Assembly: GCF_015751905.1 (NCBI RefSeq)
Contig: NZ_JADOUF010000001.1
Span: 3,720,001-3,784,000 of the forward strand
Length of the DNA: 64,000 nt
Direction: 5' to 3'
DNA from: Longispora fulva
Lineage (GTDB): Bacteria; Actinomycetota; Actinomycetes; Mycobacteriales; Micromonosporaceae
Part shown: positions 1-64,000 of the stretch, in pieces
Numbering within the stretch: position 1 is the stretch's first letter
Layout: every line of letters starts with the position of its first letter
The notes under the pieces: model-generated
The model's database searches: none
What the model was told of the DNA's origin: nothing
The model's input: the letters and a program-made list of their open reading frames with translations, nothing else
Translations under genes and position numbers: made by a program

Positions 1-315
1 CTTGGCGACCAGCGCGACGGCCCGCTCCATCTCGTTGTGCAGGTAGCGCAGTGCCGCCGGGACCGCCGCCGCGAACAGGCCGACGACGGCGAGGGCCACG
101 ACCTGCGCCGTCCACCGCGGAGTGACCCCGCTGACCAGCCCGTCGACGACGGACCGGGTCAGCCAGGCCGTGGCGACCGGCAGGCCGGCGGCGAGCAGGG
201 TGCCGGCGACGTACCCGGCGAGGGAGCCGGGGGCCGCGCGCAGGGTGAGCCCCACGGCGCTCCCGATCCGGGAACAGACCTCCGCGGGCGACAGGCCGAT
301 CCGGCGGTCGGTCAT
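1..315 (-). CDS. ABC exporter, N-terminal membrane domain (partial)
   Basis: The N-terminal 105 residues of a protein that runs off the left edge. The visible part has a short cytoplasmic lead, a hydrophobic helix (about residues 35-55), a second helix (about 75-92) and then a hydrophilic stretch starting YLHNEMERAVA. This is the layout of the first two helices of a type-1 exporter membrane domain of an ABC transporter; the ATPase half would lie outside the window. The ATG overlaps the stop of the upstream thioredoxin-like gene (ATGA), so the two are translationally coupled. With the MauE-like gene this makes a three-gene set that often accompanies bacteriocin/RiPP export loci. The ABC call rests on topology and context only, because no ATPase motif is visible. 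Confidence 0.6.
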   Translation of the reverse strand, partial: MTDRRIGLSPAEVCSRIGSAVGLTLRAAPGSLAGYVAGTLLAAGLPVATAWLTRSVVDGLVSGVTPRWTAQVVALAVVGLFAAAVPAALRYLHNEMERAVALVAK

Positions 316-833
316 GCCGGGGCCGCGACCTCGTGCCCGTACCCGTGGGCGGCCACCGTCTGGTCGGCGCCCAGCCGGCAGAACGCCGGGGTGGCCTCGA
401 CGTGGAACGCCCGGGCGACCGGTCCCCTGCGGCGTTCGACGACGACCCGGGCGGCCGGGGCGAGGACCGCGACCATCTCGTGGGACTCGTCGTCCTCGCG
501 GACCACGCCCAGCGCCAGGTCCCGGCCGCGCCGGGCGGCCTCGGCGGCGAACAGCGGTAGGTGCGAGTGGCAGGTCTCGCACTGCGGGTCGAAGAAGCCG
601 ACCATGGTGCCGGCGGCCAGCGTCTCGCGGGTCAGCTCCTCGCCGTCGACCGTGGTGGCCTCAAACGCGTCGATCCGCTCGCCGAGGGGCAGCATCGGCT
701 CGGGAGCGCCCTGTTCGAGGGTCGCGAGCCGCTGGTCGTGGTCGCGGAGCCGGCGGACCAGGGCGACCGTCAGCGTCAGGGTGAGCAGGACCAGCACCGC
801 GAGCAGGACGACCAGGGAGATCAGGAACGGCAT
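312..833 (-). CDS. Membrane-anchored thioredoxin-fold protein (TlpA/MauD-like)
   Basis: A 173-aa protein with one N-terminal membrane helix (residues 2-26) and then a thioredoxin-like domain. The redox motif is C85-E-T-C88 in the context FFDPQCETCHSHLP, matching the WCxxC site of TlpA/MauD proteins but with Asp-Pro-Gln before it. The domain should sit outside the membrane and exchange disulfides. The gene lies 34 bp downstream of the MauE-like gene and overlaps the ABC exporter gene by 4 nt, so the three form one operon. In MauD/MauE pairs the two proteins mature disulfide-containing partners; here the likely role is redox handling of an exported peptide or protein. The partner is not visible. 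Confidence 0.75.
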   Translation of the reverse strand: MPFLISLVVLLAVLVLLTLTLTVALVRRLRDHDQRLATLEQGAPEPMLPLGERIDAFEATTVDGEELTRETLAAGTMVGFFDPQCETCHSHLPLFAAEAARRGRDLALGVVREDDESHEMVAVLAPAARVVVERRRGPVARAFHVEATPAFCRLGADQTVAAHGYGHEVAAPA

Positions 834-867
834 GGACTTCCTCCAGGGTGGTGGGCCGGCGTCGGGG

Positions 868-1410
868 TCAGTGCCGGCGGGACGCCGGGGTGGGGTGGAA
901 CAGTGCGCGGATGTCGTCCATCACGGTCACCAGGCCGCCGAGGACCAGGCCGGCGACCGCGGCGACCAGGGACTCGCCGAGCCTGAGGGATCCGCCGGTC
1001 GGCGCGGCGACGCCTCCGGCGACCGCGACGGCCACGAGCAGGAGGTTGCGCAGCACGTGTGCCGGCCCGAGGGGCACAGTGGACGCTCCGAAACACCGGC
1101 AGGTGGTACGCGTCCCGCGCCGCACCGTCACCGTGATCGCCCCGGCGAAGGCGAGCAGCAGCCCGGTGGCCACCGCGAACCCGGCGACCGCGGTGGCACG
1201 CGTCGGGACCGCCAGGAGGACCACGATGGCCGCCTCGGCCGCGACCACGACGCCGGCGACCGGCTTGACCAGGCCGGACGGCACGAGCAGCATCCGGCGG
1301 ACCGAACGGACGAACGCCGCGAACGCCGCCGGTCCGGCCACCTTCGTCGACACCGAGGCGAGGAACACCACGCCGATCAGGCAGCGGCTCGCCAGCACGA
1401 GGTACTGCAT
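868..1410 (-). CDS. MauE/DoxX-like redox-associated membrane protein
   Basis: A 180-aa polytopic protein with about four membrane helices. C104-R-C106-F-G lies between helices and resembles the CxCFG signature of MauE/DoxX-type proteins that pass electrons to a thioredoxin-like partner. I chose the ATG at 1410 because GGAGG sits 5 nt upstream. The frame stays open further upstream (to 1503), but that extension is Arg/Pro-rich and not hydrophobic. It is the first gene of the operon with the thioredoxin-like protein and the ABC exporter, and a promoter-like TATACT lies about 50 bp upstream. The family assignment is good; the substrate is unknown. Confidence 0.75.
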   Translation of the reverse strand: MQYLVLASRCLIGVVFLASVSTKVAGPAAFAAFVRSVRRMLLVPSGLVKPVAGVVVAAEAAIVVLLAVPTRATAVAGFAVATGLLLAFAGAITVTVRRGTRTTCRCFGASTVPLGPAHVLRNLLLVAVAVAGGVAAPTGGSLRLGESLVAAVAGLVLGGLVTVMDDIRALFHPTPASRRH

Positions 1411-1460
1411 CGTCACCTCCCGAGACCGCGGTCGGCCGGGCGGGCCCACGCGGTGACGGG

Positions 1461-1489
1461 AGTATAAGCACAAAGGACGATCATGATCG
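1461..1489 (-). promoter_or_regulatory. Candidate promoter and operator for the MauE-TlpA-ABC operon
   Basis: On the minus strand a good -10 hexamer, TATACT, lies at 1466-1461. The perfect 12-bp palindrome CGATCATGATCG (1478-1489) falls where the -35 element would be, and there is no clear TTGACA. A missing -35 with a palindrome in its place suggests control by a regulator bound there. The assignment is inferred from position alone. Confidence 0.4.
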
Positions 1490-1522
1490 ATAGGTTGAGC
1501 CATCGATGTGCGTCGACCATGC

Positions 1523-2167
1523 TCAGGCGGTCAGCACCGCCAGCTCCCCCGCCAGGTTGGCCCGCGCGGCCGACTCCCACCGCGCGTGGCCGGTCGGCGT
1601 GCGAAACAGCGTCGGCAGGTCGAGCAGGTCGCGGAGCACGGCGGCCCGGCCGGCCCGGAACACGTCGTCGGGCACGAAGGCGTACTCGGCGCGCACCGCC
1701 GCGGCGTACGCCGCGTAGTCCGCCGCCGGGCCGGCCAGCACGGCCAGGTCCGCGTCGCACAGCACCTCGCCGTCGGCGTCGCCCGGCTCCGGGTCGTGGG
1801 TGACCGTGAGCCGGACGAGCCGGGCGACCTCGGCGGTGAGCGCGCCGGACACCCCGGCCTCCGGCAGCGCGAACTCGGCGAGCCGGGCACTGCGCTCCTC
1901 GTTGCCGGACAGGTCCGGCCGGTACACCGCGTCGTGGAACCAGGCGGCGAGCCGCACCGCGTCGAGGTCCGCCGCGTGCCCGGCCAGCTCCTCGACCCGG
2001 TCGAGGACCGCTGCGAGGTGGTCGGTGGTGTGGTAGCGGCGGTGCGGCTCGGCCCACCGGGCGAGCAGGTCCTCGCCGTACGGGCCCGGATCGGGCGCGC
2101 CGTCGGCCTGGCGGCGGCGGAGGGTCCCGGACCAGCGGGCGAGGAGGGCGTCGTGGACAGCGGCCAT
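1523..2167 (-). CDS. HD-superfamily metal-dependent phosphohydrolase-like protein
   Basis: A 214-aa soluble protein. It has RRYHTTDHLAAVLDRV near residue 40, AAWFHDAVY near residue 70 (the HD pair) and a later conserved CDADLAVLAG. This is the layout of the small COG4339-like HD family, in which His and Asp bind a metal ion. The substrate is unknown for the family. The ATG at 2167 is used; the frame continues upstream but into sequence with no family character. It lies 112 bp before the MauE-like operon on the same strand, and is probably a separate unit because a promoter-like -10 sits in between. Confidence 0.75.
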   Translation of the reverse strand: MAAVHDALLARWSGTLRRRQADGAPDPGPYGEDLLARWAEPHRRYHTTDHLAAVLDRVEELAGHAADLDAVRLAAWFHDAVYRPDLSGNEERSARLAEFALPEAGVSGALTAEVARLVRLTVTHDPEPGDADGEVLCDADLAVLAGPAADYAAYAAAVRAEYAFVPDDVFRAGRAAVLRDLLDLPTLFRTPTGHARWESAARANLAGELAVLTA

Positions 2168-2229
2168 GAGACATTGTGTGGCCGTGGGCCCCGCCGGGGC
2201 GCGCCCGGAACGGGTGACTCCGGCCACGC

Positions 2230-3966
2230 CTAGACCCCCGGACGCCACACGGAGACGTCGTCCATCTCGGAGCCCGGCCCGTAGAGCCGGTCGAGCGTGA
2301 GGCGCAGCTGATCGCGGTGGTCCGCCGGACCGAGCACCACGCAGGAGGCCTTCCAGTACCGGGCGTCCTCCCTGGCCTCCCGGCGCTGCTGGTCCCCGAT
2401 GGCGGGGAGCGCGCCGGTCTCCTGGACGCCTGCGAGCAGGGTCGAGGTCGGGCGGCGCGGCGCGCCGTACCCGAATGGTCCGATGAACTGGCCCTCCGGG
2501 ACGCCGAACGCCGCGCCGGCGGCGGCTGCCCAGCGCAACGAGTCGGGTCGCGCCGGGCTCGGCACCGGAACGGGGACGAGCACGCCGCCGGGCCGCACGC
2601 AGTCCCTCCACCGGCCGTCGGCGAAGAACGTGGGCACGGCCGGGCGGGCCGCGACCACCATGGGCAGCGGGTACAGCGGAACCAGCGCCGCGAACACCGC
2701 GACGGGGAGCAGGATCGCCCGACGCCGGCCGGACAGCAGGGCCTCGTGGACGGCCATCGCGAGGACGGCCCCGATGAGCGGCACCAACGCCAGGGCGAAG
2801 CGGCTCGGCAGCGCCCACTCCAGCACCGGCACGCCCCGGATCAGCGCGTACGGGCCGGGCACTCCGGTCCGAACCCCGTCGACGACGATCTCCGGGCCCA
2901 GGGAGACGCCGGCGAGCAGCACGGCGACGATCGCTGCCGCGCGGACGAAGGTGTGCTGCCACAGCCGGACGAAGCAGAGCACGAGGACGAGCAGGACCGG
3001 CCAGCCGAAGAACGTGTTCATCTCCGCCGGGTGGCCGGCGAGCCGGCCTACGTCGCTGTGCCAACCGCCCACGGTCAGGTGCGAGAAGCTCCAGTAGCTG
3101 GCGACGTCGGCGGGGAAGTACTCGGGCGGGTACAGGCCGCTCCAGCCGCGCTGCGGCCCGGCGAACTGCAGCCACAACGGCCGGGCCACGAACGGCGCGG
3201 CCGTGGCGAGGGCGACGCCCGCGCCCACCAGCAGGGGCCGCAGGACGCCGAACACCAGCCGCGGGGCGAGTACGAGATAGGCGAGGAGGAACAGCCCGAG
3301 GGTCAGACCCGTCAGGAACAGCACCTCCTCGCCGGTGAAGACCTGCGCCGTGACCGCGAGACCCAGGGCGCAGCCGGTCCACACCGGCGTGCGGCGGCGC
3401 ACGAGCCGCACGACGCAGTACACGATGACCGGCGGGAGCCACCAGGCCGTCAGATTGATGTGCGCGTGGGAGTGCGACACCATCGGCGGGGCGAATCCGC
3501 AGAACATCCCGCCGACCGCCGCGGCCAGCCGGTCGAGGCCGCAGACCCGGGTGAGGAGCAGGTACCACGCCGAAGCCGTGCCTGCGAGGTTCAGCGTCAC
3601 CAGGGTCACGAAGGTGAACGGCACCCCGAACGCCCAGGTGAGCGGAGCCAGCAGCGCGCCGGGGAACAGGTCGTTCGTGTTGGCCATCATGTTGACCCCG
3701 TCGGGGCTGTTCATCCGGTCGGTGAGCAGCGAGAGGTCGCCGCTCCACAGCCGGGAGGCCCAGGCGAGGAACCACTCCGTCTGGCTCTGGTCGTTCAGGT
3801 TGACGGCCACCCCGCGCAGGTTCGGGTCCCGCCACAGGGGCAGCGTGAACACGACGGCGACCGCCAGGAAGACCAGGCACGGCGCGAGATCGACCGGCGG
3901 CCGCCTCCCCGCGCGGGGGGTCGCCCGCTCCGCCTCCTCGGCGACCAGCGTGTCCGCCCCAGCCAT
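2230..3966 (-). CDS. Polytopic membrane protein, GT-C glycosyltransferase-like
   Basis: A 578-aa protein with a short hydrophilic N-terminus, about eleven hydrophobic helices and a soluble C-terminal domain of about 130 residues. The first external loop contains NLNDQSQTEWFLAWA with acidic residues, and a later loop has SHSHAHINL. This is the general plan of GT-C lipid-linked sugar transferases (PMT/YfhO-like), but no family-specific motif is certain. The ATG at 3966 follows GAGAGGGG. It is transcribed divergently from the secreted GH26-type glycosidase. A role in moving sugars from polyprenyl phosphates to an outer acceptor is inferred, not shown. Confidence 0.55.
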   Translation of the reverse strand: MAGADTLVAEEAERATPRAGRRPPVDLAPCLVFLAVAVVFTLPLWRDPNLRGVAVNLNDQSQTEWFLAWASRLWSGDLSLLTDRMNSPDGVNMMANTNDLFPGALLAPLTWAFGVPFTFVTLVTLNLAGTASAWYLLLTRVCGLDRLAAAVGGMFCGFAPPMVSHSHAHINLTAWWLPPVIVYCVVRLVRRRTPVWTGCALGLAVTAQVFTGEEVLFLTGLTLGLFLLAYLVLAPRLVFGVLRPLLVGAGVALATAAPFVARPLWLQFAGPQRGWSGLYPPEYFPADVASYWSFSHLTVGGWHSDVGRLAGHPAEMNTFFGWPVLLVLVLCFVRLWQHTFVRAAAIVAVLLAGVSLGPEIVVDGVRTGVPGPYALIRGVPVLEWALPSRFALALVPLIGAVLAMAVHEALLSGRRRAILLPVAVFAALVPLYPLPMVVAARPAVPTFFADGRWRDCVRPGGVLVPVPVPSPARPDSLRWAAAAGAAFGVPEGQFIGPFGYGAPRRPTSTLLAGVQETGALPAIGDQQRREAREDARYWKASCVVLGPADHRDQLRLTLDRLYGPGSEMDDVSVWRPGV

Positions 3967-4320
3967 GAGAACCCCTCTCGCGCGACATCACTGCGGGCTC
4001 AGCATTTCATGCCATATCAGACTTTTCACGCACATGCGCCGCGCGCTCGACGAGTGAGCCAGGACCCCATTGGCGGCATTGGTCCATGTCTGTCAATGGC
4101 GGTGAGACCAGCGTCACACCCACCCGCACACGAGGGCCCTGAGCTGCAGAGATACGAATGTGACCACGTCAGGCGACGGAGTGGTCACCATCCGTCGAGA
4201 TATCACCGAGAGTAGTCAAATCTGCGCAAACTCGGCCTGGTCATTCACCGTCGGTGATGGGTAGCGTCGCGGTCTCAGTACACCAAAACCCTCACTGAGC
4301 TGCCCAAAGGATCAACACAG
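3967..4320. other. Divergent intergenic region, 354 bp
   Basis: This separates the membrane protein (minus) from the GH26-type gene (plus). It is less GC-rich than its surroundings and has no believable small gene. An inverted repeat, TCACCG-T-CGGTGA (4245-4257), lies about 65 bp before the GH26 start and could be an operator. I could not identify -35/-10 hexamers with confidence on either strand. Confidence 0.4.
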
Positions 4321-5370
4321 ATGCGCAAGACCCCTCGCATCGGTGCCCGAATCGCAGTGGGACTGACCGTAGTGGCACTCTGCCTCGCGTCGGCCACCAC
4401 CGCGACGGCCGCCGCGCCCCGCGACTGCACCCCCGACAAGCTTCTCGTGAACCCCTGCCGCCCCCTCCTGGGCGCCCGGGCGACCGGCTACACCGAGGTG
4501 GGCGCCGGCGAGCGGGCCCAGATCGAGTTCCACGAGCAGCGCATCGGCCGCAAGCTCGACGTCGCGCACACGTTCTCGCCGGCCGGCAGCCTGCCGCTGA
4601 CGAACCCGGACGTGCGCTACCTCGCCCAGCGCGACGGCACGACCCTCTTCCAGAACTGGAAGGCCGCGGACGTGTGGAAGGACGCCGGCGGCGGCAACGC
4701 CACCGTCAACGCCCGGATCGACAAGGCCGCCGACAACATCAAGAAGCTCGGCGACAAGAAGATCTTCCTGACGCTGCACCACGAGCCCGAGAACGACGTC
4801 TCCAGCGCGCCCGGCTGCAAGACCAAGGCCGGGGCCATCGGGGGTACGCCGGCGGAGTACCGCCAGATGTGGGCCAACGTCCGGGCCCGCTTCGACGCCA
4901 AGGGCGTCAGCAACGTCATCTGGGTGATGGACTACATGAACTACCCCACGTGGGACTGCCTCGTCCCGCAGCTCTACCCGGGCGACAACCTGGTCGACTG
5001 GGTGATGTTCAACGGCTACGGCGCGAGCTGGAACCCGAACTTCGCCGCCAACATCGACCGGTTCCAGAAGATCCTGGAGAAGAACACCACGCCCACCCGG
5101 CAGTACACGTCGAAGCCCTGGGGCATCGTGGAGTGGGGCATCACGCACGCCACGGCCGCCGAGCAGCGCTCCTACTTCCAGCAGGCCAACGCCGCCCTGG
5201 ACGCCAACAGGTTCCCGAAGCTCAAGCTGTGGATGATCTTCGACTCCCCCGGCTACGAGCCCTTCCCCGGCCTGCGGATCCGCTACGACGACGCCGGCAA
5301 CAAGGACCTCAGCGAGGAGTCGCTGTACAAGAAGTTCGCGAACAACCCGGTGCTGACCGCCGGCATGTGA
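4321..5370 (+). CDS. Secreted glycoside hydrolase, GH26 type (beta-mannanase-like)
   Basis: A 349-aa protein with a signal peptide: MRKTPRIGAR, a hydrophobic core, and cleavage expected after the ATA/AAA stretch near residue 31. The mature enzyme is a TIM-barrel clan GH-A protein. LTLHHEPEND (about residue 155) carries the acid/base Glu and GIVEWGITH (about residue 265) carries the nucleophile Glu, in the GH26 order. GH26 enzymes cleave beta-1,4-mannan or mixed beta-glucans. No carbohydrate-binding module is attached. It stands alone, with its own terminator-like hairpin at 5411-5446. Class is fairly certain; substrate is not. Confidence 0.8.
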   Translation: MRKTPRIGARIAVGLTVVALCLASATTATAAAPRDCTPDKLLVNPCRPLLGARATGYTEVGAGERAQIEFHEQRIGRKLDVAHTFSPAGSLPLTNPDVRYLAQRDGTTLFQNWKAADVWKDAGGGNATVNARIDKAADNIKKLGDKKIFLTLHHEPENDVSSAPGCKTKAGAIGGTPAEYRQMWANVRARFDAKGVSNVIWVMDYMNYPTWDCLVPQLYPGDNLVDWVMFNGYGASWNPNFAANIDRFQKILEKNTTPTRQYTSKPWGIVEWGITHATAAEQRSYFQQANAALDANRFPKLKLWMIFDSPGYEPFPGLRIRYDDAGNKDLSEESLYKKFANNPVLTAGM

Positions 5371-5410
5371 GCCACTGACCGGCCACGGCACAGGACCGCC
5401 GTGGACGTGC

Positions 5411-5446
5411 CGCGTGCCCCGAGCCCTCCTGGGCCCGGGGCACGCG
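5411..5446 (+). terminator. Hairpin after the GH26-type gene
   Basis: Perfect 11-bp arms CGCGTGCCCCG (5411-5421) and CGGGGCACGCG (5436-5446). After one mismatch the stem is extended by GCCC-TCCT-GGGC. There is no T-run, as is usual in actinomycetes. It ends 14 bp before the next start codon, so it could also affect expression of the HAD operon. Confidence 0.6.
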
Positions 5447-5460
5447 TGCGATCATGACGG

Positions 5461-6264
5461 ATGCGCCTGATCGCCACCGACCTCGACGGCACCCTCCTCC
5501 GCTCCGGCGGCGTCCTGTCCGACCGGACCGCCGACGCCCTGCGCCTGGCCCGACGGTCCGGGGCGACCGTCGTGGTCGTCACCGCCCGCCCTCCCCGCTT
5601 CGCAGACCCGTACGCCGGCCTCGTCGACCTCGCCGTCTGCGGCAACGGCGCCGTCGTCTACGACCCGACCGCGCGGCAGATCGTGGCCAGCCACGCGCTG
5701 GACGTGCCCACCGCCCGCAAGACGGCCGACGCGCTGCGGGCCGCGCTGCCCGGCATCGGGTGCGCCGTGGAGACCGGACACCGGGTGTTCCTGGAGCCGG
5801 CGTTCACCTGGCGGTGCGCCAACGACACCGAGGCGTGCTGCCCGGAGCCGATCCAGGTCGAACTCGGCTCCTTCGAGGAGGTCCTCGACCGCGCCGAGCT
5901 GATCACCAAGATCCTCGCGCACCACCCGACGATGGACGTGGACGCGATGCTGGCCACGGCCCGCGAGGCGCTGGGCGACAGGGTCGAGGTCACCCACTCC
6001 GGCGGCGCCGGCCTGCTGGAGATCTGCGCCGCCGGCGTCACCAAGGCCAGCACCCTCGCGCGGATGTGCGCCGAGCGGGGCTTCCTCGCCTCCGACGTGG
6101 TCGCGTTCGGCGACGCCCCCAACGACCTGTCCGTCCTGCGCTGGGCCGGCACGTCCTACGCCATGGGCAACGCACACCCCGACGTCCTTGCCGCCGTCGC
6201 CCGCCGGACACTGACCAACAACGAGGACGGCGTGGCCGTCGTCCTGGAAGGGTTGTTCGCATGA
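5461..6264 (+). CDS. HAD-superfamily phosphatase, Cof/HAD-IIB type
   Basis: A 267-aa protein. Motif I is DLDGTLL (residues 7-13), with D7 as nucleophile and D9 as acid. Motif III/IV is VVAFGDAPNDLSVL (about residue 220), and a type-IIB cap lies between. KASTLARM before motif IV carries the conserved Lys. Such enzymes dephosphorylate sugar phosphates or similar metabolites. The start has no clear Shine-Dalgarno. The stop overlaps the next start (ATGA), and the third gene is coupled in the same way, giving an operon of phosphatase, oxidoreductase and metallo-hydrolase. The substrate is unknown. Confidence 0.85.
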   Translation: MRLIATDLDGTLLRSGGVLSDRTADALRLARRSGATVVVVTARPPRFADPYAGLVDLAVCGNGAVVYDPTARQIVASHALDVPTARKTADALRAALPGIGCAVETGHRVFLEPAFTWRCANDTEACCPEPIQVELGSFEEVLDRAELITKILAHHPTMDVDAMLATAREALGDRVEVTHSGGAGLLEICAAGVTKASTLARMCAERGFLASDVVAFGDAPNDLSVLRWAGTSYAMGNAHPDVLAAVARRTLTNNEDGVAVVLEGLFA

Positions 6265-7246
6265 GTACCAAGATCCGGTGGGGCATCCTCGCCACGGGCG
6301 GCATCGCCGCGACGTTCACCGAGGACCTGCTGACGCTGCCCGACGCCGAGGTGGCGGCCGTCGGCTCCCGCTCGAAGGAGTCCGCGCAGGCGTTCGCCGA
6401 CCGGTACGGCATCCCCCGCGCCCACGGCTCCTGGGCCGACCTCGCCGCAGACCCCGACGTCGACATCATCTACGTCGCGACCCCGCACCACGCGCACAGC
6501 GAGGCCACGGCCCTGTGCCTGGAGGCCGGCAAGGCGGTGCTGTGCGAGAAGGCGTTCACGTTGGACGCCGCCGACGCGCGGTACCTGGTCGACCTGGCGC
6601 GCGACAAGGGCCTCTTCCTGATGGAGGCCATGTGGATGCGCTGCAACCCGGCGATCCTGAAGATGGCCGAGCTGATCGCCGACGGCGCGATCGGGCCGGT
6701 CCGCACCGTGCAGGCCGACTTCGGGCTCGCCGGCCCGTTCCCGCCCGACAGCCGGCTGCGGGACCCGGCGCTGGGCGGCGGGGCGCTGCTGGACCTGGGC
6801 GTCTACCCGGTGTCCTTCGCCCAGCTGGTCCTCGGCAGGCCGGACAGCGTCGCGGCGCACGCACTGCTCACCCCCGAGGGCGTGGACGAGAACACCGGCA
6901 TGCTCCTCGGGTACGCCTCCGGCGCGCACGCCACCCTGACCTGCTCGATCGGGAGCGACACCGCCGCGCGGGCGTTCGTGGCCGGACCGGGCGGCCGGAT
7001 CGAGCTTCCCCCGGTGTTCTTCCGCCCCGACCACTTCACCCTGTGCCGCGAGGGCGCCGCACCGGAGGAGTTCCGGATCGGCTACGACGGGCACGGCATG
7101 ACCCACGAGGCCACCGAGGCGATGCGCTGCCTGCGCGCCGGCCTGACCGAGAGCCCGCTGGTGCCGTGGCAGGCGACCCTGGACGTGATGGACACGATGG
7201 ACCGGGTACGGAAGTTGGTAGGCGTCCACTATCCGGGGAGGGCGGC

Positions 7247-7250
<4 letters not shown>
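6261..7250 (+). CDS. Gfo/Idh/MocA-family NAD(P)-dependent oxidoreductase
   Basis: A 329-aa protein with an N-terminal Rossmann fold (WGILATGGIAATFTEDL, residues 6-22), VDIIYVATPHHAHSE, and the family EKP-type motif seen as CEKAFTL (about residue 95). The C-terminal alpha/beta domain contains LGGGALLDLGVYPVSF. Proteins of this dimeric dihydrodiol dehydrogenase/sugar dehydrogenase type oxidise sugars or cyclitols. It overlaps the genes on both sides by 4 nt. Coupling to a HAD phosphatase suggests a sugar or polyol path, but this is only inferred. Confidence 0.85.
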
Positions 7251-8155
<905 letters not shown>

Positions 8156-8235
8156 CCCGGGACTCCCCGCCCCACCCGGCGGCCCCCGGACCGAGCCGGC
8201 CCGCCGGGGCCGCCCTCGTCTGGCAAGATCATGAC

Positions 8236-9465
8236 GTGCGCGGGCTCTGGGTGCGGTGGATCTTCCTGATCATGGGCGGGGCCCTCCTGACCCCGTACGT
8301 GCTCCTCGGCATGTTCCTGTCCACCCTGGTCGTCCAGCTCCCGAGCGAGGGCCTGCTCCTCCTCGGCGTGCAGTTGCTCATCCTGCTCGGCGCGGTCCCC
8401 GCCATCATGGTGACCGCGTTCCTGCCGGCCGTCCGGGTCCTCGAGGGCGGGGCAGCCCACGCCCTCCTCGACGGCCCGGCGAACGTCGGCCCGCCGCGCG
8501 GCTGGGGCGACCGGTGGCGGACCGCGTGCTGGTTCACCCTGCACCTGGTCCTCGGCGGCATCGTCAGCGCGTTGACCCTGTCCGTGCCGCCGGCGGCGGC
8601 CGTGCTGATCGGCGCGCCCCTGATCCCCGGGAACGCTGACACGTTCGCCGTGTTCGGCTACCGGCAGGACGAGTGGGGAACCGGCACGGCCCCGCTGGCC
8701 GGCGTCGCCGCCCTGGCCGTGCTCGTCGCGCTGGTGGCCGGGGTGGGCGCACTGATGGCCCGGCTCGCGCCCATCCTGCTCGGACCGTCGGCCGCCGACC
8801 GGCTCGCCGCCGCCGAGGAGCGCGCCCACCGGCTCGCCGAACGCAACCGGCTCGCCCGCGACCTGCACGACTCGGTCGGGCACGCGCTCAGCATCGTCAC
8901 GTTGCAGGCGGGCGCCGCCGGTCGGGTGCTCGACCAGGATCCGGCGTTCGCCCGCCGGGCGCTCACCGCCATCGAGGAGTCCGCCCGGGCGGCGCTGACC
9001 GACCTCGACCATGTGCTCGGGCTGCTCCGCGAGGAGAGCGACGGCCCGGCCCCGACCGCGCCGACCCCGACCCTGGCGGCCCTGCCGGATCTGCTGGACC
9101 GCACGAGGGTCGGCGGCGTCGAGGTGCGCTCCGCGGCGACCGGCGACCTGGCAGCCCTGCCGACCGTGGTGTCGCAGGCGGGGTACCGGATCGTCCAGGA
9201 AAGCCTCACCAACGCCCTCCGGCACGCCGGCCCGGTGCCGGTCACGGTGCGCGTGCACGCAGCCCCCGACGAACTGGAGATCACCGTGACCAACCCGTTC
9301 ACCGGCCCCGCCGCGCCCAGGGACGGCGGAGGCCGGGGCCTGCCCGGCATCGTCGAGCGGGTAGGCACCCTCGGCGGCACGGTCACGATCGGCCCCGGGT
9401 CCGGTACCGCCGCCGTCGGCCCGGAGGCCGGCGTCTGGCGGGTCGACGTCCGGTTGCCGCGATGA
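8236..9465 (+). CDS. NarL-type sensor histidine kinase
   Basis: A 409-aa protein. Residues 1-180 contain about four membrane helices with a loop of about 50 residues. The HisKA_3 box LARDLHDSVGHALSIV places the phospho-accepting His at residue 211. The HATPase domain has the N-box ESLTNALRHAG and a glycine-rich GGRGLPGI. The GTG at 8236 gives the first transmembrane helix directly; no closer ATG keeps it. Its stop overlaps the response-regulator start, so the pair is a two-component system. The small sensor without a large external domain suggests detection within or at the membrane, as in cell-envelope stress kinases. Confidence 0.9.
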   Translation: MRGLWVRWIFLIMGGALLTPYVLLGMFLSTLVVQLPSEGLLLLGVQLLILLGAVPAIMVTAFLPAVRVLEGGAAHALLDGPANVGPPRGWGDRWRTACWFTLHLVLGGIVSALTLSVPPAAAVLIGAPLIPGNADTFAVFGYRQDEWGTGTAPLAGVAALAVLVALVAGVGALMARLAPILLGPSAADRLAAAEERAHRLAERNRLARDLHDSVGHALSIVTLQAGAAGRVLDQDPAFARRALTAIEESARAALTDLDHVLGLLREESDGPAPTAPTPTLAALPDLLDRTRVGGVEVRSAATGDLAALPTVVSQAGYRIVQESLTNALRHAGPVPVTVRVHAAPDELEITVTNPFTGPAAPRDGGGRGLPGIVERVGTLGGTVTIGPGSGTAAVGPEAGVWRVDVRLPR

Positions 9466-10097
9466 CCACGGTGCTGATCGTCGACGACGAGGAACTCATC
9501 CGGGTCGGCCTGCGCGCCGTGGTCGACGCCGAGCCCGACCTGACCGTGGTCGGGGAGGCCGCCGACGGTGCCGACGCGCTGGACGCCGTCCGCCGGCTGC
9601 GCCCCGACGTGGTGCTGATGGACGTGCGGATGCCGGCCGTGGACGGGATCGCCGCCACCCGGCACATCCTCGACACCGTCCGGCCGGCCCCGAAGGTGGT
9701 CGTGCTGACCACCTTCGAGAACGACGACTACGTGTACGACGCGCTGCTGGCCGGCGCGCAGGGCTTCCTGCTCAAGCGGGCCCGCCCGGCGGAGATCGTG
9801 CAGGCGGTGCGGATCGTGGCCGCCGGGGACTCGCTGCTCTTCCCGGCCAGGGTCCGCGACCTGGCCGTCCGCCGGCCCGCCGACGGCCGGCGCGGTCTCG
9901 GGCACGCGGGCCTCACCGACCGGGAGGAGCAGGTGCTGCGGTTGATGGCGGAGGGGCTGTCCAACGCTGAGATCGCGGCGAAGCTGTTCCTCGGGGTGGA
10001 GACCGTCAAGACCCACGTGGGCAACGTCCTGGTCAAGCTGGCCGTCCGCGACCGGACCCAGGCGGTGATCGCCGCCTACTCCTCCGGCTTCGCCTGA
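9462..10097 (+). CDS. NarL/LuxR-type response regulator
   Basis: A 211-aa protein. The receiver domain (1-120) has D10/D11 of the acid pocket, the phosphorylatable Asp in DVVLMDVRMP and the Lys in GFLLKRAR. The C-terminal LuxR helix-turn-helix reads LTDREEQVLRLMAEGLSNAEIAAKLF and then VKTHVGNVLVKL. All expected catalytic positions are present. It overlaps the kinase gene by 4 nt and is surely its partner. Targets are unknown; the membrane-protein gene facing it downstream is one candidate. Confidence 0.93.
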   Translation: MTTVLIVDDEELIRVGLRAVVDAEPDLTVVGEAADGADALDAVRRLRPDVVLMDVRMPAVDGIAATRHILDTVRPAPKVVVLTTFENDDYVYDALLAGAQGFLLKRARPAEIVQAVRIVAAGDSLLFPARVRDLAVRRPADGRRGLGHAGLTDREEQVLRLMAEGLSNAEIAAKLFLGVETVKTHVGNVLVKLAVRDRTQAVIAAYSSGFA

Positions 10098-10106
10098 GAC
10101 CGGACA

Positions 10107-11030
10107 TCATCGGGTGCCAGCGCCCGCCTCGACCCGGTCCACCGGCGCTTCGGCGACCGCCTGCCGTTCGACCAGCAGGAACGCGGACACCGTGCCGATC
10201 AGCACCGCTGCGAGCACCTTCAGCGCGTCCACCGCGTCCAGGATCCCCGGCTCGGCCTGCCCCGTATCCAGCGCGGTGCCGTGCAGCAGGCGCACGAACG
10301 CCCACAGCCCCCAGCCGAACATCGCGCCCGACCCGATCCACGTCACGATCAGCGCCGCCCCGAACGGCCGCCGGCGGTGCGCCATGGCGAGCAGCCCGGC
10401 GGCGGCGGCCAGGGTCAGCGCCGCGTTCACGACGAACGTACTGGTCGCCGGGGTGCCGTCGGGCAGGCCGGCGGGGCCGCCGAGGCCCCAGTACAGCTCG
10501 ACGGCGGCGGTCACGGCCGCGATACAAGCAGCGACCCGGGCCAGGAGCACCTGGAGCGCGCGGGTCGGGCCGGGCCGCTCCGCGCGGTCGGCGAACAGGC
10601 CCGGCCACCGGTCCCGGGCGTAGTGCAGGAACGCGAGGGCGAGCAGGACGCCCTGGATCGAGAAGCCGCCGTAGACGACCAGGTAGACCCAGTTCTGCAG
10701 CGCGCCCTCCGGTGGCAGGCCCCGGGTCGCGAGGACCAGCACGACCGACACCCCGATCGGGGCGAGCAGCCCGGTGCCGACCCACATCGGGAACGCGACC
10801 AGCCACGCCGGTATCCGTCGCCCCCAGCGGTGGGTGAACCCGAGGGCGAGCAGCGCCCCGACGAGCTGCATGCCGGCGGTGACGGCGTTGGCGACGAACA
10901 GGGTGTGGTCGTCGAGCATGCCGCGGTCGTTGAGCCCGACGGGAACTCCGGCCAGCCAGCACCCCTTGAGGGTGAGGTAGGGCACGGCGCTGGCGACGGC
11001 GGCGTACCCGATGATCAGTCGTGTTCTCAT
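10107..11030 (-). CDS. Polytopic membrane protein of unknown function
   Basis: A 307-aa protein with about eight hydrophobic helices, including LTLKGCWLAG in the first helix and a central WVYLVVYGGF. I do not recognise a family. The ATG at 11030 follows a GGGGG tract and starts right before the first helix; the open frame upstream (to 11123) is Arg/Ala-rich and unlikely to be translated. It converges on the response regulator with a 9-bp gap. A 22-bp perfect palindrome lies 54 bp upstream of its start and may control it. Confidence 0.7.
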   Translation of the reverse strand: MRTRLIIGYAAVASAVPYLTLKGCWLAGVPVGLNDRGMLDDHTLFVANAVTAGMQLVGALLALGFTHRWGRRIPAWLVAFPMWVGTGLLAPIGVSVVLVLATRGLPPEGALQNWVYLVVYGGFSIQGVLLALAFLHYARDRWPGLFADRAERPGPTRALQVLLARVAACIAAVTAAVELYWGLGGPAGLPDGTPATSTFVVNAALTLAAAAGLLAMAHRRRPFGAALIVTWIGSGAMFGWGLWAFVRLLHGTALDTGQAEPGILDAVDALKVLAAVLIGTVSAFLLVERQAVAEAPVDRVEAGAGTR

Positions 11031-11083
11031 GCCCCCAGCCTCGTCGGGCCGGGCGTCGGGGGCCTCCCGCGCGCGAGCGTTCC

Positions 11084-11105
11084 GCCTCCCCCGCGCGGGG
11101 GAGGC
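11084..11105. repeat. 22-bp perfect GC palindrome
   Basis: Arms GCCTCCCCCGC and GCGGGGGAGGC meet with no spacer. It lies between the divergent membrane-protein gene (start 11030) and the YidD gene (start 11174). It may be an operator shared by both, or a DNA cruciform site. No regulator is adjacent. Confidence 0.5.
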
Positions 11106-11173
11106 ATCCACCTGAGCTGTCACCGGCGTCGGTGCATCGACCCCGGTTGGCGGCGAGCCGTTAGAGTCCGCTG

Positions 11174-11914
11174 GTGAGATCTCGCTGGCTGTGGGCCGTG
11201 CTGGGGGCCCTGGGCGCGGCCGGGGTCGCCGCCCTGATGGTGCTGACCTGGTTGACCGGCTGGCGCCGGCACCCCGACTCGGGCCGGCTGGCCCCGCCGG
11301 ACATCGACACGCCGCCGCCGACGCCGACCCCCGCGCACCCGCCGTCGACCGCGCCGTACACCGCGCACCCGGCGAGCGGGGGCGTCACGCACGACTCCTG
11401 GTCGTGCCAGCAGAGTTGCGCCGGCGACGCGGTGGACTCCTGCGGCGAGGGCTGCTCGAAGCAGGCGTCGGACACCTGCGACAAGGCGGTCAACGACGCC
11501 TGTTCCTCGTCGGGTTGCGACGCCACGAAGGGCTGCGGCTCCGGCGGCTGCGACGACGTCCAGGTCTGCTCCCACGCCGCCACAACACTGTTCCACGGCG
11601 CGTGGCTGACCGCCGCGACGCCCCCGCCCGTCGGCCACGTCACCCTGGGTGCCCGGCTCGGCGTCAGGGCCATCCGGGGGTACCAGCGCTGGCTGTCCCC
11701 CCGCCTGGCCAGCCACTGCCGCTACACCCCGAGCTGCAGCGGCTACGGCATCGCGGCCCTGGAGGCGCACGGCCTCGTCACGGGCAGCCGGCTCGCCGTC
11801 GCCCGGATCCGCCGGTGCACGGCGGAGGTGCCGTGCGGCACGCCCGACCCGGTCAGCGCAGTGGCCAACTGGCTAGGTCCTCGTACGCCACGTCCGGGCC
11901 CGGCAGGCTGCTGA
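11174..11914 (+). CDS. YidD-like protein with N-terminal membrane anchor and Cys-rich region
   Basis: A 246-aa protein, against about 70-110 aa for normal YidD. Order: one membrane helix (about 4-26), a Pro/Thr-rich linker (about 38-65), a cysteine-rich segment with ten Cys (about 77-132), and then the YidD domain (about 160-220) with IRGYQRWLSPRL, CRYTPSCSGYG and a final RRC. YidD assists insertion of membrane proteins by YidC and is normally coded beside rpmH/rnpA. Here it is far from such genes and carries a likely extracellular or disulfide-bonded segment. The GTG start is the only one that keeps the anchor. The 3' end overlaps the convergent RNA-ligase-like gene by 62 bp. Confidence 0.75.
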   Translation: MRSRWLWAVLGALGAAGVAALMVLTWLTGWRRHPDSGRLAPPDIDTPPPTPTPAHPPSTAPYTAHPASGGVTHDSWSCQQSCAGDAVDSCGEGCSKQASDTCDKAVNDACSSSGCDATKGCGSGGCDDVQVCSHAATTLFHGAWLTAATPPPVGHVTLGARLGVRAIRGYQRWLSPRLASHCRYTPSCSGYGIAALEAHGLVTGSRLAVARIRRCTAEVPCGTPDPVSAVANWLGPRTPRPGPAGC

Positions 11915-12398
11915 CCAGGGCGAGGCTGTCGATCGTGGACACCGGGCCGGAATAGGCCGACAGGGCGGCGAGCTGCGGCTCGACCGGTTCGGGCAGCCGA
12001 CCCAGGGTCAAGTGCGCGCGGAAGGGCCGATCGTCGTAGCCGACGCCGTACCGGTCGAGTTCGCGGCGCACCGTCGCGGCCAGGCCGTCGAGGGCCGGCG
12101 CGGCCACGCCAGCCCACAGCACGGTCGACCCGCGCCCGGTGAAGCTGCCGCCGCCGACGAGCCGCAGGTCGAACGGGCCGGTCGCCGACGCCGCCGTCTC
12201 GATGGCCGCCAGCGCCGGGGCCGGCGGCGCCTCGCCGAGGAACGCGATCGTCACGTGCAGCGAAGCGCGCGGCGCCGGCCGGGGACCGAGGTCCAGCCCG
12301 GCCGCGAAGGCCGCCACGTGGTCGAGGGCCGCCGCCGACGGGTACACGGCTACGAAGAGCCGAACCCCTCGCGGTACGTCCGGTACGTCGGTTCCCAT
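11853..12398 (-). CDS. 2H phosphoesterase (2'-5' RNA ligase/ThpR-like)
   Basis: A 181-aa protein with the two HxT motifs that define the 2H family: HVTIAFLG (about residue 50) and HLTLGRLP (about residue 130). ThpR-type enzymes act on 2'-5' phosphodiester bonds or 2',3'-cyclic phosphates in RNA. The ATG at 12398 starts inside the epimerase gene (49-nt overlap); no later start codon precedes the first beta strand RLFVAVYP. Its 3' end runs 62 bp into the convergent YidD gene. Confidence 0.85.
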   Translation of the reverse strand: MGTDVPDVPRGVRLFVAVYPSAAALDHVAAFAAGLDLGPRPAPRASLHVTIAFLGEAPPAPALAAIETAASATGPFDLRLVGGGSFTGRGSTVLWAGVAAPALDGLAATVRRELDRYGVGYDDRPFRAHLTLGRLPEPVEPQLAALSAYSGPVSTIDSLALVSSLPGPDVAYEDLASWPLR

Positions 12399-13255
12399 CC
12401 GAGCTCCCGCTTCGCCTTGGCGTTGGACACCCGCAGGTCCGAGCGGGTCATGACGGCCCCACCGTACGGGGCCGCGAGCCGCAGCACCCAACCGGGCAGC
12501 CGGAGCGGCGCGGGCGCCCCGAAGGTCTTCGCCGCGGTGGTGAACACGTCCGCCCAGGTCGCCGGCTCGTCGTCCACCAGGTTGTACGCCTCCCCGGCCC
12601 GGCCCTTGTCCACGGCGGCGACGGTCCCGGACGCGGCGTCCTCGATGTGCACCCAGCCGGCCATGTTGCCGCTGCGCGGCACGGGCAGCTGACGCTTCCT
12701 CAGCATCGGGGCGAGCGCGTCGTCCCCGCCGTAGAACAGCCCGTACCGCAGCGCGACGCCCTCGATGCCGTCGGCGGCGAACACCTGCTCCTCCGTGGAA
12801 CGGATCGCCGCGAGGTGCGGCCAGAACGGCGAGCCGTCGTCGGTGGCGAGCGGGGTGTCCTCGGTGACGGGGCCGACCGCGCCGAACCCGTACCCGAAAA
12901 TGATCGACTGGGTGAGGAAGCGGCGCGCGCCGAGCACCCGGGCGGCGGCGAGCAGGTTCGCGGTGCCCTCGACCCGCAGCCGGTCGGTGAGGGCCATGTC
13001 CCGGTGCCGCAGCGGCGCCTTCTTCAGGGCGGTCAGCTCGTGCAGGACGACGTCGGCGGACAGGCCGTCGACCGCGCGGAGCAGGCCGTCGCGGTCGAGG
13101 GCGTCGGCGATGACCGGGGTGACCCGGAGCGCGGCCAGCCGCTCGGCTCCGGCGGCGTCCCTGGTCAGGCCCAGGACGCGGTGCCCGTCGTCGAGCAGTT
13201 GGCGGATCAGCGGGCGGCCGAGGGTGCCGGTGGCACCGGCGAGGAAGATGTTCAT
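12350..13255 (-). CDS. NAD-dependent epimerase/dehydratase (extended SDR)
   Basis: A 301-aa protein starting MNIFLAGATGTLGRPLIRQL, with the GxxGxxG nucleotide-binding loop right at the N-terminus. ALRYGLFYGG and WVHIEDAASG are typical of the C-terminal half of extended SDRs. The usual YxxxK is not obvious: the catalytic region reads TQSIIFGYGFGAVG. So it belongs to the atypical NAD-binding (SDR a5-like) branch of uncertain activity. The start at 13255 fits the fold; an in-frame ATG at 13291 is an alternative. It overlaps the RNA-ligase-like gene by 49 nt. Confidence 0.8.
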   Translation of the reverse strand: MNIFLAGATGTLGRPLIRQLLDDGHRVLGLTRDAAGAERLAALRVTPVIADALDRDGLLRAVDGLSADVVLHELTALKKAPLRHRDMALTDRLRVEGTANLLAAARVLGARRFLTQSIIFGYGFGAVGPVTEDTPLATDDGSPFWPHLAAIRSTEEQVFAADGIEGVALRYGLFYGGDDALAPMLRKRQLPVPRSGNMAGWVHIEDAASGTVAAVDKGRAGEAYNLVDDEPATWADVFTTAAKTFGAPAPLRLPGWVLRLAAPYGGAVMTRSDLRVSNAKAKRELGWEPTYRTYREGFGSS

Positions 13256-13317
13256 GCCGGGTGGACGAGACAGCCCACGGGGATGTGACATCCCCGCCGG
13301 GGAGGGCCCGCGACGGT

Positions 13318-14172
13318 CTACGCCCCCGGCCACTCCTCGACCCGGACGGTGGCCAGTGGCCAGGCCGGGTCGGAGCTGCGGTCAGGGAACTTGCTCGCGA
13401 AGTAGGCGACGGACTCCGCGTACCACTCCGCCTGGCCGGCGTGCAGGTCGGCGAGCGTGGCGTCGGCGATCGACCGGTGGCAGGCCGCGATCGCGATCGC
13501 CAGGTCCATGCACGCCTGGGTGTCGGCGTCGGCGCGGTGCGGGCCCGGGTGGGTGACGCCGTAGAAGGCGCAGACCTGCTCCAGGGTGCGGCCACCCGAC
13601 CGGTACCGGTCGACGTGCCGGTCGATGACCAGCGGATCCACGATCGGGGCGAGCGCCCCGCCGGCCCGGTCGGTCAGGGAGCGCAGCCCGTGCCGGAGCA
13701 GCTCCGTCTCCAGCATCGTCAGGTCGTAGACGGCGTTGTAGATGACGATCGGGATGCCGGCGCGCAGGTAGTTGGCCAGGGCGTCGGCCAGCTCGTCGAG
13801 GGCCTCGGCGGGCGGGCGGCCGTGCGCGCGGACCTGCTCGGTGGTGATGCCGTGCGTGGCCGTCGCCTCGGCCGGGATCTCCACCCCCGGGTCGACCAGC
13901 AGCTCCAGGCTGTGGCCGCTGGTGTCGCGGAGCGAGGCGGACACGATCCGGTCGACGCCGGTGCGCACCCCCGTACTCTCCACATCGAACGCCGCGAGGT
14001 GCCGGCGGTGCCAGCCGTCGTGCTCCCCCGGTCGCGGGGCACGGGGCGCTGGCACGCAGTGCGGGTGGTACGTCACCCAACCGCCGGCATCGGTCCTGGT
14101 CAGCGTGCCTTCCCCGGCGGGCACTCGCTGTGCGCACGTGCCGCACTGTCCGGGATACTTGTTCGAAGCCAT
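13318..14172 (-). CDS. DEDDh 3'-5' exonuclease with N-terminal zinc ribbon
   Basis: A 284-aa protein. Residues 1-40 hold CGTC...H..C, a small zinc-binding element. The exonuclease fold begins at LAAFDVESTG (D and E of Exo I), continues with IVIYNAVYDLTML (Asp of Exo II), and ends with HRADADTQACMDLA (His and Asp of Exo III). This is the DnaQ-like proofreading/RNase T superfamily. It is not the replicative epsilon subunit by context, so a repair or RNA-trimming role is likely. It diverges from a zinc-finger coiled-coil gene with 53 bp between the starts. The ATG at 14172 lacks a strong Shine-Dalgarno. Confidence 0.88.
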   Translation of the reverse strand: MASNKYPGQCGTCAQRVPAGEGTLTRTDAGGWVTYHPHCVPAPRAPRPGEHDGWHRRHLAAFDVESTGVRTGVDRIVSASLRDTSGHSLELLVDPGVEIPAEATATHGITTEQVRAHGRPPAEALDELADALANYLRAGIPIVIYNAVYDLTMLETELLRHGLRSLTDRAGGALAPIVDPLVIDRHVDRYRSGGRTLEQVCAFYGVTHPGPHRADADTQACMDLAIAIAACHRSIADATLADLHAGQAEWYAESVAYFASKFPDRSSDPAWPLATVRVEEWPGA

Positions 14173-14225
14173 CGCCGGCCAGCTTAGCGGAACGGACACG
14201 ACGCTCCCGACTAGACTTTCCGGCC

Positions 14226-15548
14226 GTGACCAGCGTCGAACCCACCATCACCCGGCCGTGTGCGCACTGTGGCCTGCCCGTACCGCAGAAGTCCTCGTCG
14301 GGCCGCCCGTTCCAGTACTGTCGGGACAACGACAGCGCCTGCCTGCGGGCCGCACGCAGTGGCCGGCAGCGCGAGCGCAGCTCCCCCGGCCTCACCGGCC
14401 AGGTCACCAAGGCGTGGGAGCTCGTCGAGCGGATGGAACTCGCCGCGGCCGACCTCGCGGCGTCGTTGGCCGCCGAGTTGTCCCCCGCCGGGGTGGAGCG
14501 GCAGGCCGCCGAGGTCCGCGCGGAGGCCGCCGCCGCCGTGGCCGCCGCGCACACCGCCCGCGACGACGCCCAGACCGCCACGGACCGCGCCGAGGAGGCC
14601 GCCCGCGCCGCCCAGGCCCGCGCGGCGACCGCCGAGGCGGCGGCGACGACTGCCCGCGAGGACGCGGACCAGCGGCGCGAGGCGGCCGACCGACACGTGA
14701 CCGAGGCGCGCGAGCAGGCGGCGCGTCAGGTGGCGGAGGCCGCCGAGCGGGTGGGTCAGGCCGAGCGGGACAGGTCCGCGGCTGTCGAGGCCGCCGCCCA
14801 GCGGGTCGCCGAGGCCGAGGCGCACTGGACCAGGGCCGACCTGGCCCGGGCCGCCGCGGAGGAGGCCACGTCGACCGCCCGGTCCGCGGCGGCGGCGGCC
14901 GAGGCGCTGCGCGCCGACGCGGTGTCCGAACGCGACGCCACCCGCGGGGAGCGCGACACCCTGCGCACCGAACGCGACGCCGCCCGCCGCGAGCGGGAAG
15001 CCCTCCGTGCCGAACGCGACGCGGTCGGCCGGGAGCGGGACACGGCCCACGCCGAACGGGACGCCGCCACGGGCGGGGCCGCCCGGCTGGCGCGGGAGCA
15101 CGAGGAGCTCTCCGTCGCCCACGAGGCCCTGGTCGCGGAGTTGGCCACGACCCGCGCGGACCTGGCCCGGCTCACCGTGGAACGCGACGAGGCGACCGCG
15201 GCCCTCGGGACCACAGCGGCCCGGTCGGCCGCCGCCGACCGCGCACTGGCCGAGGCGACCGCCCGCGCGGACTCCGCCTCCCGCCGCGCCGACGACGCCG
15301 AGGCCCGCGCCGGAGCCCAGCACGAGAAGATCGAGGATCTGCGCGAGATGCTGCGGGGCGCGGTGGCGAGCGGAGCCGACGAGCAGGACGCGATCCGCGC
15401 CGCCGAGCGTGCCCAGGCCGAGCGCGACGCGGTCCGCGCGGCGGACCTCGCCGTCAGGGAGCGCGACGCCGCCCGGGCCCAGATCGCCAGCCTCAGCGAG
15501 CAGGTGTCCAACCTGGCCGCGGCCCTGGCCACCCTCGGCAGGCCCTGA
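14226..15548 (+). CDS. Zinc-finger, long coiled-coil protein of unknown function
   Basis: A 440-aa protein. The N-terminal CAHCGLPV...YCRDNDSACLRAARSGR (residues 12-45) is a short Cys-rich zinc motif like those in small DNA-modifying or plant-type DUFs. From about residue 60 to the end it is an almost unbroken Ala/Glu/Arg coiled coil with recurrent ERDAARRERE units. Such architecture suggests a structural or chromosome-associated role, as in SMC-like or KfrA-like proteins, but no ATPase is present. The GTG start is right before the zinc motif. It diverges from the exonuclease, which also starts with a zinc motif. Confidence 0.7.
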   Translation: MTSVEPTITRPCAHCGLPVPQKSSSGRPFQYCRDNDSACLRAARSGRQRERSSPGLTGQVTKAWELVERMELAAADLAASLAAELSPAGVERQAAEVRAEAAAAVAAAHTARDDAQTATDRAEEAARAAQARAATAEAAATTAREDADQRREAADRHVTEAREQAARQVAEAAERVGQAERDRSAAVEAAAQRVAEAEAHWTRADLARAAAEEATSTARSAAAAAEALRADAVSERDATRGERDTLRTERDAARREREALRAERDAVGRERDTAHAERDAATGGAARLAREHEELSVAHEALVAELATTRADLARLTVERDEATAALGTTAARSAAADRALAEATARADSASRRADDAEARAGAQHEKIEDLREMLRGAVASGADEQDAIRAAERAQAERDAVRAADLAVRERDAARAQIASLSEQVSNLAAALATLGRP

Positions 15549-15555
15549 CCCCCGC

Positions 15556-15586
15556 GAGGGGCGACGGCGCGCTGCCGCCGCCCCTC
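15556..15586 (+). terminator. Hairpin after the coiled-coil gene
   Basis: Arms GAGGGGCGACGGC (15556-15568) and GCCGCCGCCCCTC (15574-15586) pair with one A-C mismatch around a 5-nt loop, 7 bp after the stop codon. There is no T-run. It is a likely terminator. Confidence 0.6.
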
Positions 15587-15659
15587 ACGACGTCGCCGGC
15601 CACCATCCCGCCAGCAGGCGCAGCGCGGGCAATGCCCGATTATCTGCTATTTTGCCGAG

Positions 15660-17096
15660 ATGCTTGGCCACGAGGAGCGCACAGTCACCGCCGACACCGG
15701 CCGCCCGGTGTCGCCCACCGCCGAAGCCATCCTCGGTGCCCCGGCCGGCTCCCACGCCCGCGCCGAGGCCGGCTGGGACCACCTCCGGACCAGTCGCCGG
15801 CTGGGCCGCACCGCCGCCGTCACCGACTACCTGCTGATCGCCGCCGGAATGGTGTCCCTGCTGGTCACCGACCGGCACCTGGTGGGCGACGGCGCGCGCC
15901 GGTTCGACGCGCTGACCCAGCTGCTGACCGGGGGCGGATTGTCGACGGACCGGTACTCGCTGGTCGGCCCCCTGTTCGCCGCTCCGGTGTGGTGGCTGGG
16001 CCGGGCGGCCGGTGACCCCGGGGGCTGGATCACCCACTACAACCTGGTCCTGTTCGCCCTCTCCCTCGGGCTGCTGTTCGGGCTGCTCCGCCGCCGGGTG
16101 GACGCGGTGCTGCTGCGCAGGTTCCTGCTGCTCCTGGTGGCCGGCAGCATGATCGCCCCGCACGTCAGCGACTTCTACGGCGAGACGTTCACCGCGATGA
16201 CCGTCGGGGTGGGGGTGCTGTGCGCGGTGGCGGTGGTCGGCCATCCGGCGCTGCGGGCCGCCGGCTGGGTCGCGATGACCCTGGGCGGGGCGAACACGAT
16301 GTCGACCCTGCCGGCGCTGGGGCTGGTCGGGTTGCGGCAGGGGGCGCGTACCCATCGGCTGCGTTTCGTTGTTCCGGTCCTGGTCGCGGCCGTCCTGGCC
16401 CTGGCGGAGTCCTGGGCGCGCCGGGGAAGCCCCTTCGATCAGGGGTACGGCACGGAGCGCTTCGACTTCCCGGTCCTCCTCGGCGTCCTGGCCATCCTGC
16501 TGTCCTTCGGCAAGGGCCTGGTCTTCTTCACCCCCGGCCTGCTCCTCCCCGCCCGCCGCCGGCTGCGGGGCCTGTACGACCCGGCCGCCGTCGACCTGTG
16601 GCGCGGCCAGGAGGCCTGGCTGTACTTCGTCGCCGGCCTCGTCGTCGTGTACGGCGGCTGGTGGGCCTGGAACGGCGACCTCTACTGGGGCCCGCGCTTC
16701 TTCCTGGTCGCCATCTTCCCGGCCTCCCTGGCCCTGGCCGCCTGGCTCACCCACCACGACTCGCGCCCGTCGCGGAACCTGGCGCTGCTGGGCGTGCTGG
16801 CCCTGTCCCTGTGGGTGGGCGCGAACAGCACGGTCTTCGAGATGCTGCTCTCGCCGACGTGCTACCCGCTGGCCACCAAACAGGAGGACTTCTGCCGGTA
16901 CGGCGTCCTGGAGAGCCGGCTGTGGTACCCGTGGCTGTCGTGGCCCGAGGACCTGTCGGCCACCCGCTGGGCGCAACTGCACTACCACGCCCTCGTCCTG
17001 TACTGGCTGGCGCTGCCCGTCATCATCCGCTCGTTCCCGGAGGTGCTGCGTCGCGTGCGCCAGGCCGTCCGGCGTCTCCCGGAGTGGCGGCTGTGA
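15660..17096 (+). CDS. Polytopic membrane protein, GT-C-like
   Basis: A 478-aa protein with a cytoplasmic N-terminus of about 55 residues and about ten membrane helices. Loop sequences such as LSTDRYSLVGPLFAAPVWW, HVSDFYGETFTAM and GDLYWGPRFFLVAIFP recall bacterial PMT/ArnT-like glycosyltransferases that use polyprenyl-phosphate sugars. I see no clear DxD or DE in the first loop, so the assignment is tentative. It ends 6 bp before the stop of the convergent peptide transporter and has no obvious operon partner. Confidence 0.55.
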   Translation: MLGHEERTVTADTGRPVSPTAEAILGAPAGSHARAEAGWDHLRTSRRLGRTAAVTDYLLIAAGMVSLLVTDRHLVGDGARRFDALTQLLTGGGLSTDRYSLVGPLFAAPVWWLGRAAGDPGGWITHYNLVLFALSLGLLFGLLRRRVDAVLLRRFLLLLVAGSMIAPHVSDFYGETFTAMTVGVGVLCAVAVVGHPALRAAGWVAMTLGGANTMSTLPALGLVGLRQGARTHRLRFVVPVLVAAVLALAESWARRGSPFDQGYGTERFDFPVLLGVLAILLSFGKGLVFFTPGLLLPARRRLRGLYDPAAVDLWRGQEAWLYFVAGLVVVYGGWWAWNGDLYWGPRFFLVAIFPASLALAAWLTHHDSRPSRNLALLGVLALSLWVGANSTVFEMLLSPTCYPLATKQEDFCRYGVLESRLWYPWLSWPEDLSATRWAQLHYHALVLYWLALPVIIRSFPEVLRRVRQAVRRLPEWRL

Positions 17097-17102
17097 CCGC
17101 GC

Positions 17103-18584
17103 CTAGTGGATGCCGCGCATCAGCGTGTGCAGCTGCCGGGTGAACCCGACGGCGGCCACCCCCAGCACCACGGACGCGATCCCGAGCACCATGAAGTACA
17201 CCGGCTGCGAGTAGTCCGCCCCGATCTTGGCGACCTGCCCGCCGAGGGCGTCCCCGACGGCCGTGGACAGGAACCACAGCCCCAACATCTGGCTCGCGTA
17301 CCTCACCGGGGCCAGTTTCGTCGTCGCAGACAGGCCCACGGGCGACAGGCACAGCTCGCCGCAGACCTGGAGCGCGTACACGGCGACCAGCCACAGCGGG
17401 GACACCAGGGTCTCGCCCACTGCGGCCCGGGCGGCGGCGGCCATCAGCATGAACGACAGCCCGTTGAGGATGAGCCCCATGCTGAACTTCAGCGGGGTGG
17501 ACAGCCGGTGCCCGGCCCTCACCCACAGCAGGGCGAACAGCGGCGAGCCGACGATGACGAAGACCGGGTTGACGGACTGCAGCCACGAGGCGGGCATGTC
17601 CCAGCCGAACACCACCCGGTCGGTCTCGTCCCGGGCGAACCGGTTGAGCACCGAGCCGGCCTGGTCGTAGATCAGCCAGAAGGCGGCGGCGAACAGGAAC
17701 AGCCACACGTACGCCTTCATCCGGCTGCGCTCGTCGGCGTCCAGCGACTTGTCGAGGAAGATCCGCGCGAAGTACCCGATGGCGACCAGGACCGTGAAGA
17801 CCGTGAGCCCGGTGACGACCCGGGAGACGGTGAGCGTGCCGGTGAGCGCGGCCCCGCCGACCAGCACGACGACGGCCGCGACGGCGATCCCCAGCCAGCG
17901 CAGCAGCGCGGGGCGCTCGGCGGCGGTCAGCGGGTTGTTCGGGTGGTCGCCGATGCCGTGCAGCCGGTTGCGGCCGAGCACGTACTGCACCACGCCCAGC
18001 GTCATGCCGAGGGCCGCCACCCCGAAGCCGAGGTGCCAGTTGACCTTCTCGCCGAGGTACCCGGTGATCAGGGGCGCGATGAACGCACCCAGGTTGATGC
18101 CCATGTAGAAGATCGAGAAGCCGGCGTCGCGGCGCACGTCGTCGGGGCCGTAGAGCCGGCCGACCATGGCCGAGATGTTCGGCTTGAGCAGGCCGGTGCC
18201 GATGGTGATCAGGCCCAGCCCGAGGAAGAACGTCGGCACGGTCGGCAGGATCATCGCGTAGTGCCCGGCGGCGATGACCATGCCGCCCCACAGCACGGAG
18301 CGGCGCGCGCCGAGCAGCCGGTCGGCGATCCAGCCGCCGGGCAGGGCCATCAGGTACACCATGGCGACGTAGACGCCGTAGAGCGCGTCGGCGTCGCCGT
18401 CGGCCCAGCCGAGCCCGCCGTGGGCGACGGTGGCCGTCAGGTACAGCACCAGGAGCGCCCGCATGCCGTAATAGCTGAAGCGTTCCCACATCTCGGTGAG
18501 GAACAACGTGGAGAGCGCCCTGGGGTGTCCGAAGAATCCTTCACCGTCCGTGGTCGGCTCGACCGGTGCCGTGATCTCGGACAT
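17103..18584 (-). CDS. POT/PTR-family proton-coupled peptide transporter
   Basis: A 493-aa protein with about 14 membrane helices. LFLTEMWERFSYYGMRALLVLYL near residue 30 is the PTR2 signature with the ExxER proton site, and FSIFYMGINLGAFIAP is the second family motif. It imports di- and tripeptides using the proton gradient in the cytoplasmic membrane. The start is well supported by GGAGGT 7 nt upstream. It is monocistronic and divergent from rbpA across about 300 bp. Confidence 0.93.
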   Translation of the reverse strand: MSEITAPVEPTTDGEGFFGHPRALSTLFLTEMWERFSYYGMRALLVLYLTATVAHGGLGWADGDADALYGVYVAMVYLMALPGGWIADRLLGARRSVLWGGMVIAAGHYAMILPTVPTFFLGLGLITIGTGLLKPNISAMVGRLYGPDDVRRDAGFSIFYMGINLGAFIAPLITGYLGEKVNWHLGFGVAALGMTLGVVQYVLGRNRLHGIGDHPNNPLTAAERPALLRWLGIAVAAVVVLVGGAALTGTLTVSRVVTGLTVFTVLVAIGYFARIFLDKSLDADERSRMKAYVWLFLFAAAFWLIYDQAGSVLNRFARDETDRVVFGWDMPASWLQSVNPVFVIVGSPLFALLWVRAGHRLSTPLKFSMGLILNGLSFMLMAAAARAAVGETLVSPLWLVAVYALQVCGELCLSPVGLSATTKLAPVRYASQMLGLWFLSTAVGDALGGQVAKIGADYSQPVYFMVLGIASVVLGVAAVGFTRQLHTLMRGIH

Positions 18585-18709
18585 TCGTTGTACCTCCTGT
18601 GATCGTGGCGCTAACCCTCAGTATCGAAGCGGCCCAGTGAGCCAGTCCTCGCAATCCGAATATTCGGCGGTAACCGGGGCAACCCCTCGTCCGTTCGGTC
18701 ACATTGGGG

Positions 18710-18782
18710 GGTGAGGGTACTCACCGCCACCCGCGAGGTACTACCCTCGACGGGGCCGGGGGCCGTAGTGACTCACCGTGAG
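18710..18782. promoter_or_regulatory. Clustered short inverted repeats between the POT gene and rbpA
   Basis: Two GTGAG/CTCAC dyads occur: GGTGAG-N4-CTCACC at 18710-18725 and CTCAC-C-GTGAG at 18772-18782. Both use the same half-site. They lie between the divergent transporter and rbpA promoters and could bind one regulator. The remainder of the 300-bp gap holds the promoter described separately and no gene. Confidence 0.35.
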
Positions 18783-18796
18783 AAATACCCTGTACG

Positions 18797-18823
18797 GGGA
18801 ACATGAGACGGGTCACGATCGTT
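18797..18823 (+). promoter_or_regulatory. Sigma-R/Sigma-H-like promoter of rbpA
   Basis: GGGAAC (18797-18802), an 18-nt spacer and GTT (18821-18823) match the GGAAT-N18-GTT consensus of the thiol-oxidative-stress sigma factor SigR. In Streptomyces rbpA is a known SigR target, so conservation is expected. The predicted leader is about 55 nt and contains the 10-bp sequence GTTGTACGCG twice (18830-18839, 18849-18858). Confidence 0.7.
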
Positions 18824-18885
18824 AAACCCGTTGTACGCGAGAGCGTCTGTTGTACGCGCACCACAGCCGGAGGGGAAAGCCGATC

Positions 18886-19233
18886 ATGGGCGAGCGCATG
18901 CTGCGCGGAAGCCGTCTCGGAGCTATCAGCTACGAGTCGGACCGAAACACCGAGTTGGCGCCTCGGCAGACTCGGGAGTACCTGTGCGCCAGGGGGCATC
19001 AGTTCGAGGTCCCGTTCGCGGTGGACGCCGAGGTTCCGCCGATCTGGGAGTGCAAGTTCGACGGCACCGTCGCCCGTCTCGTCGACGGTAGCGAGCCGGA
19101 GTCGAAGAAGGCGAAGCCGCCGCGCACCCACTGGGACATGCTGCTGGAGCGGCGTTCCATGTCGGAGCTCGAGGACATCCTCAACGAGCGTCTCGACGAG
19201 GTCCGCAGCCGTCGCGGTGGCCGCACGGTCTGA
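18886..19233 (+). CDS. rbpA: RNA polymerase-binding protein RbpA
   Basis: A 115-aa protein with MLRGSRLGAISYESDRN, APRQTREYLC, a central beta core and KPPRTHWDMLLERRSMSELEDILNERL, the sigma-interaction domain. All are diagnostic of actinobacterial RbpA, which binds RNA polymerase and group 1/2 sigma factors and stabilises the open complex. The start at 18886 follows GGAGGGGA and matches the family length. The frame is open upstream to 18850, but that part is not conserved. It has a SigR-type promoter and a strong terminator, so it is monocistronic. A Cys pair (residues about 33 and 54) resembles the Streptomyces zinc-binding type. Confidence 0.97.
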   Translation: MGERMLRGSRLGAISYESDRNTELAPRQTREYLCARGHQFEVPFAVDAEVPPIWECKFDGTVARLVDGSEPESKKAKPPRTHWDMLLERRSMSELEDILNERLDEVRSRRGGRTV

Positions 19234-19245
19234 CGCACGACGCCG

Positions 19246-19279
19246 AGGAGGCCCCGACCCTGGCGGGTCGGGGCCTCCT
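19246..19279 (+). terminator. rbpA terminator hairpin
   Basis: Perfect 15-bp arms, AGGAGGCCCCGACCC (19246-19260) and GGGTCGGGGCCTCCT (19265-19279), around the TGGC loop. It starts 12 bp after the rbpA stop and isolates rbpA from the downstream small gene. Confidence 0.85.
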
Positions 19280-19302
19280 GCTGTCGGGTCCCGACCAGAC
19301 TC

Positions 19303-19331
19303 TTGACTTTTTTCCAACGTCGGCTGATGCT
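19303..19331 (+). promoter_or_regulatory. Candidate housekeeping promoter of the 42-aa gene
   Basis: TTGACT (19303-19308), a 17-nt spacer and GATGCT (19326-19331). The -35 is strong for an actinomycete; the -10 is weak but keeps A at position 2 and T at position 6. It follows the rbpA terminator directly and would give a leader of about 30 nt ending in GGAAGGAAC before the ATG at 19370. Confidence 0.5.
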
Positions 19332-19369
19332 GGATTCGCCCAAGCACAACCTAACTGGAAGGAACAGCC

Positions 19370-19498
19370 ATGCGCGAAGTTCCCGTTGGTGGCGGCACCC
19401 GTCCCGGCACGCAGATCCCGCTCCGCTTCGTCGAGGTCGAGCCCCGCCTGCCGAACTACGAGGTCACCCCTGGCGGCGGCCGGGTTCTCACGAACTAG
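19370..19498 (+). CDS. Small protein of unknown function (42 aa)
   Basis: A 43-codon frame beginning MREVPVGGGTRPGTQIP and ending GGGRVLTN. GGAAGG lies 7-8 nt before the ATG, 35 of 42 third positions are G or C, and the gene sits between its own promoter-like TTGACT and a strong terminator (19518-19547). It has no Cys, no signal peptide and no membrane helix; it is Gly/Pro/Val-rich with a central RFVEVEPRLPNYEV. I do not recognise it. Position between rbpA and fxsA suggests a constitutive small protein. It may be conserved only in close relatives. Confidence 0.7.
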   Translation: MREVPVGGGTRPGTQIPLRFVEVEPRLPNYEVTPGGGRVLTN

Positions 19499-19517
19499 TC
19501 GCACCACACACATATAG

Positions 19518-19547
19518 AAAAGGGCCGCCCTTCGGGGCGGCCCTTTT
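19518..19547. terminator. Bidirectional intrinsic terminator
   Basis: Arms AAAAGGGCCGCCC (19518-19530) and GGGCGGCCCTTTT (19535-19547) with a TTCG tetraloop, 13 perfect pairs flanked by A-run and T-run. It serves the 42-aa gene on plus and fxsA on minus, whose stop is 6 bp away. Confidence 0.93.
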
Positions 19548-19553
19548 CGCAGC

Positions 19554-20021
19554 TCAGACGATCTCGCCCTCGATGGGCGCCTCGGGGCTCGCACCCCGCT
19601 GGGACCTGATCCTGACGGTACGCGGCCCGAACAGGTCGTTCGTCGTCCTCGGGTCGAGCCTTCGGGTGGCCACCTGCTCGACCAGCCCCCGGAACAGCCC
19701 CCGGGTGGGCGGGGCGATCATCAGCAGCCCGAACAGGTCGGAGACGAACCCGGGCACCAGCATCAGGATCCCGCCGACCACGACGAGCACCCCGTCCGTG
19801 GCGTGCCGACCCGGAGCCCTGCCCGCCTGCACGTCCGCCTGGACGGCCCGCCAGGCCCGGCCACCCTCCCGGCGCAGCAGCCAGCCGCCGAGCGCCGAGG
19901 TGGCCAGCACCAGCAGGACGGTCCACCCCAGGCCGATCACCTGACCGACGGCGATCAACGCCGCGATCTCCACGATCGGGACGATGATCAGTGCCGCGAC
20001 GATCAGCCAGAGGGTACGCAT
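19554..20021 (-). CDS. FxsA-family membrane protein
   Basis: A 155-aa protein with two N-terminal helices, LWLIVAALIIVPIVEIAALIAVGQVIGLGWTVLLVLAT in pieces, followed by LLRREGGRAWRAV, and a second hydrophobic pair around VLVVVGGILMLVPGFVSDLFGLLMIAPPTR, the FxsA signature. The E. coli homologue relieves exclusion of phage T7 by F plasmid; the physiological role is unknown. The ATG at 20021 puts the start at the first helix. It is 7 bp downstream of ppm and forms the end of the lnt-ppm-fxsA operon. Confidence 0.88.
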   Translation of the reverse strand: MRTLWLIVAALIIVPIVEIAALIAVGQVIGLGWTVLLVLATSALGGWLLRREGGRAWRAVQADVQAGRAPGRHATDGVLVVVGGILMLVPGFVSDLFGLLMIAPPTRGLFRGLVEQVATRRLDPRTTNDLFGPRTVRIRSQRGASPEAPIEGEIV

Positions 20022-20028
20022 GCCGGGT

Positions 20029-20820
20029 TCAACGCTTCGCGGTGCCGCTCTTCTTCCCGGGCAGCCGGTCGCGGATCGCCCAGCCGGTGACCTTGAACAG
20101 CGCCTCGCGGATGATCGAGCCACTCATCTTGGACACGCCGTGCACCCGCTCGTGGAACGTGATCGGCACCTCGACCAGCTTGCACCCGGTCTTGTACGCC
20201 CGGTAGGTCAGGTCGACCTGGAAGCAGTAGCCGTGCGAGATGACCGAGTCCAGGTCGATCTTGTCGAGCAGGGGCAGCCGGTAGGCCCGGTAGCCGCCGG
20301 TGGCGTCGCTGACGGGCATGCCCAGCATGATCCGGATGTACAGGTTGCCGCCCCGGGACAGGAACAGCCGGCGCTTCGGCCAGTTCACCACGGAACCGCC
20401 CGGGATGTAGCGGGCGCCCAGCGCGCCGTCCGCCCCGGCCGCCACGGCGTCCAGGAGGCGGTGCAGCTGCTCCGGGGCGTGGGAGCCGTCGGCGTCCATC
20501 TCGCACACGACGTCGTAGCCGTGCTCCTTGGCCCAGCCGAAACCGGCGATGTACGCGGCCCCGAGCCCCTCCTTGCCCTTGCGGTGCAGCACGTGCACCT
20601 GCGGGTCGGCGGCGGCCAGCTCGTCGGCCACCGCACCCGTCCCGTCGGGGCTGTTGTCGTCAGCGACGAGGATGTCCACCTGGGGGACCGCACGGCGTAC
20701 ACGATCGACGATGAGCCGGACGTTCTCCAGCTCGTTGTACGTCGGGATCACCACAAGGACCCGGCCAACTCCGGGGTAACCCTCCTCCGCCGGGATCGAC
20801 GGTGTGGTGTTCTCGGTCAC
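20029..20820 (-). CDS. ppm1: Polyprenol monophosphomannose synthase
   Basis: A 263-aa GT2 enzyme: [28 protein letters not shown], the DxD motif in CEMDADGSH, and GARYIPGG...NWPKRR. It transfers mannose from GDP-Man to polyprenyl phosphate; the product feeds lipomannan and protein O-mannosylation outside the membrane. No C-terminal membrane anchor is present, so it is the soluble actinobacterial type that pairs with Lnt. Its start overlaps the lnt stop by 4 nt. In mycobacteria the two activities are fused as Ppm1, so the coupling here matches the family's biology. Confidence 0.93.
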
Positions 20821-22436
20821 GCTTCCTCCTCATCGGTGTGCTGGACCCTGGCACGGCGTCGGACGAATCCGGCCATGACCAGCCCAAACAGCGCCAGCCC
20901 CGCCAGAACGGCCTCCGGCGTGCCCCCCAGCGTAGTCGCCGGGGTCTTGACTACCGTCAGGTGTGTCTGCCTGACCAGCGCGGCGCGGGTGTTGAACGTG
21001 GTCGCGTCGTAGGCCCGGCCGTCCGGGGAGACGAACGCCGACACCCCCACGGTGGACGCCATCAGACCCGGCCGGCCGTGCTCGACGGACCGCAGCCGCA
21101 CCATGCTGAGCTGCTGCAGCGCCTCCGCCGTGTTGAACGTGGCGTTGTTCGTCTGGACGACCAGCAGCCGCGCGCCGCCGGTCACCGTGTCGCGGACGAT
21201 GTCGTCGTAGGCGACCTCGAAGCAGATCACGTCGCCGACCGGGAAGGACCCGCCCTCGGCCGGCACGGTGATCAGCCCCGGCCGGTCGCCGGCGAGGAAG
21301 TCCGAGCGGACCAGGTCCACCTTCTTGGTGATCTTCCGAACGAGCGGGCGCATCGGGATGAACTCGGCGAACGGCACCGGATGCCGCTTCGTGTACTGCT
21401 GCTGCGGCCCCTGCCCCGCGATCCACAGCACCCCGGTGTTGCGGACGTGCCCGTCGTCGGGGGCCAGCACCGCCCCGACCAGGATCGGGGCCCCGATCGT
21501 GCGCGCGGCCCGGTCGATGGCCTCGTAGGCGTCGGCGTTGACGTAGGGGTCGATGTCCGAGGAGTTCTCCGGCCACACCACCAGCGCGGGGCGGCGGATC
21601 TCGTGCCGGTCGACCTTGGCCGCCAGTTCCAGCGTCGCGGAGACGTGGTTGTCGAGGACGGCCCGGCGCTGCTCGTTGAAGTCGAGGCCGAGGCGGGGCA
21701 CGTTGCCCTGGACGATCGCGATGTCCACGGCCCGGCCCTCGCCGGGGGCGACGAGCGGGATCAGCGCCCCGGCGGCGATGACGGCGACCGCGCCGAGGTC
21801 GGCGAGCAGCGCGGGCAGCACCCCCGGGCGCACCCTGCCGGGGGCCGGGGCCTGTCGGAAGGAGGCGAGGTGCCAGGCGGCGAAGGCCAGCAGCCCGCCG
21901 GCGAGGGCCACCACGAGGGTGACCAGGGGCGCGCCGGCCAGGACCGCGTAGCGCACCGTGGGGGCGTCGGCCTGGCTGAACGCGAGCCTGCCCCACGGGA
22001 AGCCGCCGAACGGGGTCCGCGAGCGGGCGTACTCCTGCGCCGTCCAGAGCAGGGCCGTCATCAGGGGCCAGGTCCACCGGTACCGGAGGAACAGCGGGGT
22101 CGCGAAGGCCGCCGCAGCCCCCAGCAGGCCGATGTAGGCGGCCTCCAGGTTGGCCAGCAGGATCCACGGCCACCAGCCGACCTGGGTCCCCGTCCAGCTC
22201 AGCAGGGGGACGAACAGCACCACCCCGGCGATCCAGCCGAAGCCCAGCCCGCCCCACACCCCCCGGCCGCGCACCGCGCACGCCAGCAGGGCCACCCCGA
22301 CCGGCGCGCAGAACCACAGGCCGTACGGCGGGAAGGACACCAGGAGGAGGCCACCGGCCACCACGGCGGCGGCGTACGCCAGCCACCGGGGGATCCTCGC
22401 CGGCCGGGCGGCGGCCGGGGCGGCGGTCTCAGTCAT
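20817..22436 (-). CDS. lnt: Apolipoprotein N-acyltransferase
   Basis: A 539-aa protein. Residues 1-210 hold about six to seven membrane helices, starting [16 protein letters not shown] and SFPPYGLWF. The nitrilase-fold external domain carries the catalytic Glu in VVWPENS, Lys in [13 protein letters not shown] and Cys in [10 protein letters not shown], and a last helix lies near the C-terminus. It N-acylates the lipid-modified Cys of lipoproteins. The ATG at 22436 gives the normal length; the frame is open further upstream but not conserved. First gene of the lnt-ppm-fxsA operon. Confidence 0.93.
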
Positions 22437-22914
22437 CAGCACCGGCTCATTGTGGGGGTAGGCACAAAAATAACGGGGCGCGGCCCCCGCCGCGCCCCCT
22501 ACATTCACCCAGGTATCCCTGCCGGTCCGGCAGGATGTCCGGGAGAACCTTCGGACCAGTCCGACACGAGTTGGCTGCCCGCCCCGCACTGTTGTCTACT
22601 GGCTCCCCGTACATCCTGCCCGGAACCGGCGTCGCGGCCACTCCCGCACCGCCCCGCCGACTTCCATCCTGTGGACCTGGCCGCTGGCGGCATCGACGCG
22701 ACCTGTCGGCCGCCATGCCCACCGGATGGAACGACGGAACGAGCTGAGCCGCTCCGAAGTAGGACTCACAGACCGTACGCATCGCAGGCCCGTTCGCGCC
22801 AACCAAACCCAGAATTTGGCAATAGGAAACCGGCGTGTCGCCGGTGTGTCGTTTCGGAGGGCTCGCCGTTCGTCATACCCGTGACAGGCTTGACCGGAAC
22901 GAAGGAGAACGATC
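22437..22914. other. Intergenic region, 478 bp
   Basis: It separates lnt (minus) from the YCII gene (plus). I see no small gene with coding-type codon use. CCGGCG-TGT-CGCCGG (22828-22842) is a short dyad, followed by TGTCGT (22845-22850) and CGTT/CGTC (22867-22874). This resembles the TGTCGA / CGA-or-TC promoter elements reported for ECF42 sigma factors, although neither spacing nor sequence is exact. The lnt promoter was not identified. Confidence 0.35.
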
Positions 22915-23253
22915 ATGCGGTACGTGATGCTCATCGTCAGCGACGAGTCCCTCGAGGAGGCGGCGTCACCCGAGGAGGCCAAGGCGCACGAGGGCGAGAT
23001 CTGGGCCTGGTTCGAGCGCTGGGACGGGCACTTCGGCGAGGGCGGGGCGGAGCTGCAGCGCGTCGCGCACGCCCGCACGATCCGTGGCGGGGTGGTCACC
23101 GACGGCCCGTACGTGGAGCTGAAGGAGGTCATCGGGGGCATCGTGTTCCTGGAGACCGACACCCTCGACGAGGCCGTGGCGATCGCGGCGACCTGGCCCG
23201 GGCTGAAGTACCCCTACGTCAGCGTGGAGGTCCGGGGGACTGTCGTGCGCTGA
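22915..23253 (+). CDS. YCII/DGPF-domain protein
   Basis: A 112-aa single-domain protein: MRYVMLIVSDE, RGGVVTDGPYVELKEVIGGI (the DGPY/DGPF motif) and DEAVAIAATWPG. The family has a ferredoxin-like fold and is the hallmark neighbour of ECF42 sigma factors; its biochemical role is unknown. GAAGGAG precedes the ATG by 7 nt. It is convergent with the ECF42-type gene, sharing 35 bp of 3' overlap, rather than upstream in the same operon as is usual. Confidence 0.9.
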   Translation: MRYVMLIVSDESLEEAASPEEAKAHEGEIWAWFERWDGHFGEGGAELQRVAHARTIRGGVVTDGPYVELKEVIGGIVFLETDTLDEAVAIAATWPGLKYPYVSVEVRGTVVR

Positions 23254-24409
23254 GCCTGGCGTCGAGGAGGCGGCGTTCGGCCGGGTCGACGGCCAGGTCG
23301 AGCGCCGTGCGCGCCGCCCGGCCCGCCTCCTCGTCGCGGCCCAGCGCCGCCAGCAGCTCCGCCCGGGTCGCGTGCAGCAGCCGGTAGCCGCCGAGGCGGT
23401 CGGCCACCTGCTCCACCTCCGCCAGGGCCGGCCCCGGGCCGTCGAGCCGCCAGGTGGCCACGGCCCGCGACAGCCAGGTGACCGGGTCGGGGCGCAGCGC
23501 GTACAGCCGGTCGTAGAGGGCGCGGATCGCCGCCCAGTCGGTGCACCCGGCGCTCGCGGCGGTCGCGTGCTGGGCCGCGATCCCGGCCTGCAGCTGGTAC
23601 GGCCCCGGCCGGCACAGGGCGACGGCCCTGCGCAGCCGGCGCAGTGCCGCCCCGATCAGCGCCCGGTCCCACGCCGCGCGGTCCTGCGCGTCGAGGACGA
23701 CCAGCCCGCCGTCCGGGTCGCACCGGGTCGCGGCCCGCGCCCCGTGCAGCTCCATCAGCGCGGCCAGCCCGGCGACCTCCGGCTCGCCGGGCATCAGGTC
23801 CGCCAGCTCACGGGTCAGGCGCAGCGCCTCGGCGCGCAGGGCCGGCTTCGACTGGTATCCCTCGTTGAAGACCAGGTAGAGCACGTGCAGCACCCCGTCG
23901 AGCCGGGCGGCCAGCCGCTCGGGATCCGGCACGGCGAACGGCTTCGGACGGATCTTCAGGGTACGACGCGCCCGGGTGAGCCGCTGGGCCATCGTCGCCT
24001 CGGGCACCAGCAACGCCGCGGCCACCTCCGCCGTGGACAGCCCGCCGACGGCCCGTAGGGTGAGCGCGATCCGCGTCTCCGTCGGCAGCACCGGGTCGCA
24101 GCAGCCGAACAGCAACGCGAGCCGGTCGTCCTCCGCCCCGTCGGGCTCCAGATCCCGGTCGGCGGCCACGGCCAGCAGCTCCCGGCCCCGGGACTCGCGG
24201 CGCAGCCGGTCGACCGCCCGGTGCCACGCGGTGGTGAGCAGCCAGCCTCCCGGGTTGGCCGGCACGCCGTCGGCCGGCCAGCGGTCCAGCGCGGCGGCCA
24301 CCGCCTCCTGGAGGGCGTCCTCGGCGGCGTCGAGGTCGCCCAGCCGGCGGGCGAGCGCGGCGCGGATCCGGGGCGCGTCGGCGCGCCACACCTGGTCGAG
24401 GGCTTCCAC
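23219..24409 (-). CDS. ECF42-type RNA polymerase sigma factor with C-terminal extension
   Basis: A 396-aa protein. Sigma2 region: RRLGDLDAAEDALQEAVAAAL and PGGWLLTTAWHRAVDRLRRE. Sigma4 region: LTLRAVGGLSTAEVAAALLVPEATMAQRLTRARRTL. These are followed by about 200 residues of helical TPR-like extension with LDGVLHVLYLVFNEGYQS, the signature of ECF42 (DUF6596). This class has no anti-sigma factor and is controlled through its own extension. The adjacent DGPF gene is the expected target. The start is a GTG at 24409 without a strong Shine-Dalgarno. Confidence 0.92.
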   Translation of the reverse strand: MEALDQVWRADAPRIRAALARRLGDLDAAEDALQEAVAAALDRWPADGVPANPGGWLLTTAWHRAVDRLRRESRGRELLAVAADRDLEPDGAEDDRLALLFGCCDPVLPTETRIALTLRAVGGLSTAEVAAALLVPEATMAQRLTRARRTLKIRPKPFAVPDPERLAARLDGVLHVLYLVFNEGYQSKPALRAEALRLTRELADLMPGEPEVAGLAALMELHGARAATRCDPDGGLVVLDAQDRAAWDRALIGAALRRLRRAVALCRPGPYQLQAGIAAQHATAASAGCTDWAAIRALYDRLYALRPDPVTWLSRAVATWRLDGPGPALAEVEQVADRLGGYRLLHATRAELLAALGRDEEAGRAARTALDLAVDPAERRLLDARLSARQSPGPPR

Positions 24410-24482
24410 CAGGGCAGATTAACCCGCACCCCCGACACTCCGGAGTCGCTGGGCGGACCGGGGGCCGGGGCCCCGGTACCCG

Positions 24483-27227
24483 TCAAGGGGGTTCGGGGTT
24501 TCTGTGGGCCAGGGCGACGGCGATCTCGACGCGCGAGGTGTGGCCGAGCTTGGCGAGGATGTTCGACACGTGGGTCTGGACCGTGCGGGGCGACAACAGC
24601 ATCTCGGCGGCGATGTCCGGATTCGACCGGCCGAGGCCGACCAGCGCGGCGACCCTGGCCTCCGTCGGGGTCAGCGCGTCCCAGCCCGCCGCCGGATGCC
24701 GGCGCACGGCCCGGGGCCCGCGGCGGATCCCGTGGCCGCGCAGCCGGGCGTCGGCGCGGGTGACGTCCCAGGCGGCGCCCAGGCCCTGGTAGGCCCGCAC
24801 GGCGTCGGTGAGCGCCGCGCGGGCACCGGCGGTGTCCCCGGCCATCGCCAGCAGCACGGCGGCCTCCTCGCGGCACTGACCGTCGGCCAGAGGGGCCGTC
24901 CGGTGCAGATCGGCGACGGCGAGCAGTGCCGCGGCGTCGCCGTCGAGCACCGCGCGGGCCTGCCGGGCGGCCGCGACCCGCCGGGGCAGCGGCTCCCGGG
25001 CCGCGTCGGCCTCGGCCGCGCCGACCGCCGCCCGGGCGAGGTCGCCGTCCCCGCAGGCCAGCGCCAACCGGACCAGGTCCGGCAGCCACGACCACCGGTC
25101 GAACAGGTCCGCCCCGTCGCCCGGTCCGGTCGTGTCGGCGAGGATCTCCGCCGCGGCCCGGGGTCCGCCGCGCCGCTCGGCGTCCACGGCCCGCGCCATG
25201 GTCAGGTAGGCGGCGTTGCCGCGCATGTAGCCGGTCAGCGGCGGGAGCCCGGCGGCCGACTGGAGCAGGCGGGCGCAGCCCGGCCGGTCGTCGCGGTGCG
25301 CGGCCAGGAACGCCATCGCCCCCGTCCGGACCAGCCGGACGAACACGCCGAACCGGCCGGTCAGCGGCTCCCGCCCGTCCGTGCCGCCGGTCAGCGGCTC
25401 CAGCTCTTCCAGGGCGGCGTCCCAGTCGCCGGTCTCCACATAGTGGCCGGCCAGCTGGACCCGCAGCACCGGCAGCCGGCCCCGGCCGAACCGCTCGGCC
25501 ACCGCCAGGGCCTCGCGCATCGAATCCGCCGCGCCCGGCCGGCCCAGCGCCGCCAGGCTGTGGGCCCGGTTGGTGAGCAGCGCGACCCGCAGGTCCACGG
25601 TGTCCGGGTACTCGCCGATCACCTCCAACCCCCGGTCCAGGTACGCGACACCCGGGCCGTGGTCGGCGAGCAGGTAGAGCAGCTGCAACGCGTGGCCCAT
25701 CGCCACCCGGTCGGCCAGTCGCTCCCCGTCGGCGAGGGCCCCGCGCGCCTCCCGCTCGCCCTCGGCCCGCCGCCCGGTCAACGGCAACGTCTTGGCCCGC
25801 ATCGCCCGCAGCCGGGCCCGCCACAGCGCCGGGGCGTCCGCACTGGCCAGGGCCCCGTCCAGCACGGCGAGGGCCTCGTCGTCGCGGCCGGCCAGCCGCA
25901 GCACGGAGCCGAGGATCCAGCCGAACTCCGCCGCCAGATCCGGTGCGACGGGTACGGCCGCGGCGTGCCGGGCGACCACCTCCGCCTCGGCGAGCCGTTG
26001 GGACTGGTGCAGGGCCCTGGCCAGGGCGAGCAGGACGGGGCCGTGCCGGGGGTCGTCGGCCGGCCAGTCGCGGCCCACGGCGGGGAGGAGGTCGGCGGCC
26101 AGGGCCGGGGCCGTGTGGGCGAGTTCCCCGGCGTGCCCGGCGAGCCAGGCCACGGCCCAGCCGTCGAGGGCGTCGCGACCCGGGTCGCCCGGTGCGGGGG
26201 CGTGGCCGAGGGCGACCGCCAGGTGCCCGGCCACCCGGTCGGCGGGCAGGCCGGCGTCGGCGAGGGCGCGGGCGACCTGCCGGTGCAGGGCGGAGCGGGC
26301 GCTGGCCGGTGTGGCCGCGTACAGGGCTTCGCGGACCAGGGCGTGCCGGAACCGCACCCGCTCCCCCGCGTCGGCGAGCAGTCCGGCGGCCGTCGCCTCG
26401 TCGAGGGCCGGCAGCAGGTCTCCTGCGGGGCGGCCGGTGATCGTGGCCAGGTCGAACACCGGGAACTCGCGGCCAAGGACGGCGGCCAGCCGCAGCGTCG
26501 CCCGGGTCCGCGCGGTCACGCGGTCCAGCAGGTCACCGACCGCCGCGGCCAGCCCCGGCGGAAACGGCCCGCCGGACCCGGACGCCGTCACCCGGAGCGG
26601 GTGCTCCCCGCCGACCAGCTCGGCCCTGCCACCTCCCACGGCCAGCAGCCCGTCGTCCCCGAGCGCCGCGACCAGCTCCCTGGCGAGGCGCGGATTGCCG
26701 CCGGCCGAGGCGAGGGCGCGCCGCAACCCGGGCCCGGGTACGCCGCCGAGCCAGCGCCCGGCGGCCCGCGCGAGAGCCCCGGCGTCGAGGGGACCGAGGG
26801 TCACCAGCACAGCCCCCCGGTCCGACACCGCCCGGCGCACCGCCGACACCACGGTCACGGCGGGGATCGAACAGGCGCTGAGCAGCAGCAACGGCAACCG
26901 GTCGACCTCGTCCGCGAGCCGTCTCCAGGCCGTTAGGGTCTGCGGGCCGGCCCGGTGCAGGTCGTCCACGGCGAGCACCAGGGGTCCGGTCGCGCACCGG
27001 CCGACCACGAGTTCGTGCAGGTCGTGGGGGTCGGGCGTGGCCCGGTACACCGGAAAGGGGGTTTCGGTCAGGAGCGCCGACAGGACGGTCGTGCACCCGA
27101 TCCCCGGCTCGCCCTCGAGCCAAACGATGCCGCCCCGCCCTTTAGAGAGCGCTCTCATAGCTACGCGGGCCGCACCGAGTTCCGCCCCGCGCCCCGGGGG
27201 CTGCTCTACGGGTCCATCGGCTACCAC
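24483..27227 (-). CDS. LAL-family LuxR regulator with a degenerate P-loop
   Basis: A 914-aa protein. PPGRGAELGAARVAM is the usual LAL opening. The Walker A site reads G39-E-P-G-I-G44-C45-T-T: the catalytic Lys is replaced by Cys (codon TGC). The Walker B site LVLAVDDLHRAG is intact. A long helical TPR-like middle follows, and the C-terminus is a LuxR HTH, LTPTEARVAALVGLGRSNPDIAAEML and VQTHVSNILAKLG. LALs are ATP- and inducer-dependent activators, often of sugar or antibiotic genes; loss of the Lys should abolish ATP hydrolysis. The GTG start lies 149 bp from the divergent GH16 gene, which is the likely target. A LacI-type palindrome lies within its first codons. Confidence 0.88.
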   Translation of the reverse strand: MVADGPVEQPPGRGAELGAARVAMRALSKGRGGIVWLEGEPGIGCTTVLSALLTETPFPVYRATPDPHDLHELVVGRCATGPLVLAVDDLHRAGPQTLTAWRRLADEVDRLPLLLLSACSIPAVTVVSAVRRAVSDRGAVLVTLGPLDAGALARAAGRWLGGVPGPGLRRALASAGGNPRLARELVAALGDDGLLAVGGGRAELVGGEHPLRVTASGSGGPFPPGLAAAVGDLLDRVTARTRATLRLAAVLGREFPVFDLATITGRPAGDLLPALDEATAAGLLADAGERVRFRHALVREALYAATPASARSALHRQVARALADAGLPADRVAGHLAVALGHAPAPGDPGRDALDGWAVAWLAGHAGELAHTAPALAADLLPAVGRDWPADDPRHGPVLLALARALHQSQRLAEAEVVARHAAAVPVAPDLAAEFGWILGSVLRLAGRDDEALAVLDGALASADAPALWRARLRAMRAKTLPLTGRRAEGEREARGALADGERLADRVAMGHALQLLYLLADHGPGVAYLDRGLEVIGEYPDTVDLRVALLTNRAHSLAALGRPGAADSMREALAVAERFGRGRLPVLRVQLAGHYVETGDWDAALEELEPLTGGTDGREPLTGRFGVFVRLVRTGAMAFLAAHRDDRPGCARLLQSAAGLPPLTGYMRGNAAYLTMARAVDAERRGGPRAAAEILADTTGPGDGADLFDRWSWLPDLVRLALACGDGDLARAAVGAAEADAAREPLPRRVAAARQARAVLDGDAAALLAVADLHRTAPLADGQCREEAAVLLAMAGDTAGARAALTDAVRAYQGLGAAWDVTRADARLRGHGIRRGPRAVRRHPAAGWDALTPTEARVAALVGLGRSNPDIAAEMLLSPRTVQTHVSNILAKLGHTSRVEIAVALAHRNPEPP
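27145..27156. promoter_or_regulatory. LacI-type operator, copy 1
   Basis: The perfect palindrome GAGAGCGCTCTC has the central CG and AGCGCT core of actinobacterial LacI-family (CebR-like) operators. It lies inside the LAL coding region at codons 24-28. An identical copy is 168 bp away at 27313, so a looped or cooperative repression complex over the divergent promoters is possible. Confidence 0.55.
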
Positions 27228-27312
27228 ACCCCCATCCTAATAGGAACAACATCGTCAAGGGGTCCGCGTGTTGGCGGATGTGTGCGGGACAGGATTCGGC
27301 TATCAACAGAGC

Positions 27313-27324
27313 GAGAGCGCTCTC
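27313..27324. promoter_or_regulatory. LacI-type operator, copy 2
   Basis: Identical 12-bp palindrome GAGAGCGCTCTC, 52 bp before the GH16 start codon, where a repressor would block the glucanase promoter. With the flanking T both copies share 13 bp. No LacI-family gene is in the window. Confidence 0.7.
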
Positions 27325-27376
27325 TTCACGCCTCGGAAACACCTCCGACACGCACACTTCTCCGAAAGGTTGGGCC

Positions 27377-29260
27377 ATGACCCCCTCAGACAGCCCCCAT
27401 CCGGCGAGACGGTCCCGCAGCCCGGTCCGGTTCGCGGCGGCCCTCGGCGCGGCCACCCTGCTGTTCGGCGCGGGGGTGGCGGCGTCCCTGGACGCGAACG
27501 CCGCCGCCCCGCCCGCCCCCACCGGCTGGACGCAGACGTTCCTCGACGACTTCAACGGCGGCGGCCTCGGCGGTGACTGGCGGGTCAGCGAGGGCACCTC
27601 CTACCCCGGCGGTCCGGCGAACTTCGGCACAGGCGAGGTGGAGGTGTCCTCCCGCGACAATGTGACCGTCTCCGGCGGGATCATGTCCATCACCGCCCGG
27701 GGGCAGGGCCTGGGCCCGTGGACGGCCGCGCGGATCGAGACCAACCGCCAGGACTTCCGGCCCCCGCCCGGCGGCAAACTCCGCGTCGAGGGCTCCCTGC
27801 GCCTCCCCGAGGCCCCCAACGGCCAGTCCGCAGGGTACTGGCCGGCGTTCTGGATGCTCGGCGGCCCCTACCGCGGCAACTGGTGGAACTGGCCGGGCAT
27901 CGGCGAGTTCGACATCATGGAACAGGTCAACGGGGCCAACCGGGTGTGGTCCACGGTGCACTGCGGCACCTCGCCCGGCGGACCGTGCAACGAGAAGAGC
28001 GGCGTCGGCAACGGCGGACCCGGCGGCTGTCAGGGCACCGCGTGCACCAAGGGCTTCCACCGGTACACGATCGACTGGTCAGCCGCCGACAACTCCGCCA
28101 CGTTCTACCTCGACGGCCGCCAGACCTGGCGGGTGCAGCGCGGGGCGAACATCGACGCCGGCACCTGGGACCAGGCGTTCGGCAGCCACGGCTTCTTCCT
28201 CATCCTCAACATCGCCATGGGCGGGGAGATGCCGGCCAACACCCTCGGGCCGCTGAACGGCGCGACCACCGGGGGCGGGCACCTCGACGCCGACTACGTG
28301 GCCGCGTACACCGGACCGGCCAACGCGCCGCCGCCCCCGGTCGGCCCGCCCGGCGGTGGGCCGACCCCGACGCCGACCCAGACCCCGCCCACCTGCGGGC
28401 CGCTGATCTCCCAGGGCCGGCCGGCGACGTCCAGCGCCATCGAGGGCGACCTGGTCGCCGGCAACGCGTTCGACGGCAACCCGGCCACCCGGTGGAGCAG
28501 CGCCTGGAGCGATCCGCAGTGGATCCAGGTCGACCTCGGAGCCGTCCAGGCGGTCAGCCGGGTGAAGCTGGACTGGGAGGCGGCCTACGGCAGCGGGTAC
28601 ACCATCCAGGCGTCCACCAACGGCACCACCTGGACCACCGCCTTCGAGGAGTCGTTCGGCGACGGCGGCACCGACGACCTGAAGGTGACCGCCACCGCCA
28701 GATTCATCCGGCTCAACGGGACCACGAGGGGCACCGGCTACGGCTACTCGCTGTGGGAGTTCCAGGTGTTCGGCGGCTGCGGCGGCACCCCGGGCCCGAC
28801 ACCCACGAACGGCCCGACGCCCACGGGCACACCTTCCGGCGGCGGCAACCGCGACGCCTACTCCCCGATCGAGGCCGAGTCCTCCGACGGCCGGTCCGGG
28901 TTGACCCTGGAGACGTGCGCGGACACCGGTGGCGGCCAGGACCTGGCCACCGGAGCGAACGGGGACTGGGCCCTGTTCCGGGGCGTCACCTTCGGCACCA
29001 CGGCCGCACGCCAGTTCACCGCCCGGGTGGCCAGCGGGGCGGGCGGCGGGGTCAGCGGCCTCGTCGAGGTCCGGCTGGACAGCGCGTCGGGCCCGCCGAT
29101 CGGCAGCTTCGCGATCGCTGACTCCGGCGGCTGGCAGACCTGGCGGACCGTGCCGGCCAACATCAGCGCCGTGACCGGCACGCACGACGTGTACCTGACG
29201 TTCACGAGCGGCCAACCGGCCGACTACGTGAGCGTGAACTGGATCAGTTTCGGGCACTGA
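27377..29260 (+). CDS. Secreted GH16 endo-beta-1,3-glucanase with two C-terminal CBMs
   Basis: A 627-aa protein. Signal peptide 1-43 (RRSRSPVR, hydrophobic core, ANA). The GH16 domain (about 50-310) has GEFDIMEQ with nucleophile E177, D179 and acid/base E182. After a Pro/Thr linker comes an F5/8-type C (CBM32-like) domain (about 335-470: ATSSAIEGDLVAGNAFDGNPATRWSS in pieces), a second linker, and a CBM6-like domain (about 495-627: YSPIEAESSDG...NWISFGH). It should cut laminarin or fungal beta-1,3-glucan outside the cell. It is followed 53 bp later by a GH64 glucanase. A LacI-type operator lies upstream, and the divergent LAL regulator may activate it. Confidence 0.93.
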   Translation: MTPSDSPHPARRSRSPVRFAAALGAATLLFGAGVAASLDANAAAPPAPTGWTQTFLDDFNGGGLGGDWRVSEGTSYPGGPANFGTGEVEVSSRDNVTVSGGIMSITARGQGLGPWTAARIETNRQDFRPPPGGKLRVEGSLRLPEAPNGQSAGYWPAFWMLGGPYRGNWWNWPGIGEFDIMEQVNGANRVWSTVHCGTSPGGPCNEKSGVGNGGPGGCQGTACTKGFHRYTIDWSAADNSATFYLDGRQTWRVQRGANIDAGTWDQAFGSHGFFLILNIAMGGEMPANTLGPLNGATTGGGHLDADYVAAYTGPANAPPPPVGPPGGGPTPTPTQTPPTCGPLISQGRPATSSAIEGDLVAGNAFDGNPATRWSSAWSDPQWIQVDLGAVQAVSRVKLDWEAAYGSGYTIQASTNGTTWTTAFEESFGDGGTDDLKVTATARFIRLNGTTRGTGYGYSLWEFQVFGGCGGTPGPTPTNGPTPTGTPSGGGNRDAYSPIEAESSDGRSGLTLETCADTGGGQDLATGANGDWALFRGVTFGTTAARQFTARVASGAGGGVSGLVEVRLDSASGPPIGSFAIADSGGWQTWRTVPANISAVTGTHDVYLTFTSGQPADYVSVNWISFGH

Positions 29261-29267
29261 GCACTCC

Positions 29268-29294
29268 GTGGGCCGCTCCGAGGGGGCGGCCCAC
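29268..29294 (+). terminator. Hairpin between the GH16 and GH64 genes
   Basis: Arms GTGGGCCGC (29268-29276) and GCGGCCCAC (29286-29294), 9 perfect pairs with a 9-nt loop. It lies in the 53-bp gap, so it may attenuate the second gene or protect the upstream mRNA rather than end transcription completely. Confidence 0.45.
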
Positions 29295-29313
29295 CCCACA
29301 ACGGAGGTAAGCG

Positions 29314-30765
29314 ATGAGAAGGCTCCTCTTCGGCATGGTCCTCGCGCTCGTGGCGTCGGTGTCCACCGCGGCCCCCGCCCGGGCCGCCGTCGACTACACC
29401 CAGGGCGTCACGCCCGTGACCGCGAGTCAGGCGCGGATCTGGTTCACGCCGACGACGGCGTCGGCCCTGGTCGACGTGCACTACGTGGTCGCCGGCAGCC
29501 CGGACGGCCAGCAGAACTTCCGGATGACCCGCAACGGCGGCACCTGGGAGAAGGCCGTCGCGGGGCAGTCGTTCGAGTACTGGTTCACCTACGAGAAGGG
29601 CGGCCCGCTCTACGACACACCACATTTCACCTACGGGCAGGGCGGCGGCACTCCGACCGATGGCACCTTCCCGGTGACGTTCCAGAACAACACCCGGGGC
29701 ACCTGGTCCAACAGCCAGATCCACGTTCTGGTCCTCGGCATGGCCACCCCCGGCGAGTGGTCCTACCTGCGCCCCGACGGCACGATGGCGCACATCAACC
29801 ACCTCGACGAGTCCGCCCCGAACCACCTGACGAAGAACGGCCGCAACTACGCGAACATGTCCTTCACCCTGGCGCGGGCCGGCACGGTCACGATGCCGTC
29901 CCGGGTGGAGGGCGGCCGGATCTACATCTCCGTCGGCTCGCCGATGTTCCTCCCGATCTCCCCCGACGACCGGGGCTGGGGCGGCCCGGACCTGCGCAAC
30001 CCCGACGATCCCAACCTCGACGTGTACTTCGACTGGTACGAGTTCACCTACCGCGACGGCGTGGTCCCCTTCGGGGGCAACACGACCCAGGTGGACATGT
30101 TCGGGTTCCCGATGACCGCCCGGCTCACCCAGCGCGCGATCGGCTACGACCAGACGGTGGGGATCACGCTGACCCGCGACCAGGTGCTGGCGCAGTACCC
30201 GGCGGCCGTCGGCCCCGCCTTCCGTCCGCTGGCGAACGCCTACCGGATCGTGGCGCCCCGCTCCTCGTCGACCTTCCGGCCGGGCGGCGCGCAGGCCGGC
30301 CACCTCCAGTCCACGATCGACCAGACCTGGGCGTACTACACGACGCACCCGTTCACCCTGACCCGGCTCAACCAGACTTTCACGGGTCGGGTCGCGGGCG
30401 ACCGGTTGACGTTCACGAAGGACGGGGCCGGCCCGTTCTTCCTCGACAAGCCGACGACGACCGACGTGGTGGAGTGCTCCGGCGCGCTGGCGTCGGCCGG
30501 GATGAGCACCACGGCCCTGGAACTGGGGGCGGAGTTCTGCGCGGCGTTCAACCGGGGCGTGGCGATGAACCCGGCGTCCTGGTACACCCCGGCCGCGTAC
30601 TACCCGGCGACGCCCCGCAACGACTACGCCCGGTTCTTCCACACCATCGGGCTGGACCACCGCGCGTACGGCTTCGCCTACGACGACATCAACGACCAGT
30701 CCTCGGTGCGGATCCTGCCGAACGCGAACCCCCCGACGTCGCTGACGATCGGGATCGGCTGGTGA
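29314..30765 (+). CDS. Secreted GH64 beta-1,3-glucanase with N-terminal glucan-binding domain
   Basis: A 483-aa protein. Signal peptide 1-25 (ARA-A). Residues 26-112, from VDYTQGVTPVTASQARIWF to DTPHFTYGQ, resemble a CBM56-type beta-1,3-glucan-binding domain. The GH64 domain has VLGMATPGEWSYLRPDGTM, YFDWYEFTY and QVDMFGFPM, the thaumatin-like laminaripentaose-producing fold. The inverting catalytic acids are in the DVYFDWYEF region. It complements the upstream GH16 endoglucanase, giving stepwise attack on fungal-type glucan. GGAGG precedes the ATG by 7 nt. Confidence 0.92.
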   Translation: MRRLLFGMVLALVASVSTAAPARAAVDYTQGVTPVTASQARIWFTPTTASALVDVHYVVAGSPDGQQNFRMTRNGGTWEKAVAGQSFEYWFTYEKGGPLYDTPHFTYGQGGGTPTDGTFPVTFQNNTRGTWSNSQIHVLVLGMATPGEWSYLRPDGTMAHINHLDESAPNHLTKNGRNYANMSFTLARAGTVTMPSRVEGGRIYISVGSPMFLPISPDDRGWGGPDLRNPDDPNLDVYFDWYEFTYRDGVVPFGGNTTQVDMFGFPMTARLTQRAIGYDQTVGITLTRDQVLAQYPAAVGPAFRPLANAYRIVAPRSSSTFRPGGAQAGHLQSTIDQTWAYYTTHPFTLTRLNQTFTGRVAGDRLTFTKDGAGPFFLDKPTTTDVVECSGALASAGMSTTALELGAEFCAAFNRGVAMNPASWYTPAAYYPATPRNDYARFFHTIGLDHRAYGFAYDDINDQSSVRILPNANPPTSLTIGIGW

Positions 30766-30770
30766 GCCAC

Positions 30771-30805
30771 GCCGGCCGCGGGGCCCTCGACCCCCCGCAG
30801 CCGGC
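30771..30805 (+). terminator. Hairpin after the GH64 gene
   Basis: GCCGGCCGCGGGG (30771-30783) pairs with CCCCGCAGCCGGC (30793-30805) with one mismatch. It lies 5 bp after the stop and likely ends the glucanase transcript. Confidence 0.6.
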
Positions 30806-30829
30806 GCTTGTCCCCGGCGATCTTCCGGT

Positions 30830-30854
30830 GTACGTTTACCAAGACGTACGTACG
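30830..30854. promoter_or_regulatory. Inverted repeats upstream of the Tam-like methyltransferase
   Basis: GTACGT-N8-ACGTAC (30830-30849) overlaps the 10-bp palindrome CGTACGTACG (30845-30854), and TTTATAAGGAG follows directly. The position, over a probable -10 and just before the Shine-Dalgarno, suits a TetR-type operator. No TetR gene is nearby. Confidence 0.4.
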
Positions 30855-30871
30855 GTTTATAAGGAGCGCAC

Positions 30872-31636
30872 ATGTGGGACCCGAATGCCTACGCCCGCTA
30901 CGGTGACGAGCGCAGCCGCCCCTTCTTCGAGCTGGTCGCCCGGATCGGCGCCACGGCTCCGCGCGCCGTGGTCGACCTGGGCTGCGGGCCGGGCAACCTG
31001 ACCGCCACCCTCGCCTCCCGGTGGCCCGGCGCGACCGTCAGCGGCCTGGACAGCTCCCCCGAGATGATCGAGAAGGCGCGGGCGTCCGCCGACCTGGACT
31101 TCGCGGTCGCCGACGTCAACGACTGGACCCCCGGCCCCGACGTGGACGTCATCGTGTCCAACGCCGTGCTGCAGTGGGTGCCCGGGCACGAGGACCTGCT
31201 GCGCCGCTGGTCGCGGGCGCTGCCGGCCGACGGCTGGCTGGCGTTCCAGGTGCCAGGCAACTTCGCCGCCCGCTCCCACGAGACCCTGCGCGCCCTGGCC
31301 TTCGAGGAGCCGTGGCGCGACCTGCTCGAACAGCCCCGGGTCGCCCCGGTCCTCGACGCCGCCGGGTACGCGGAGCTGTTCCTCGCCGAGGGCATGACGG
31401 TCGACGCGTGGCAGACGACGTACGTGCACCTGCTGCCCGCCGCCGACGTGCACCCGGTGCTGACCTGGATGGAGGGCACGGCACTGCGCCCGGTGCGCTC
31501 ACGCCTGGACGACGCGAACTGGGCGGTGTTCCGGGCGGAGTTGGCCGGGCGGCTCGCGGAGAGCTACCCGACGGTGGGCGGCGTGGTGCCGTTCCCGTTC
31601 ACCCGGATCTTCTGCGTCGCCCACAAGGCCGACTAG
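30872..31636 (+). CDS. Trans-aconitate 2-methyltransferase-like SAM enzyme
   Basis: A 254-aa protein: MWDPNAYARYGDERSRPFFELVARI is the Tam opening, VVDLGCGPGNLT is SAM motif I, and VIVSNAVLQWVPGHEDLL and LAFQVPGNF follow the Tam pattern. Tam methylates trans-aconitate to remove this aconitase inhibitor. The ATG follows AAGGAG. Its stop overlaps the convergent DUF1761 gene by 4 nt. Confidence 0.88.
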   Translation: MWDPNAYARYGDERSRPFFELVARIGATAPRAVVDLGCGPGNLTATLASRWPGATVSGLDSSPEMIEKARASADLDFAVADVNDWTPGPDVDVIVSNAVLQWVPGHEDLLRRWSRALPADGWLAFQVPGNFAARSHETLRALAFEEPWRDLLEQPRVAPVLDAAGYAELFLAEGMTVDAWQTTYVHLLPAADVHPVLTWMEGTALRPVRSRLDDANWAVFRAELAGRLAESYPTVGGVVPFPFTRIFCVAHKAD

Positions 31637-32058
31637 GTCCACAGTGCGAGGATCACCGCCACCAGGGTCAACCCCACCAGGTGGTACCCGGCGGTGATCG
31701 CCACCCACAGCATCGGATGGGCCTTCTGCGGGTCGAAGAACCCGGTCACGGACAGCACCGCCGCCGAGATGCCGAGGCCCACCACGATCCCGAGGACGAG
31801 GCCCTCGGCGAACGTGTCGGTCCCGGTGGCGTGGGCGAGCATCGCGGTGGCGACCGTGGCCACCGAGCAGGTGATCAGCGGGCCGATGTAGTAGGACGGG
31901 CCGGGGTTCACCCCGCCGGCCATCTCGGCCCCGGTCGCCCTGATCCAGGGCTTGGCGAACAGCAGGTTGGAGAACCACAGGCCGCCGAGGGCGAAATAGG
32001 CGATGATCGCGACGAGGACGGCCCACCAGTTGAGGTCGCCGAGTACACCGAAAGTCAT
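31633..32058 (-). CDS. DUF1761-type small membrane protein
   Basis: A 141-aa protein with four membrane helices: LNWWAVLVAIIAYFALGGLWFS first, then YYIGPLITCS, and AHPMLWVAITAGYHLVGL last. The W-Y-x-LG-LW start and the final GYH are typical of DUF1761, whose function is unknown. The ATG at 32058 follows GGGGGAG. It stands alone between the methyltransferase and the lysine-degradation operon. Confidence 0.8.
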   Translation of the reverse strand: MTFGVLGDLNWWAVLVAIIAYFALGGLWFSNLLFAKPWIRATGAEMAGGVNPGPSYYIGPLITCSVATVATAMLAHATGTDTFAEGLVLGIVVGLGISAAVLSVTGFFDPQKAHPMLWVAITAGYHLVGLTLVAVILALWT

Positions 32059-32119
32059 GGCACTCCCCCGATCAGTCAGGGGTCCGCACCTTCGAGAATA
32101 GTCTCCCGGCGTGTCGGAT

Positions 32120-33424
32120 CTATACCGCTTCAGCCACTCCGGCGAGGAGCGCCCGGGCCGCCGCCGGGTGGTCGTCGGCGAGCAGGCCGGCCGCCGCCAG
32201 CACGTAGGCGCGGTCGACGTGCCGGCGCGCGGCCCGGGGCGTCGGCCAGGAGCCCGCGTGATCGGACAGCGCCGCCGACAGCAGCGCGTCGGACGCGCCG
32301 GCCGGCAGGGTGCGCAGCACACCCCCGGAGCCGATCACCAGCCGGACCTCGCGCAGGTCCTTGCCGCCGCGCAGCGGGCCGTCGGCCAGCACCCGTTCGC
32401 CCCGGGCGTGCCGGCGCAGCGCCACGGTGACCGCGAGTTCGGCAAGCCGGGCGTCGACGGCCAGGTCGTCGGCGAGGTAGCCGGGGTCACCGGCGCGGGC
32501 GTCGGCCGCCGGGGCCAGCACGGCCGCCTCCGGTTCGCCGATCAGCTTCTCCCGCAGTGCCGCCTCCACGACGCCGGGCGCGCCCCAGCGCACCCCCAGG
32601 TCGCCCTCGACGGTCCGGGAGCGCCACAGGGTACCGGCGACCTCGCCGTGCAGGCCGGCCTCGCGCTCCGGGTCGGGGGTGAGGACCGAGTACACGTCGG
32701 TGGTGGCCCCGCCGACGTCGACGACGACCACGTCCCCGTCGAGGAGTTCGACGGCCGACAGCACGATGTCGGGGGTCGCGCCCCGGACCAGGTTCGCGAA
32801 CCGGGGGCCCCTCGAAAGCTTCTTGCCGCCGATCACGTGCCGCAGGAACACCTCGCGCAACGCCAGGCGCGCCGGGCCCGGGTTGAGGGTGCCGATCCGG
32901 GGCAGCACGTTGTCGCAGCCCACGACGTTGCGGGCTGCCAGGAGTTCACAGGCCTCGAATCGGGCGTCCGCATTACCCGCCACGACGACGGGCACCGCGA
33001 TCCGGCTGATCCGGCGCGCGTTGTGCAGCAGGGTGTCGGCGTCCCCGCCGTCGGTGCCGCCGACGAGGAGCAGCACGTCGGGTTTCGCGGCGCGGACGGC
33101 GGCCACCCCGGCCGCGTCGAGCCGGCCGGCGGACACGTGCACGACCTTCGCGCCGGCGGACATGCCGACCCGGTAGCCGGCCTCGGCGGTGACGAGGGCC
33201 TCGTACCCGATGACGGCCAGCCGCAACCCGCCGCCCGCACTGGAACACGCCCGCAGGTCGTCGAGCCGCAGCCCCGTCGCGGCGACCGTGGCGTCGACGC
33301 CGCGCAGCACATCGGTGCCCAGGGTGGTGGGGTGGCTGGCCGTGGCGGCCAGCTCACCCGTGGCGGTGTCGACGACGGCGAGCTTGGTGAACGTGGACCC
33401 GACGTCGACGCAGCCGATCAGCAT
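32120..33424 (-). CDS. GlmL/MutL-type ATPase-fold protein of B12 aminomutase clusters
   Basis: A 434-aa ASKHA-fold protein: CVDVGSTFTKLAVVD (phosphate 1), VVVDVGGATTDVYSV (phosphate 2) and VIGSGGVLR (adenosine). GlmL/MutL proteins accompany glutamate mutase, ornithine and lysine aminomutases and are thought to be reactivating or chaperone ATPases for the cobalamin enzyme, though this is inferred for the family. It is the last gene of the kdd...mutL operon and starts on the last base of the kal stop codon (TAATG). Confidence 0.88.
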   Translation of the reverse strand: MLIGCVDVGSTFTKLAVVDTATGELAATASHPTTLGTDVLRGVDATVAATGLRLDDLRACSSAGGGLRLAVIGYEALVTAEAGYRVGMSAGAKVVHVSAGRLDAAGVAAVRAAKPDVLLLVGGTDGGDADTLLHNARRISRIAVPVVVAGNADARFEACELLAARNVVGCDNVLPRIGTLNPGPARLALREVFLRHVIGGKKLSRGPRFANLVRGATPDIVLSAVELLDGDVVVVDVGGATTDVYSVLTPDPEREAGLHGEVAGTLWRSRTVEGDLGVRWGAPGVVEAALREKLIGEPEAAVLAPAADARAGDPGYLADDLAVDARLAELAVTVALRRHARGERVLADGPLRGGKDLREVRLVIGSGGVLRTLPAGASDALLSAALSDHAGSWPTPRAARRHVDRAYVLAAAGLLADDHPAAARALLAGVAEAV

Positions 33425-33795
33425 TACTTCGGGGGGACCACTACGGTGCCGGTCGCCGTGACCGCCACGATCGGCGTCTCCAGCATCTCGGCGGCCGACT
33501 CGGACCTGTCGGGGCGGCCCCGGCCGACGACCCGGCACTCGAAGTCGATGGTCCGCGACCGGGTGCCCATCCGGGTCACGGTCGCCACGATCTCCAGCAC
33601 GTCCCCGGCCTTCATGGGGGCCTTGAACTGCACGTCGGAGTAGGACGCGAACAGGCCCTCGTCGCCGTCGAGGACGATGCACACCTCGGTGGCCACGTCG
33701 CCGAACAGGCCCAGGGCGTAGGCCCCGTCGACCAGGTTGCCGGCGTAGTGGGCGTGGCTGTAGGGGACGTAGCGGCGGTGGGTCACGGTGGTCAT
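33424..33795 (-). CDS. kal: 3-aminobutyryl-CoA ammonia-lyase
   Basis: A 123-aa hotdog-fold protein. RRYVPYSHAHYAGNLVDGAYALGLFGDV at the N-terminus and GLFASYSDVQFKAPMKAGD in the middle match Kal of lysine fermenters. It removes ammonia from L-3-aminobutyryl-CoA to give crotonyl-CoA. It overlaps kamE by 4 nt upstream and mutL by 1 nt downstream. Its substrate would come from Kce, which is not in the window. Confidence 0.9.
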   Translation of the reverse strand: MTTVTHRRYVPYSHAHYAGNLVDGAYALGLFGDVATEVCIVLDGDEGLFASYSDVQFKAPMKAGDVLEIVATVTRMGTRSRTIDFECRVVGRGRPDRSESAAEMLETPIVAVTATGTVVVPPK

Positions 33796-34541
33796 GCTGC
33801 GACTGCCTTCTTTTCTACGAGGGCGTGGACGAGGTAGCTGGCCACCTCGCCGGGGGTGGTGCCCCGGCCGAAGATCCGGTCGACGCCGAGCTCGCCGGTG
33901 GCCAGTTCGTCGAAGCGGGGGCCGCCGACGATGAGCAGGGGACGCTTGGCGGCCGGGAACGCCTCCCGGAACGCCGCCGACATCTCCTTGGTGTTGTGCA
34001 GGTGCGCGTCCTTCTGGGTCACGACCTGGCTGACGAGGACCGCGTCGGCCTTCTCCGCGCGGGCGCGTTCGACCAGCTCGGGGACGGCGACCTGGGCGCC
34101 GAGGTTGACGACCCGCAGCTCGCGGTAGTACTCCAGGCCCTTCTGGCCGGCGTACCCCTTGATGTTGAGGATCGCGTCGATGCCCACGGTGTGCGCGTCG
34201 GTGCCGATGCACGCGCCGACGACGACGAGTTTGCGGCGCAGCCGCTTCTTCACCACCGTGTTGACCTCCTTGGCCCCCAGCAGCGGGAAGTCGCGCTCGA
34301 CCACGACGACCTTGTCGAGTTCGACGAGGTGGCGCACGGAGCCGTAGACGACGAAGAAGGTGAAGTTGTCGCCCATCGGCTTGGCGTGCACGAGCATCGC
34401 CGGCTCCAGGCCCATCTTGGCCGCGAGCTGCAACGCCGCGCCCTCGGCCCGCTTGTCGTGCGGGATGGGCAGCGTGAACGAGATCTGGGTCATGCCGTCG
34501 CCGGTGGTGTCGCCGTAGGGGCGCACGATGTTCTTGCTCAC
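33792..34541 (-). CDS. kamE: Lysine 5,6-aminomutase, beta (cobalamin-binding) subunit
   Basis: A 249-aa protein: an N-terminal dimerisation (OAM) region, then a B12-binding Rossmann domain. D115-A-H117-T-V-G120 is the DxHxxG signature, with His117 the expected cobalt ligand, and K128 in NIKGY aligns by spacing with the PLP Schiff-base Lys of clostridial KamE. It forms the alpha2beta2 enzyme with KamD, moving the 6-amino group of beta-lysine to carbon 5. The GTG start overlaps the kamD stop (GTGA). Confidence 0.93.
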   Translation of the reverse strand: MSKNIVRPYGDTTGDGMTQISFTLPIPHDKRAEGAALQLAAKMGLEPAMLVHAKPMGDNFTFFVVYGSVRHLVELDKVVVVERDFPLLGAKEVNTVVKKRLRRKLVVVGACIGTDAHTVGIDAILNIKGYAGQKGLEYYRELRVVNLGAQVAVPELVERARAEKADAVLVSQVVTQKDAHLHNTKEMSAAFREAFPAAKRPLLIVGGPRFDELATGELGVDRIFGRGTTPGEVASYLVHALVEKKAVAA

Positions 34542-36091
34542 GCCTGCGCCTCCAGGATCTCCGTGGCGGGGTTGTAGTAGCCCTCGCCCTGGGCGGCGAC
34601 GCCGTCGAGGCCCTTGCCCCGGTCGGCGGGCCGCTTCATGATGCCGAACGTGCCGTCGGCGATGGCGTTGAGCAGGGTGTCCTCCTCGATCGCCTCCAAC
34701 AGCCCGATCGACTCGTTGAGCACCTCGTTGGCCCGGTTGCGGATGAACCCGCCGGGGGCCGGGACGAAGTCCTCGTGCAGGTTGCCGGCCGCGCCGATGA
34801 CGTAGCGGACATTCTGCAGGGCGATGTCGCGGTCGGACAGCCACGGGGTGACCACGGCCTCGGTCATCATGCCGACGAGCAGGATGCTCTGGCCGGTCAG
34901 GGCCCCGGCCAGGTTGAAGAACCCGTCGAGAAGGTTGCCCTTGAACACGTCGCCGGTCATGTGCTTGGTCGGCGGCATCCACTTCAACGGCGCGTCGGGG
35001 AACAGCTCCCGGGCGAGCAGGGCGTGGGCGAGTTCGAGCCGGAACGAGTCGGGCACGTCCGGGTTGATCTCGAAGGCGTGCCCGAGGCCGAGCTGCCAGT
35101 CGGCGAGGCCGGCCTCTTTCGCGAAGTACTCGTTGAGCAGCTGCGACACGGTCACCGTGTGCGCGGCCTCCACGGCGTCGGCGGTGGTGAGGTAGTTGTC
35201 CTCGCCGGTGTTGATGATGATGCCGGCGCGGGCGTGGATCTGCCGGGAGAACCGCTGGTCGACGAACGTGCGGATCGGGTTGATGTCGCGGAACAGGATG
35301 CCGTACATCGAGTCGTTGAGCATCATGTCGAGGCGTTCGAGGCCGGCGAGGGTCGCGATCTCCGGCATGCACAGGCCGGACGCGTAGTTGGTCAGCCGCA
35401 CGTAGCGGCCCAGCTCCTTCGACGACTCGTCGAGGGCCGCGCGCATCAGGCGGAAGTTCTCCTGGGTGGCGTACGTGCCGGCGAAACCCTCCCGGGTCGC
35501 GCCCTCGGGCACGTAGTCCAGCAGGGACTGGCCGGTGGAGCGGATCACGGCGATGATGTCGGCGCCCTCGCGGGCGGCGGCCTGGGCCTGCGGGATGTCC
35601 TCGTAGATGTCGCCGGTGGCCACGATCAGGTAGATCCACGGCCGCTGCTTCGGGTCGCCGTGCCGCTTGATCAGCTTCTCGCGTTCAGCGCGGCGGCGGT
35701 CGATCTGCTTGATGCCCGCCCCGACGGCCCGCCGCGACGCCTTGCGGGCCCTGGTCGCGTCGCCCCTGCCCGGCATCGCGAACGTGATCGAGCCCGCGGC
35801 GGCCTTCTGGGCCAGCAGCGTCGGGTCGTCGATGTTCTCGGCGGCCATGGCGTGGAACACCGGCACCGCCACCCCGTGTTCGAGGCCGATGTCGGCGCGG
35901 ACGGCGTCCACGAGCCGGTTGACCCACGGGATGCCGTCCGGGTCGGCCCCGGTGACGCCGGCCAGCCGCAGGAGGGCCCGCTCCACGGACACCGTGGTGT
36001 GGGTGCGGGCCATCTCCACGACGGGCGCGCCGGCCCGTCGTGCGAGCTGTCGGGCCCGGTCGACCAGGACCGGGTCGAGGTCGAGCTTCAC
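34538..36091 (-). CDS. kamD: Lysine 5,6-aminomutase, alpha subunit
   Basis: A 517-aa protein of normal family length, with a PLP- and adenosylcobalamin-binding TIM barrel: GDPKQRPWIYLIVATGDIYEDIPQA, ADIIAVIRSTGQSLLDYVPEG, RLTNYASGLCMPEIA and NTGEDNYLTTADAVE. It catalyses the 5,6-amino shift on D-lysine or L-beta-lysine with KamE. It is 3 bp downstream of the amidohydrolase gene and overlaps kamE, so the operon is tightly packed. Confidence 0.94.
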   Translation of the reverse strand: MKLDLDPVLVDRARQLARRAGAPVVEMARTHTTVSVERALLRLAGVTGADPDGIPWVNRLVDAVRADIGLEHGVAVPVFHAMAAENIDDPTLLAQKAAAGSITFAMPGRGDATRARKASRRAVGAGIKQIDRRRAEREKLIKRHGDPKQRPWIYLIVATGDIYEDIPQAQAAAREGADIIAVIRSTGQSLLDYVPEGATREGFAGTYATQENFRLMRAALDESSKELGRYVRLTNYASGLCMPEIATLAGLERLDMMLNDSMYGILFRDINPIRTFVDQRFSRQIHARAGIIINTGEDNYLTTADAVEAAHTVTVSQLLNEYFAKEAGLADWQLGLGHAFEINPDVPDSFRLELAHALLARELFPDAPLKWMPPTKHMTGDVFKGNLLDGFFNLAGALTGQSILLVGMMTEAVVTPWLSDRDIALQNVRYVIGAAGNLHEDFVPAPGGFIRNRANEVLNESIGLLEAIEEDTLLNAIADGTFGIMKRPADRGKGLDGVAAQGEGYYNPATEILEAQA

Positions 36092-36094
36092 GTC

Positions 36095-37573
36095 TTACTC
36101 CTCATGAATTGTCCTCCCACGCAGTACCGTCCGCAGGCAGCGGGGTGCGCCCTGGTCCAGGTCGGGCAGGCCCTTGGCGTCGGTGTCCCACACCGCGAAC
36201 GTCGCCGCCGCGCCGGGGGCCAGCACGCCCTCGTTGTCGTGGCGCACCGCGCGCCAGCCGCCCCGGGTGTGCGCCGCGAACGCCGCCTTCGCGCTGATCC
36301 GGTGCACCGGGTTGTGGTGCCGGGTCGCGGCGAGCACCGCGCCCCACGGATCCAGCGGGGTGACCGGCGAGTCGGAGCCGAACGCCAGGGTCACGCCCAC
36401 GCCGTGCAGGGCGCTGAACGGGTTGGCTGCCAACGCGCGCTCGACGCCGAGGCGTTGGGCGTACATGCCGTGCTCGCCGCCCCACAGCCGGTCGAAGACG
36501 GGCTGGACGCTGGCGATGATGCCGTACTCGACGAAGCCGGCGATCAGCTCCTTGTCCAGCAGCTCTGCGTGCTCGACCCGGTGGCCGGCCTCGCGGACGG
36601 CGTCGACGCCGAGCTGGTCGGCGGCGCGGGCGAAGCCGTCCACCACGGCGCGCAGCGCTCCGTCGCCGATGGCGTGGAAACCGCCCTGCATGCCGTGCGC
36701 GGCGCAGTCGACGAGGTGCGCGGCGACCTGCTCGGCGGTCAGGTAGGCGTGGCCGTGGGTGTCGCCGTCGAGGTAGGCGTCGCGGACGCACGCGGTGCGC
36801 GACCCGAACGCCCCGTCGGCGAACAGGTCCCCGCCGGCCCCGACCGCGCCCAGCTCCCTGGCCTTCGCGGCGGCGCAGAGCTCACCCCAGAAACCGAACA
36901 CCTGGGGGTACTCCTCCCCCGCCGCCAACAGCCCCGTGAAGTCCGCCTCGCTGGACAGCACCGGACCGCCGCACTCGTGCACGGCGGCGATGCCCAGCGA
37001 GGCGGCCCGGCGCAGGGCGAGCCGCCCGGCGTCGGTGCGCTCGGCGGTCGACAGCGCCGCGTAGGCGGCCTTGCGGATCTCGTGGTGGGCGTCCAGGCGC
37101 ACCCAGCCGTCGGGGTCGTGCCCGATCCGGCCGGCCGCGTGGTGCAGCAGCGCCGTGGACGCCAGCGCGGAGTGCTTGTCGATCCGGGTCAGGTACACGG
37201 GCCGGCCGCCGGCCGCCGCGTCCAGCTCGGAGGCGGTGGGCGGCTCGGCCAGCTCCCAGCCGTGTCCCATGATCAGGCCGTCGGTGCGCACGGCGCGGGC
37301 GGCGACCCGGGCGAGCAGGTCGCCGGCGCTGTGGCAGCCGGACAGGTCCAGCCCGGACAGCGCCAGGCCGGTGTCGGTGGCGTGCATGTGCGCGTCCACG
37401 AACGCCGGCGTGACCAGGCGGTCGCCCAGGTCGACGACGCGCGCGGCTGACGGGGCGTCGGCGCGCGCACCGAGCCACGTGATCCGGTCACCCTCGACGA
37501 GCAGGGCGGTGGCTGTCGGGTCGGCGGGGCTGTAGACCCGTCCGCTTACATACAGGATGGGGGTGGTGTCCAT
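36095..37573 (-). CDS. YtcJ-like amidohydrolase
   Basis: A 492-aa metal-dependent amidohydrolase: VTPAFVDAHMHATDTG (HxH, about residue 62), KHSALAST, FHAIGDGALRAV, HRVEHAELL and FGSDSPVTPLDP (the late Asp). This is the YtcJ/AepA branch of the urease-related superfamily. It lies between kdd and kamD in the lysine operon, 6 bp and 3 bp from its neighbours, so co-expression is certain, but no amide hydrolysis step exists in the textbook pathway. It might release lysine from an N-acyl form or handle a lactam by-product. Confidence 0.85.
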   Translation of the reverse strand: MDTTPILYVSGRVYSPADPTATALLVEGDRITWLGARADAPSAARVVDLGDRLVTPAFVDAHMHATDTGLALSGLDLSGCHSAGDLLARVAARAVRTDGLIMGHGWELAEPPTASELDAAAGGRPVYLTRIDKHSALASTALLHHAAGRIGHDPDGWVRLDAHHEIRKAAYAALSTAERTDAGRLALRRAASLGIAAVHECGGPVLSSEADFTGLLAAGEEYPQVFGFWGELCAAAKARELGAVGAGGDLFADGAFGSRTACVRDAYLDGDTHGHAYLTAEQVAAHLVDCAAHGMQGGFHAIGDGALRAVVDGFARAADQLGVDAVREAGHRVEHAELLDKELIAGFVEYGIIASVQPVFDRLWGGEHGMYAQRLGVERALAANPFSALHGVGVTLAFGSDSPVTPLDPWGAVLAATRHHNPVHRISAKAAFAAHTRGGWRAVRHDNEGVLAPGAAATFAVWDTDAKGLPDLDQGAPRCLRTVLRGRTIHEE

Positions 37574-37579
37574 GGTGTA

Positions 37580-38608
37580 TCAGTCTGCCCGCAGCCGGCC
37601 CTCGAACAGCGACCTGACGCCCGGCTCGCCGCGCAGGAGTCGCAGGGCCACGTCGGCGTGCCCGGGGACGTAGCCGTTGCCCACGAGCATCGTGACGTCC
37701 GCGGCCAGGCCCTCCGCGCCGAGCGCGGCGGCGGCGAAGGAGGTGGCCATGGAGAAGAAGATGACGGTGCCGCCGGCGGCGGTGGCCAGGATCGCGCCGT
37801 GCTCGCAGCCGGGCACGTCCACGCACACCACGGTGACGTCGGCGGGGCCGCCGAGCGCGCCGGACACGGCGTCGGCGAGGGCGACCGGGTCGCGGGCGTC
37901 GGCGATGGCCACGTGGTCGGCGATGCCGGCGCCGGTGAGCAGCTCGGCCTCCCGGGCGTGCGGGACGATCCCGACGGTGCGGGCCCCGGCCTGCCGGGCG
38001 GCGGCCAGCGACAGGGAGCCGGACTTGCCGGCCCCGCCGATCACGGCGACCGTCGCGTCGCGGTAGCCGGCGACGACCCGGGCGGTCAGGGCCGGCGCGC
38101 CGCACACGTCGAGGACGGCCAGGGCCAGCTCGGGGTCCATGTCGTCGGGGAGCTTGGCGGCGATGGAGCGGCCGAACAGGATGGCGTGCCCCTCGGCGGG
38201 CACCTGCTCGCTGCGGCCGTCCCAGCCCTTGAGCCCGTCGGTGATCATCAGCGGGGTCAGGGTCAGCGACACCAGGGTGGCGACCCGGTCGCCGACGGCC
38301 AGGCCGAGCGGGGACTCGGGGCCGACCTCCTCGACGACGCCGATCAGCATGCCGCCGGAGCCGGTGACCGGGTTCTGCATCTTGCCGCGTTCGGTAACGA
38401 TCGCGCATACCTCTGCGCGGACGGCGGCCCCGTCACCGGCGTGCTTCTCGGACAACTGCCGGAAACTCGCGGCGTCGAGATTGAGCCGTTCGACCCGGAT
38501 CCGGACCTCGTCGGCGGAGATTTGGGGGCTCGCGTCCAGTTTCCGGGCGGCCTGGGGCAGCACCCCGGCCGGCTCGATCACTCTGTGCAGACCCACTGGC
38601 GACGACAC
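37580..38608 (-). CDS. kdd: L-erythro-3,5-diaminohexanoate dehydrogenase
   Basis: A 342-aa MDR-type dehydrogenase. GLHRVIEPAGVLPQAARKLD is the Kdd opening, AVIGGAGKSGSLSLAAARQAG is the NAD-binding loop, and VGNGYVPGHADVALRLLR is the Kdd C-terminus. It oxidises and deaminates 3,5-diaminohexanoate to 5-amino-3-oxohexanoate. The GTG start follows GGAGGGGG. First gene of the operon, divergent from kamA across 102 bp. Confidence 0.93.
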   Translation of the reverse strand: MSSPVGLHRVIEPAGVLPQAARKLDASPQISADEVRIRVERLNLDAASFRQLSEKHAGDGAAVRAEVCAIVTERGKMQNPVTGSGGMLIGVVEEVGPESPLGLAVGDRVATLVSLTLTPLMITDGLKGWDGRSEQVPAEGHAILFGRSIAAKLPDDMDPELALAVLDVCGAPALTARVVAGYRDATVAVIGGAGKSGSLSLAAARQAGARTVGIVPHAREAELLTGAGIADHVAIADARDPVALADAVSGALGGPADVTVVCVDVPGCEHGAILATAAGGTVIFFSMATSFAAAALGAEGLAADVTMLVGNGYVPGHADVALRLLRGEPGVRSLFEGRLRAD

Positions 38609-38710
38609 GTAAAACCCCCTCCGACCGGAAATCCTCCGGCAGCGTACTTCCTACACGGGATATTCTCCAGTACGGTTCCGCAGGCATATATTTTTTGTAG
38701 GAGGGGTGAC
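38609..38710. promoter_or_regulatory. Divergent control region of the kamA and kdd units
   Basis: A 102-bp AT-richer gap that must hold both promoters. On plus, TATATT (38687-38692) is a good -10 just before the AGGAGGGG Shine-Dalgarno of kamA, with only a poor -35 about 17 bp upstream. I see no cobalamin-riboswitch hallmarks; the gap is too short for a full B12 riboswitch on either side. Confidence 0.45.
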
Positions 38711-40114
38711 ATGGCCGAGCAGCCTTACGAGTACCGGCGCCGGGAGATCGTCGAGCCGGACTGGACGCGGCTGCCCGGGTACCGGACAGTCACCCGCGAG
38801 CAGTGGGAGTCCGCGCAGTGGCAGCGGGTCAACTGCGTGAAGAACGTCAAGCAGCTGCGCGCCCTGATGGGCGACCTGCTCGACGAGTCGTTCTACGCCG
38901 ACCTCGAGGCCGACCAGGCCCAGCGCGCGACGATGTCGATGCTGGTCCCGCCGCAGATGATGAACACGATGGTCCCGCACGAGGTGCCGACCACCGAGTC
39001 GTTCTACGCCGACCCGGTCCGCAAGTACATGCTGCCGGTGCTGTCCGACCGGCGCACCGACTTCCCGTCGCACCCGTACGCGACGCGCGACTCGCTGCAC
39101 GAGCACGACATGTGGGTGGCCGAGGGCCTGACCCACCGGTACCCGACGAAGGTGCTCGCGGAGCTGCTGTCCACCTGCCCGCAGTACTGCGGGCACTGCA
39201 CCCGGATGGACCTCGTCGGCAACTCGACCCCCACGATCGACAAGCTCAAGCTGTCGCTCAAGCCGGTGGACCGCTACGACGCGCACATCAACTACCTCAA
39301 GTCGCAGCCCGGCGTGCGCGACGTCGTGGTCTCCGGCGGCGACGTGGCCAACGTGCCGTGGAAGAACCTCGAGTCCTACCTGATGCGGCTGCTGGACATC
39401 GACACCATCCGCGACATCCGGCTGGCCACCAAGGCCCTGGCCGGCCTGCCGCAGCACTGGCTGCAGAACGACGTCGTCGAGGGCCTGGAGCGGGTCGCGA
39501 ACACCGCGCACCGCCGGGGCGTCAACCTCGCCATCCACACCCACGTCAACCACGCCAACTCCGTCACCCCGCTGGTCGCCAAGGCCGCGCGGACCGCGAT
39601 CGACGTCGGCGTGCGCGACGTGCGCAACCAGGGCGTGCTGATGCGCGGCGTCAACGCGACCAGTGTGGACCTGCTGGACCTGTGCTTCGCGCTGCAGGGC
39701 GAGGCGAACATCCTCCCCTACTACTTCTACATGTGCGACCTGATCCCCAACGCCGAACACTGGCGGGTCTCGGTGTGGGAGGCCCAGCACCTCCAGCACG
39801 CGATCATGGGCTACCTGCCCGGATACGCGACGCCGCGCATCGTGTGCGACGTGCCGTTCGTCGGGAAGCGCTGGGTGCACATGCTCAGCGAGTACGACCG
39901 GGACAAGGGCATCTCGTACTGGACGAAGAACTACCGCACGTCCATCGAGGCCACCGACACCGAAGCCCTCGAACGCACCTACGCCTACTACGATCCGATC
40001 TACACGCTGCCGGAAGCCGGCCAGGCCTGGTGGCGCGAGCAGCACCCGGTCGAGGACCCGGCGGCCCAGGTCGTCGCCCAGGCCTCCCGCACGGCCGCCG
40101 CGCTGGCCTACTAG
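38711..40114 (+). CDS. kamA: L-lysine 2,3-aminomutase
   Basis: A 467-aa radical SAM enzyme: C156-PQY-C160-GH-C163 binds the [4Fe-4S] cluster, VVSGGDVANV is the SAM-site motif, and LPYYFYMCDLIPNAEHWR carries residues of the PLP/substrate region. It converts L-lysine to L-beta-lysine, the first step before KamDE. AGGAGGGG precedes the ATG. KamA alone could feed beta-lysine antibiotics, but the adjacent kamDE-kdd-kal genes point to catabolism. A terminator follows. Confidence 0.95.
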   Translation: MAEQPYEYRRREIVEPDWTRLPGYRTVTREQWESAQWQRVNCVKNVKQLRALMGDLLDESFYADLEADQAQRATMSMLVPPQMMNTMVPHEVPTTESFYADPVRKYMLPVLSDRRTDFPSHPYATRDSLHEHDMWVAEGLTHRYPTKVLAELLSTCPQYCGHCTRMDLVGNSTPTIDKLKLSLKPVDRYDAHINYLKSQPGVRDVVVSGGDVANVPWKNLESYLMRLLDIDTIRDIRLATKALAGLPQHWLQNDVVEGLERVANTAHRRGVNLAIHTHVNHANSVTPLVAKAARTAIDVGVRDVRNQGVLMRGVNATSVDLLDLCFALQGEANILPYYFYMCDLIPNAEHWRVSVWEAQHLQHAIMGYLPGYATPRIVCDVPFVGKRWVHMLSEYDRDKGISYWTKNYRTSIEATDTEALERTYAYYDPIYTLPEAGQAWWREQHPVEDPAAQVVAQASRTAAALAY

Positions 40115-40122
40115 AACGACCT

Positions 40123-40152
40123 CGACGCCCGCCCCACCTGGGGCGGGCGTCG
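40123..40152. terminator. Bidirectional hairpin between kamA and the CE4 gene
   Basis: Perfect 13-bp arms CGACGCCCGCCCC (40123-40135) and GGGGCGGGCGTCG (40140-40152), loop ACCT. It lies between two convergent stops, 8 bp and 5 bp away. Confidence 0.85.
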
Positions 40153-40157
40153 TCGTG

Positions 40158-41078
40158 TCAGCAGGGGCCCAGGTCGCTCCACACCCACCACGCCGTGCGC
40201 GGATCCTCCAGCGTCGTCCACCAGTTGGCCTGGTAGACCCGCCCGCCCCGCGACACCCGGTCCCCGCCGACGTGCGTGTCGTGCGCCCGCCAGGCCGGCG
40301 CCGTGCACGCCGGCGGATACGGCCCACCGGTCACGGCCGGCAGGTCGAACCCCCACCCGCCGCCCTGCCACTCCGGGATCATCACCGTGTACGCGTCCAG
40401 CGTCGGCTGCCGCCAGCCCCCGCCGTCGTGCGACAACGCCACGGCCGTCGGGTACGCCTGGGCCCGCAGCCGCGCCGTGATCGCCTCCGCGCCGGAACCG
40501 TCCCAGTCCCGCGGGTCCATGGTCCACGCCAGGGCGGTCATGCCCAACTCCGCGGCGACGGCCGGGGACACCCCCCAGCCGGCGTAGGGGGCCCGGAAGT
40601 AGCGGATCGGCAACGCCGGGTCCCCGGCCGCCGCCCGGATCGCGGCACTGGTCGCCGACAGGTCCGCGCGGACCGCCTCCGGGGTCCAGTCGGCCAGGTA
40701 GTCGTGCTTCCAGGTGTGGTTGCACACCGCGTGCCCGTCGGCGACAATCCGGCGCACCAGATCGGGGTGGGCCTGCGCCTGGCTGCCGAGCAGGCAGAAC
40801 GTCGCCCGGACCTTGCGCTGGCGCAGCAGGTCGAGAACCTGTGGGGTCCAGTCGGGCGAGGGTCCGTCGTCAAAGGTGAGGGCGAGGACCCGGCCGTCGC
40901 CCCGGGTGGCGTAGACGATGTCACCGGTCGGACCGGCGGCGGCCCGGGCGGAACCGGCGGCGGCCGGGATGGAGCCGGCCGGTGTGGAGCCGTTGGGACC
41001 GGCCGCCCGGGCCGGGGACGCGGTGCCGACGGCCGCGAGGACGAGCAGCAGGGCGAGGGCGCGCGTGCTCATGCGCAT
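40158..41078 (-). CDS. Secreted polysaccharide deacetylase (CE4) with chitin-binding module
   Basis: A 306-aa protein. Signal peptide 1-26 (ARA-A). The NodB domain has ALTFDDGPSPDWT (motif 1, DD), CNHTWKHDYL (motif 2, HTWKH) and YFRAPYAGWG (motif 3). The C-terminal 45 residues, AWRAHDTHVGGDRVSRGG and YQANWWTTLEDP, form a CBM5/12-type chitin-binding module. It should remove acetyl groups from chitin, chito-oligomers or peptidoglycan. The ATG at 41078 is used; a second ATG at 41072 is equally possible. Confidence 0.9.
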   Translation of the reverse strand: MRMSTRALALLLVLAAVGTASPARAAGPNGSTPAGSIPAAAGSARAAAGPTGDIVYATRGDGRVLALTFDDGPSPDWTPQVLDLLRQRKVRATFCLLGSQAQAHPDLVRRIVADGHAVCNHTWKHDYLADWTPEAVRADLSATSAAIRAAAGDPALPIRYFRAPYAGWGVSPAVAAELGMTALAWTMDPRDWDGSGAEAITARLRAQAYPTAVALSHDGGGWRQPTLDAYTVMIPEWQGGGWGFDLPAVTGGPYPPACTAPAWRAHDTHVGGDRVSRGGRVYQANWWTTLEDPRTAWWVWSDLGPC

Positions 41079-41150
41079 GAGAGGGCCTTTCGACGTCCCG
41101 CCGACCGGCGGGAGTGAGGGGTGTCGATGGCACACTATGAGAAATATTGT

Positions 41151-42206
41151 TTACAGTAAAGGGTTCCTGGCCACCAGCAACAGCACCGCGTCGTCGGTCA
41201 GCGCCCGCCCGGTGTGCCGCAGCAGATCCGCGTGCAGCCGCCCCGCACTCGCGTCGAGGTCCCCGTCGACCAGCGCCACCACCCGCCGGGTGAGGGGATA
41301 GAACCCGCCCTCCCCGCGCGCCTCGACCACCCCGTCGGTGTACAGCACGAGCGTGTCGCCCTCCTTGAACGCCGCCGACCACGGGGCCGGCCGGGTGTCG
41401 ACGAGGTGCCCGAACCCCAACGGCGGCCCCGGCACGGCGGTGTCCAGGGTGGCCACGGTCCGGTCGGGGCGCACCACGAGCGGCGGCACATGCCCACGGT
41501 GCAGCACGGTCACGTCGTCGGCCCCGACCTGCAGAAACAGGGCGGTGATGAAGTCGTCGGCCGCCAGGTGCCGGTACACGGTGCTCTCGACCCGGCGCCC
41601 CAGCTCGGCCAGGTCCGGCTCGTCGTAGGCGAGGGCCCGGAACGCGCCGAGCACGATGGACGCCGCGTACACCGCGCCCAGGCCGCTGCCCTTGACGTCG
41701 CCGATCAGGATCCTGGTGCCGTACGGGGTGGCAGCCACGTCGTAGAGGTCGCCGCCGATCAGGGCCTCGTCGGCGGCGGAGACGTAGCGCAGCCCGACCC
41801 GGACGTCGGTGACCGCCGCCGGCAGGTCGCGCAGGATCGCGTGCTGGGCCGCGAGGGCCACGGACGTGACGGCGCGCAGTTTGCTCTCCCCGCGTTGCCG
41901 GCGGGCGGCGAGGGCCATCGCGGCGGCGGTGACGGCGACGTACCCGACGGTGCGGATCGCGAAGATCCGGGTGTCGCCTGTCTCGGACAGCACGTTGTCG
42001 TAGATCGCCAGGAGGTAGCGGACCGCGAGGACCACCGCGCCGACGACCGCGACCCCGGCGGGGCTGGCCGCTCCGGCCGCCATGGCGGGGGCCGCGATCA
42101 GCAGGGGCGCGAGGTAGGTCTGCTCGGTGTCGCCGAGCAGGATGTCGAGGACGGCCACGACCAGCGCGAACAGCAACGCGGCCCTCGTGCCGCGCAGCGG
42201 ATCCAT
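41151..42206 (-). CDS. Membrane-bound PP2C/SpoIIE-type serine phosphatase
   Basis: A 351-aa protein with about four N-terminal helices (10-100) and no sensor domain. The SpoIIE fold follows with EALIGGDLYDV, ILIGDVKGSGLGA, VLHRGHVPPLVV and VLYTDGVVEAR, which supply the metal-binding Asp residues. Such proteins dephosphorylate anti-sigma-factor antagonists in partner-switching systems. No anti-sigma or antagonist gene is adjacent, so the target is elsewhere. Confidence 0.9.
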   Translation of the reverse strand: MDPLRGTRAALLFALVVAVLDILLGDTEQTYLAPLLIAAPAMAAGAASPAGVAVVGAVVLAVRYLLAIYDNVLSETGDTRIFAIRTVGYVAVTAAAMALAARRQRGESKLRAVTSVALAAQHAILRDLPAAVTDVRVGLRYVSAADEALIGGDLYDVAATPYGTRILIGDVKGSGLGAVYAASIVLGAFRALAYDEPDLAELGRRVESTVYRHLAADDFITALFLQVGADDVTVLHRGHVPPLVVRPDRTVATLDTAVPGPPLGFGHLVDTRPAPWSAAFKEGDTLVLYTDGVVEARGEGGFYPLTRRVVALVDGDLDASAGRLHADLLRHTGRALTDDAVLLLVARNPLL

Positions 42207-42259
42207 GCCACCACGCTAGGGGCTGGGCCCGGCGCGGGTGCCCGGTTTCCGGTACCCGG

Positions 42260-42288
42260 TTGCATAGTTGCCAGGCAACTAGTAGCTT
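42260..42288 (+). promoter_or_regulatory. Leaderless promoter with PadR-type operator
   Basis: TTGCAT (42260-42265), a 17-nt spacer and TAGCTT (42283-42288) predict a start of transcription at or next to the ATG at 42296, so the mRNA is leaderless. The perfect dyad TAGTTGCC-A-GGCAACTA (42265-42281) fills the spacer, where a bound repressor would block polymerase. Autoregulation by the PadR protein coded directly downstream is the natural reading. Confidence 0.7.
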
Positions 42289-42295
42289 TGCACCT

Positions 42296-42904
42296 ATGAC
42301 GTTTCGCCGTTCACCCCTGGCCCTCGCGGTACTCGCGCTCCTCATCGAAGAGCCCATGCACCCGTACCGGATGCAGCAGCTCATCCGGCAGCGCCACAAG
42401 GACCAGGTCGTCAACGTCGGACACCGCGCCAGCCTCTACAAGACGATCGACCGGCTCCTCGCGGCCGACCTGATCACCGTCGAGGCCACCACCCGCGACA
42501 CCGCCCGCCCCGAGCGCACCGTCTACGCGGTCACCGACGCCGGCACGACCGCCGCCCGGACCTGGATGGCCGACATGCTCGCCCACCCGGCCGCCGAGTT
42601 CCCCGACTTCCCGGCCGCGATGAGCTTCCTGCCCCTGCTCACCCCGGCCGAGGCCGCCGGACACCTCGCCCGGCGCGCCGAGGCGCTCGCGGCCCGACTG
42701 GCCCAGCTCACGACAGAACTCGACGAGTACGGGCCCGTGCTGCCCCGGGTCACGCTCGTCGAGTCCGAGTACCTGCGCGCCGTCACCGCGGCCGAACTCG
42801 GCTGGGTCACCTCCCTCGTCACCGAACTGCGCGACGGCTCCCTCAGCTGGAGCCTGGAGGAGCTGCGCGCGTTCGCCGCCCAGTTCAGGAGTACACACCC
42901 ATGA
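42296..42904 (+). CDS. PadR-family transcriptional regulator
   Basis: A 202-aa protein. The winged-helix domain (1-90) has LALAVLALLIEEPMHPYRMQQLI and SLYKTIDRLLAADLITV, and a C-terminal helical dimerisation part (Vir_act_alpha_C type) follows. The ATG at 42296 has no Shine-Dalgarno, fitting a leaderless transcript. It overlaps the FAD monooxygenase gene by 4 nt, so regulator and enzyme are one operon. It likely represses the pair until an aromatic or polyketide-like ligand binds. Confidence 0.92.
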   Translation: MTFRRSPLALAVLALLIEEPMHPYRMQQLIRQRHKDQVVNVGHRASLYKTIDRLLAADLITVEATTRDTARPERTVYAVTDAGTTAARTWMADMLAHPAAEFPDFPAAMSFLPLLTPAEAAGHLARRAEALAARLAQLTTELDEYGPVLPRVTLVESEYLRAVTAAELGWVTSLVTELRDGSLSWSLEELRAFAAQFRSTHP

Positions 42905-44232
42905 GAGTCATCGTCATCGGCGCCGGCACCGGCGGCCTCTGCCTCGCCCACGGCCTGCGCCGCGCCGGCATCGACGTCAGCGTCCACGAACGCGACCGGA
43001 CCCGCACCGGCGGCCTGCAGGGCTACCGGGTCGGGATCAGCCCCTCGGGCAGCCGCGCCCTGTCACGCTGCCTGCCCCCCGAGCTCTACCGCACGTTCCT
43101 CGCCACCTGCGCCCGCGCGCCCCGGCACTTCAGCACGTACACCGAGAAGTTCCGCGAGGTCCTGACCATGGACCTCGTCGAGCGGCCGGCCCCGGAGGAC
43201 AACGAACGGTCCGTCAGCCGGATGACCCTGCGCCAGGTGCTCCTCACCGGACTGGAGGACGTCACGCACTTCGACCGCGAGTGCACCGGCTACGACCAGC
43301 ACCCCGACGGCACAGTCACCGCGCACTTCGCCGACGGCACCACCGTGGACGGCGACGTGCTCGTCGCCGCCGACGGCTCGAACTCCGTGGTCCGCCGGCA
43401 GTACCTCCCCCACGCCCGGCTCGAGGACGCCGGCATCCTCGCGGTCGGCGGCAAGGTCGCGCTCACCCCCGAGACCCGCGCACTCCTGCCCGACCGGGCG
43501 TTCCACGGCATCTCCACGGTCTTCGCACCCGGCGGGCAGTTCCTGATCCTGCACGTGATGGAGTTCCCGTGGGGCCGCGACGGCACCGTGAAAACGGGGA
43601 TCGGCGGCACCGACGCCGCCCTGATCGCCGCCTGGCCCGGGCTGCTGTTCGACAACACCCGCGACTACATCATGTGGGGCTTCTCCGCCGCCGCCGACAA
43701 GTTCCCCGCCGACTTCGGCGACCGCAGGGGCCCGGCGCTGCTCGACCAGGTGCGGGCGATGACCGGCACCTGGCACCCCGACCTGCGCCGCCTGTTCGCC
43801 CGTACCGAGGCCGACACCGTGTTCCGGGTCAACATCCGCACCTCGGTACCCGTCGCACCGTGGCGGCCGAGCACCGTCACGCTGCTCGGCGACGCCATCC
43901 ACACCATGACCCCCGGCCGGGGCATCGGGGCCAACACGGCGCTGCGCGACGCCGCGCTGCTGACCCGCACGCTCACGGCCGTCCGCGACGGGCGCGCGGA
44001 CCTGCTCACCGCCATCGGGGAGTACGAGACCCGGATGCGCGAGTACGGCTACGAGGCCGTGGCCGCGTCCAAGAAGCAGATGAACGGCGCGGACCCGATC
44101 CACCGGCCGGTCCTCGGCCGGGCGGTGCTGGCCGGGATGCGCACCGGGATGCGGCTGGTCAACCACGTGCCGGCCCTGAAGAGGAAGATGGCCGCCGCCG
44201 AACAGTCGTTCAGGCTGGGCGACGACGAGTAG
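42901..44232 (+). CDS. FAD-dependent aromatic monooxygenase
   Basis: A 443-aa class A flavoprotein: VIVIGAGTGGLCLAHGLRRAG (FAD GxGxxG), VLVAADGSNSVVRRQYLP (the DG motif) and TLLGDAIHTMTPGRGIGANTALRDA (the GD motif). It probably hydroxylates an aromatic or polycyclic substrate with NAD(P)H and oxygen. Such PadR-oxygenase pairs often inactivate antibiotics, as Tet(X)-type or rifampicin monooxygenases do, so detoxification is possible. The substrate is not predictable here. Confidence 0.9.
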   Translation: MRVIVIGAGTGGLCLAHGLRRAGIDVSVHERDRTRTGGLQGYRVGISPSGSRALSRCLPPELYRTFLATCARAPRHFSTYTEKFREVLTMDLVERPAPEDNERSVSRMTLRQVLLTGLEDVTHFDRECTGYDQHPDGTVTAHFADGTTVDGDVLVAADGSNSVVRRQYLPHARLEDAGILAVGGKVALTPETRALLPDRAFHGISTVFAPGGQFLILHVMEFPWGRDGTVKTGIGGTDAALIAAWPGLLFDNTRDYIMWGFSAAADKFPADFGDRRGPALLDQVRAMTGTWHPDLRRLFARTEADTVFRVNIRTSVPVAPWRPSTVTLLGDAIHTMTPGRGIGANTALRDAALLTRTLTAVRDGRADLLTAIGEYETRMREYGYEAVAASKKQMNGADPIHRPVLGRAVLAGMRTGMRLVNHVPALKRKMAAAEQSFRLGDDE

Positions 44233-44237
44233 CGCGA

Positions 44238-44272
44238 CGACGGGGAGGTGGGCACCGCCCGCCTCCCCGTCG
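44238..44272. terminator. Strong hairpin after the monooxygenase gene
   Basis: 16-bp arms at 44238-44253 and 44257-44272 with one G-T pair and a 3-nt ACC loop. It is 5 bp after the stop and 14 bp before the convergent thioesterase stop, so it probably works both ways. Confidence 0.8.
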
Positions 44273-44286
44273 AACCGTCTACCGGG

Positions 44287-44739
44287 TCAGACCCGGTTCG
44301 GCCGCAGCGTCCAGAAGATGGTCATCTCCCCGGTCGGGGTGCCGTCCTCCGTCCGCAGCGCCACGTGCACCGGGAACTCCGGCCGCTGTCCGGCGTCGAG
44401 CTCGGCGACGACCTCCGCGCGCGGCCGGCCCAGCGTCGCCTCGGCGAGCACCGGCCCCATCGCGAGCTTCGTGTACCGGATCTCCGCCCGCGCGGCCAGG
44501 GGCGTCGCCCGGGCCATCTGGTCGGCGAAGCTGCCGATCACGACGGCCCCCGACGCGGACTCGGCCAGGGTGAACATCGCCCCGGCGTGCGGGCCTGCGA
44601 CGTGGTTGTGGTGCGCCTCGTTGTCGGGCAGCCGCAGGACGGCCCGCTCCGGGGTCACCTCCAGGTACTCCAGCCCGAGGGTGCGCACGAACGGCACGGC
44701 GTCGCGCAACGCCGCCACGACTGCTTCGAAGGTCATCAT
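44287..44739 (-). CDS. Hotdog-fold thioesterase-like protein (DUF4442/PaaI-like)
   Basis: A 150-aa single hotdog domain: NHVAGPHAGAMFTLAESASGAVV contains the HxGAMF helix motif of PaaI-like thioesterases, and ARAEIRYTKLAMGPVLAEATL is the family strand region. It probably hydrolyses acyl-CoA esters in the cytoplasm. The start is one of two adjacent ATG codons (44739, 44736). It is 12 bp downstream of the lipase gene on the same strand, so the two are likely co-transcribed. Confidence 0.82.
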   Translation of the reverse strand: MMTFEAVVAALRDAVPFVRTLGLEYLEVTPERAVLRLPDNEAHHNHVAGPHAGAMFTLAESASGAVVIGSFADQMARATPLAARAEIRYTKLAMGPVLAEATLGRPRAEVVAELDAGQRPEFPVHVALRTEDGTPTGEMTIFWTLRPNRV

Positions 44740-44751
44740 GCCGCCAGGTTA

Positions 44752-45879
44752 CTAGCCAGTAACTCTGTTGGCCAGCCACCCCACCACCGCCGGCGCCATC
44801 ATCTCCAACGTCGTGACGTGCCCGCCCGACGGCGTCGCCCACCACGTCATGTCCGCGCCCAGCGCGCCCCACCGGTCCCGCAGGTCCGTCGACACGTCGA
44901 ACGGCAACAACTCGTCCGACGGCGAGTGGTACAGCAGGACCGGGTCGGCCGGCCGGACCGCGCCCAGCCGCTGCTCGTCGATGCGGGCCCGCCACGCCGG
45001 CAGCGCCAACACGTCCACCGTCGTGTACGTCGACAACCGCCGGAACGCGTACTTCATCGCGAGTTCCGCCACGCAGTCGTCGCGCACGTCGGCCACCGCG
45101 AACGTCCCCAACGGGTTGAGATACCCGCGCAACCCCAGCTCCGGGTACGCCGCGTCCAGGCCGATCCCCGCCGCCAGGATGAGCCCCGCACCGGCGTTGC
45201 CGTCCTGGAACGCCGCCACCCGGGCCAGGTCGGCCGGTGGCGCGCCCACCGCAGAGCCCTTGACCAGCAGCTCCGGCGCGTACGACCCCGCCAGCTCCGC
45301 CGCCCAGCCCGACGCCTGGCCGCCCTGCGAGTAGCCGTGGATCGCCACCGGGGACGCCACCGACAGCCCGTCGAGCCGCTCGGCCGCCCGGACCACGTCC
45401 AGCAGCGCCTGGCCCTCCGAGCGGCCCACCACGTACGTGTGGTCGCCCGGGGTGCCCAGGCCCTCGTAGTCGGTCACCGCGACCGCGAGGCCCTTGTCGA
45501 GGAACATCCGGATGATGTTCGCCTCGCCCTCCGCCCCCGACGCGATCCGGCGCGACGGGGCGCACTGGTCGCCCATCCCGTGCGTGCCGACCGCGTAGCC
45601 GACGACCGGGCGCGGGCCCGCGTGATCACCCTTCGGCACGAGCACCGTCCCGCCGACCACGTTCGGCAGGCCGAGCGCCGTCGTCGACCGGTAGGAGATC
45701 TGCCAGGTCGTGGCCTCGTCGAACCCTGGAGCCGCGATCTGCCGCGCGGAGACCAACTCCCCCGGCCCGACCGCCGCGACGCGCCCGGGATCGTCGGTCG
45801 CCGCCACCGCCGTCGACGCGGGGCCCGTCGTCACCAACAGGCCCGCGACCAGCACCGCCACAGTCCATCTTCTCGCCAT
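44752..45879 (-). CDS. Secretory lipase (LIP-family alpha/beta hydrolase)
   Basis: A 375-aa protein. Signal peptide 1-26 (MARRWTVAVLVAGLL...VAA). In the alpha/beta-hydrolase domain AIHGYSQGGQASGWAAEL is the nucleophile elbow with Ser, and HSPSDELLPFDVS (Asp) and SGGHVTTL (His) complete the triad. GTHGMGDQCAPS and YEGLGTPGDHTYVVG match the fungal/actinobacterial secretory lipase family. AAGGAGG precedes the ATG at 45879 by 6 nt. The upstream 26-bp palindrome probably controls it. Confidence 0.9.
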   Translation of the reverse strand: MARRWTVAVLVAGLLVTTGPASTAVAATDDPGRVAAVGPGELVSARQIAAPGFDEATTWQISYRSTTALGLPNVVGGTVLVPKGDHAGPRPVVGYAVGTHGMGDQCAPSRRIASGAEGEANIIRMFLDKGLAVAVTDYEGLGTPGDHTYVVGRSEGQALLDVVRAAERLDGLSVASPVAIHGYSQGGQASGWAAELAGSYAPELLVKGSAVGAPPADLARVAAFQDGNAGAGLILAAGIGLDAAYPELGLRGYLNPLGTFAVADVRDDCVAELAMKYAFRRLSTYTTVDVLALPAWRARIDEQRLGAVRPADPVLLYHSPSDELLPFDVSTDLRDRWGALGADMTWWATPSGGHVTTLEMMAPAVVGWLANRVTG

Positions 45880-45909
45880 GGTGCCTCCTTCAAAGGTTGC
45901 CCCCATAGT

Positions 45910-45935
45910 TAGCATGCAGTCTGGACTGCATGCTA
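45910..45935. promoter_or_regulatory. 26-bp perfect palindromic operator
   Basis: Arms of 12 bp, TAGCATGCAGTC (45910-45921) and its exact complement (45924-45935), are separated by TG. It lies 31 bp before the lipase start and 64 bp before the methyltransferase start, in a divergent promoter region. Size and symmetry fit a TetR-type dimer-of-dimers site. No TetR gene is in the window. Confidence 0.8.
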
Positions 45936-45998
45936 GAGGGCAGCGATGCCATTCGATGTCCAAGAAAAAGGGCACCTATCGTGCATAGAGTTTCCAAC

Positions 45999-46808
45999 AT
46001 GGATGAAGCGGTTCAAAGCACCAACGACTGGATGGCCGCCATCCGCGCCCACGAGACCGCCAGGGCGGACCGATATCTGCGCGACCCGTACGCGACCCTG
46101 CTCACCGGGCCCGACCCCGAAGGCACCCTCGCCGCCCTACGCGCGATGAACTCCCCCGTGGACATCGTCATCGTCCGGGGCCGGTTCGGCGACGAGGCCC
46201 TCACCCGGGCCCTGGCCCGGGGCGTCCGGCAGGCGGTCTCCCTCGGCGCGGGCACCGACACCCGCGGCTACCGGCTCGACCTGCCCGAGGACCTGGTGCT
46301 CTACGAACTCGACCTGCCCGGCCGGCTCGCCGCCAAGCACCACGTCCTCGCCACGGCCGGACTCACGCCGAGCTGCCGGATCTCACCCGTGGAGACCGAC
46401 CTGCGCGGCGACTGGACCAGCGCCCTGGCCGCCGCCGGCCACCGCCCGGACCGGCCGACCGCCTGGATCGTCGAGGGCCTGTTCTACTACCTGGACCCGG
46501 CCACCGCCGACACCCTGCTCGGCCAGCTCACCGCCCGCTCCGCCCCCGGATCCAGCGTCCAGCTGGACATCCCGGCCGACGACTACCTCACCGACCCCGC
46601 GAACACGGAATGGCTGGCCTACCTCGTCGAACGCGGCTCGCCGTTCCTCGGGCACACCGCCGACCCGACCGGGTGGCTCGCCGGGCACGGCTGGACCGCC
46701 GAGTCCTACCAGCCCACGACCCTGGACACCTGCCCCTGGCTGCCCCCACCGCCCGCCCGGCTGACCAGCAGTTACCGCCACCTGTGGCACGTGCACGCGA
46801 CCCGGTAG
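45999..46808 (+). CDS. LCM/TIGR00027-family SAM-dependent methyltransferase
   Basis: A 269-aa protein: SPVDIVIVRGRFGDEAL, VSLGAGTDTRGYRLDLP (SAM motif I of the leucine-carboxyl methyltransferase type), YELDLPG, and TAWIVEGLFYYLDPATADTLL. Actinobacteria carry many paralogues; substrates are mostly unknown, and some methylate polyketide or lipid carboxylates. The start is uncertain: the ATG at 45999 has no Shine-Dalgarno and an in-frame GTG at 45981 is possible. It diverges from the lipase across the large palindrome. Confidence 0.85.
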   Translation: MDEAVQSTNDWMAAIRAHETARADRYLRDPYATLLTGPDPEGTLAALRAMNSPVDIVIVRGRFGDEALTRALARGVRQAVSLGAGTDTRGYRLDLPEDLVLYELDLPGRLAAKHHVLATAGLTPSCRISPVETDLRGDWTSALAAAGHRPDRPTAWIVEGLFYYLDPATADTLLGQLTARSAPGSSVQLDIPADDYLTDPANTEWLAYLVERGSPFLGHTADPTGWLAGHGWTAESYQPTTLDTCPWLPPPPARLTSSYRHLWHVHATR

Positions 46809-46834
46809 AAACCTCTTTGCCGCGTTTGGCTCCT

Positions 46835-47284
46835 CTACTCCTGGCCGATCCGCCCCGGCCGGCCCTCGTACGGCGTGGACAGCACCACGGTCGTCCGAGT
46901 CGTCACGTTGGCGGCGGTCCGGATCTCCTGCAGCAGCCGCTCCAGGTGCGTCGGGCTGGCCACCCGCACCATGAGCAGGTAGAAATCCTCCCCCGCCACC
47001 GAGTAGCACGACTCGACCTCCGGCAGGTGCGACAACCGCTCCGGCGCGTCGTCGGGCTGGGAGGCGTCGAACGGCCGGATCGCCACGAACGCCGTCAGCG
47101 GCAGCCCCAGGGCCTCGTAGTCGATCCGGGCCGAGTAGCCCTGCAGGACGTTGCGCTGCTCCAGCCGGCGCACCCGCTGGTGCACCGCCGACACCGACAA
47201 CCCGACCCGGTCGGCCAGATCCGTGTAGGACAGGCGGCCGTCCGAGCGCAGCGCCGCCACAATGGCGCGATCGATGTCTTCCAT
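46835..47284 (-). CDS. Lrp/AsnC-family transcriptional regulator
   Basis: A 149-aa protein. HTH: MEDIDRAIVAALRSDGRLSYTDLADRVGLSVSAVHQRVRRLEQ. The C-terminal RAM effector-binding domain runs from SARIDYEALGLPLTAFVAI to the end, with YSVAGEDFYLLMVRVA. It probably senses an amino acid. It diverges from an O-methyltransferase gene, with repeated CCTAGG half-sites between them, so that gene is a likely target. Confidence 0.93.
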   Translation of the reverse strand: MEDIDRAIVAALRSDGRLSYTDLADRVGLSVSAVHQRVRRLEQRNVLQGYSARIDYEALGLPLTAFVAIRPFDASQPDDAPERLSHLPEVESCYSVAGEDFYLLMVRVASPTHLERLLQEIRTAANVTTRTTVVLSTPYEGRPGRIGQE

Positions 47285-47335
47285 GGTGGAAGACGTTACC
47301 GGTGGTTGGGACGCAGGTCACTGTGGCTTGTGCAT

Positions 47336-47356
47336 CCTAGGAGACTAGGTCCTAGG
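47336..47356. promoter_or_regulatory. Repeated CCTAGG sites between lrp-type and O-methyltransferase genes
   Basis: The palindrome CCTAGG occurs at 47336-47341 and 47351-47356, with a third CTAGG half between them at 47345-47349. Phased repeats of this size fit an Lrp-type regulator that wraps DNA. Binding is inferred. Confidence 0.4.
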
Positions 47357-47391
47357 CTCGGACGTTCCGGACCCGGCGGTAGCCTGAGGGC

Positions 47392-48048
47392 ATGACGAGC
47401 AGGAATCTGACCATTGACCAGACCCTCCAGGACTACATCACCGCGCACAGTGGGGTCGACCCGCTGGTCGCCGAGCTGATCGCCGAGACCCGCGCCGCGA
47501 CCGGCGGGGCCGCCGGCATGCAGATCTCCCCCGAGCAGGCGGTGTTCACCACCACCCTGGCCCGGCTGCTCGGCGCGCGCAGCGCCGTCGAGGTCGGCAC
47601 CTTCACCGGGATGTCCGCGCTGGCCATCGCCCGAGGCCTGCCCGAGGACGGCCACCTGCTGTGCTGCGACGTCAGCGAGGAGTGGACGAACATCGGCCGC
47701 AAGTACTGGGAACGGGCCGGGGTCGCCGACCGGATCGAGCTGCGGATCGCCCCGGCCGCCGAGACCCTAGCGGCGCTGCCCGCCGACGCCACGGTCGACC
47801 TCGCGTTCATCGACGCCGACAAGACCGGGTATCCGACGTACTGGGCCGAGCTCGTGCCCCGGATGCGGCCCGGCGGGGTGATCCTGGTGGACAACACGCT
47901 GTGGAGCGGCCGGGTGGTGGACCCCGCCGACACGAGCGCCGACACGGTGGCGATCCGGGCGTTCAACGAGTTGGTGACGGGCGACGATCGGGTGGAGTCG
48001 GTGATCCTGCCGATCGGGGACGGGTTGACGTTGGCGCGCAAGAAGTAG
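47392..48048 (+). CDS. Class I O-methyltransferase (CCoAOMT/catechol type)
   Basis: A 218-aa protein: MQISPEQAVFTTTLARLLGA, AVEVGTFTGMSALAIARGLP (SAM motif I), DLAFIDADKTGYPTYW (metal-binding Asp) and GGVILVDNTLWSGRV (Asp-Asn metal ligands). It methylates catechol-type hydroxyls using Mg2+ or Ca2+. It is likely controlled by the divergent Lrp-type regulator. Confidence 0.92.
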   Translation: MTSRNLTIDQTLQDYITAHSGVDPLVAELIAETRAATGGAAGMQISPEQAVFTTTLARLLGARSAVEVGTFTGMSALAIARGLPEDGHLLCCDVSEEWTNIGRKYWERAGVADRIELRIAPAAETLAALPADATVDLAFIDADKTGYPTYWAELVPRMRPGGVILVDNTLWSGRVVDPADTSADTVAIRAFNELVTGDDRVESVILPIGDGLTLARKK

Positions 48049-48212
48049 CCGAACCGGGCGGCTCGCGGGTCGTGTGTGGGGCGTCTTCGGGTGGTTGTCG
48101 TCGTTCGCGGAGGAACAGCGGCGACACCCGGGGACGCCCCGGTAGTTGTGCCACTCCGGCGCGGAGTTGTTCCTGGTTGGCACGACGATTCGACGTGGAC
48201 GCCCGCGTTCCC

Positions 48213-48241
48213 TTGACCAGCCACTGTGGATCTGTGAATAT
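48213..48241 (+). promoter_or_regulatory. Candidate promoter of the orphan LuxR gene
   Basis: TTGACC (48213-48218), a 17-nt spacer and GAATAT (48236-48241). The -35 is good and the -10 keeps A2 and T6. It would give a leader of about 40 nt before the ATG at 48289. The rest of the 240-bp gap holds no gene. Confidence 0.45.
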
Positions 48242-48288
48242 CCCCGCATACGTGAAGTCGCGTTCCCCTCCCACCGGAGTGTGGACTG

Positions 48289-48936
48289 ATGCACCTACTG
48301 CTGGTCGACGACGCACGCCTCTACGCCGAGCCGCTCGCCGACCGCCTGCGCGGCGACGACCGGATCTCCACAGTGGACACCGTGTCGGATCCGGCGCAGG
48401 CCGCGCGCGGCATCGCCGCCGGTCCGGTGGACGTGGCCCTCGTGAACGCCGCGATGGGCCTGCCCATGGTCCGCCTGCTCGCCGGGACGCACCGGATCCC
48501 CACCGTGGCGCTGGGCGTCACCGAGTCCGAGGCCGAGGTGCTGGAACTCGTCGAGGCCGGAGTGCGCGGCTATCTGCCGAGGGACGGCTCCTTCGCCGAC
48601 CTGTTGACGGTCCTGGACCACGTCACCCGGGACGAGCTGCTGTGCTCGCCGCGGATCGCCGCGGCGCTGGGCCGCCGGCTGGCGTCCCTGGCCGCCCGGT
48701 TGCCGGCCGCGCGGCCGTCCGTGCCGCTGACGCCCCGGGAGGTGGAGGTGCTCGGCCTGCTCACCCAGGGACTGTCCAACAAGGACATCGCACGGGTGCT
48801 GTCGATCGAGATCCGGACGGCGAAGAACCACGTGCACAACATTCTCGACAAGCTCGGGGTGAACAGCCGGGGCGAGGCCGCGGCCCTGGCCCGGCACCAG
48901 ACCGGGCGGACTCCCCCGCCGCTGCGGGTCGCCTGA
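48289..48936 (+). CDS. Orphan LuxR-type response regulator without a phosphorylation Asp
   Basis: A 215-aa protein. The receiver-like domain (1-120) keeps the acid pair D7/D8, but the phospho-acceptor position is Asn53 (VDVALVNAAMGLP) and the switch Lys is Arg in GYLPRDG. The LuxR HTH (about 148-205) is complete: LTPREVEVLGLLTQGLSNKDIARVL and AKNHVHNILDKLG. No histidine kinase is adjacent. It is therefore an atypical regulator working without phosphorylation, perhaps by ligand binding or by its level. Similar orphans control development and antibiotic genes in actinomycetes. Confidence 0.9.
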   Translation: MHLLLVDDARLYAEPLADRLRGDDRISTVDTVSDPAQAARGIAAGPVDVALVNAAMGLPMVRLLAGTHRIPTVALGVTESEAEVLELVEAGVRGYLPRDGSFADLLTVLDHVTRDELLCSPRIAAALGRRLASLAARLPAARPSVPLTPREVEVLGLLTQGLSNKDIARVLSIEIRTAKNHVHNILDKLGVNSRGEAAALARHQTGRTPPPLRVA

Positions 48937-48948
48937 CGCCTCCGCCGA

Positions 48949-48993
48949 CGGCCCGTCGCGTGCGGGGGTCGGAGTCCGCGACGCGACGGGCCG
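48949..48993. terminator. Bidirectional hairpin between convergent genes
   Basis: Perfect 13-bp arms CGGCCCGTCGCGT (48949-48961) and ACGCGACGGGCCG (48981-48993), extended inward by GCGG/CCGC past a one-base bulge. It lies between the LuxR stop and the stop of the membrane-protein gene. Confidence 0.75.
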
Positions 48994-48998
48994 GGTGG

Positions 48999-49946
48999 TC
49001 AGGAGTTCCAGGGCATCTGGGGGAACCACCAGTAGCCGAACTTGGAGCCGGCGCGCAGGCCCCAGTACACGATCATGAAGGCGCCGCCGACCAGGAACGA
49101 ACCGGCGGTCACGGCCGCCGCCCGCGACGGTACGGCCACGAGCCAGCGGGCGAAACGGCCCCGGGTGCCGTACGCGAGAAGCAGGAAGATCAGGGCCATC
49201 ACGACGATGTTGCCCAGGGACTGCAGGATGAACGCCGACGCGCCGTAGAACGGGTTGTGGGTGGTGGCGGCGTACGCGAACATCTTGCGGAACAGGCCGA
49301 AGGGGCGGCCGATCAGGAACGCCCCGATCAGCGCGCCCATGAAGATCATGCGGCCGTTGGCGGACAGTCTGCGCAGCGGGTCAGGCAGGACCTTCACAGC
49401 AGCCAGGCCCAGCCAGACGAAGATCAGGCCGAGGACCGTGAACACCACGATCGCCTGGACCGAGCGGGCGCTGACCGCGCCGACCTTGGCCGCCGACAAC
49501 TGGGGCATGCCGGTGCCGACGAGGGCGCCGATCGCGCCGTACACGCCGGAGACCACGACGGCGCCGATCGCGACGAAGCCCAGCGGGCGCAGCACGGTGC
49601 CGAGCCTGGTGCCGACGGACTCGTCGCGGGCGAGCATCGGGGCGACGGCGCTGAAGGCCGCGACGTTGCACGCGGTGAACGTGCCGGCGAGGCCGGAGAC
49701 GAACGCGAACACGATGCCGGCCAGGCCCGAGGAGATCGCGGCGTCGGCGTCGGAGCCGAGCGCCGTGTCCATCACCGTGCCGCCGATCTCCTTGTCGACG
49801 AGTTTCGCCGACCACAGCACGGCCACGGCGAGCCCGGCCAGGACGCTCAGGAGGATCAGCCAGCCACGGTGCCTCGGAATGACGGAAGGGGTGTCATGGG
49901 TGGTTTCTATGAGGCGAGTCATAGATGTCAGGCTATGGATGCGCAT
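48999..49946 (-). CDS. Polytopic membrane protein of unknown function
   Basis: A 315-aa protein with about seven hydrophobic helices. A short N-terminus is followed by a helix near LILLSVLAGLAVAVLW, an external loop IGGTVMDTALGSDADAAI, and FVSGLAGTFTACNVAAFSAVAPML, which recalls the Cys-containing first helices of DsbD/CcdA-type transporters. A single Cys in the helix does not prove redox function. An in-frame ATG at 49922 is an alternative start; neither has a good Shine-Dalgarno. I do not recognise the family with confidence. Confidence 0.7.
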   Translation of the reverse strand: MRIHSLTSMTRLIETTHDTPSVIPRHRGWLILLSVLAGLAVAVLWSAKLVDKEIGGTVMDTALGSDADAAISSGLAGIVFAFVSGLAGTFTACNVAAFSAVAPMLARDESVGTRLGTVLRPLGFVAIGAVVVSGVYGAIGALVGTGMPQLSAAKVGAVSARSVQAIVVFTVLGLIFVWLGLAAVKVLPDPLRRLSANGRMIFMGALIGAFLIGRPFGLFRKMFAYAATTHNPFYGASAFILQSLGNIVVMALIFLLLAYGTRGRFARWLVAVPSRAAAVTAGSFLVGGAFMIVYWGLRAGSKFGYWWFPQMPWNS

Positions 49947-50029
49947 CGCGGGCGGGAATAGAACAAAGGACCCGCACGGGTACCAGACGGGACGTGGACC
50001 CTGGACCCAGCCCGGCCCGGCACGCGGAA

Positions 50030-50063
50030 ACGCCCGGTCCGCCGCGGAGGGCGGGCCGGGCGT
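50030..50063 (-). terminator. Hairpin after the acyl-CoA dehydrogenase gene
   Basis: 14-bp arms at 50030-50043 and 50050-50063, with one G-T-type pair and a 6-nt loop. It lies 12 bp beyond the dehydrogenase stop on the minus strand. Confidence 0.7.
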
Positions 50064-50075
50064 CCGGGATCGGGA

Positions 50076-51224
50076 CTACGGCTTGCCGGCGAGGGAGCGG
50101 GAGATCACCAGGCGCTGGATCTGGTTGGTGCCCTCGACGATCTGGAGCATCTTGGCCTCGCGCATGTAGCGCTCGACCGGGTGGTCGTGCACGTAGCCGT
50201 AGCCGCCGAGGACCTGCACCGCGTCGATCGTGACCTTCATGGCGACATCCGTGGCGAACAGCTTCGCCTTGGCGGCCTCGACGCTGTACGGCCGGCCGGC
50301 GTCGCGCAGCCGCGCCACCGACAGGTACAGCGCGCGGGCGGCGGAGATCTGGGTGGCCATGTCCGCGAGCATGAACCCGAGACCCTGGAAGTCGATGATC
50401 CGGCTGCCGAACTGCTGGCGCCCCTGGGCGTACTCCACCGCGTAGTCCAGCGCGGCCTGGGCCAGGCCCACGGCGCACGCCGCGATGCCGAGCCGGCCGG
50501 AGTCCAGGGCGCTCATCGCGATCGTGAACCCGATGCCCTCGGCGCCGACGAGCCGGTCGGCCGGCACCCGGGCGTCGTCGAAGGCGACCTGCGCGACCGG
50601 GGAGCCGGTCAGGCCCATGGTCTTCTCGCGCTTCTGCGGCACGATGCCGGGGGTGGTCGCGTCGGCGAACAGGCAGGAGATGCCCTTCGGGCCGGGGCCG
50701 CCGGTGCGGGAGAACACGTTGTAGAAGTCGGCGACGCCCGCGTGGGTGATCCACGCCTTCGTGCCGTTGACCACGTAGTCCTCGCCGTCGCGGACGGCCT
50801 TCGTGGTCAGGTTGGCCGCGTCGGAGCCACCGGCGGGCTCGGAGAGGCAGTACGCCCCGAGCAGCTCGCCGCCGATCGCGTCCGGGAGGAACCGGGCCTT
50901 CTGCTCCTCGGTGCCGAACGCGGCGACCGGGTAGCACGCGAGAGTGTGCACGGACACCGCCTCGGCCACGGTGAGCCAGCGGGAGGCGAGGATCTCCAGC
51001 ACCTGGAGGTAGACCTCGTAGGGCTGGTCGCCGCCACCGAACTTCTCCCCGTACGGCAGGCCGAGGAGGCCGGCGCGGCCCAGGGTGCGCAGGACCTCGC
51101 GTGGGAACTCGCCGCGCGCCTCGAAGTCGCTGGCCCGGGGGGCGAGCTCGGCGTCGGCCAGCTCCTGGGCCAGGCCGATCAGGGCTTCGGCCTCTTCGGT
51201 GGGCAGAATTCGCTCGACGTTCAC
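50076..51224 (-). CDS. Acyl-CoA dehydrogenase
   Basis: A 382-aa flavoenzyme of normal family length: AYCLSEPAGGSDAANLTTKA and YVVNGTKAWITHAGVADFY (FAD/substrate motifs), GRQQFGSRIIDFQGLGFMLADMA, and QVLGGYGYVHDHPVERYMREAKMLQIVEGTNQIQR with the catalytic Glu in VEGTN. It oxidises acyl-CoA to trans-2-enoyl-CoA, passing electrons to ETF; the substrate may be short- or branched-chain. It is monocistronic, with its own terminator. Confidence 0.95.
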   Translation of the reverse strand: MNVERILPTEEAEALIGLAQELADAELAPRASDFEARGEFPREVLRTLGRAGLLGLPYGEKFGGGDQPYEVYLQVLEILASRWLTVAEAVSVHTLACYPVAAFGTEEQKARFLPDAIGGELLGAYCLSEPAGGSDAANLTTKAVRDGEDYVVNGTKAWITHAGVADFYNVFSRTGGPGPKGISCLFADATTPGIVPQKREKTMGLTGSPVAQVAFDDARVPADRLVGAEGIGFTIAMSALDSGRLGIAACAVGLAQAALDYAVEYAQGRQQFGSRIIDFQGLGFMLADMATQISAARALYLSVARLRDAGRPYSVEAAKAKLFATDVAMKVTIDAVQVLGGYGYVHDHPVERYMREAKMLQIVEGTNQIQRLVISRSLAGKP

Positions 51225-51359
51225 TGGGCTCAGGGCTCCCCGGCATCGTTGAAGGGTGTACCCGTCAGCTTAACGCTCGTTAGGGACCCCCGCCACGCGC
51301 CCTCAGAACCGGCCGGTAATACAGAGGGGTGTTCCGGAAAGACCCGTTACGCTCTCTGG

Positions 51360-52115
51360 GTGCTTCCTGAGGTGAGAGCGATCCGATACGTCACGCCCCT
51401 GCGCGAGGGCGGTTCCCTGCCGGGGCTGCTCGAGACCGACGACCTGGGCACCTACGTGGTGAAGTTCCGGGGCGCCGGGCAGGGCACCAAGGCCCTCGCC
51501 GCGGAGATCATCGGCGGCGAGCTGGCCCGCCGGCTCGGGCTGCGGGTCCCCGACCTGGCCTTCGTCGAGCTGGACCTGGCCATCGCGATGGGCGAGCCCG
51601 ACCCGGAGATCCAGGCGCTGCTCAAGGCAAGCGTCGGGCGCAACCTGGGGCTGGACTTCCTGCCCGGATCCCTCGCGTACGACCCGGCGGTGCTGCCGCC
51701 GTCCGCCGAGCTGGCCACGACCATCCTGTGGCTCGACGCGTTGATCGAGAACGTGGACCGCAGCTGGCGCAACCCGAACCTGATCGTCTGGCACGGCGAG
51801 CTGTGGCTGATCGACCACGGCGCGTCGCTGTACTTCCACCACAACTGGCCGCGCGCCGACCGGCACGTCGAGCGGGCCTTCAAGGCCGACGACCACGTGC
51901 TGGTGCGCTACGCCCGCGACCTGCCGGCGGCCCACGCCCGGCTCGCCCCGAAGGTGACGCCGGAGGTGCTGCGCGAGATCGTGGCGCTGATCCCCGACGC
52001 GTGGATCGACGACGAGCCGGGGTTCGAGGGCCCCGACGCGGTCCGGGAGGCGTACGTGACGCACCTGACCGGTCGGCTGGCCACCTCCTCCTGGCTGCCG
52101 GAGCTGGCGGCATGA
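51360..52115 (+). CDS. HipA-like kinase-fold protein
   Basis: A 251-aa protein. VRAIRYVTPLREGGSLPGLLETDDLGTYVVKFRGAGQGTKALAAE is a nucleotide-binding lobe with Lys in VVKF. LIENVDRSWRNPNLIVWHGELWLIDHGASLYFH contains the catalytic-loop Asp and Asn and the DFG-like IDHGAS. This small HipA-related family lacks the N-terminal HipA domain and any HipB neighbour, and is usually coded with a DUF3037 protein as here (4-nt overlap). A toxin role is not supported. The GTG at 51360 is chosen because the conserved N-terminus begins there. Confidence 0.85.
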   Translation: MLPEVRAIRYVTPLREGGSLPGLLETDDLGTYVVKFRGAGQGTKALAAEIIGGELARRLGLRVPDLAFVELDLAIAMGEPDPEIQALLKASVGRNLGLDFLPGSLAYDPAVLPPSAELATTILWLDALIENVDRSWRNPNLIVWHGELWLIDHGASLYFHHNWPRADRHVERAFKADDHVLVRYARDLPAAHARLAPKVTPEVLREIVALIPDAWIDDEPGFEGPDAVREAYVTHLTGRLATSSWLPELAA

Positions 52116-52486
52116 CCGGGCTGAGCCCGTTCTCGTACGCGCTGGTCCGGGTGGTGCCCCGGATCGAGCGCGGCGAGTGCGTCAACGTCGGGGTGCTGCT
52201 GTTCTGCAAGAGCCGGGACTTCCTCGCCCTCGGGGTGCGGATCGACGACGCCCGGCTCGCGGCGTTCTCGCCCGGGCTGGACCTCGGGGCCGTGCGGGCG
52301 GCCCTCGCGGGGTGGGCCGGGACCTGTGCCGGCGACGGGCCGGCGGAGGGCAAGTCGCTCGGGGAGCGGTTCGGGTGGCTGACCGCGCCCCGGAGCACGA
52401 TCGTGCAGCCGGGGCCGACGCACCTGGGGCTCACCGGGGACCCGGAGGCCGAGCTGGCGCGGCTGGTGGAGTTGCTGGTCGGGTGA
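52112..52486 (+). CDS. DUF3037 protein
   Basis: A 124-aa protein: PFSYALVRVVPRIERGECVNVGVLLFC is the defining N-terminus, and FGWLTAPRSTIVQPGPTH the conserved C-terminal part. Function is unknown. It is always found beside a small HipA-like kinase, and here the genes overlap by 4 nt, so the two products probably act together. Confidence 0.92.
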   Translation: MTGLSPFSYALVRVVPRIERGECVNVGVLLFCKSRDFLALGVRIDDARLAAFSPGLDLGAVRAALAGWAGTCAGDGPAEGKSLGERFGWLTAPRSTIVQPGPTHLGLTGDPEAELARLVELLVG

Positions 52487-52596
52487 CCCCCCGCCGTCGG
52501 GCGAACCGTGGCCGGGGTGGGTGTCGCCGTAACCCTCTAGTTTTTTGAGAAGTTTTCATCTTTCGCGATCCGGGGTGGACGGATAGCCTTGGATGG

Positions 52597-53898
52597 ATGA
52601 GCGACTGGCCTGAGGTTCCGCAGTTCCCCGCCGACTTCCGCTGGGGGGCCGCGACCGCGGCGTTCCAGATCGAGGGCTCCCTGCACGCCGACGGCCGGGG
52701 AGCCTCGATCTGGGACTCCTTCCCCACGAACAACGGCGACACCGCCGCCACCGCCACCGACTCCTACCGGCGCTGGCGCGACGACGTCGACCTCCTGTCC
52801 GGACTCGGAGCGAACGCCTACCGGTTCTCGATCGCGTGGCCCCGGATCCAGGCCGACGGCGCCGGCGCGCCCAACCGGCTCGGCCTCGACCACTACGACC
52901 GGCTCGTCGACGAGCTGTGCGCACGTGGCATCGACCCGGCCGTCACCCTCTACCACTGGGACCTCCCCCAGGCCCTCGAGGACGCCGGCGGCTGGCTGAA
53001 TCGGGACACGGCGGCGCGGTTCGCCGACTACTCCGCGCACGTGCACGCCCGGCTCGGCGACCGGGTGAAACTGTGGATCACGCACAACGAGCCGTTCGTG
53101 CACGCCGCCTACGGGTACACGCTCGGGCAGCACGCGCCCGGCAGGACCCTGCTCGGCGCCAGCTTCCCCGCCGTGCACCACCTGCTGCTCAGCCACGGGC
53201 TGGCCACCGCGGCGCTGCGCGCGCAGGGCGCGACGAATATCGGCATCACCCACAACCTCGCCCCCGTCTCCCCGGCCAGCGACGCGCCGGAGGACGCGCT
53301 CGCCGCCGCCCGGTTCGACGGCTGGCAGAACCGGGTGTTCTGCGACCCGGTGCTGCTCGGGCACTACCCCGACGGCCTCGACGACCTGTTCCCCGGAGCC
53401 TCCGACGTCATCGCCGACGGGGACGCCGCGGTGATCGGCGCGCCCCTGGACTTCCTCGGGGTCAACTACTACAACCCTTATCTGGTACGGGCGTCCGCCG
53501 CCAGCCCGCTCGGTTTCGAGTTCGCCGAGCACGAGGGGGTCGAGCACACGGCGTTCGGCTGGCCGATCGTGCCCGCCGGCCTGACCAGGCTCCTGCTGGA
53601 GCTGAAGGACCGCTACGACCTGCCGCCGGTCTACATCACCGAGAACGGGGCCTCCTTCACCGACACCCTCGCCGACCGGGACCGGATCGACTACCTCGCC
53701 GGACACCTGACCGCGCTGCGGGCCGCGATGGACGCCGGCGTCGACGTCCGGGGGTACTTCTGCTGGTCCCTGCTCGACAACTTCGAGTGGGCCGAGGGCT
53801 ACTCCCAGCGGTTCGGGCTGGTCAGGGTCGACTTCGAGACCGGCGAGCGGACGCCCCGGGAGTCCTACGGGTACTTCCGGAGCCTCGCGACCCGATAA
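52597..53898 (+). CDS. GH1 beta-glucosidase
   Basis: A 433-aa cytoplasmic enzyme without a signal peptide: FRWGAATAAFQIEGS (N-terminal signature), WITHNEPFVHA (acid/base E165), GVNYYNP, VYITENGASF (nucleophile E349) and WSLLDNFEWAEGYSQRFGLV. It is a retaining beta-glucosidase or beta-galactosidase for imported oligosaccharides. The length is normal. An AT-rich stretch (about 52540-52565) upstream probably holds the promoter. It could finish degradation of sugars released by the secreted glucanases, although the genes are far apart. Confidence 0.95.
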   Translation: MSDWPEVPQFPADFRWGAATAAFQIEGSLHADGRGASIWDSFPTNNGDTAATATDSYRRWRDDVDLLSGLGANAYRFSIAWPRIQADGAGAPNRLGLDHYDRLVDELCARGIDPAVTLYHWDLPQALEDAGGWLNRDTAARFADYSAHVHARLGDRVKLWITHNEPFVHAAYGYTLGQHAPGRTLLGASFPAVHHLLLSHGLATAALRAQGATNIGITHNLAPVSPASDAPEDALAAARFDGWQNRVFCDPVLLGHYPDGLDDLFPGASDVIADGDAAVIGAPLDFLGVNYYNPYLVRASAASPLGFEFAEHEGVEHTAFGWPIVPAGLTRLLLELKDRYDLPPVYITENGASFTDTLADRDRIDYLAGHLTALRAAMDAGVDVRGYFCWSLLDNFEWAEGYSQRFGLVRVDFETGERTPRESYGYFRSLATR

Positions 53899-53907
53899 CC
53901 TGGCGGC

Positions 53908-54450
53908 ATGTCCGTACGCCTGATCTGCGCCAATCCCTGCCTGCTGCTCACCGTGGACGGCGAACGGGTCGCGTTCGCCTCCGCCTGGCGGGTCGACTGG
54001 TCTGAACACGGGTCCGGCAACGCGCTCGTCCTGTGGCATGAGGGCCGGCCCCGGGTGATCGCGGCCAGGCCGGAGCTGGGTCGCTGGCTCGCCGAGAACT
54101 TCGTCCGGCACTTCACCGAGACGAAGGGCCTGCCCTGGGAGGGGTTGGAGGTGACCGTCGCGCCGGTCAGCTTCGACCTCGACCTGGCGTCCGGGCTGCG
54201 CGCCGCCGGCGGCGACGTGGAGCTGACCATCAGCGGGCCGAAGGAGGTCACGCTGGACGGGGCAGAGGCATACCAGCTCGGGGACGTGGCCAACGCGTTG
54301 ACGCTGGTGTTCGTGCCCTGCGGGGACGGGACGCTCAGCGTCGGCGGGGTGCAGGTGGAGGGGGCGCCGACCTCGCCGTTCCTGACCGACGCGGAGGTGT
54401 GGAGTCACCTGCCGGCCGGGTCGGGTTCCGCTGCCGGGGATCCGGCGTGA
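53908..54450 (+). CDS. Conserved-looking protein of unknown function
   Basis: A 180-aa soluble, beta-rich protein starting MSVRLICANPCLLLTVDGERVAFASAWRVDW, with a central TLDGAEAYQLGDVANALTLVFVPCGD. I do not recognise the family. It begins 9 bp after the GH1 stop and overlaps the oxidoreductase start by 4 nt, so it belongs to a three-gene carbohydrate operon. No catalytic motif or membrane segment is visible. Confidence 0.75.
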   Translation: MSVRLICANPCLLLTVDGERVAFASAWRVDWSEHGSGNALVLWHEGRPRVIAARPELGRWLAENFVRHFTETKGLPWEGLEVTVAPVSFDLDLASGLRAAGGDVELTISGPKEVTLDGAEAYQLGDVANALTLVFVPCGDGTLSVGGVQVEGAPTSPFLTDAEVWSHLPAGSGSAAGDPA

Positions 54451-55349
54451 TCCGGTTCGGGCTGCTCGGCACCGGGCACTGGGCCGCCGAGACCCAGGGC
54501 GCCGCCCTCGCCCGGCACCCCGGGGTCGAGTTCGTCGGGGTCTGGGGCCGGTCGCCGGCCAAGGCCACGACCGTCGCCGACCGGTACGGGGTCCGGGCAC
54601 ACGCCGACCTAGACACGCTGCTCTCCCAGGTCGACGCCGTGGCCATCGCCCTGCCGCCCGACATCCAGGGCGACCTGGCGCTCCGGGCCGCGCGGGCCGG
54701 CCGGCACCTGCTGCTCGACAAGCCCGTGGCGCTCACCGTCGAGGCCGCCGACCTGCTCGTCGCCGAGGTCGACGCGCGCGACCTGGCCTCCGTGGTGTTC
54801 TTCACCAACCGGTTCCACGCCAACGTCGCCGATTTCCTCGCGCACGCCGCCACCCGGCCCTGGGCGAGCGCCCGCGCGACCCTGTACGCGTCGATCTTCA
54901 CCCCGGGCGGGCCGTACGCGGACTCCGCGTGGCGGCGCGAACACGGCGGACTCTGGGACCTCGGCCCGCACGCGCTGTCCCTGATCCTGCCCGTCCTCGG
55001 CCCCGTCGAGCGGGTCGAGGCCCTGGCCGGGGTCGGCGGGATCAGCCACGTGCTGCTCCGGCACACCGGCGGCGCGACCAGCACGCTGTCCCTGAGCCTG
55101 GACGCCCCGGTCGCCGTCAACGAGGTGGTGTACTACGGGCGGGACGGCGCCGTGCCCCTCGTCGAGGGCAGGCCCGGGTCGTCGGTGGACGCGTTCGGGA
55201 CGGCGATCGACGCCCTGATCGGGCAGGTCGGGACGGCCTCGCCACGGCACGCGTGTGACGTGCGGTTCGGGCGGGACGTGGTGGCGGTGCTCGCGGCCGC
55301 GCAGGCCGCCGTCGACGGGGTGACGCCCCGGTCCGGCGCGGCGACCTGA
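54447..55349 (+). CDS. Gfo/Idh/MocA-family oxidoreductase
   Basis: A 300-aa protein: IRFGLLGTGHWAAETQGAAL (Rossmann loop), VDAVAIALPPDIQGDLALRAARAGRHLLLDKPVALTVE with the catalytic DKP motif, and GGLWDLGPHALSLILPVLG. Likely an NAD(P)-dependent sugar dehydrogenase. The GTG start overlaps the preceding stop (GTGA). With the GH1 enzyme it suggests a disaccharide or glycoside use path. It differs from the oxidoreductase at 6.3 kb and is not a recent duplicate. Confidence 0.87.
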   Translation: MIRFGLLGTGHWAAETQGAALARHPGVEFVGVWGRSPAKATTVADRYGVRAHADLDTLLSQVDAVAIALPPDIQGDLALRAARAGRHLLLDKPVALTVEAADLLVAEVDARDLASVVFFTNRFHANVADFLAHAATRPWASARATLYASIFTPGGPYADSAWRREHGGLWDLGPHALSLILPVLGPVERVEALAGVGGISHVLLRHTGGATSTLSLSLDAPVAVNEVVYYGRDGAVPLVEGRPGSSVDAFGTAIDALIGQVGTASPRHACDVRFGRDVVAVLAAAQAAVDGVTPRSGAAT

Positions 55350-55401
55350 CCGACACGAGCCGCGTGCCCGCCGCCGCGGCCCCCGGGCGGTGTGCTCGCG
55401 G

Positions 55402-55830
55402 TCAGGCCAGCGGCGGGTCCGTGACGTCGGCGGAGAGTTCGCCGAGCTCCGTGAACAGGGTCAGCTGCAGGCCCGCCGGGCCCTCCAGTCGGGAGTTGAG
55501 CGAGTTCCACGGCGTCCGCGTCGGCGGGGCCAGCACCGTCGCTCCCCCGTTCGCCAGCCGCTCGGTGGCCGCACGGGCGTCCGGCACCTGGAAGGCGACC
55601 CGGATGTGGCCGGCGACGCGGTGGCCGACCTCCACCTCGTCGACGTACGCGGCATGGCCCGGGTCGGCGATCTCCAGGGTCGCGATCCCGGCTTCCAGGA
55701 TCGTCACCCGACCGTCCGGGGAGGAGTACGCGGCGCGTTCGGGGAGGCCGAGGGTGTCGCGGTAGAAGCGGAGGGCCTGGTCGTAGTCGGCGGCCGTGAC
55801 GACGAGGCGCAGTTCGCGGACTTCACTCAT
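55402..55830 (-). CDS. VOC-family (glyoxalase/dioxygenase-fold) protein
   Basis: A 142-aa protein with two beta-alpha-beta-beta-beta modules: LRLVVTAADYDQALRFYRDTLGLPE and HIRVAFQVPDARAATERLANGGATVLAPPTRTPW, ending LQLTLFTEL. Metal ligands are only partly evident, so it may be a glyoxalase-like enzyme, an antibiotic-binding protein or an isomerase. The ATG at 55830 is used. It converges with the oxidoreductase gene and diverges from yedK. Confidence 0.87.
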   Translation of the reverse strand: MSEVRELRLVVTAADYDQALRFYRDTLGLPERAAYSSPDGRVTILEAGIATLEIADPGHAAYVDEVEVGHRVAGHIRVAFQVPDARAATERLANGGATVLAPPTRTPWNSLNSRLEGPAGLQLTLFTELGELSADVTDPPLA

Positions 55831-55969
55831 GATCGGATCGTAGTCGGCGGGTCCACGCACAGTGGAGGGTTCGGATAGGGTGTTCCTCTCACTCTTCCCC
55901 CGGAGTTCCTGAGGGGTCACCCCGACGTGGGGCGGATGGTCCGTCGGGACCGGAGGTAGGCTCGGCGGC

Positions 55970-56692
55970 ATGTGTGGGAGATACGTCAACAGCCGGTCGC
56001 CCGAGGACCTCGGGGTCGAGTTCGACGTCGACCAGTCCGTGTTGTCCGAGCGCCTCGCCCCCGACTACAACATCGCCCCCACCAAGAGGATCTACGCCGT
56101 CCTCGACCGCCCCGGCGACACCCCCGAACGCCAGCTCCGTGTCGTGACCTGGGGCCTCGTCCCGTCCTGGGCCAAGGACCGCTCGGGAGCGGCGAAGCTG
56201 TCCAACGCCAGGATCGAGACGGCCGCGGAGAAACCGTCGTTCGCCCGCGCGTTCAAGAGCCGGCGTGCCGTGGTCCCCGCCGACGGGTACTTCGAGTGGC
56301 GGCGCCAGGACGGCGGCGTCAAACAGCCGTTCTTCCTGCACCGGCCCGATGACCGGGCGCTGCACCTGGCCGCGCTCTACGAGCTGTGGCGGGACTCGAC
56401 CCGGGAGGCGGGGCACCCGGACGCGTGGTGGTGGAGCGCGACGATCCTGACCACGGAATCGACCGGGGAGCTGCGCGACATCCACGACCGGACCCCTTTG
56501 ACGGTACGACCCGGCGCGCTCGACGCCTGGCTCAGCACCGCCCCGAGCCACCCGGACGAGCTGCGTGCTCTGCTCGCGCCGTCCACGGAGGAGTTGGTGG
56601 CGCGGCCGGTGTCGACGCTGGTGAACAGTGTGCGCAACAACGGGCCGCACCTACTGGAGGAGTACGTCGAGGCGGCCCCGACCCTGTTCTGA
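55970..56692 (+). CDS. YedK/HMCES-type abasic-site crosslinking protein
   Basis: A 240-aa SRAP-domain protein. MCGRY gives the catalytic Cys2 after Met removal; APDYNIAPTK supplies Asn, VVPADGYFEWRR the Glu, and IHDRTPLTV the His. These form a thiazolidine DNA-protein crosslink with abasic sites in single-stranded DNA and protect them. The family usually reads HDRMP; here Met is Thr. The gene is isolated, as is common. Confidence 0.95.
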   Translation: MCGRYVNSRSPEDLGVEFDVDQSVLSERLAPDYNIAPTKRIYAVLDRPGDTPERQLRVVTWGLVPSWAKDRSGAAKLSNARIETAAEKPSFARAFKSRRAVVPADGYFEWRRQDGGVKQPFFLHRPDDRALHLAALYELWRDSTREAGHPDAWWWSATILTTESTGELRDIHDRTPLTVRPGALDAWLSTAPSHPDELRALLAPSTEELVARPVSTLVNSVRNNGPHLLEEYVEAAPTLF

Positions 56693-56727
56693 CACCTGGC
56701 CGGCGCGACGCGAGGCCAGGCCGCTTC

Positions 56728-58230
56728 TCAGCCCTTGACGGTCAGCAGTGGCCGCAGTTCCGCGACCGGGGTCGCGACCCCCGCGCCGTCCAGGCTGGAC
56801 ACCACCGGCCCGATGTCCTTGTACGCCCACGGCGCCTCCTGTTTGAGGTCGCGCCGCCAGGCCGCCAGGACGTCGGAGCGCCGTCGGACGGCCGGGTCGC
56901 GGTGGTCGAGCGGGGTGACGACCCGGAAGTCGCGGAGGAACGCGTCGAGTTCGGCGTCGCCACCCCTGGCCGACGCGCCCCGGGGCACCCGGCGGCCGGC
57001 CCCGTGGCAGGCGCTGGCCAGGGTCCGGTCGCTGCCGTGGCCGCGGAGCACGTAGCTGGCCGCGCCCATCGAGCCAGGCACGATGACGGGCTCGCCCCAC
57101 GGGGCGTCCACCGTGGGGCCACCGGCCGGGGTCGCGCCCTTGCGGTGCACCACGGAGCCGTCCGGATCCGGCCAGAGCAGGTTGTGCGGGGCGTCGTACA
57201 CCAGGTGCGCGTCCAGGTCGCCGCACTCGGCGGCCAGTCCGGCGCGCATCATCAGGGCGAGGAAGAACCGGTTGCCGACGGCGAAGTTGGCGGCGTTGCC
57301 GAACGCGTCGAGGTACCGCCGCCGACGGGCCGCCGACCGCTCGTCGAGGAGCATCGGCACGATCCTGTTGTCCGGCAGCGCGAGCCCGGTCGGCCACGCG
57401 GCCCGGGCCTGGTCGAGGCCGCACGCGTTGGCCTGGTGGCCCAGCGACAGCGAACCGCTGTGCGCCATGACGACGACCCTGCCGGGGGTGAGGCCCCACG
57501 CGTAGGCGGCCGGCCCGTCGTGCACGGCCGCCACGTACTGCAACTCCACGAAGTGGTTGCCGCCGCCGACGCTGCCGATGATGCTGTCGTGGCTGGTACC
57601 CCCGGCGCTGCGGATCCAGTCGGCGAACGGCTCGGCGGTGGCGGTCGGGTAGCTGGCGCCGTGGATCCCGGCCGCCGGGTCCAGGTCCCCGGGCCGCAGC
57701 GCCGACCAGATCCCGTCGGCGGGCCGGCCGGGTCCGCGCTCCGCCAGCAGGCCGGGCAGCCCGTCGCGGAGCAGGGCCTCGCGGTCCGCGCCGGACAGGG
57801 CGATCCGCCGGCCGCCCTCGAAGAACAGGTGTCGCAGACGGCGTTCCAGGCCGTCGAGGTGCCCGCGGACGTCGTCCACGGTGAGGGTCGTGGTCTCCAG
57901 GCGCATGCCACAGTTGATGTCGTTGCCGACGGCCTGCGGGAGCAGCGCGCCCCGGGTGCGCAGCACGGTCCCGATCGGGATGCCGACTCCCTTGTGGACG
58001 TCCGGGGTGAGCACGACCCGGTCGATCGTGGCGGTGTGGCCGGTCGCGCGGCCGAGGAGTTCGAGGGTGTCGGCCGTGCGGAGCACGGTGAGGATCTCGT
58101 CGACGGCGCTGGATTCGACCGGCACGTCGACCCGGGCGCAGATGTCGACCGGGATCCCCCACGGGTTGGGGAGTTCCAGCCAGTTGTCGTCGGTGCGGAG
58201 GAGTCGCGGGTCTTGTCTGTGCGCCGTCAT
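56728..58230 (-). CDS. rtcB: RtcB-family RNA-splicing ligase
   Basis: A 500-aa protein: DVHKGVGIPIGTVLRT, AVGNDINCGMR (Asp104/Cys107 metal ligands), GSVGGGNHFVEL, VVVMAHSGS, YDAPHN, VHRKGATPA and CHGAGRRVPR with the His that is guanylylated. RtcB joins 2',3'-cyclic phosphate and 5'-OH RNA ends using GTP and Mn2+, in tRNA repair. No archease or rtcA/rtcR gene is adjacent. The ATG at 58230 is chosen; the Shine-Dalgarno is weak. Confidence 0.93.
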   Translation of the reverse strand: MTAHRQDPRLLRTDDNWLELPNPWGIPVDICARVDVPVESSAVDEILTVLRTADTLELLGRATGHTATIDRVVLTPDVHKGVGIPIGTVLRTRGALLPQAVGNDINCGMRLETTTLTVDDVRGHLDGLERRLRHLFFEGGRRIALSGADREALLRDGLPGLLAERGPGRPADGIWSALRPGDLDPAAGIHGASYPTATAEPFADWIRSAGGTSHDSIIGSVGGGNHFVELQYVAAVHDGPAAYAWGLTPGRVVVMAHSGSLSLGHQANACGLDQARAAWPTGLALPDNRIVPMLLDERSAARRRRYLDAFGNAANFAVGNRFFLALMMRAGLAAECGDLDAHLVYDAPHNLLWPDPDGSVVHRKGATPAGGPTVDAPWGEPVIVPGSMGAASYVLRGHGSDRTLASACHGAGRRVPRGASARGGDAELDAFLRDFRVVTPLDHRDPAVRRRSDVLAAWRRDLKQEAPWAYKDIGPVVSSLDGAGVATPVAELRPLLTVKG

Positions 58231-58409
58231 AGTGCGCGCCAGCCTAATGACCGCCCCGGGCCGGCCCCACCGGTTTTCGGTTCCCACGGAAGAAGATCAC
58301 GATCATTCTCCGGTTACGGTGGCGCCCGACCCGGCGCGCGTCGGCCGCCCCGCGTGCCCGGTCGGCGACGGCCAGCGGGTGGCCGCGACGCCGGGCCGGG
58401 CGGACGCCG

Positions 58410-59612
58410 TCAGGCGATCTGGAGGAGGTGGCGGGCCACATCCAGGACGAGGCGCTGCCACGGGGTGCGCGGGTCGCGGCCGGTGCACTCGCGGACCCTG
58501 CGCAGCCGGTACCGCAGGGTCTGCGGGTGCACGCCCAGGTGTTCGGCCGCCCCGGTGGCGGTGCCGGCGGCCAGGAACGCGTCGAGCCCCTCGAGCAGGT
58601 GCGCGTTGCCCGGGTCGGCGAGCGGGCCGAGGACGAGGTGCGCGATGTCGGCCGAGCGGGCCGCCGGCCGGCCGGCGAGCAGGGCCAGCAGGTGCGCGTC
58701 CCCGGTGTCGAGGAGCCGGCCGCCGTCGTGGGCGTGCGCGGGGGCGGTGTCGAGGGCGTCCTCCGCCAGCCGGTACCCGACGGGTGCCTCCGCCGGGGGC
58801 GTCTCGATCCGGCAGCCCCGCCAGCCGCGCCGCACGACGACCGGGTCGAGCAGCCCGGCCGGGGACGCCACACCGACCCCCGCCGTCGCGCCGGGCAGCA
58901 GCAGGACCAGGCGTCGGCCGCGCAGGGTGAGCAGGTAGCGGCGGGGGTCGTCCCCGGCCAGGCCCAGCTCGGCGGCCAGGTCCTCGCCGTCGGCCTCGGT
59001 GAGCACCCGGGCCGGGTCGGTCGACTCGACCAGCAGCAGGGTGGGGCGGGCCGGGATGTCGACGTCCAGCTCGCGGCAGCGGTCGACCCACGCGCCGGCG
59101 GAGGCCTGTCGGCCGACCAGCAGGTCGTCGAGAAGTTCGCGCCGGGAACGGCCCCGGTCCCCGGTGAGGCGGTCGGCGGCGGAGGTGTATCCCGAGTAGA
59201 CCGCTTCGGACAGTGCGTCGATGCTGGCCAGCCACAGCCGGGTCAACGCGAGGGTGTCGGCGACGTCGAGCGTGTCGCGGCCCCGGCCGACCACGATGTC
59301 GATGGCGAGGGTGGCGGCGACCCGGTACGCGCGCAGCACGGCCGGCAGGGGTCTGCCGTCGGCGGCCCGGGCCGCGCCGATCCCCCGGAACCGGGCCAGG
59401 TCGGCGGCGTCGAGGGCCCCGTCGCGGACCCAGAGTTCGAGGACCCGGGTCAGCGCCCAGCCGGCGATCGCCCGGACCTCGGCGAGCTGGGCGGCCTCCA
59501 GTCGCTGGTAGGCGGGGATCCTGCCCTGCACGGCGGCGGCCAGCTCCTCGCCGATCGTAGGCAACGCCTCGGACACCTCCCGCTGCACGGCCACCCGCTG
59601 CTGCACACCCAT
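58410..59612 (-). CDS. PucR/CdaR-type transcriptional regulator
   Basis: A 400-aa protein. The N-terminal helical RsbR/GGDEF-like sensor region (about 1-160) includes LRAYRVAATLAIDIVV. The C-terminal PucR HTH_30 reads GTATGAAEHLGVHPQTLRYRLRRVRECTGRDP, followed by WQRLVLDVARHLL. Such activators commonly control purine, amino-acid or secondary-metabolite genes. It is isolated, so its targets are unknown. The ATG at 59612 is the first codon of the conserved region. Confidence 0.9.
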   Translation of the reverse strand: MGVQQRVAVQREVSEALPTIGEELAAAVQGRIPAYQRLEAAQLAEVRAIAGWALTRVLELWVRDGALDAADLARFRGIGAARAADGRPLPAVLRAYRVAATLAIDIVVGRGRDTLDVADTLALTRLWLASIDALSEAVYSGYTSAADRLTGDRGRSRRELLDDLLVGRQASAGAWVDRCRELDVDIPARPTLLLVESTDPARVLTEADGEDLAAELGLAGDDPRRYLLTLRGRRLVLLLPGATAGVGVASPAGLLDPVVVRRGWRGCRIETPPAEAPVGYRLAEDALDTAPAHAHDGGRLLDTGDAHLLALLAGRPAARSADIAHLVLGPLADPGNAHLLEGLDAFLAAGTATGAAEHLGVHPQTLRYRLRRVRECTGRDPRTPWQRLVLDVARHLLQIA

Positions 59613-59699
59613 CCGTTTATCATGCCCTGACAACTCAGCACCGCGATCCCGGTCCGGCCCCGCTGCCACGCCGGCCCCGGCCCGGCCACGCGCGGATAA

Positions 59700-61178
59700 A
59701 TGGATCATGATGGTGCGATGTTGCCCCTGACCGAGATCGCGTTGCTCGCCGCGGCGATGCTCCTCGTCGTCGCCCTGCGCCGGCACTGGCGGTTCACCGG
59801 CCCCCTGCGCTCCGCCGCCCGGTGGCTGTGGGCCTGGGCCTCGGCCAACCCCGCGTCGGCCGTGCTGTGGTGCCTCGTGGTCCTGCACGCCGTCATGGTC
59901 GCGGAGCTGCCGTCCGCGCTGCGCGACGAGGTGCTCCGGGTGCACAGCACCAACCCGCAGCAGCTGGGCAGCCACCCCGTCAGCGCGCTGCTCACCTCCG
60001 CGCTGTGGGTCGAGCCGTCCGACGTCCCGTTCATCACCCTGCTGACGCTGCTGGTGCTCGCGCCGGCCGAGCGGTGGCTGGGCGGTTGGCGGGCGGTGGG
60101 GGTGTTCTTCGCCGGGCACGTCATCGCGTCCCGGCTGATCGCGCCGAGCCTGCTGGGGGACCCGGAACTGCGGCACGTGGTCGACGTCGGGATCAGCTAC
60201 GGCGGACTGTGCCTCGCGGCGCTGCTCACGTACCGGATCAGGTCGTGGACCTGGCGGATCTCGGCCATGATCACTCTGCCGACCCTGGTGGGGCTGAGCG
60301 GCGGGCTGTTCGACTGGTGGACCAACGACGGTCACCTGGTCGCGGTGTTCCTCGGGTTCTCGCTGTGGCCGGTGACCCAGGCGACGAGCGTGCGGGCCCG
60401 GTTCTCCGGCCCGTGGATCCAGCCGCCCGGCTACGCGGACCTGCCCCTGCCCCGGGTGACCCCGAGGTTCCGCCGGCTGGCGCTGGTGGCCCTGTTCGTG
60501 CTGGCGGCGGTGGTCTACGCGTGGCGGCCCGGCTCGTCGGTCACCACCGGGATCCGCGACTACCAGGTGCCGGCCGAGAGGGTCACGGCGCTGCGGGTAC
60601 TCGCCTCGGGCGGCGGGATCACCGTGGTGGCCGGCGCGCCGGGGGTGATCCGGGTGACCGAGACGCTGCGGCACGACCGGGCCCGGCCCTACACCTCGCA
60701 CGCGACGAACGCCGCCGGCGAGCTGGTCCTCGAGTCTGGCGGGTGCGGGTTCTCGATCATCGCGTGGTTCGACCGGGAGAAGTGCACCGTGAACTACCGG
60801 GTGGAGGTGCCGGCGGCGCTCCCCGTGCGCCTGGAGAGCAACGGCGGCAAGGTCTCCCTCGACGGCCTGGCCGGCGCGGTCGAGGTGCACGCGGACGGCG
60901 GCGCCGTGCGGGCCGCGAACCTGCGCTCGACGACGTTCTCGGCGCACGCCGACGGCGGCAAACTCGACGTGGGGTTCTCCGGCGTGCCGGACCTGGTCGA
61001 CCTCTCGGGCGACGGCGGGTCGGTGACGGTGCGCCTGCCCGACGCCGCGTACGCCGTGGACGCCGGGACCGAGGCCGACGGCACCCGGGCGGACGTGAGC
61101 GTACGGGTCGACCCGGCGTCCCCGCACCGGATCAGGGCGCACTCGTCCGGCAGCCGGGTGACGGTGGCCTACTTGTAG
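59700..61178 (+). CDS. Rhomboid-like membrane domain fused to a DUF4097-type beta-repeat domain
   Basis: A 492-aa protein. Residues 1-250 hold about six membrane helices with VVDVGISYGGLCLAALL, whose Ser matches the GxS of rhomboid-like proteins, and FFAGHVIASRLI with a possible helix His. After a further helix (about 258-278), residues 290-492 form a beta-helix-like DUF4097 region with repeats such as LESNGGKVSLDGLAGAVEVHADGG, expected outside the cell. Catalysis by the rhomboid part is uncertain because the Ser-His pairing is not proven. An ATG at 59718 is an alternative start. The stop lies 10 nt inside the convergent sigma-CAP gene. Confidence 0.75.
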   Translation: MDHDGAMLPLTEIALLAAAMLLVVALRRHWRFTGPLRSAARWLWAWASANPASAVLWCLVVLHAVMVAELPSALRDEVLRVHSTNPQQLGSHPVSALLTSALWVEPSDVPFITLLTLLVLAPAERWLGGWRAVGVFFAGHVIASRLIAPSLLGDPELRHVVDVGISYGGLCLAALLTYRIRSWTWRISAMITLPTLVGLSGGLFDWWTNDGHLVAVFLGFSLWPVTQATSVRARFSGPWIQPPGYADLPLPRVTPRFRRLALVALFVLAAVVYAWRPGSSVTTGIRDYQVPAERVTALRVLASGGGITVVAGAPGVIRVTETLRHDRARPYTSHATNAAGELVLESGGCGFSIIAWFDREKCTVNYRVEVPAALPVRLESNGGKVSLDGLAGAVEVHADGGAVRAANLRSTTFSAHADGGKLDVGFSGVPDLVDLSGDGGSVTVRLPDAAYAVDAGTEADGTRADVSVRVDPASPHRIRAHSSGSRVTVAYL

Positions 61179-62596
61179 CCGAACATCTGCGTCCAGTAGT
61201 ACCGGTAGGAGCCGCCGGTGGCGCGGCCCACGCCCATCGCGCGCGACGAGCAGTTGAGGATGTTGGCCCGGTGGCCGGCGGAGTTCATCCACTGGTTCAT
61301 CGTCGCCTCGGCCGTGGCGTTGCCTGCGGCGATGTTCTCCGCCGACGGGTCGTTGTAGCCGGCCGCCTTGGCCCGGTCCCAGGGGCTGACGCCCTCGGGG
61401 GTGTTGTGATCGAAGTAGTCGCGCTTGGCCATGTCTGCGCTGTGGTCGTAGGCGGCCTGGCCGAGTTTGAGGTCGTAGTGCACCGGCTGGCAGCCGGCCT
61501 CGGCCCGGCGCTGGTTGACCAGTACCAGGATCTGGTTCTCCAGGTCGCCGACCCCGGCCGGTTTCGGCGAGGCGGTCGGCTTGGCCTTGGTGGGGCTCGG
61601 CGTGGGGCTGGGCGTCGGGGTCGGCGAGGGGGTCGGCGACGGGATGGTGTCCATCCGCGCCTCCTGGACCGGCGGCGGGATGGCCGGGGCCTCGGCGTCC
61701 GCACCGGACACGCCGGGGCGCAGGGCGTAGACCACGCCGCCGCCGAGGGCGAGCAGGACGGCGATGGCCGTGACCGTGCCGACCAGGCCGTTGCGGCTCG
61801 GGTTGACGTGCCGGGGGGCCGCGCCCTCCTCGAGAGGGGTCCGGGCAGCGACGGGTACCGGGCGGGGGCCGGACAGGGCCGCGTCGGCCGCCGCGTACAG
61901 GGCGACGAGGAGGGCGGACGCGCCGACCCGGGCGCCGAGTCCCCGGCAGGCCGGGCAGCGCCGGATGTGGTGGTCCACGCTGGAGCGCTGCCGGGCGGAG
62001 AGCCGGGGGCGACGTTCCACCAGGGCGTCGAGGCCGTCGCACCGGCCGTGCTGGCGGGCGACGAGCAGGGTGCGCACGGCGTTGCCGAGCGCCGAGCGGG
62101 TCCGGTGCACGAGGACGGAGGCGTGCGCCCGGCCGACGCCGAGCACCTGGCCGATCTCGGCGCTGGACAGCTCCCAGCGCACCGACAGCTCCAGGACGGC
62201 GCGCTGGCGGGGCTCCAGGCCCTGGGCCGCGGTCCACACCAGGGCCGCGGCCTCGCGCTGTTCGGCGACGGTGTCCGGGTTCACGCCGGGGGCGTTGTCG
62301 GCGATGTCGGGCACGTCGGCGACCGGGGTCGCGGCGGTGTGCCGGAACTGCTCCATCGCGCGCCGGTAGGCGATGCCGAACAGCCAGGACTTCACGGCGG
62401 CCGGGTCGCGGAGGGCGTCGAGGTCGCGCCAGCCGACGAGGAAGCAGTCCTGCACCACGTCCTCGGCGAGATGCCGGTCACCGGTCAGTCGCGTGACGAA
62501 GCCTCGCAACTCCGGAGAGTGACGGGCATACAGTTCGCCAAACGCGTCGCGGTCCCCGAAGGACGCGGCGGTGGCCAGTGACGCGTCGCTCTGCAT
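61169..62596 (-). CDS. ECF sigma factor fused to zinc finger, membrane helix and extracellular CAP domain
   Basis: A 475-aa single reading frame. Sigma2 (about 15-85): DAFGELYARHSPELRGFV and LAEDVVQDCFLVGWRDL. Sigma4 (about 118-175): LEPRQRAVLELSVRWELSSAEIGQVLGV. Zinc-finger anti-sigma-like element: C186, H210, C214, C217 (HIRRCPAC). Membrane helix about 270-291, Pro/Thr-rich linker 318-345, and CAP/SCP domain 350-475 with DYFDHNTPEG, SAENIAAGNA and WMNSAGHRANIL. The layout means a membrane-tethered sigma factor with an external sensor or effector; release would need proteolysis. GGGAGG precedes the ATG. ECF groups with fused anti-sigma and external domains are known in Actinobacteria; a CAP tail is unusual. 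Confidence 0.93.
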   Translation of the reverse strand: MQSDASLATAASFGDRDAFGELYARHSPELRGFVTRLTGDRHLAEDVVQDCFLVGWRDLDALRDPAAVKSWLFGIAYRRAMEQFRHTAATPVADVPDIADNAPGVNPDTVAEQREAAALVWTAAQGLEPRQRAVLELSVRWELSSAEIGQVLGVGRAHASVLVHRTRSALGNAVRTLLVARQHGRCDGLDALVERRPRLSARQRSSVDHHIRRCPACRGLGARVGASALLVALYAAADAALSGPRPVPVAARTPLEEGAAPRHVNPSRNGLVGTVTAIAVLLALGGGVVYALRPGVSGADAEAPAIPPPVQEARMDTIPSPTPSPTPTPSPTPSPTKAKPTASPKPAGVGDLENQILVLVNQRRAEAGCQPVHYDLKLGQAAYDHSADMAKRDYFDHNTPEGVSPWDRAKAAGYNDPSAENIAAGNATAEATMNQWMNSAGHRANILNCSSRAMGVGRATGGSYRYYWTQMFGYK

Positions 62597-62727
62597 CTGG
62601 ATACCTCCCGGCTCGTACGGTCGTCGACACTACGTCGTGTGACGGCCCCGGGGATTACGCCCAGTGCGCCAACTTTCTTCGGTACCCGTCTGGTCCCGGA
62701 TTTTCCGGTGGGGCAAATCATGACCTT

Positions 62728-63456
62728 TCAGATGACTGTGACGAAGAAGTACACCGGACGGTAGCTCGCGAAGAACGACCTGCCCGACTCGTCGACCATC
62801 TTCCAGCCCGACCAGAACGTGCCCGGCGTCGACGGGGCCAGCACCGGCACGCTGATCATCACCCGGTCGCCCGGGTCGGTGTCCCCGATCGGCACCCGGG
62901 CGGGCACCAGGCCGCCGGGGGCGTGCTGGGCCTGCAGGTACCGGTTGCGCCAGGCGACCGAGCCGGCGTTCTCCAGGGACCACACCTTGACGAACCGCGA
63001 GTTCGCCCGGACCCGGCTGCCGTCGGGGATCGTCACGTCGCCCAGGAAGTCGCTGGCGTCCCCGGCGATCAGCGGGCCCGGGGCGTCCCCGGGCGTCGCG
63101 CCCGCCCGCCCGAGGGACACGGCGATCGTGGCGGTGACCCCGCCGACCGCCAGGGACACCGAGCCCTCCAGGAGCCGGCGCAACAGGCCGGTCGAACCGG
63201 TCTCCGGCGGCCCGGTCCGGGCCCGCTCCCACATCGCCCGCCACTCCGGCTCGTCCCCGCCGCACACCCGGACGAACTCCCGGGTCGTCTCCCACGACGG
63301 GAACCGGGACCCGCTCACCGCCTCGAACAAGGTGGTGTGCGAGATCCGGCCGGACCGCCCGGCCATCGCGCGGAACGACGGGTTGCCCGCCGCGCTGCGC
63401 AGCTCCCGCAACTTCGCCGCCCACCGCGCGACGTCCCCGGTCGACTGCCTGTCCAT
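62728..63456 (-). CDS. HTH-domain protein with membrane helix and NBR1-Ig-like domain
   Basis: A 242-aa protein. Residues 10-80 are an XRE-like helix-turn-helix: WAAKLRELRSAAGNPSFRAMAGRSG, SHTTLFEAVSGSRFPSW. About 95-115 is a membrane helix, and 135-242 an Ig-like fold with FVKVWSLENAGSVAWRNRYL, TPGTFWSGWKMVDESG, as in NBR1/central Ig domains. So a DNA-binding domain inside is linked to a beta-sandwich outside. The ATG at 63456 is preferred because GAGG lies 5 nt upstream; a GTG at 63462 lacks that. Upstream tandem repeats may be its own binding site. Function unknown. Confidence 0.82.
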   Translation of the reverse strand: MDRQSTGDVARWAAKLRELRSAAGNPSFRAMAGRSGRISHTTLFEAVSGSRFPSWETTREFVRVCGGDEPEWRAMWERARTGPPETGSTGLLRRLLEGSVSLAVGGVTATIAVSLGRAGATPGDAPGPLIAGDASDFLGDVTIPDGSRVRANSRFVKVWSLENAGSVAWRNRYLQAQHAPGGLVPARVPIGDTDPGDRVMISVPVLAPSTPGTFWSGWKMVDESGRSFFASYRPVYFFVTVI

Positions 63457-63472
63457 GCGCACCTCGCACAGT

Positions 63473-63500
63473 TGTCAGAACGTGTCAGAACCTGTCGAAC
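63473..63500. repeat. Three tandem 10-bp repeats
   Basis: TGTCAGAAC at 63473-63481 and 63483-63491, then TGTCGAAC at 63493-63500: exact 10-bp phasing puts all three on one face of the helix. They lie 17 bp upstream of the HTH-NBR1-Ig start and within the promoter region shared with the secreted gene at 63592. They look like a multimeric regulator site. Confidence 0.6.
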
Positions 63501-63591
63501 ATGCCCCCACCCGGCCATCGTGATTGGACCATGGTCGACTCGGCGCGAACAGCCGTGCGGCCTGCCAATTTCTCTGTCAGGAGGCGGTTTC

Positions 63592-64000
63592 ATGCACCGG
63601 AGACTCACCGTGGGACTGTTGGCTGTGGCGTGCACGGCGGCGGGTCTGGCGTTCACGGCCAGCCCCGCGTCGGCGGCGGCCACGTATCCCGTGAAGACCA
63701 CACTGGACGGTCGGACCGTCAAGGATCCCGAGGTGCCGGTCGGCAGACAGCGGGTCGCCGACAAGTACCCGGAGGGCAGCTCGGTCACCATCGTCTGTCA
63801 GGACGACGGGCCCAGCTACGGCGGCAGCACCCTGTGGGACCTGACCACCGACGGACTGTACGTGCCCGACGCCTACGTCAAGACCGGCTCGTCCGGCCGG
63901 GTGATGGGGGCGTGCTCGATCCCGCAGTCCTTCCCCGCCAAGGTCACCCTCAACGGCCGGCGGAACAAGGGCGACGCGGCCACCGCGCCCGGCTCCGTCG
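63592..64000 (+). CDS. Secreted protein with SH3-like N-terminal domain (partial)
   Basis: An open frame running off the right edge (136 codons visible). MHRRLTVGLLAVACTAAGLAFTASPASA is a signal peptide, cleaved near residue 29. The mature part has YPVKTTLDGRTVKDPEV, SSVTIVCQDDGPSYGGSTLWDLTTDGLYVPDAYVKTG, like a bacterial SH3 domain, then NGRRNKGDAATAPGS where a catalytic or cell-wall domain may begin. AGGAGG precedes the ATG by 7 nt. In actinomycetes such SH3-like segments often precede peptidase or lysozyme domains; this cannot be checked here. Confidence 0.8.
   Translation, partial: MHRRLTVGLLAVACTAAGLAFTASPASAAATYPVKTTLDGRTVKDPEVPVGRQRVADKYPEGSSVTIVCQDDGPSYGGSTLWDLTTDGLYVPDAYVKTGSSGRVMGACSIPQSFPAKVTLNGRRNKGDAATAPGSV

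Follow-up and report, generated by a model that had tools for sequence, protein, structure and literature searches.

Does the gap between rbpA and fxsA in Longispora fulva hold a small gene of its own, or a frame that arose by chance? We addressed this question in a window of 64,000 nucleotides (the whole stretch of DNA that was analysed; G000:C1:3720001-3784000, within an 8.68 Mb genome), for which the original prediction had proposed an independent and uncatalogued small gene. The frame itself is real, running from an ATG at 19370 to a TAG stop at 19498 (42 aa plus stop), and the genes on either side are rbpA and fxsA, as had been proposed (Table 1). In a collection of named genomes, the one relative of FxsA came from a Micromonosporaceae MAG, at 58% identity. 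The Pfam-matched neighbours in the window comprise, besides these two, a POT transporter, a glycosyltransferase, an apolipoprotein acyltransferase, a YCII protein and a LuxR-type regulator. In our assessment the frame is very probably a translated small gene. That it belongs to a functional, fast-evolving and genus-restricted family of small-protein genes, with one unit here and two in tandem in a sister species, also appears probable and is held with somewhat less confidence.

Table 1 Features of the small unit between rbpA and fxsA, and the frames of the related units in the sister species.
Feature	Position	Strand	Evidence
rbpA, upstream neighbour	18886..19233	+	PF13397, E 7.5e-44
rbpA 3' hairpin, 14-bp perfect stem, no T-run	19246..19279 (arms 19246-19259 / 19266-19279)	+	sequence
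-35-like TTGACT; TTGACTTTT-x-T-xx-AACG common with first sister unit	19303..19308	+	sequence, comparison
Weak -10-like GATGCT (xAxxxT), 17-bp spacing to TTGACT	19326..19331	+	sequence
Shine-Dalgarno GGAAGGA, 6 nt 5' of ATG	19357..19363	+	sequence
42-aa ORF MREVPVGGGTRPGTQIPLRFVEVEPRLPNYEVTPGGGRVLTN	19370..19498	+	ORF list; sister relatives
GCACCACA motif, 2 nt 3' of stop, common to all three units	19501..19508	+	comparison
14-bp hairpin with TTCG loop (19517-19530 / TTCG / 19535-19548), likely intrinsic terminator	19517..19548	+	sequence
fxsA, convergent neighbour	19554..20024	-	PF04186, E 3.4e-35
First sister frame MREVPLREVPLEPAVREIPVDALAFEVPLDIAFEVQPGIELAA, 43 aa	G001:C23	-	
Second sister frame MREVEPGVGGRLPAETDVPIMLPAETDVPTMPAEAEIDMPAL, 42 aa	G001:C23	-	

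The TTGACT element and the Shine-Dalgarno sequence that had been predicted for the frame are both present, and the GATGCT hexamer recurs in the second unit of the sister species. The predicted hairpin with a tetraloop is also present, but its stem is 14 bp rather than 13 bp, and what had been read as a T-run belongs to the stem, of which it forms the 3' end. Likewise, the perfect rbpA hairpin just upstream stands as described, with a stem of 14 bp, but no T-run accompanies it. Because of its A/T ends, the ORF hairpin could also serve the convergent fxsA, and 19517-19548 is possibly a common terminator for the 42-aa unit and fxsA. Viewed as a stand-alone gene, the unit thus offers a complete frame with a Shine-Dalgarno sequence, a promoter-like element and a hairpin, the promoter and the terminator being likenesses in sequence only.

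When hairpins were counted as perfect stems of 10 or more, a single one of the 130 ATG frames of 30–60 aa in the window combined a Shine-Dalgarno sequence with a hairpin. This was the 42-aa ORF, which also carries the TTGAC element, and no such frame occurred in 10 simulated windows (order-1 Markov). A consensus scan of positions 18600-20100 (9-of-12) listed no promoter, leaving TTGACT/GATGCT uncalled, and its terminator part did not list the hairpin at 19517-19548. The sole terminator-like site of that scan lay at 19286-19302, with the TTGACT region as its T-rich tail (mean of 0.5 in shuffles).

The codon statistics by themselves are weak, modest signs of coding. G+C by codon position was 0.78, 0.54 and 0.83 in the window ORF, and the dip at codon position 2 was seen in all three frames (window and two sister). 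The codon score of the window ORF exceeded that of nucleotide shuffles (P 0.0008) and was lower than that of one antisense frame (0.118 versus 0.146 bits per codon); of the 104 short ATG frames in the window, 42% scored as well or better. The original prediction gave the correct GC3 value for the ORF and took it as a sign of coding. Pfam-matched neighbours, however, taken from a list already restricted to GC3 above 0.82, have values of 0.87–0.98, making the ORF low for this genome, and the GC3 argument therefore does not carry the case.

The evidence that does so came from a comparison within the genus, made between Longispora fulva and one other species. At the rbpA 3' site of this sister species (G001:C23, minus strand), two different units were found in tandem. 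All three frames (42 aa in the window; 43 and 42 aa in the sister) start with MREV, and both sister units possess a TTGAC element, a hexamer resembling a -10 box with a spacing of 17 or 18 bp, a Shine-Dalgarno sequence and a hairpin of their own, of 13 and 15 bp respectively (one G-U allowed). The presence of a hairpin between two co-directional sister units suggests that the hairpin is part of the unit, and not merely the terminus of fxsA. The motif GCACCACAYA lies 3' of the stop in each case, at 2 nt in the window, 14 nt in the first sister unit and 8 nt in the second, and might serve for processing or for contact with an RNA partner. The 5' leaders of both sister units (G001:C23) also have a small stem-like TGTCC-AYATA-GGA(C/G)A element, which is absent from the window unit.

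Stops or frameshifts in homologous intergenic DNA, named beforehand as what would count against the gene, were looked for in this one sister species, where both frames proved to be intact, of about equal length, with the same start and with signals of their own. An independent, uncatalogued small gene is therefore the best reading of the locus, as had been proposed, and the two sister frames support it. The earlier statement that the peptide resembles nothing recognisable holds for known families and fails for these two relatives; what had been missed is its membership of a small family, genus-restricted as far as searched. Judged by comparison of the sequences, the frame did not arise by chance but is probably part of a real, small gene family confined to this genus.

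The bodies of the three peptides have diverged strongly. Between the two species, rbpA is identical at 314 of 348 DNA positions, the Ppm1-like protein at 211 of 258 residues and FxsA at 101 of 155, while the three peptides have little in common apart from their length, their start and repeated [E/D/Q][V/I]P steps. They differ in net charge (+1, -6 and -7) and align weakly in pairwise comparisons (shuffle fractions 0.007, 0.028 and 0.081). The motif [EDQ][VI]x?P, which was chosen after looking, occurs 4, 5 and 3 times in the three peptides and is enriched after residue 4 with shuffle P values of 5e-5, 2e-4 and 0.039. MREV is encoded by differing synonymous codons from unit to unit. Inside the sister frames, all four DNA repeat segments are in frame, and no such repeats arose when either frame was shuffled 200 times. 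Four of the five repeat mismatches in the second sister frame fall at third positions; in the longest internal repeat of the first, the mismatch phases are 2,2,3,2,2,1, so that third positions are not favoured. Taken together, the in-frame repeats, the synonymous MREV codons and the kept length favour a translated peptide, though not decisively. As the sole detected relatives are two equally small sister genes, the family would be young and quickly changing.

These data bear on the alternative that the function lies in the RNA, that is, in the GCACCACA motif and the hairpin, with the frame being incidental or a mere translation handle. The best conserved pieces are the start region and the 3' untranslated part, the folding of the unit is somewhat better than that of shuffled sequences (z -2.11; equalled in 7 of 200), and the 3' end gives a sub-threshold Rfam match (STnc320, E 0.0022, 31.3 of 50 bits). 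By contrast, no Rfam family reached its gathering score in the window or at the sister locus, and features that pertain to translation are maintained: the frame length (42, 43 and 42), a Shine-Dalgarno sequence in all three units, the in-frame repeats and the synonymous variation in MREV. A small RNA is thus unlikely, and is the best placed of the alternatives.

The distribution of the unit was then assessed with patterns built on the start and the 3' motif, which detect relatives alike in both, so that differing relatives elsewhere would escape. AGGA-N3-11-ATG-N115-145-GCACCACAYA, with the second codon free, gave three sites in two genomes, these being the three units, and the reversed-pattern control gave none in the same two genomes. 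A stricter family pattern gave seven sites in six of 354 family genomes, three of which were the units. The other four, outside the genus, belonged to frames of 8, 294, 237 and 13 codons and hence were no short-frame relatives. Since the reversed control of this pattern gave nine sites, none of them in this genus, the family hits outside the genus are background. An order pattern (MREVP start, AGGA upstream) was met at 26 places in 397 genomes, the window's own and 25 others (reversed control 3). The sequence at each of these 25 was inspected, and in no case does a frame of 30–60 aa start there: 15 places in genus g4 have frames of 79 aa, which are too long and which we take to be GntR-like, and the remaining 10 have 6, 8, 94, 101, 142 and 200 codons, with four running off the stretch. 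A class scan matched one of 394 genomes, the own genome alone; the sister species was not among the genomes drawn for the order and class scans.

At the rbpA 3' site itself, two of 62 stretches (57 distinct genomes, one stretch being shorter than 300 nt) had a 30–60 aa frame with a Shine-Dalgarno sequence and a hairpin on the rbpA strand, both in this genus, under settings (11-bp stem, one G-U, 900 nt) that were fixed after the sister units had been seen. An earlier scan had found one of 62, missing the sister units because its stems had to be free of G-U pairs and its range was 700 nt. No such unit was present 3' of rbpA in any of the 55 other-genus genomes, in keeping with the rbpA-fxsA gap being a landing site only. 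An FxsA-like frame was found within the stretch in 19 of 28 and 26 of 32 non-genus rbpA loci, in two sets that share 5 genomes. The space after rbpA looks like an insertion slot; in two genomes of genus g62, other sequence fills it. A POT-family peptide transporter gene (17103-18584 in the window) is divergent from rbpA in this genus and also adjoins rbpA in these two genomes (L047 and L048). A link between the unit and this transporter was dropped, as the g62 genomes have the same arrangement without the unit.

A profile of the three peptides, which recovers its members with weight because it was constructed from them, found nothing else below E 0.038 in 61 genomes. Weak peptide matches (E up to 1) in 57 of the 61 were judged to be chance: the best outside the own site had E values of 0.0024 and up and sit in frames of 280–294 aa, which the own genome contains as well (E 0.053) and which are presumably ribosomal protein L2. 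Known families matching the peptides were absent from Pfam, NCBIfam, PHROGs and PADLOC; the Pfam search extended to E 1 for the window peptide and to E 0.001 for the sister peptides. Among viral contigs, 28 stretches matched the pattern, four of which had frames of 30–55 aa, none with AGGA in the 15 upstream bases. By tblastn, the best matches of the window peptide had E values of 0.5 in phages and 2 in plasmids, and the first sister peptide matched nothing in plasmids. A profile search of the PDB gave no hits, and no literature on this unit was found among open-licence papers.

Restriction to one genus, low codon bias and a diverged body would also fit a proto-gene that is transcribed and perhaps translated, has no function and persists in two species by chance, in the manner of pervasive translation. 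According to PMC9094748, most of the new short M. tuberculosis ORFs (Ribo-RET set) show no sign of purifying selection. However, three units carry the full set of signals, two of them in tandem in one species, and the start and the 3' motif are the same despite the diverged body, which makes a proto-gene improbable, and it ranks after a small RNA.

The least probable of the three main alternatives is a RiPP-like precursor, with a very short conserved start, a variable repeat-bearing core and modifying enzymes encoded elsewhere. The variable body, the tandem copies and the in-frame internal repeats of the sister frames are consistent with such a precursor, as are a methyltransferase gene adjoining the sister units and a nearby window frame (15660-17096, 478 aa) that has no Pfam match and therefore no assigned role. 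Conversely, there were no RiPP enzymes among the Pfam-matched window neighbours, none of the peptides matched an NCBIfam precursor model (E up to 10), Cys and Ser are absent from all three, and a conserved start of four residues is short for a leader. The methyltransferase family of the sister is widespread (84 of 150 family genomes), often has a short upstream frame of its own, and was not matched in this genome at E 1e-30 by any of the 18 first-look candidates scored out of 53. Partnership with the sister's methyltransferase was dropped on these results.

In a separate observation, 12 of 20 loci of this methyltransferase, which is of the Methyltransf_25 type (L065:13246-14001 (-), L146-L164), have an upstream ATG/GTG frame of 26-35 codons. 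These frames have a Shine-Dalgarno-like word, begin 58-83 nt upstream and run into the methyltransferase start, and may encode a possible leader peptide.

For the 42-aa frame itself, a leader peptide or attenuator was rejected because no co-directional gene lies directly downstream (fxsA is convergent in the window), and a type I toxin because the peptide, by inspection of its composition, is not hydrophobic and membrane-spanning but has charged and Pro residues throughout.

For the favoured reading, a small-protein gene family, we propose that the housekeeping holoenzyme would transcribe the unit from its sigma-70-like promoter, giving a short monocistronic mRNA that ends at the hairpin. Its translation would yield a mostly disordered peptide, for which the poor AlphaFold prediction (pLDDT 66.7, pTM 0.17, three sequences) is weak evidence. 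The [E/D/Q][V/I]P steps, of which each peptide has 3-5, might then bind a host protein, the peptide serving as a multivalent linear-motif ligand or decoy. If action were via such short steps, only the start, the length and the motif would need keeping, so that the rest could drift. This multi-motif mechanism is tentative and, in our assessment, less likely than not. A specific version of it, in which the peptides would mimic the FtsZ C-terminal motif, compete for FtsZ-binding partners and tune septation, with rapid turnover of motif number as dosage tuning, is very improbable; the organism's own FtsZ frame ends in DDVDVPDFLKNGA (DDVDVPDFLK).

If translated, the unit offers a concise example of a bacterial small-protein family in the course of change, in which the start, the length, a short motif and the 3' element stay, while nearly all else differs between two species. 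At such a locus, a few strains would suffice to test what selection preserves in a micro-gene. Systems of this kind are ordinary; the clarity with which moving and fixed parts can be told apart is uncommon.

Among known systems, the FtsZ C-terminal motif has the same acidic-[V/I]-P step, and one sister repeat reads ETDVPIML, but the likeness extends to three residues; the wider motif appears no more than once across the three peptides. RiPP precursors are encoded by short genes with a constant start, a variable body and tandem copies, all of which this family shares, whereas no known modification enzyme was seen beside the window gene, the conserved start has four residues, and Cys and Ser are lacking. 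Finally, the new M. tuberculosis ORFs of PMC9094748 are alike in being short frames missed by usual annotation and weak in codon bias; the unit in the window differs from them in its Shine-Dalgarno sequence, its own promoter-like element and its hairpin, and in having tandem relatives in a sister species with a common 3' motif.
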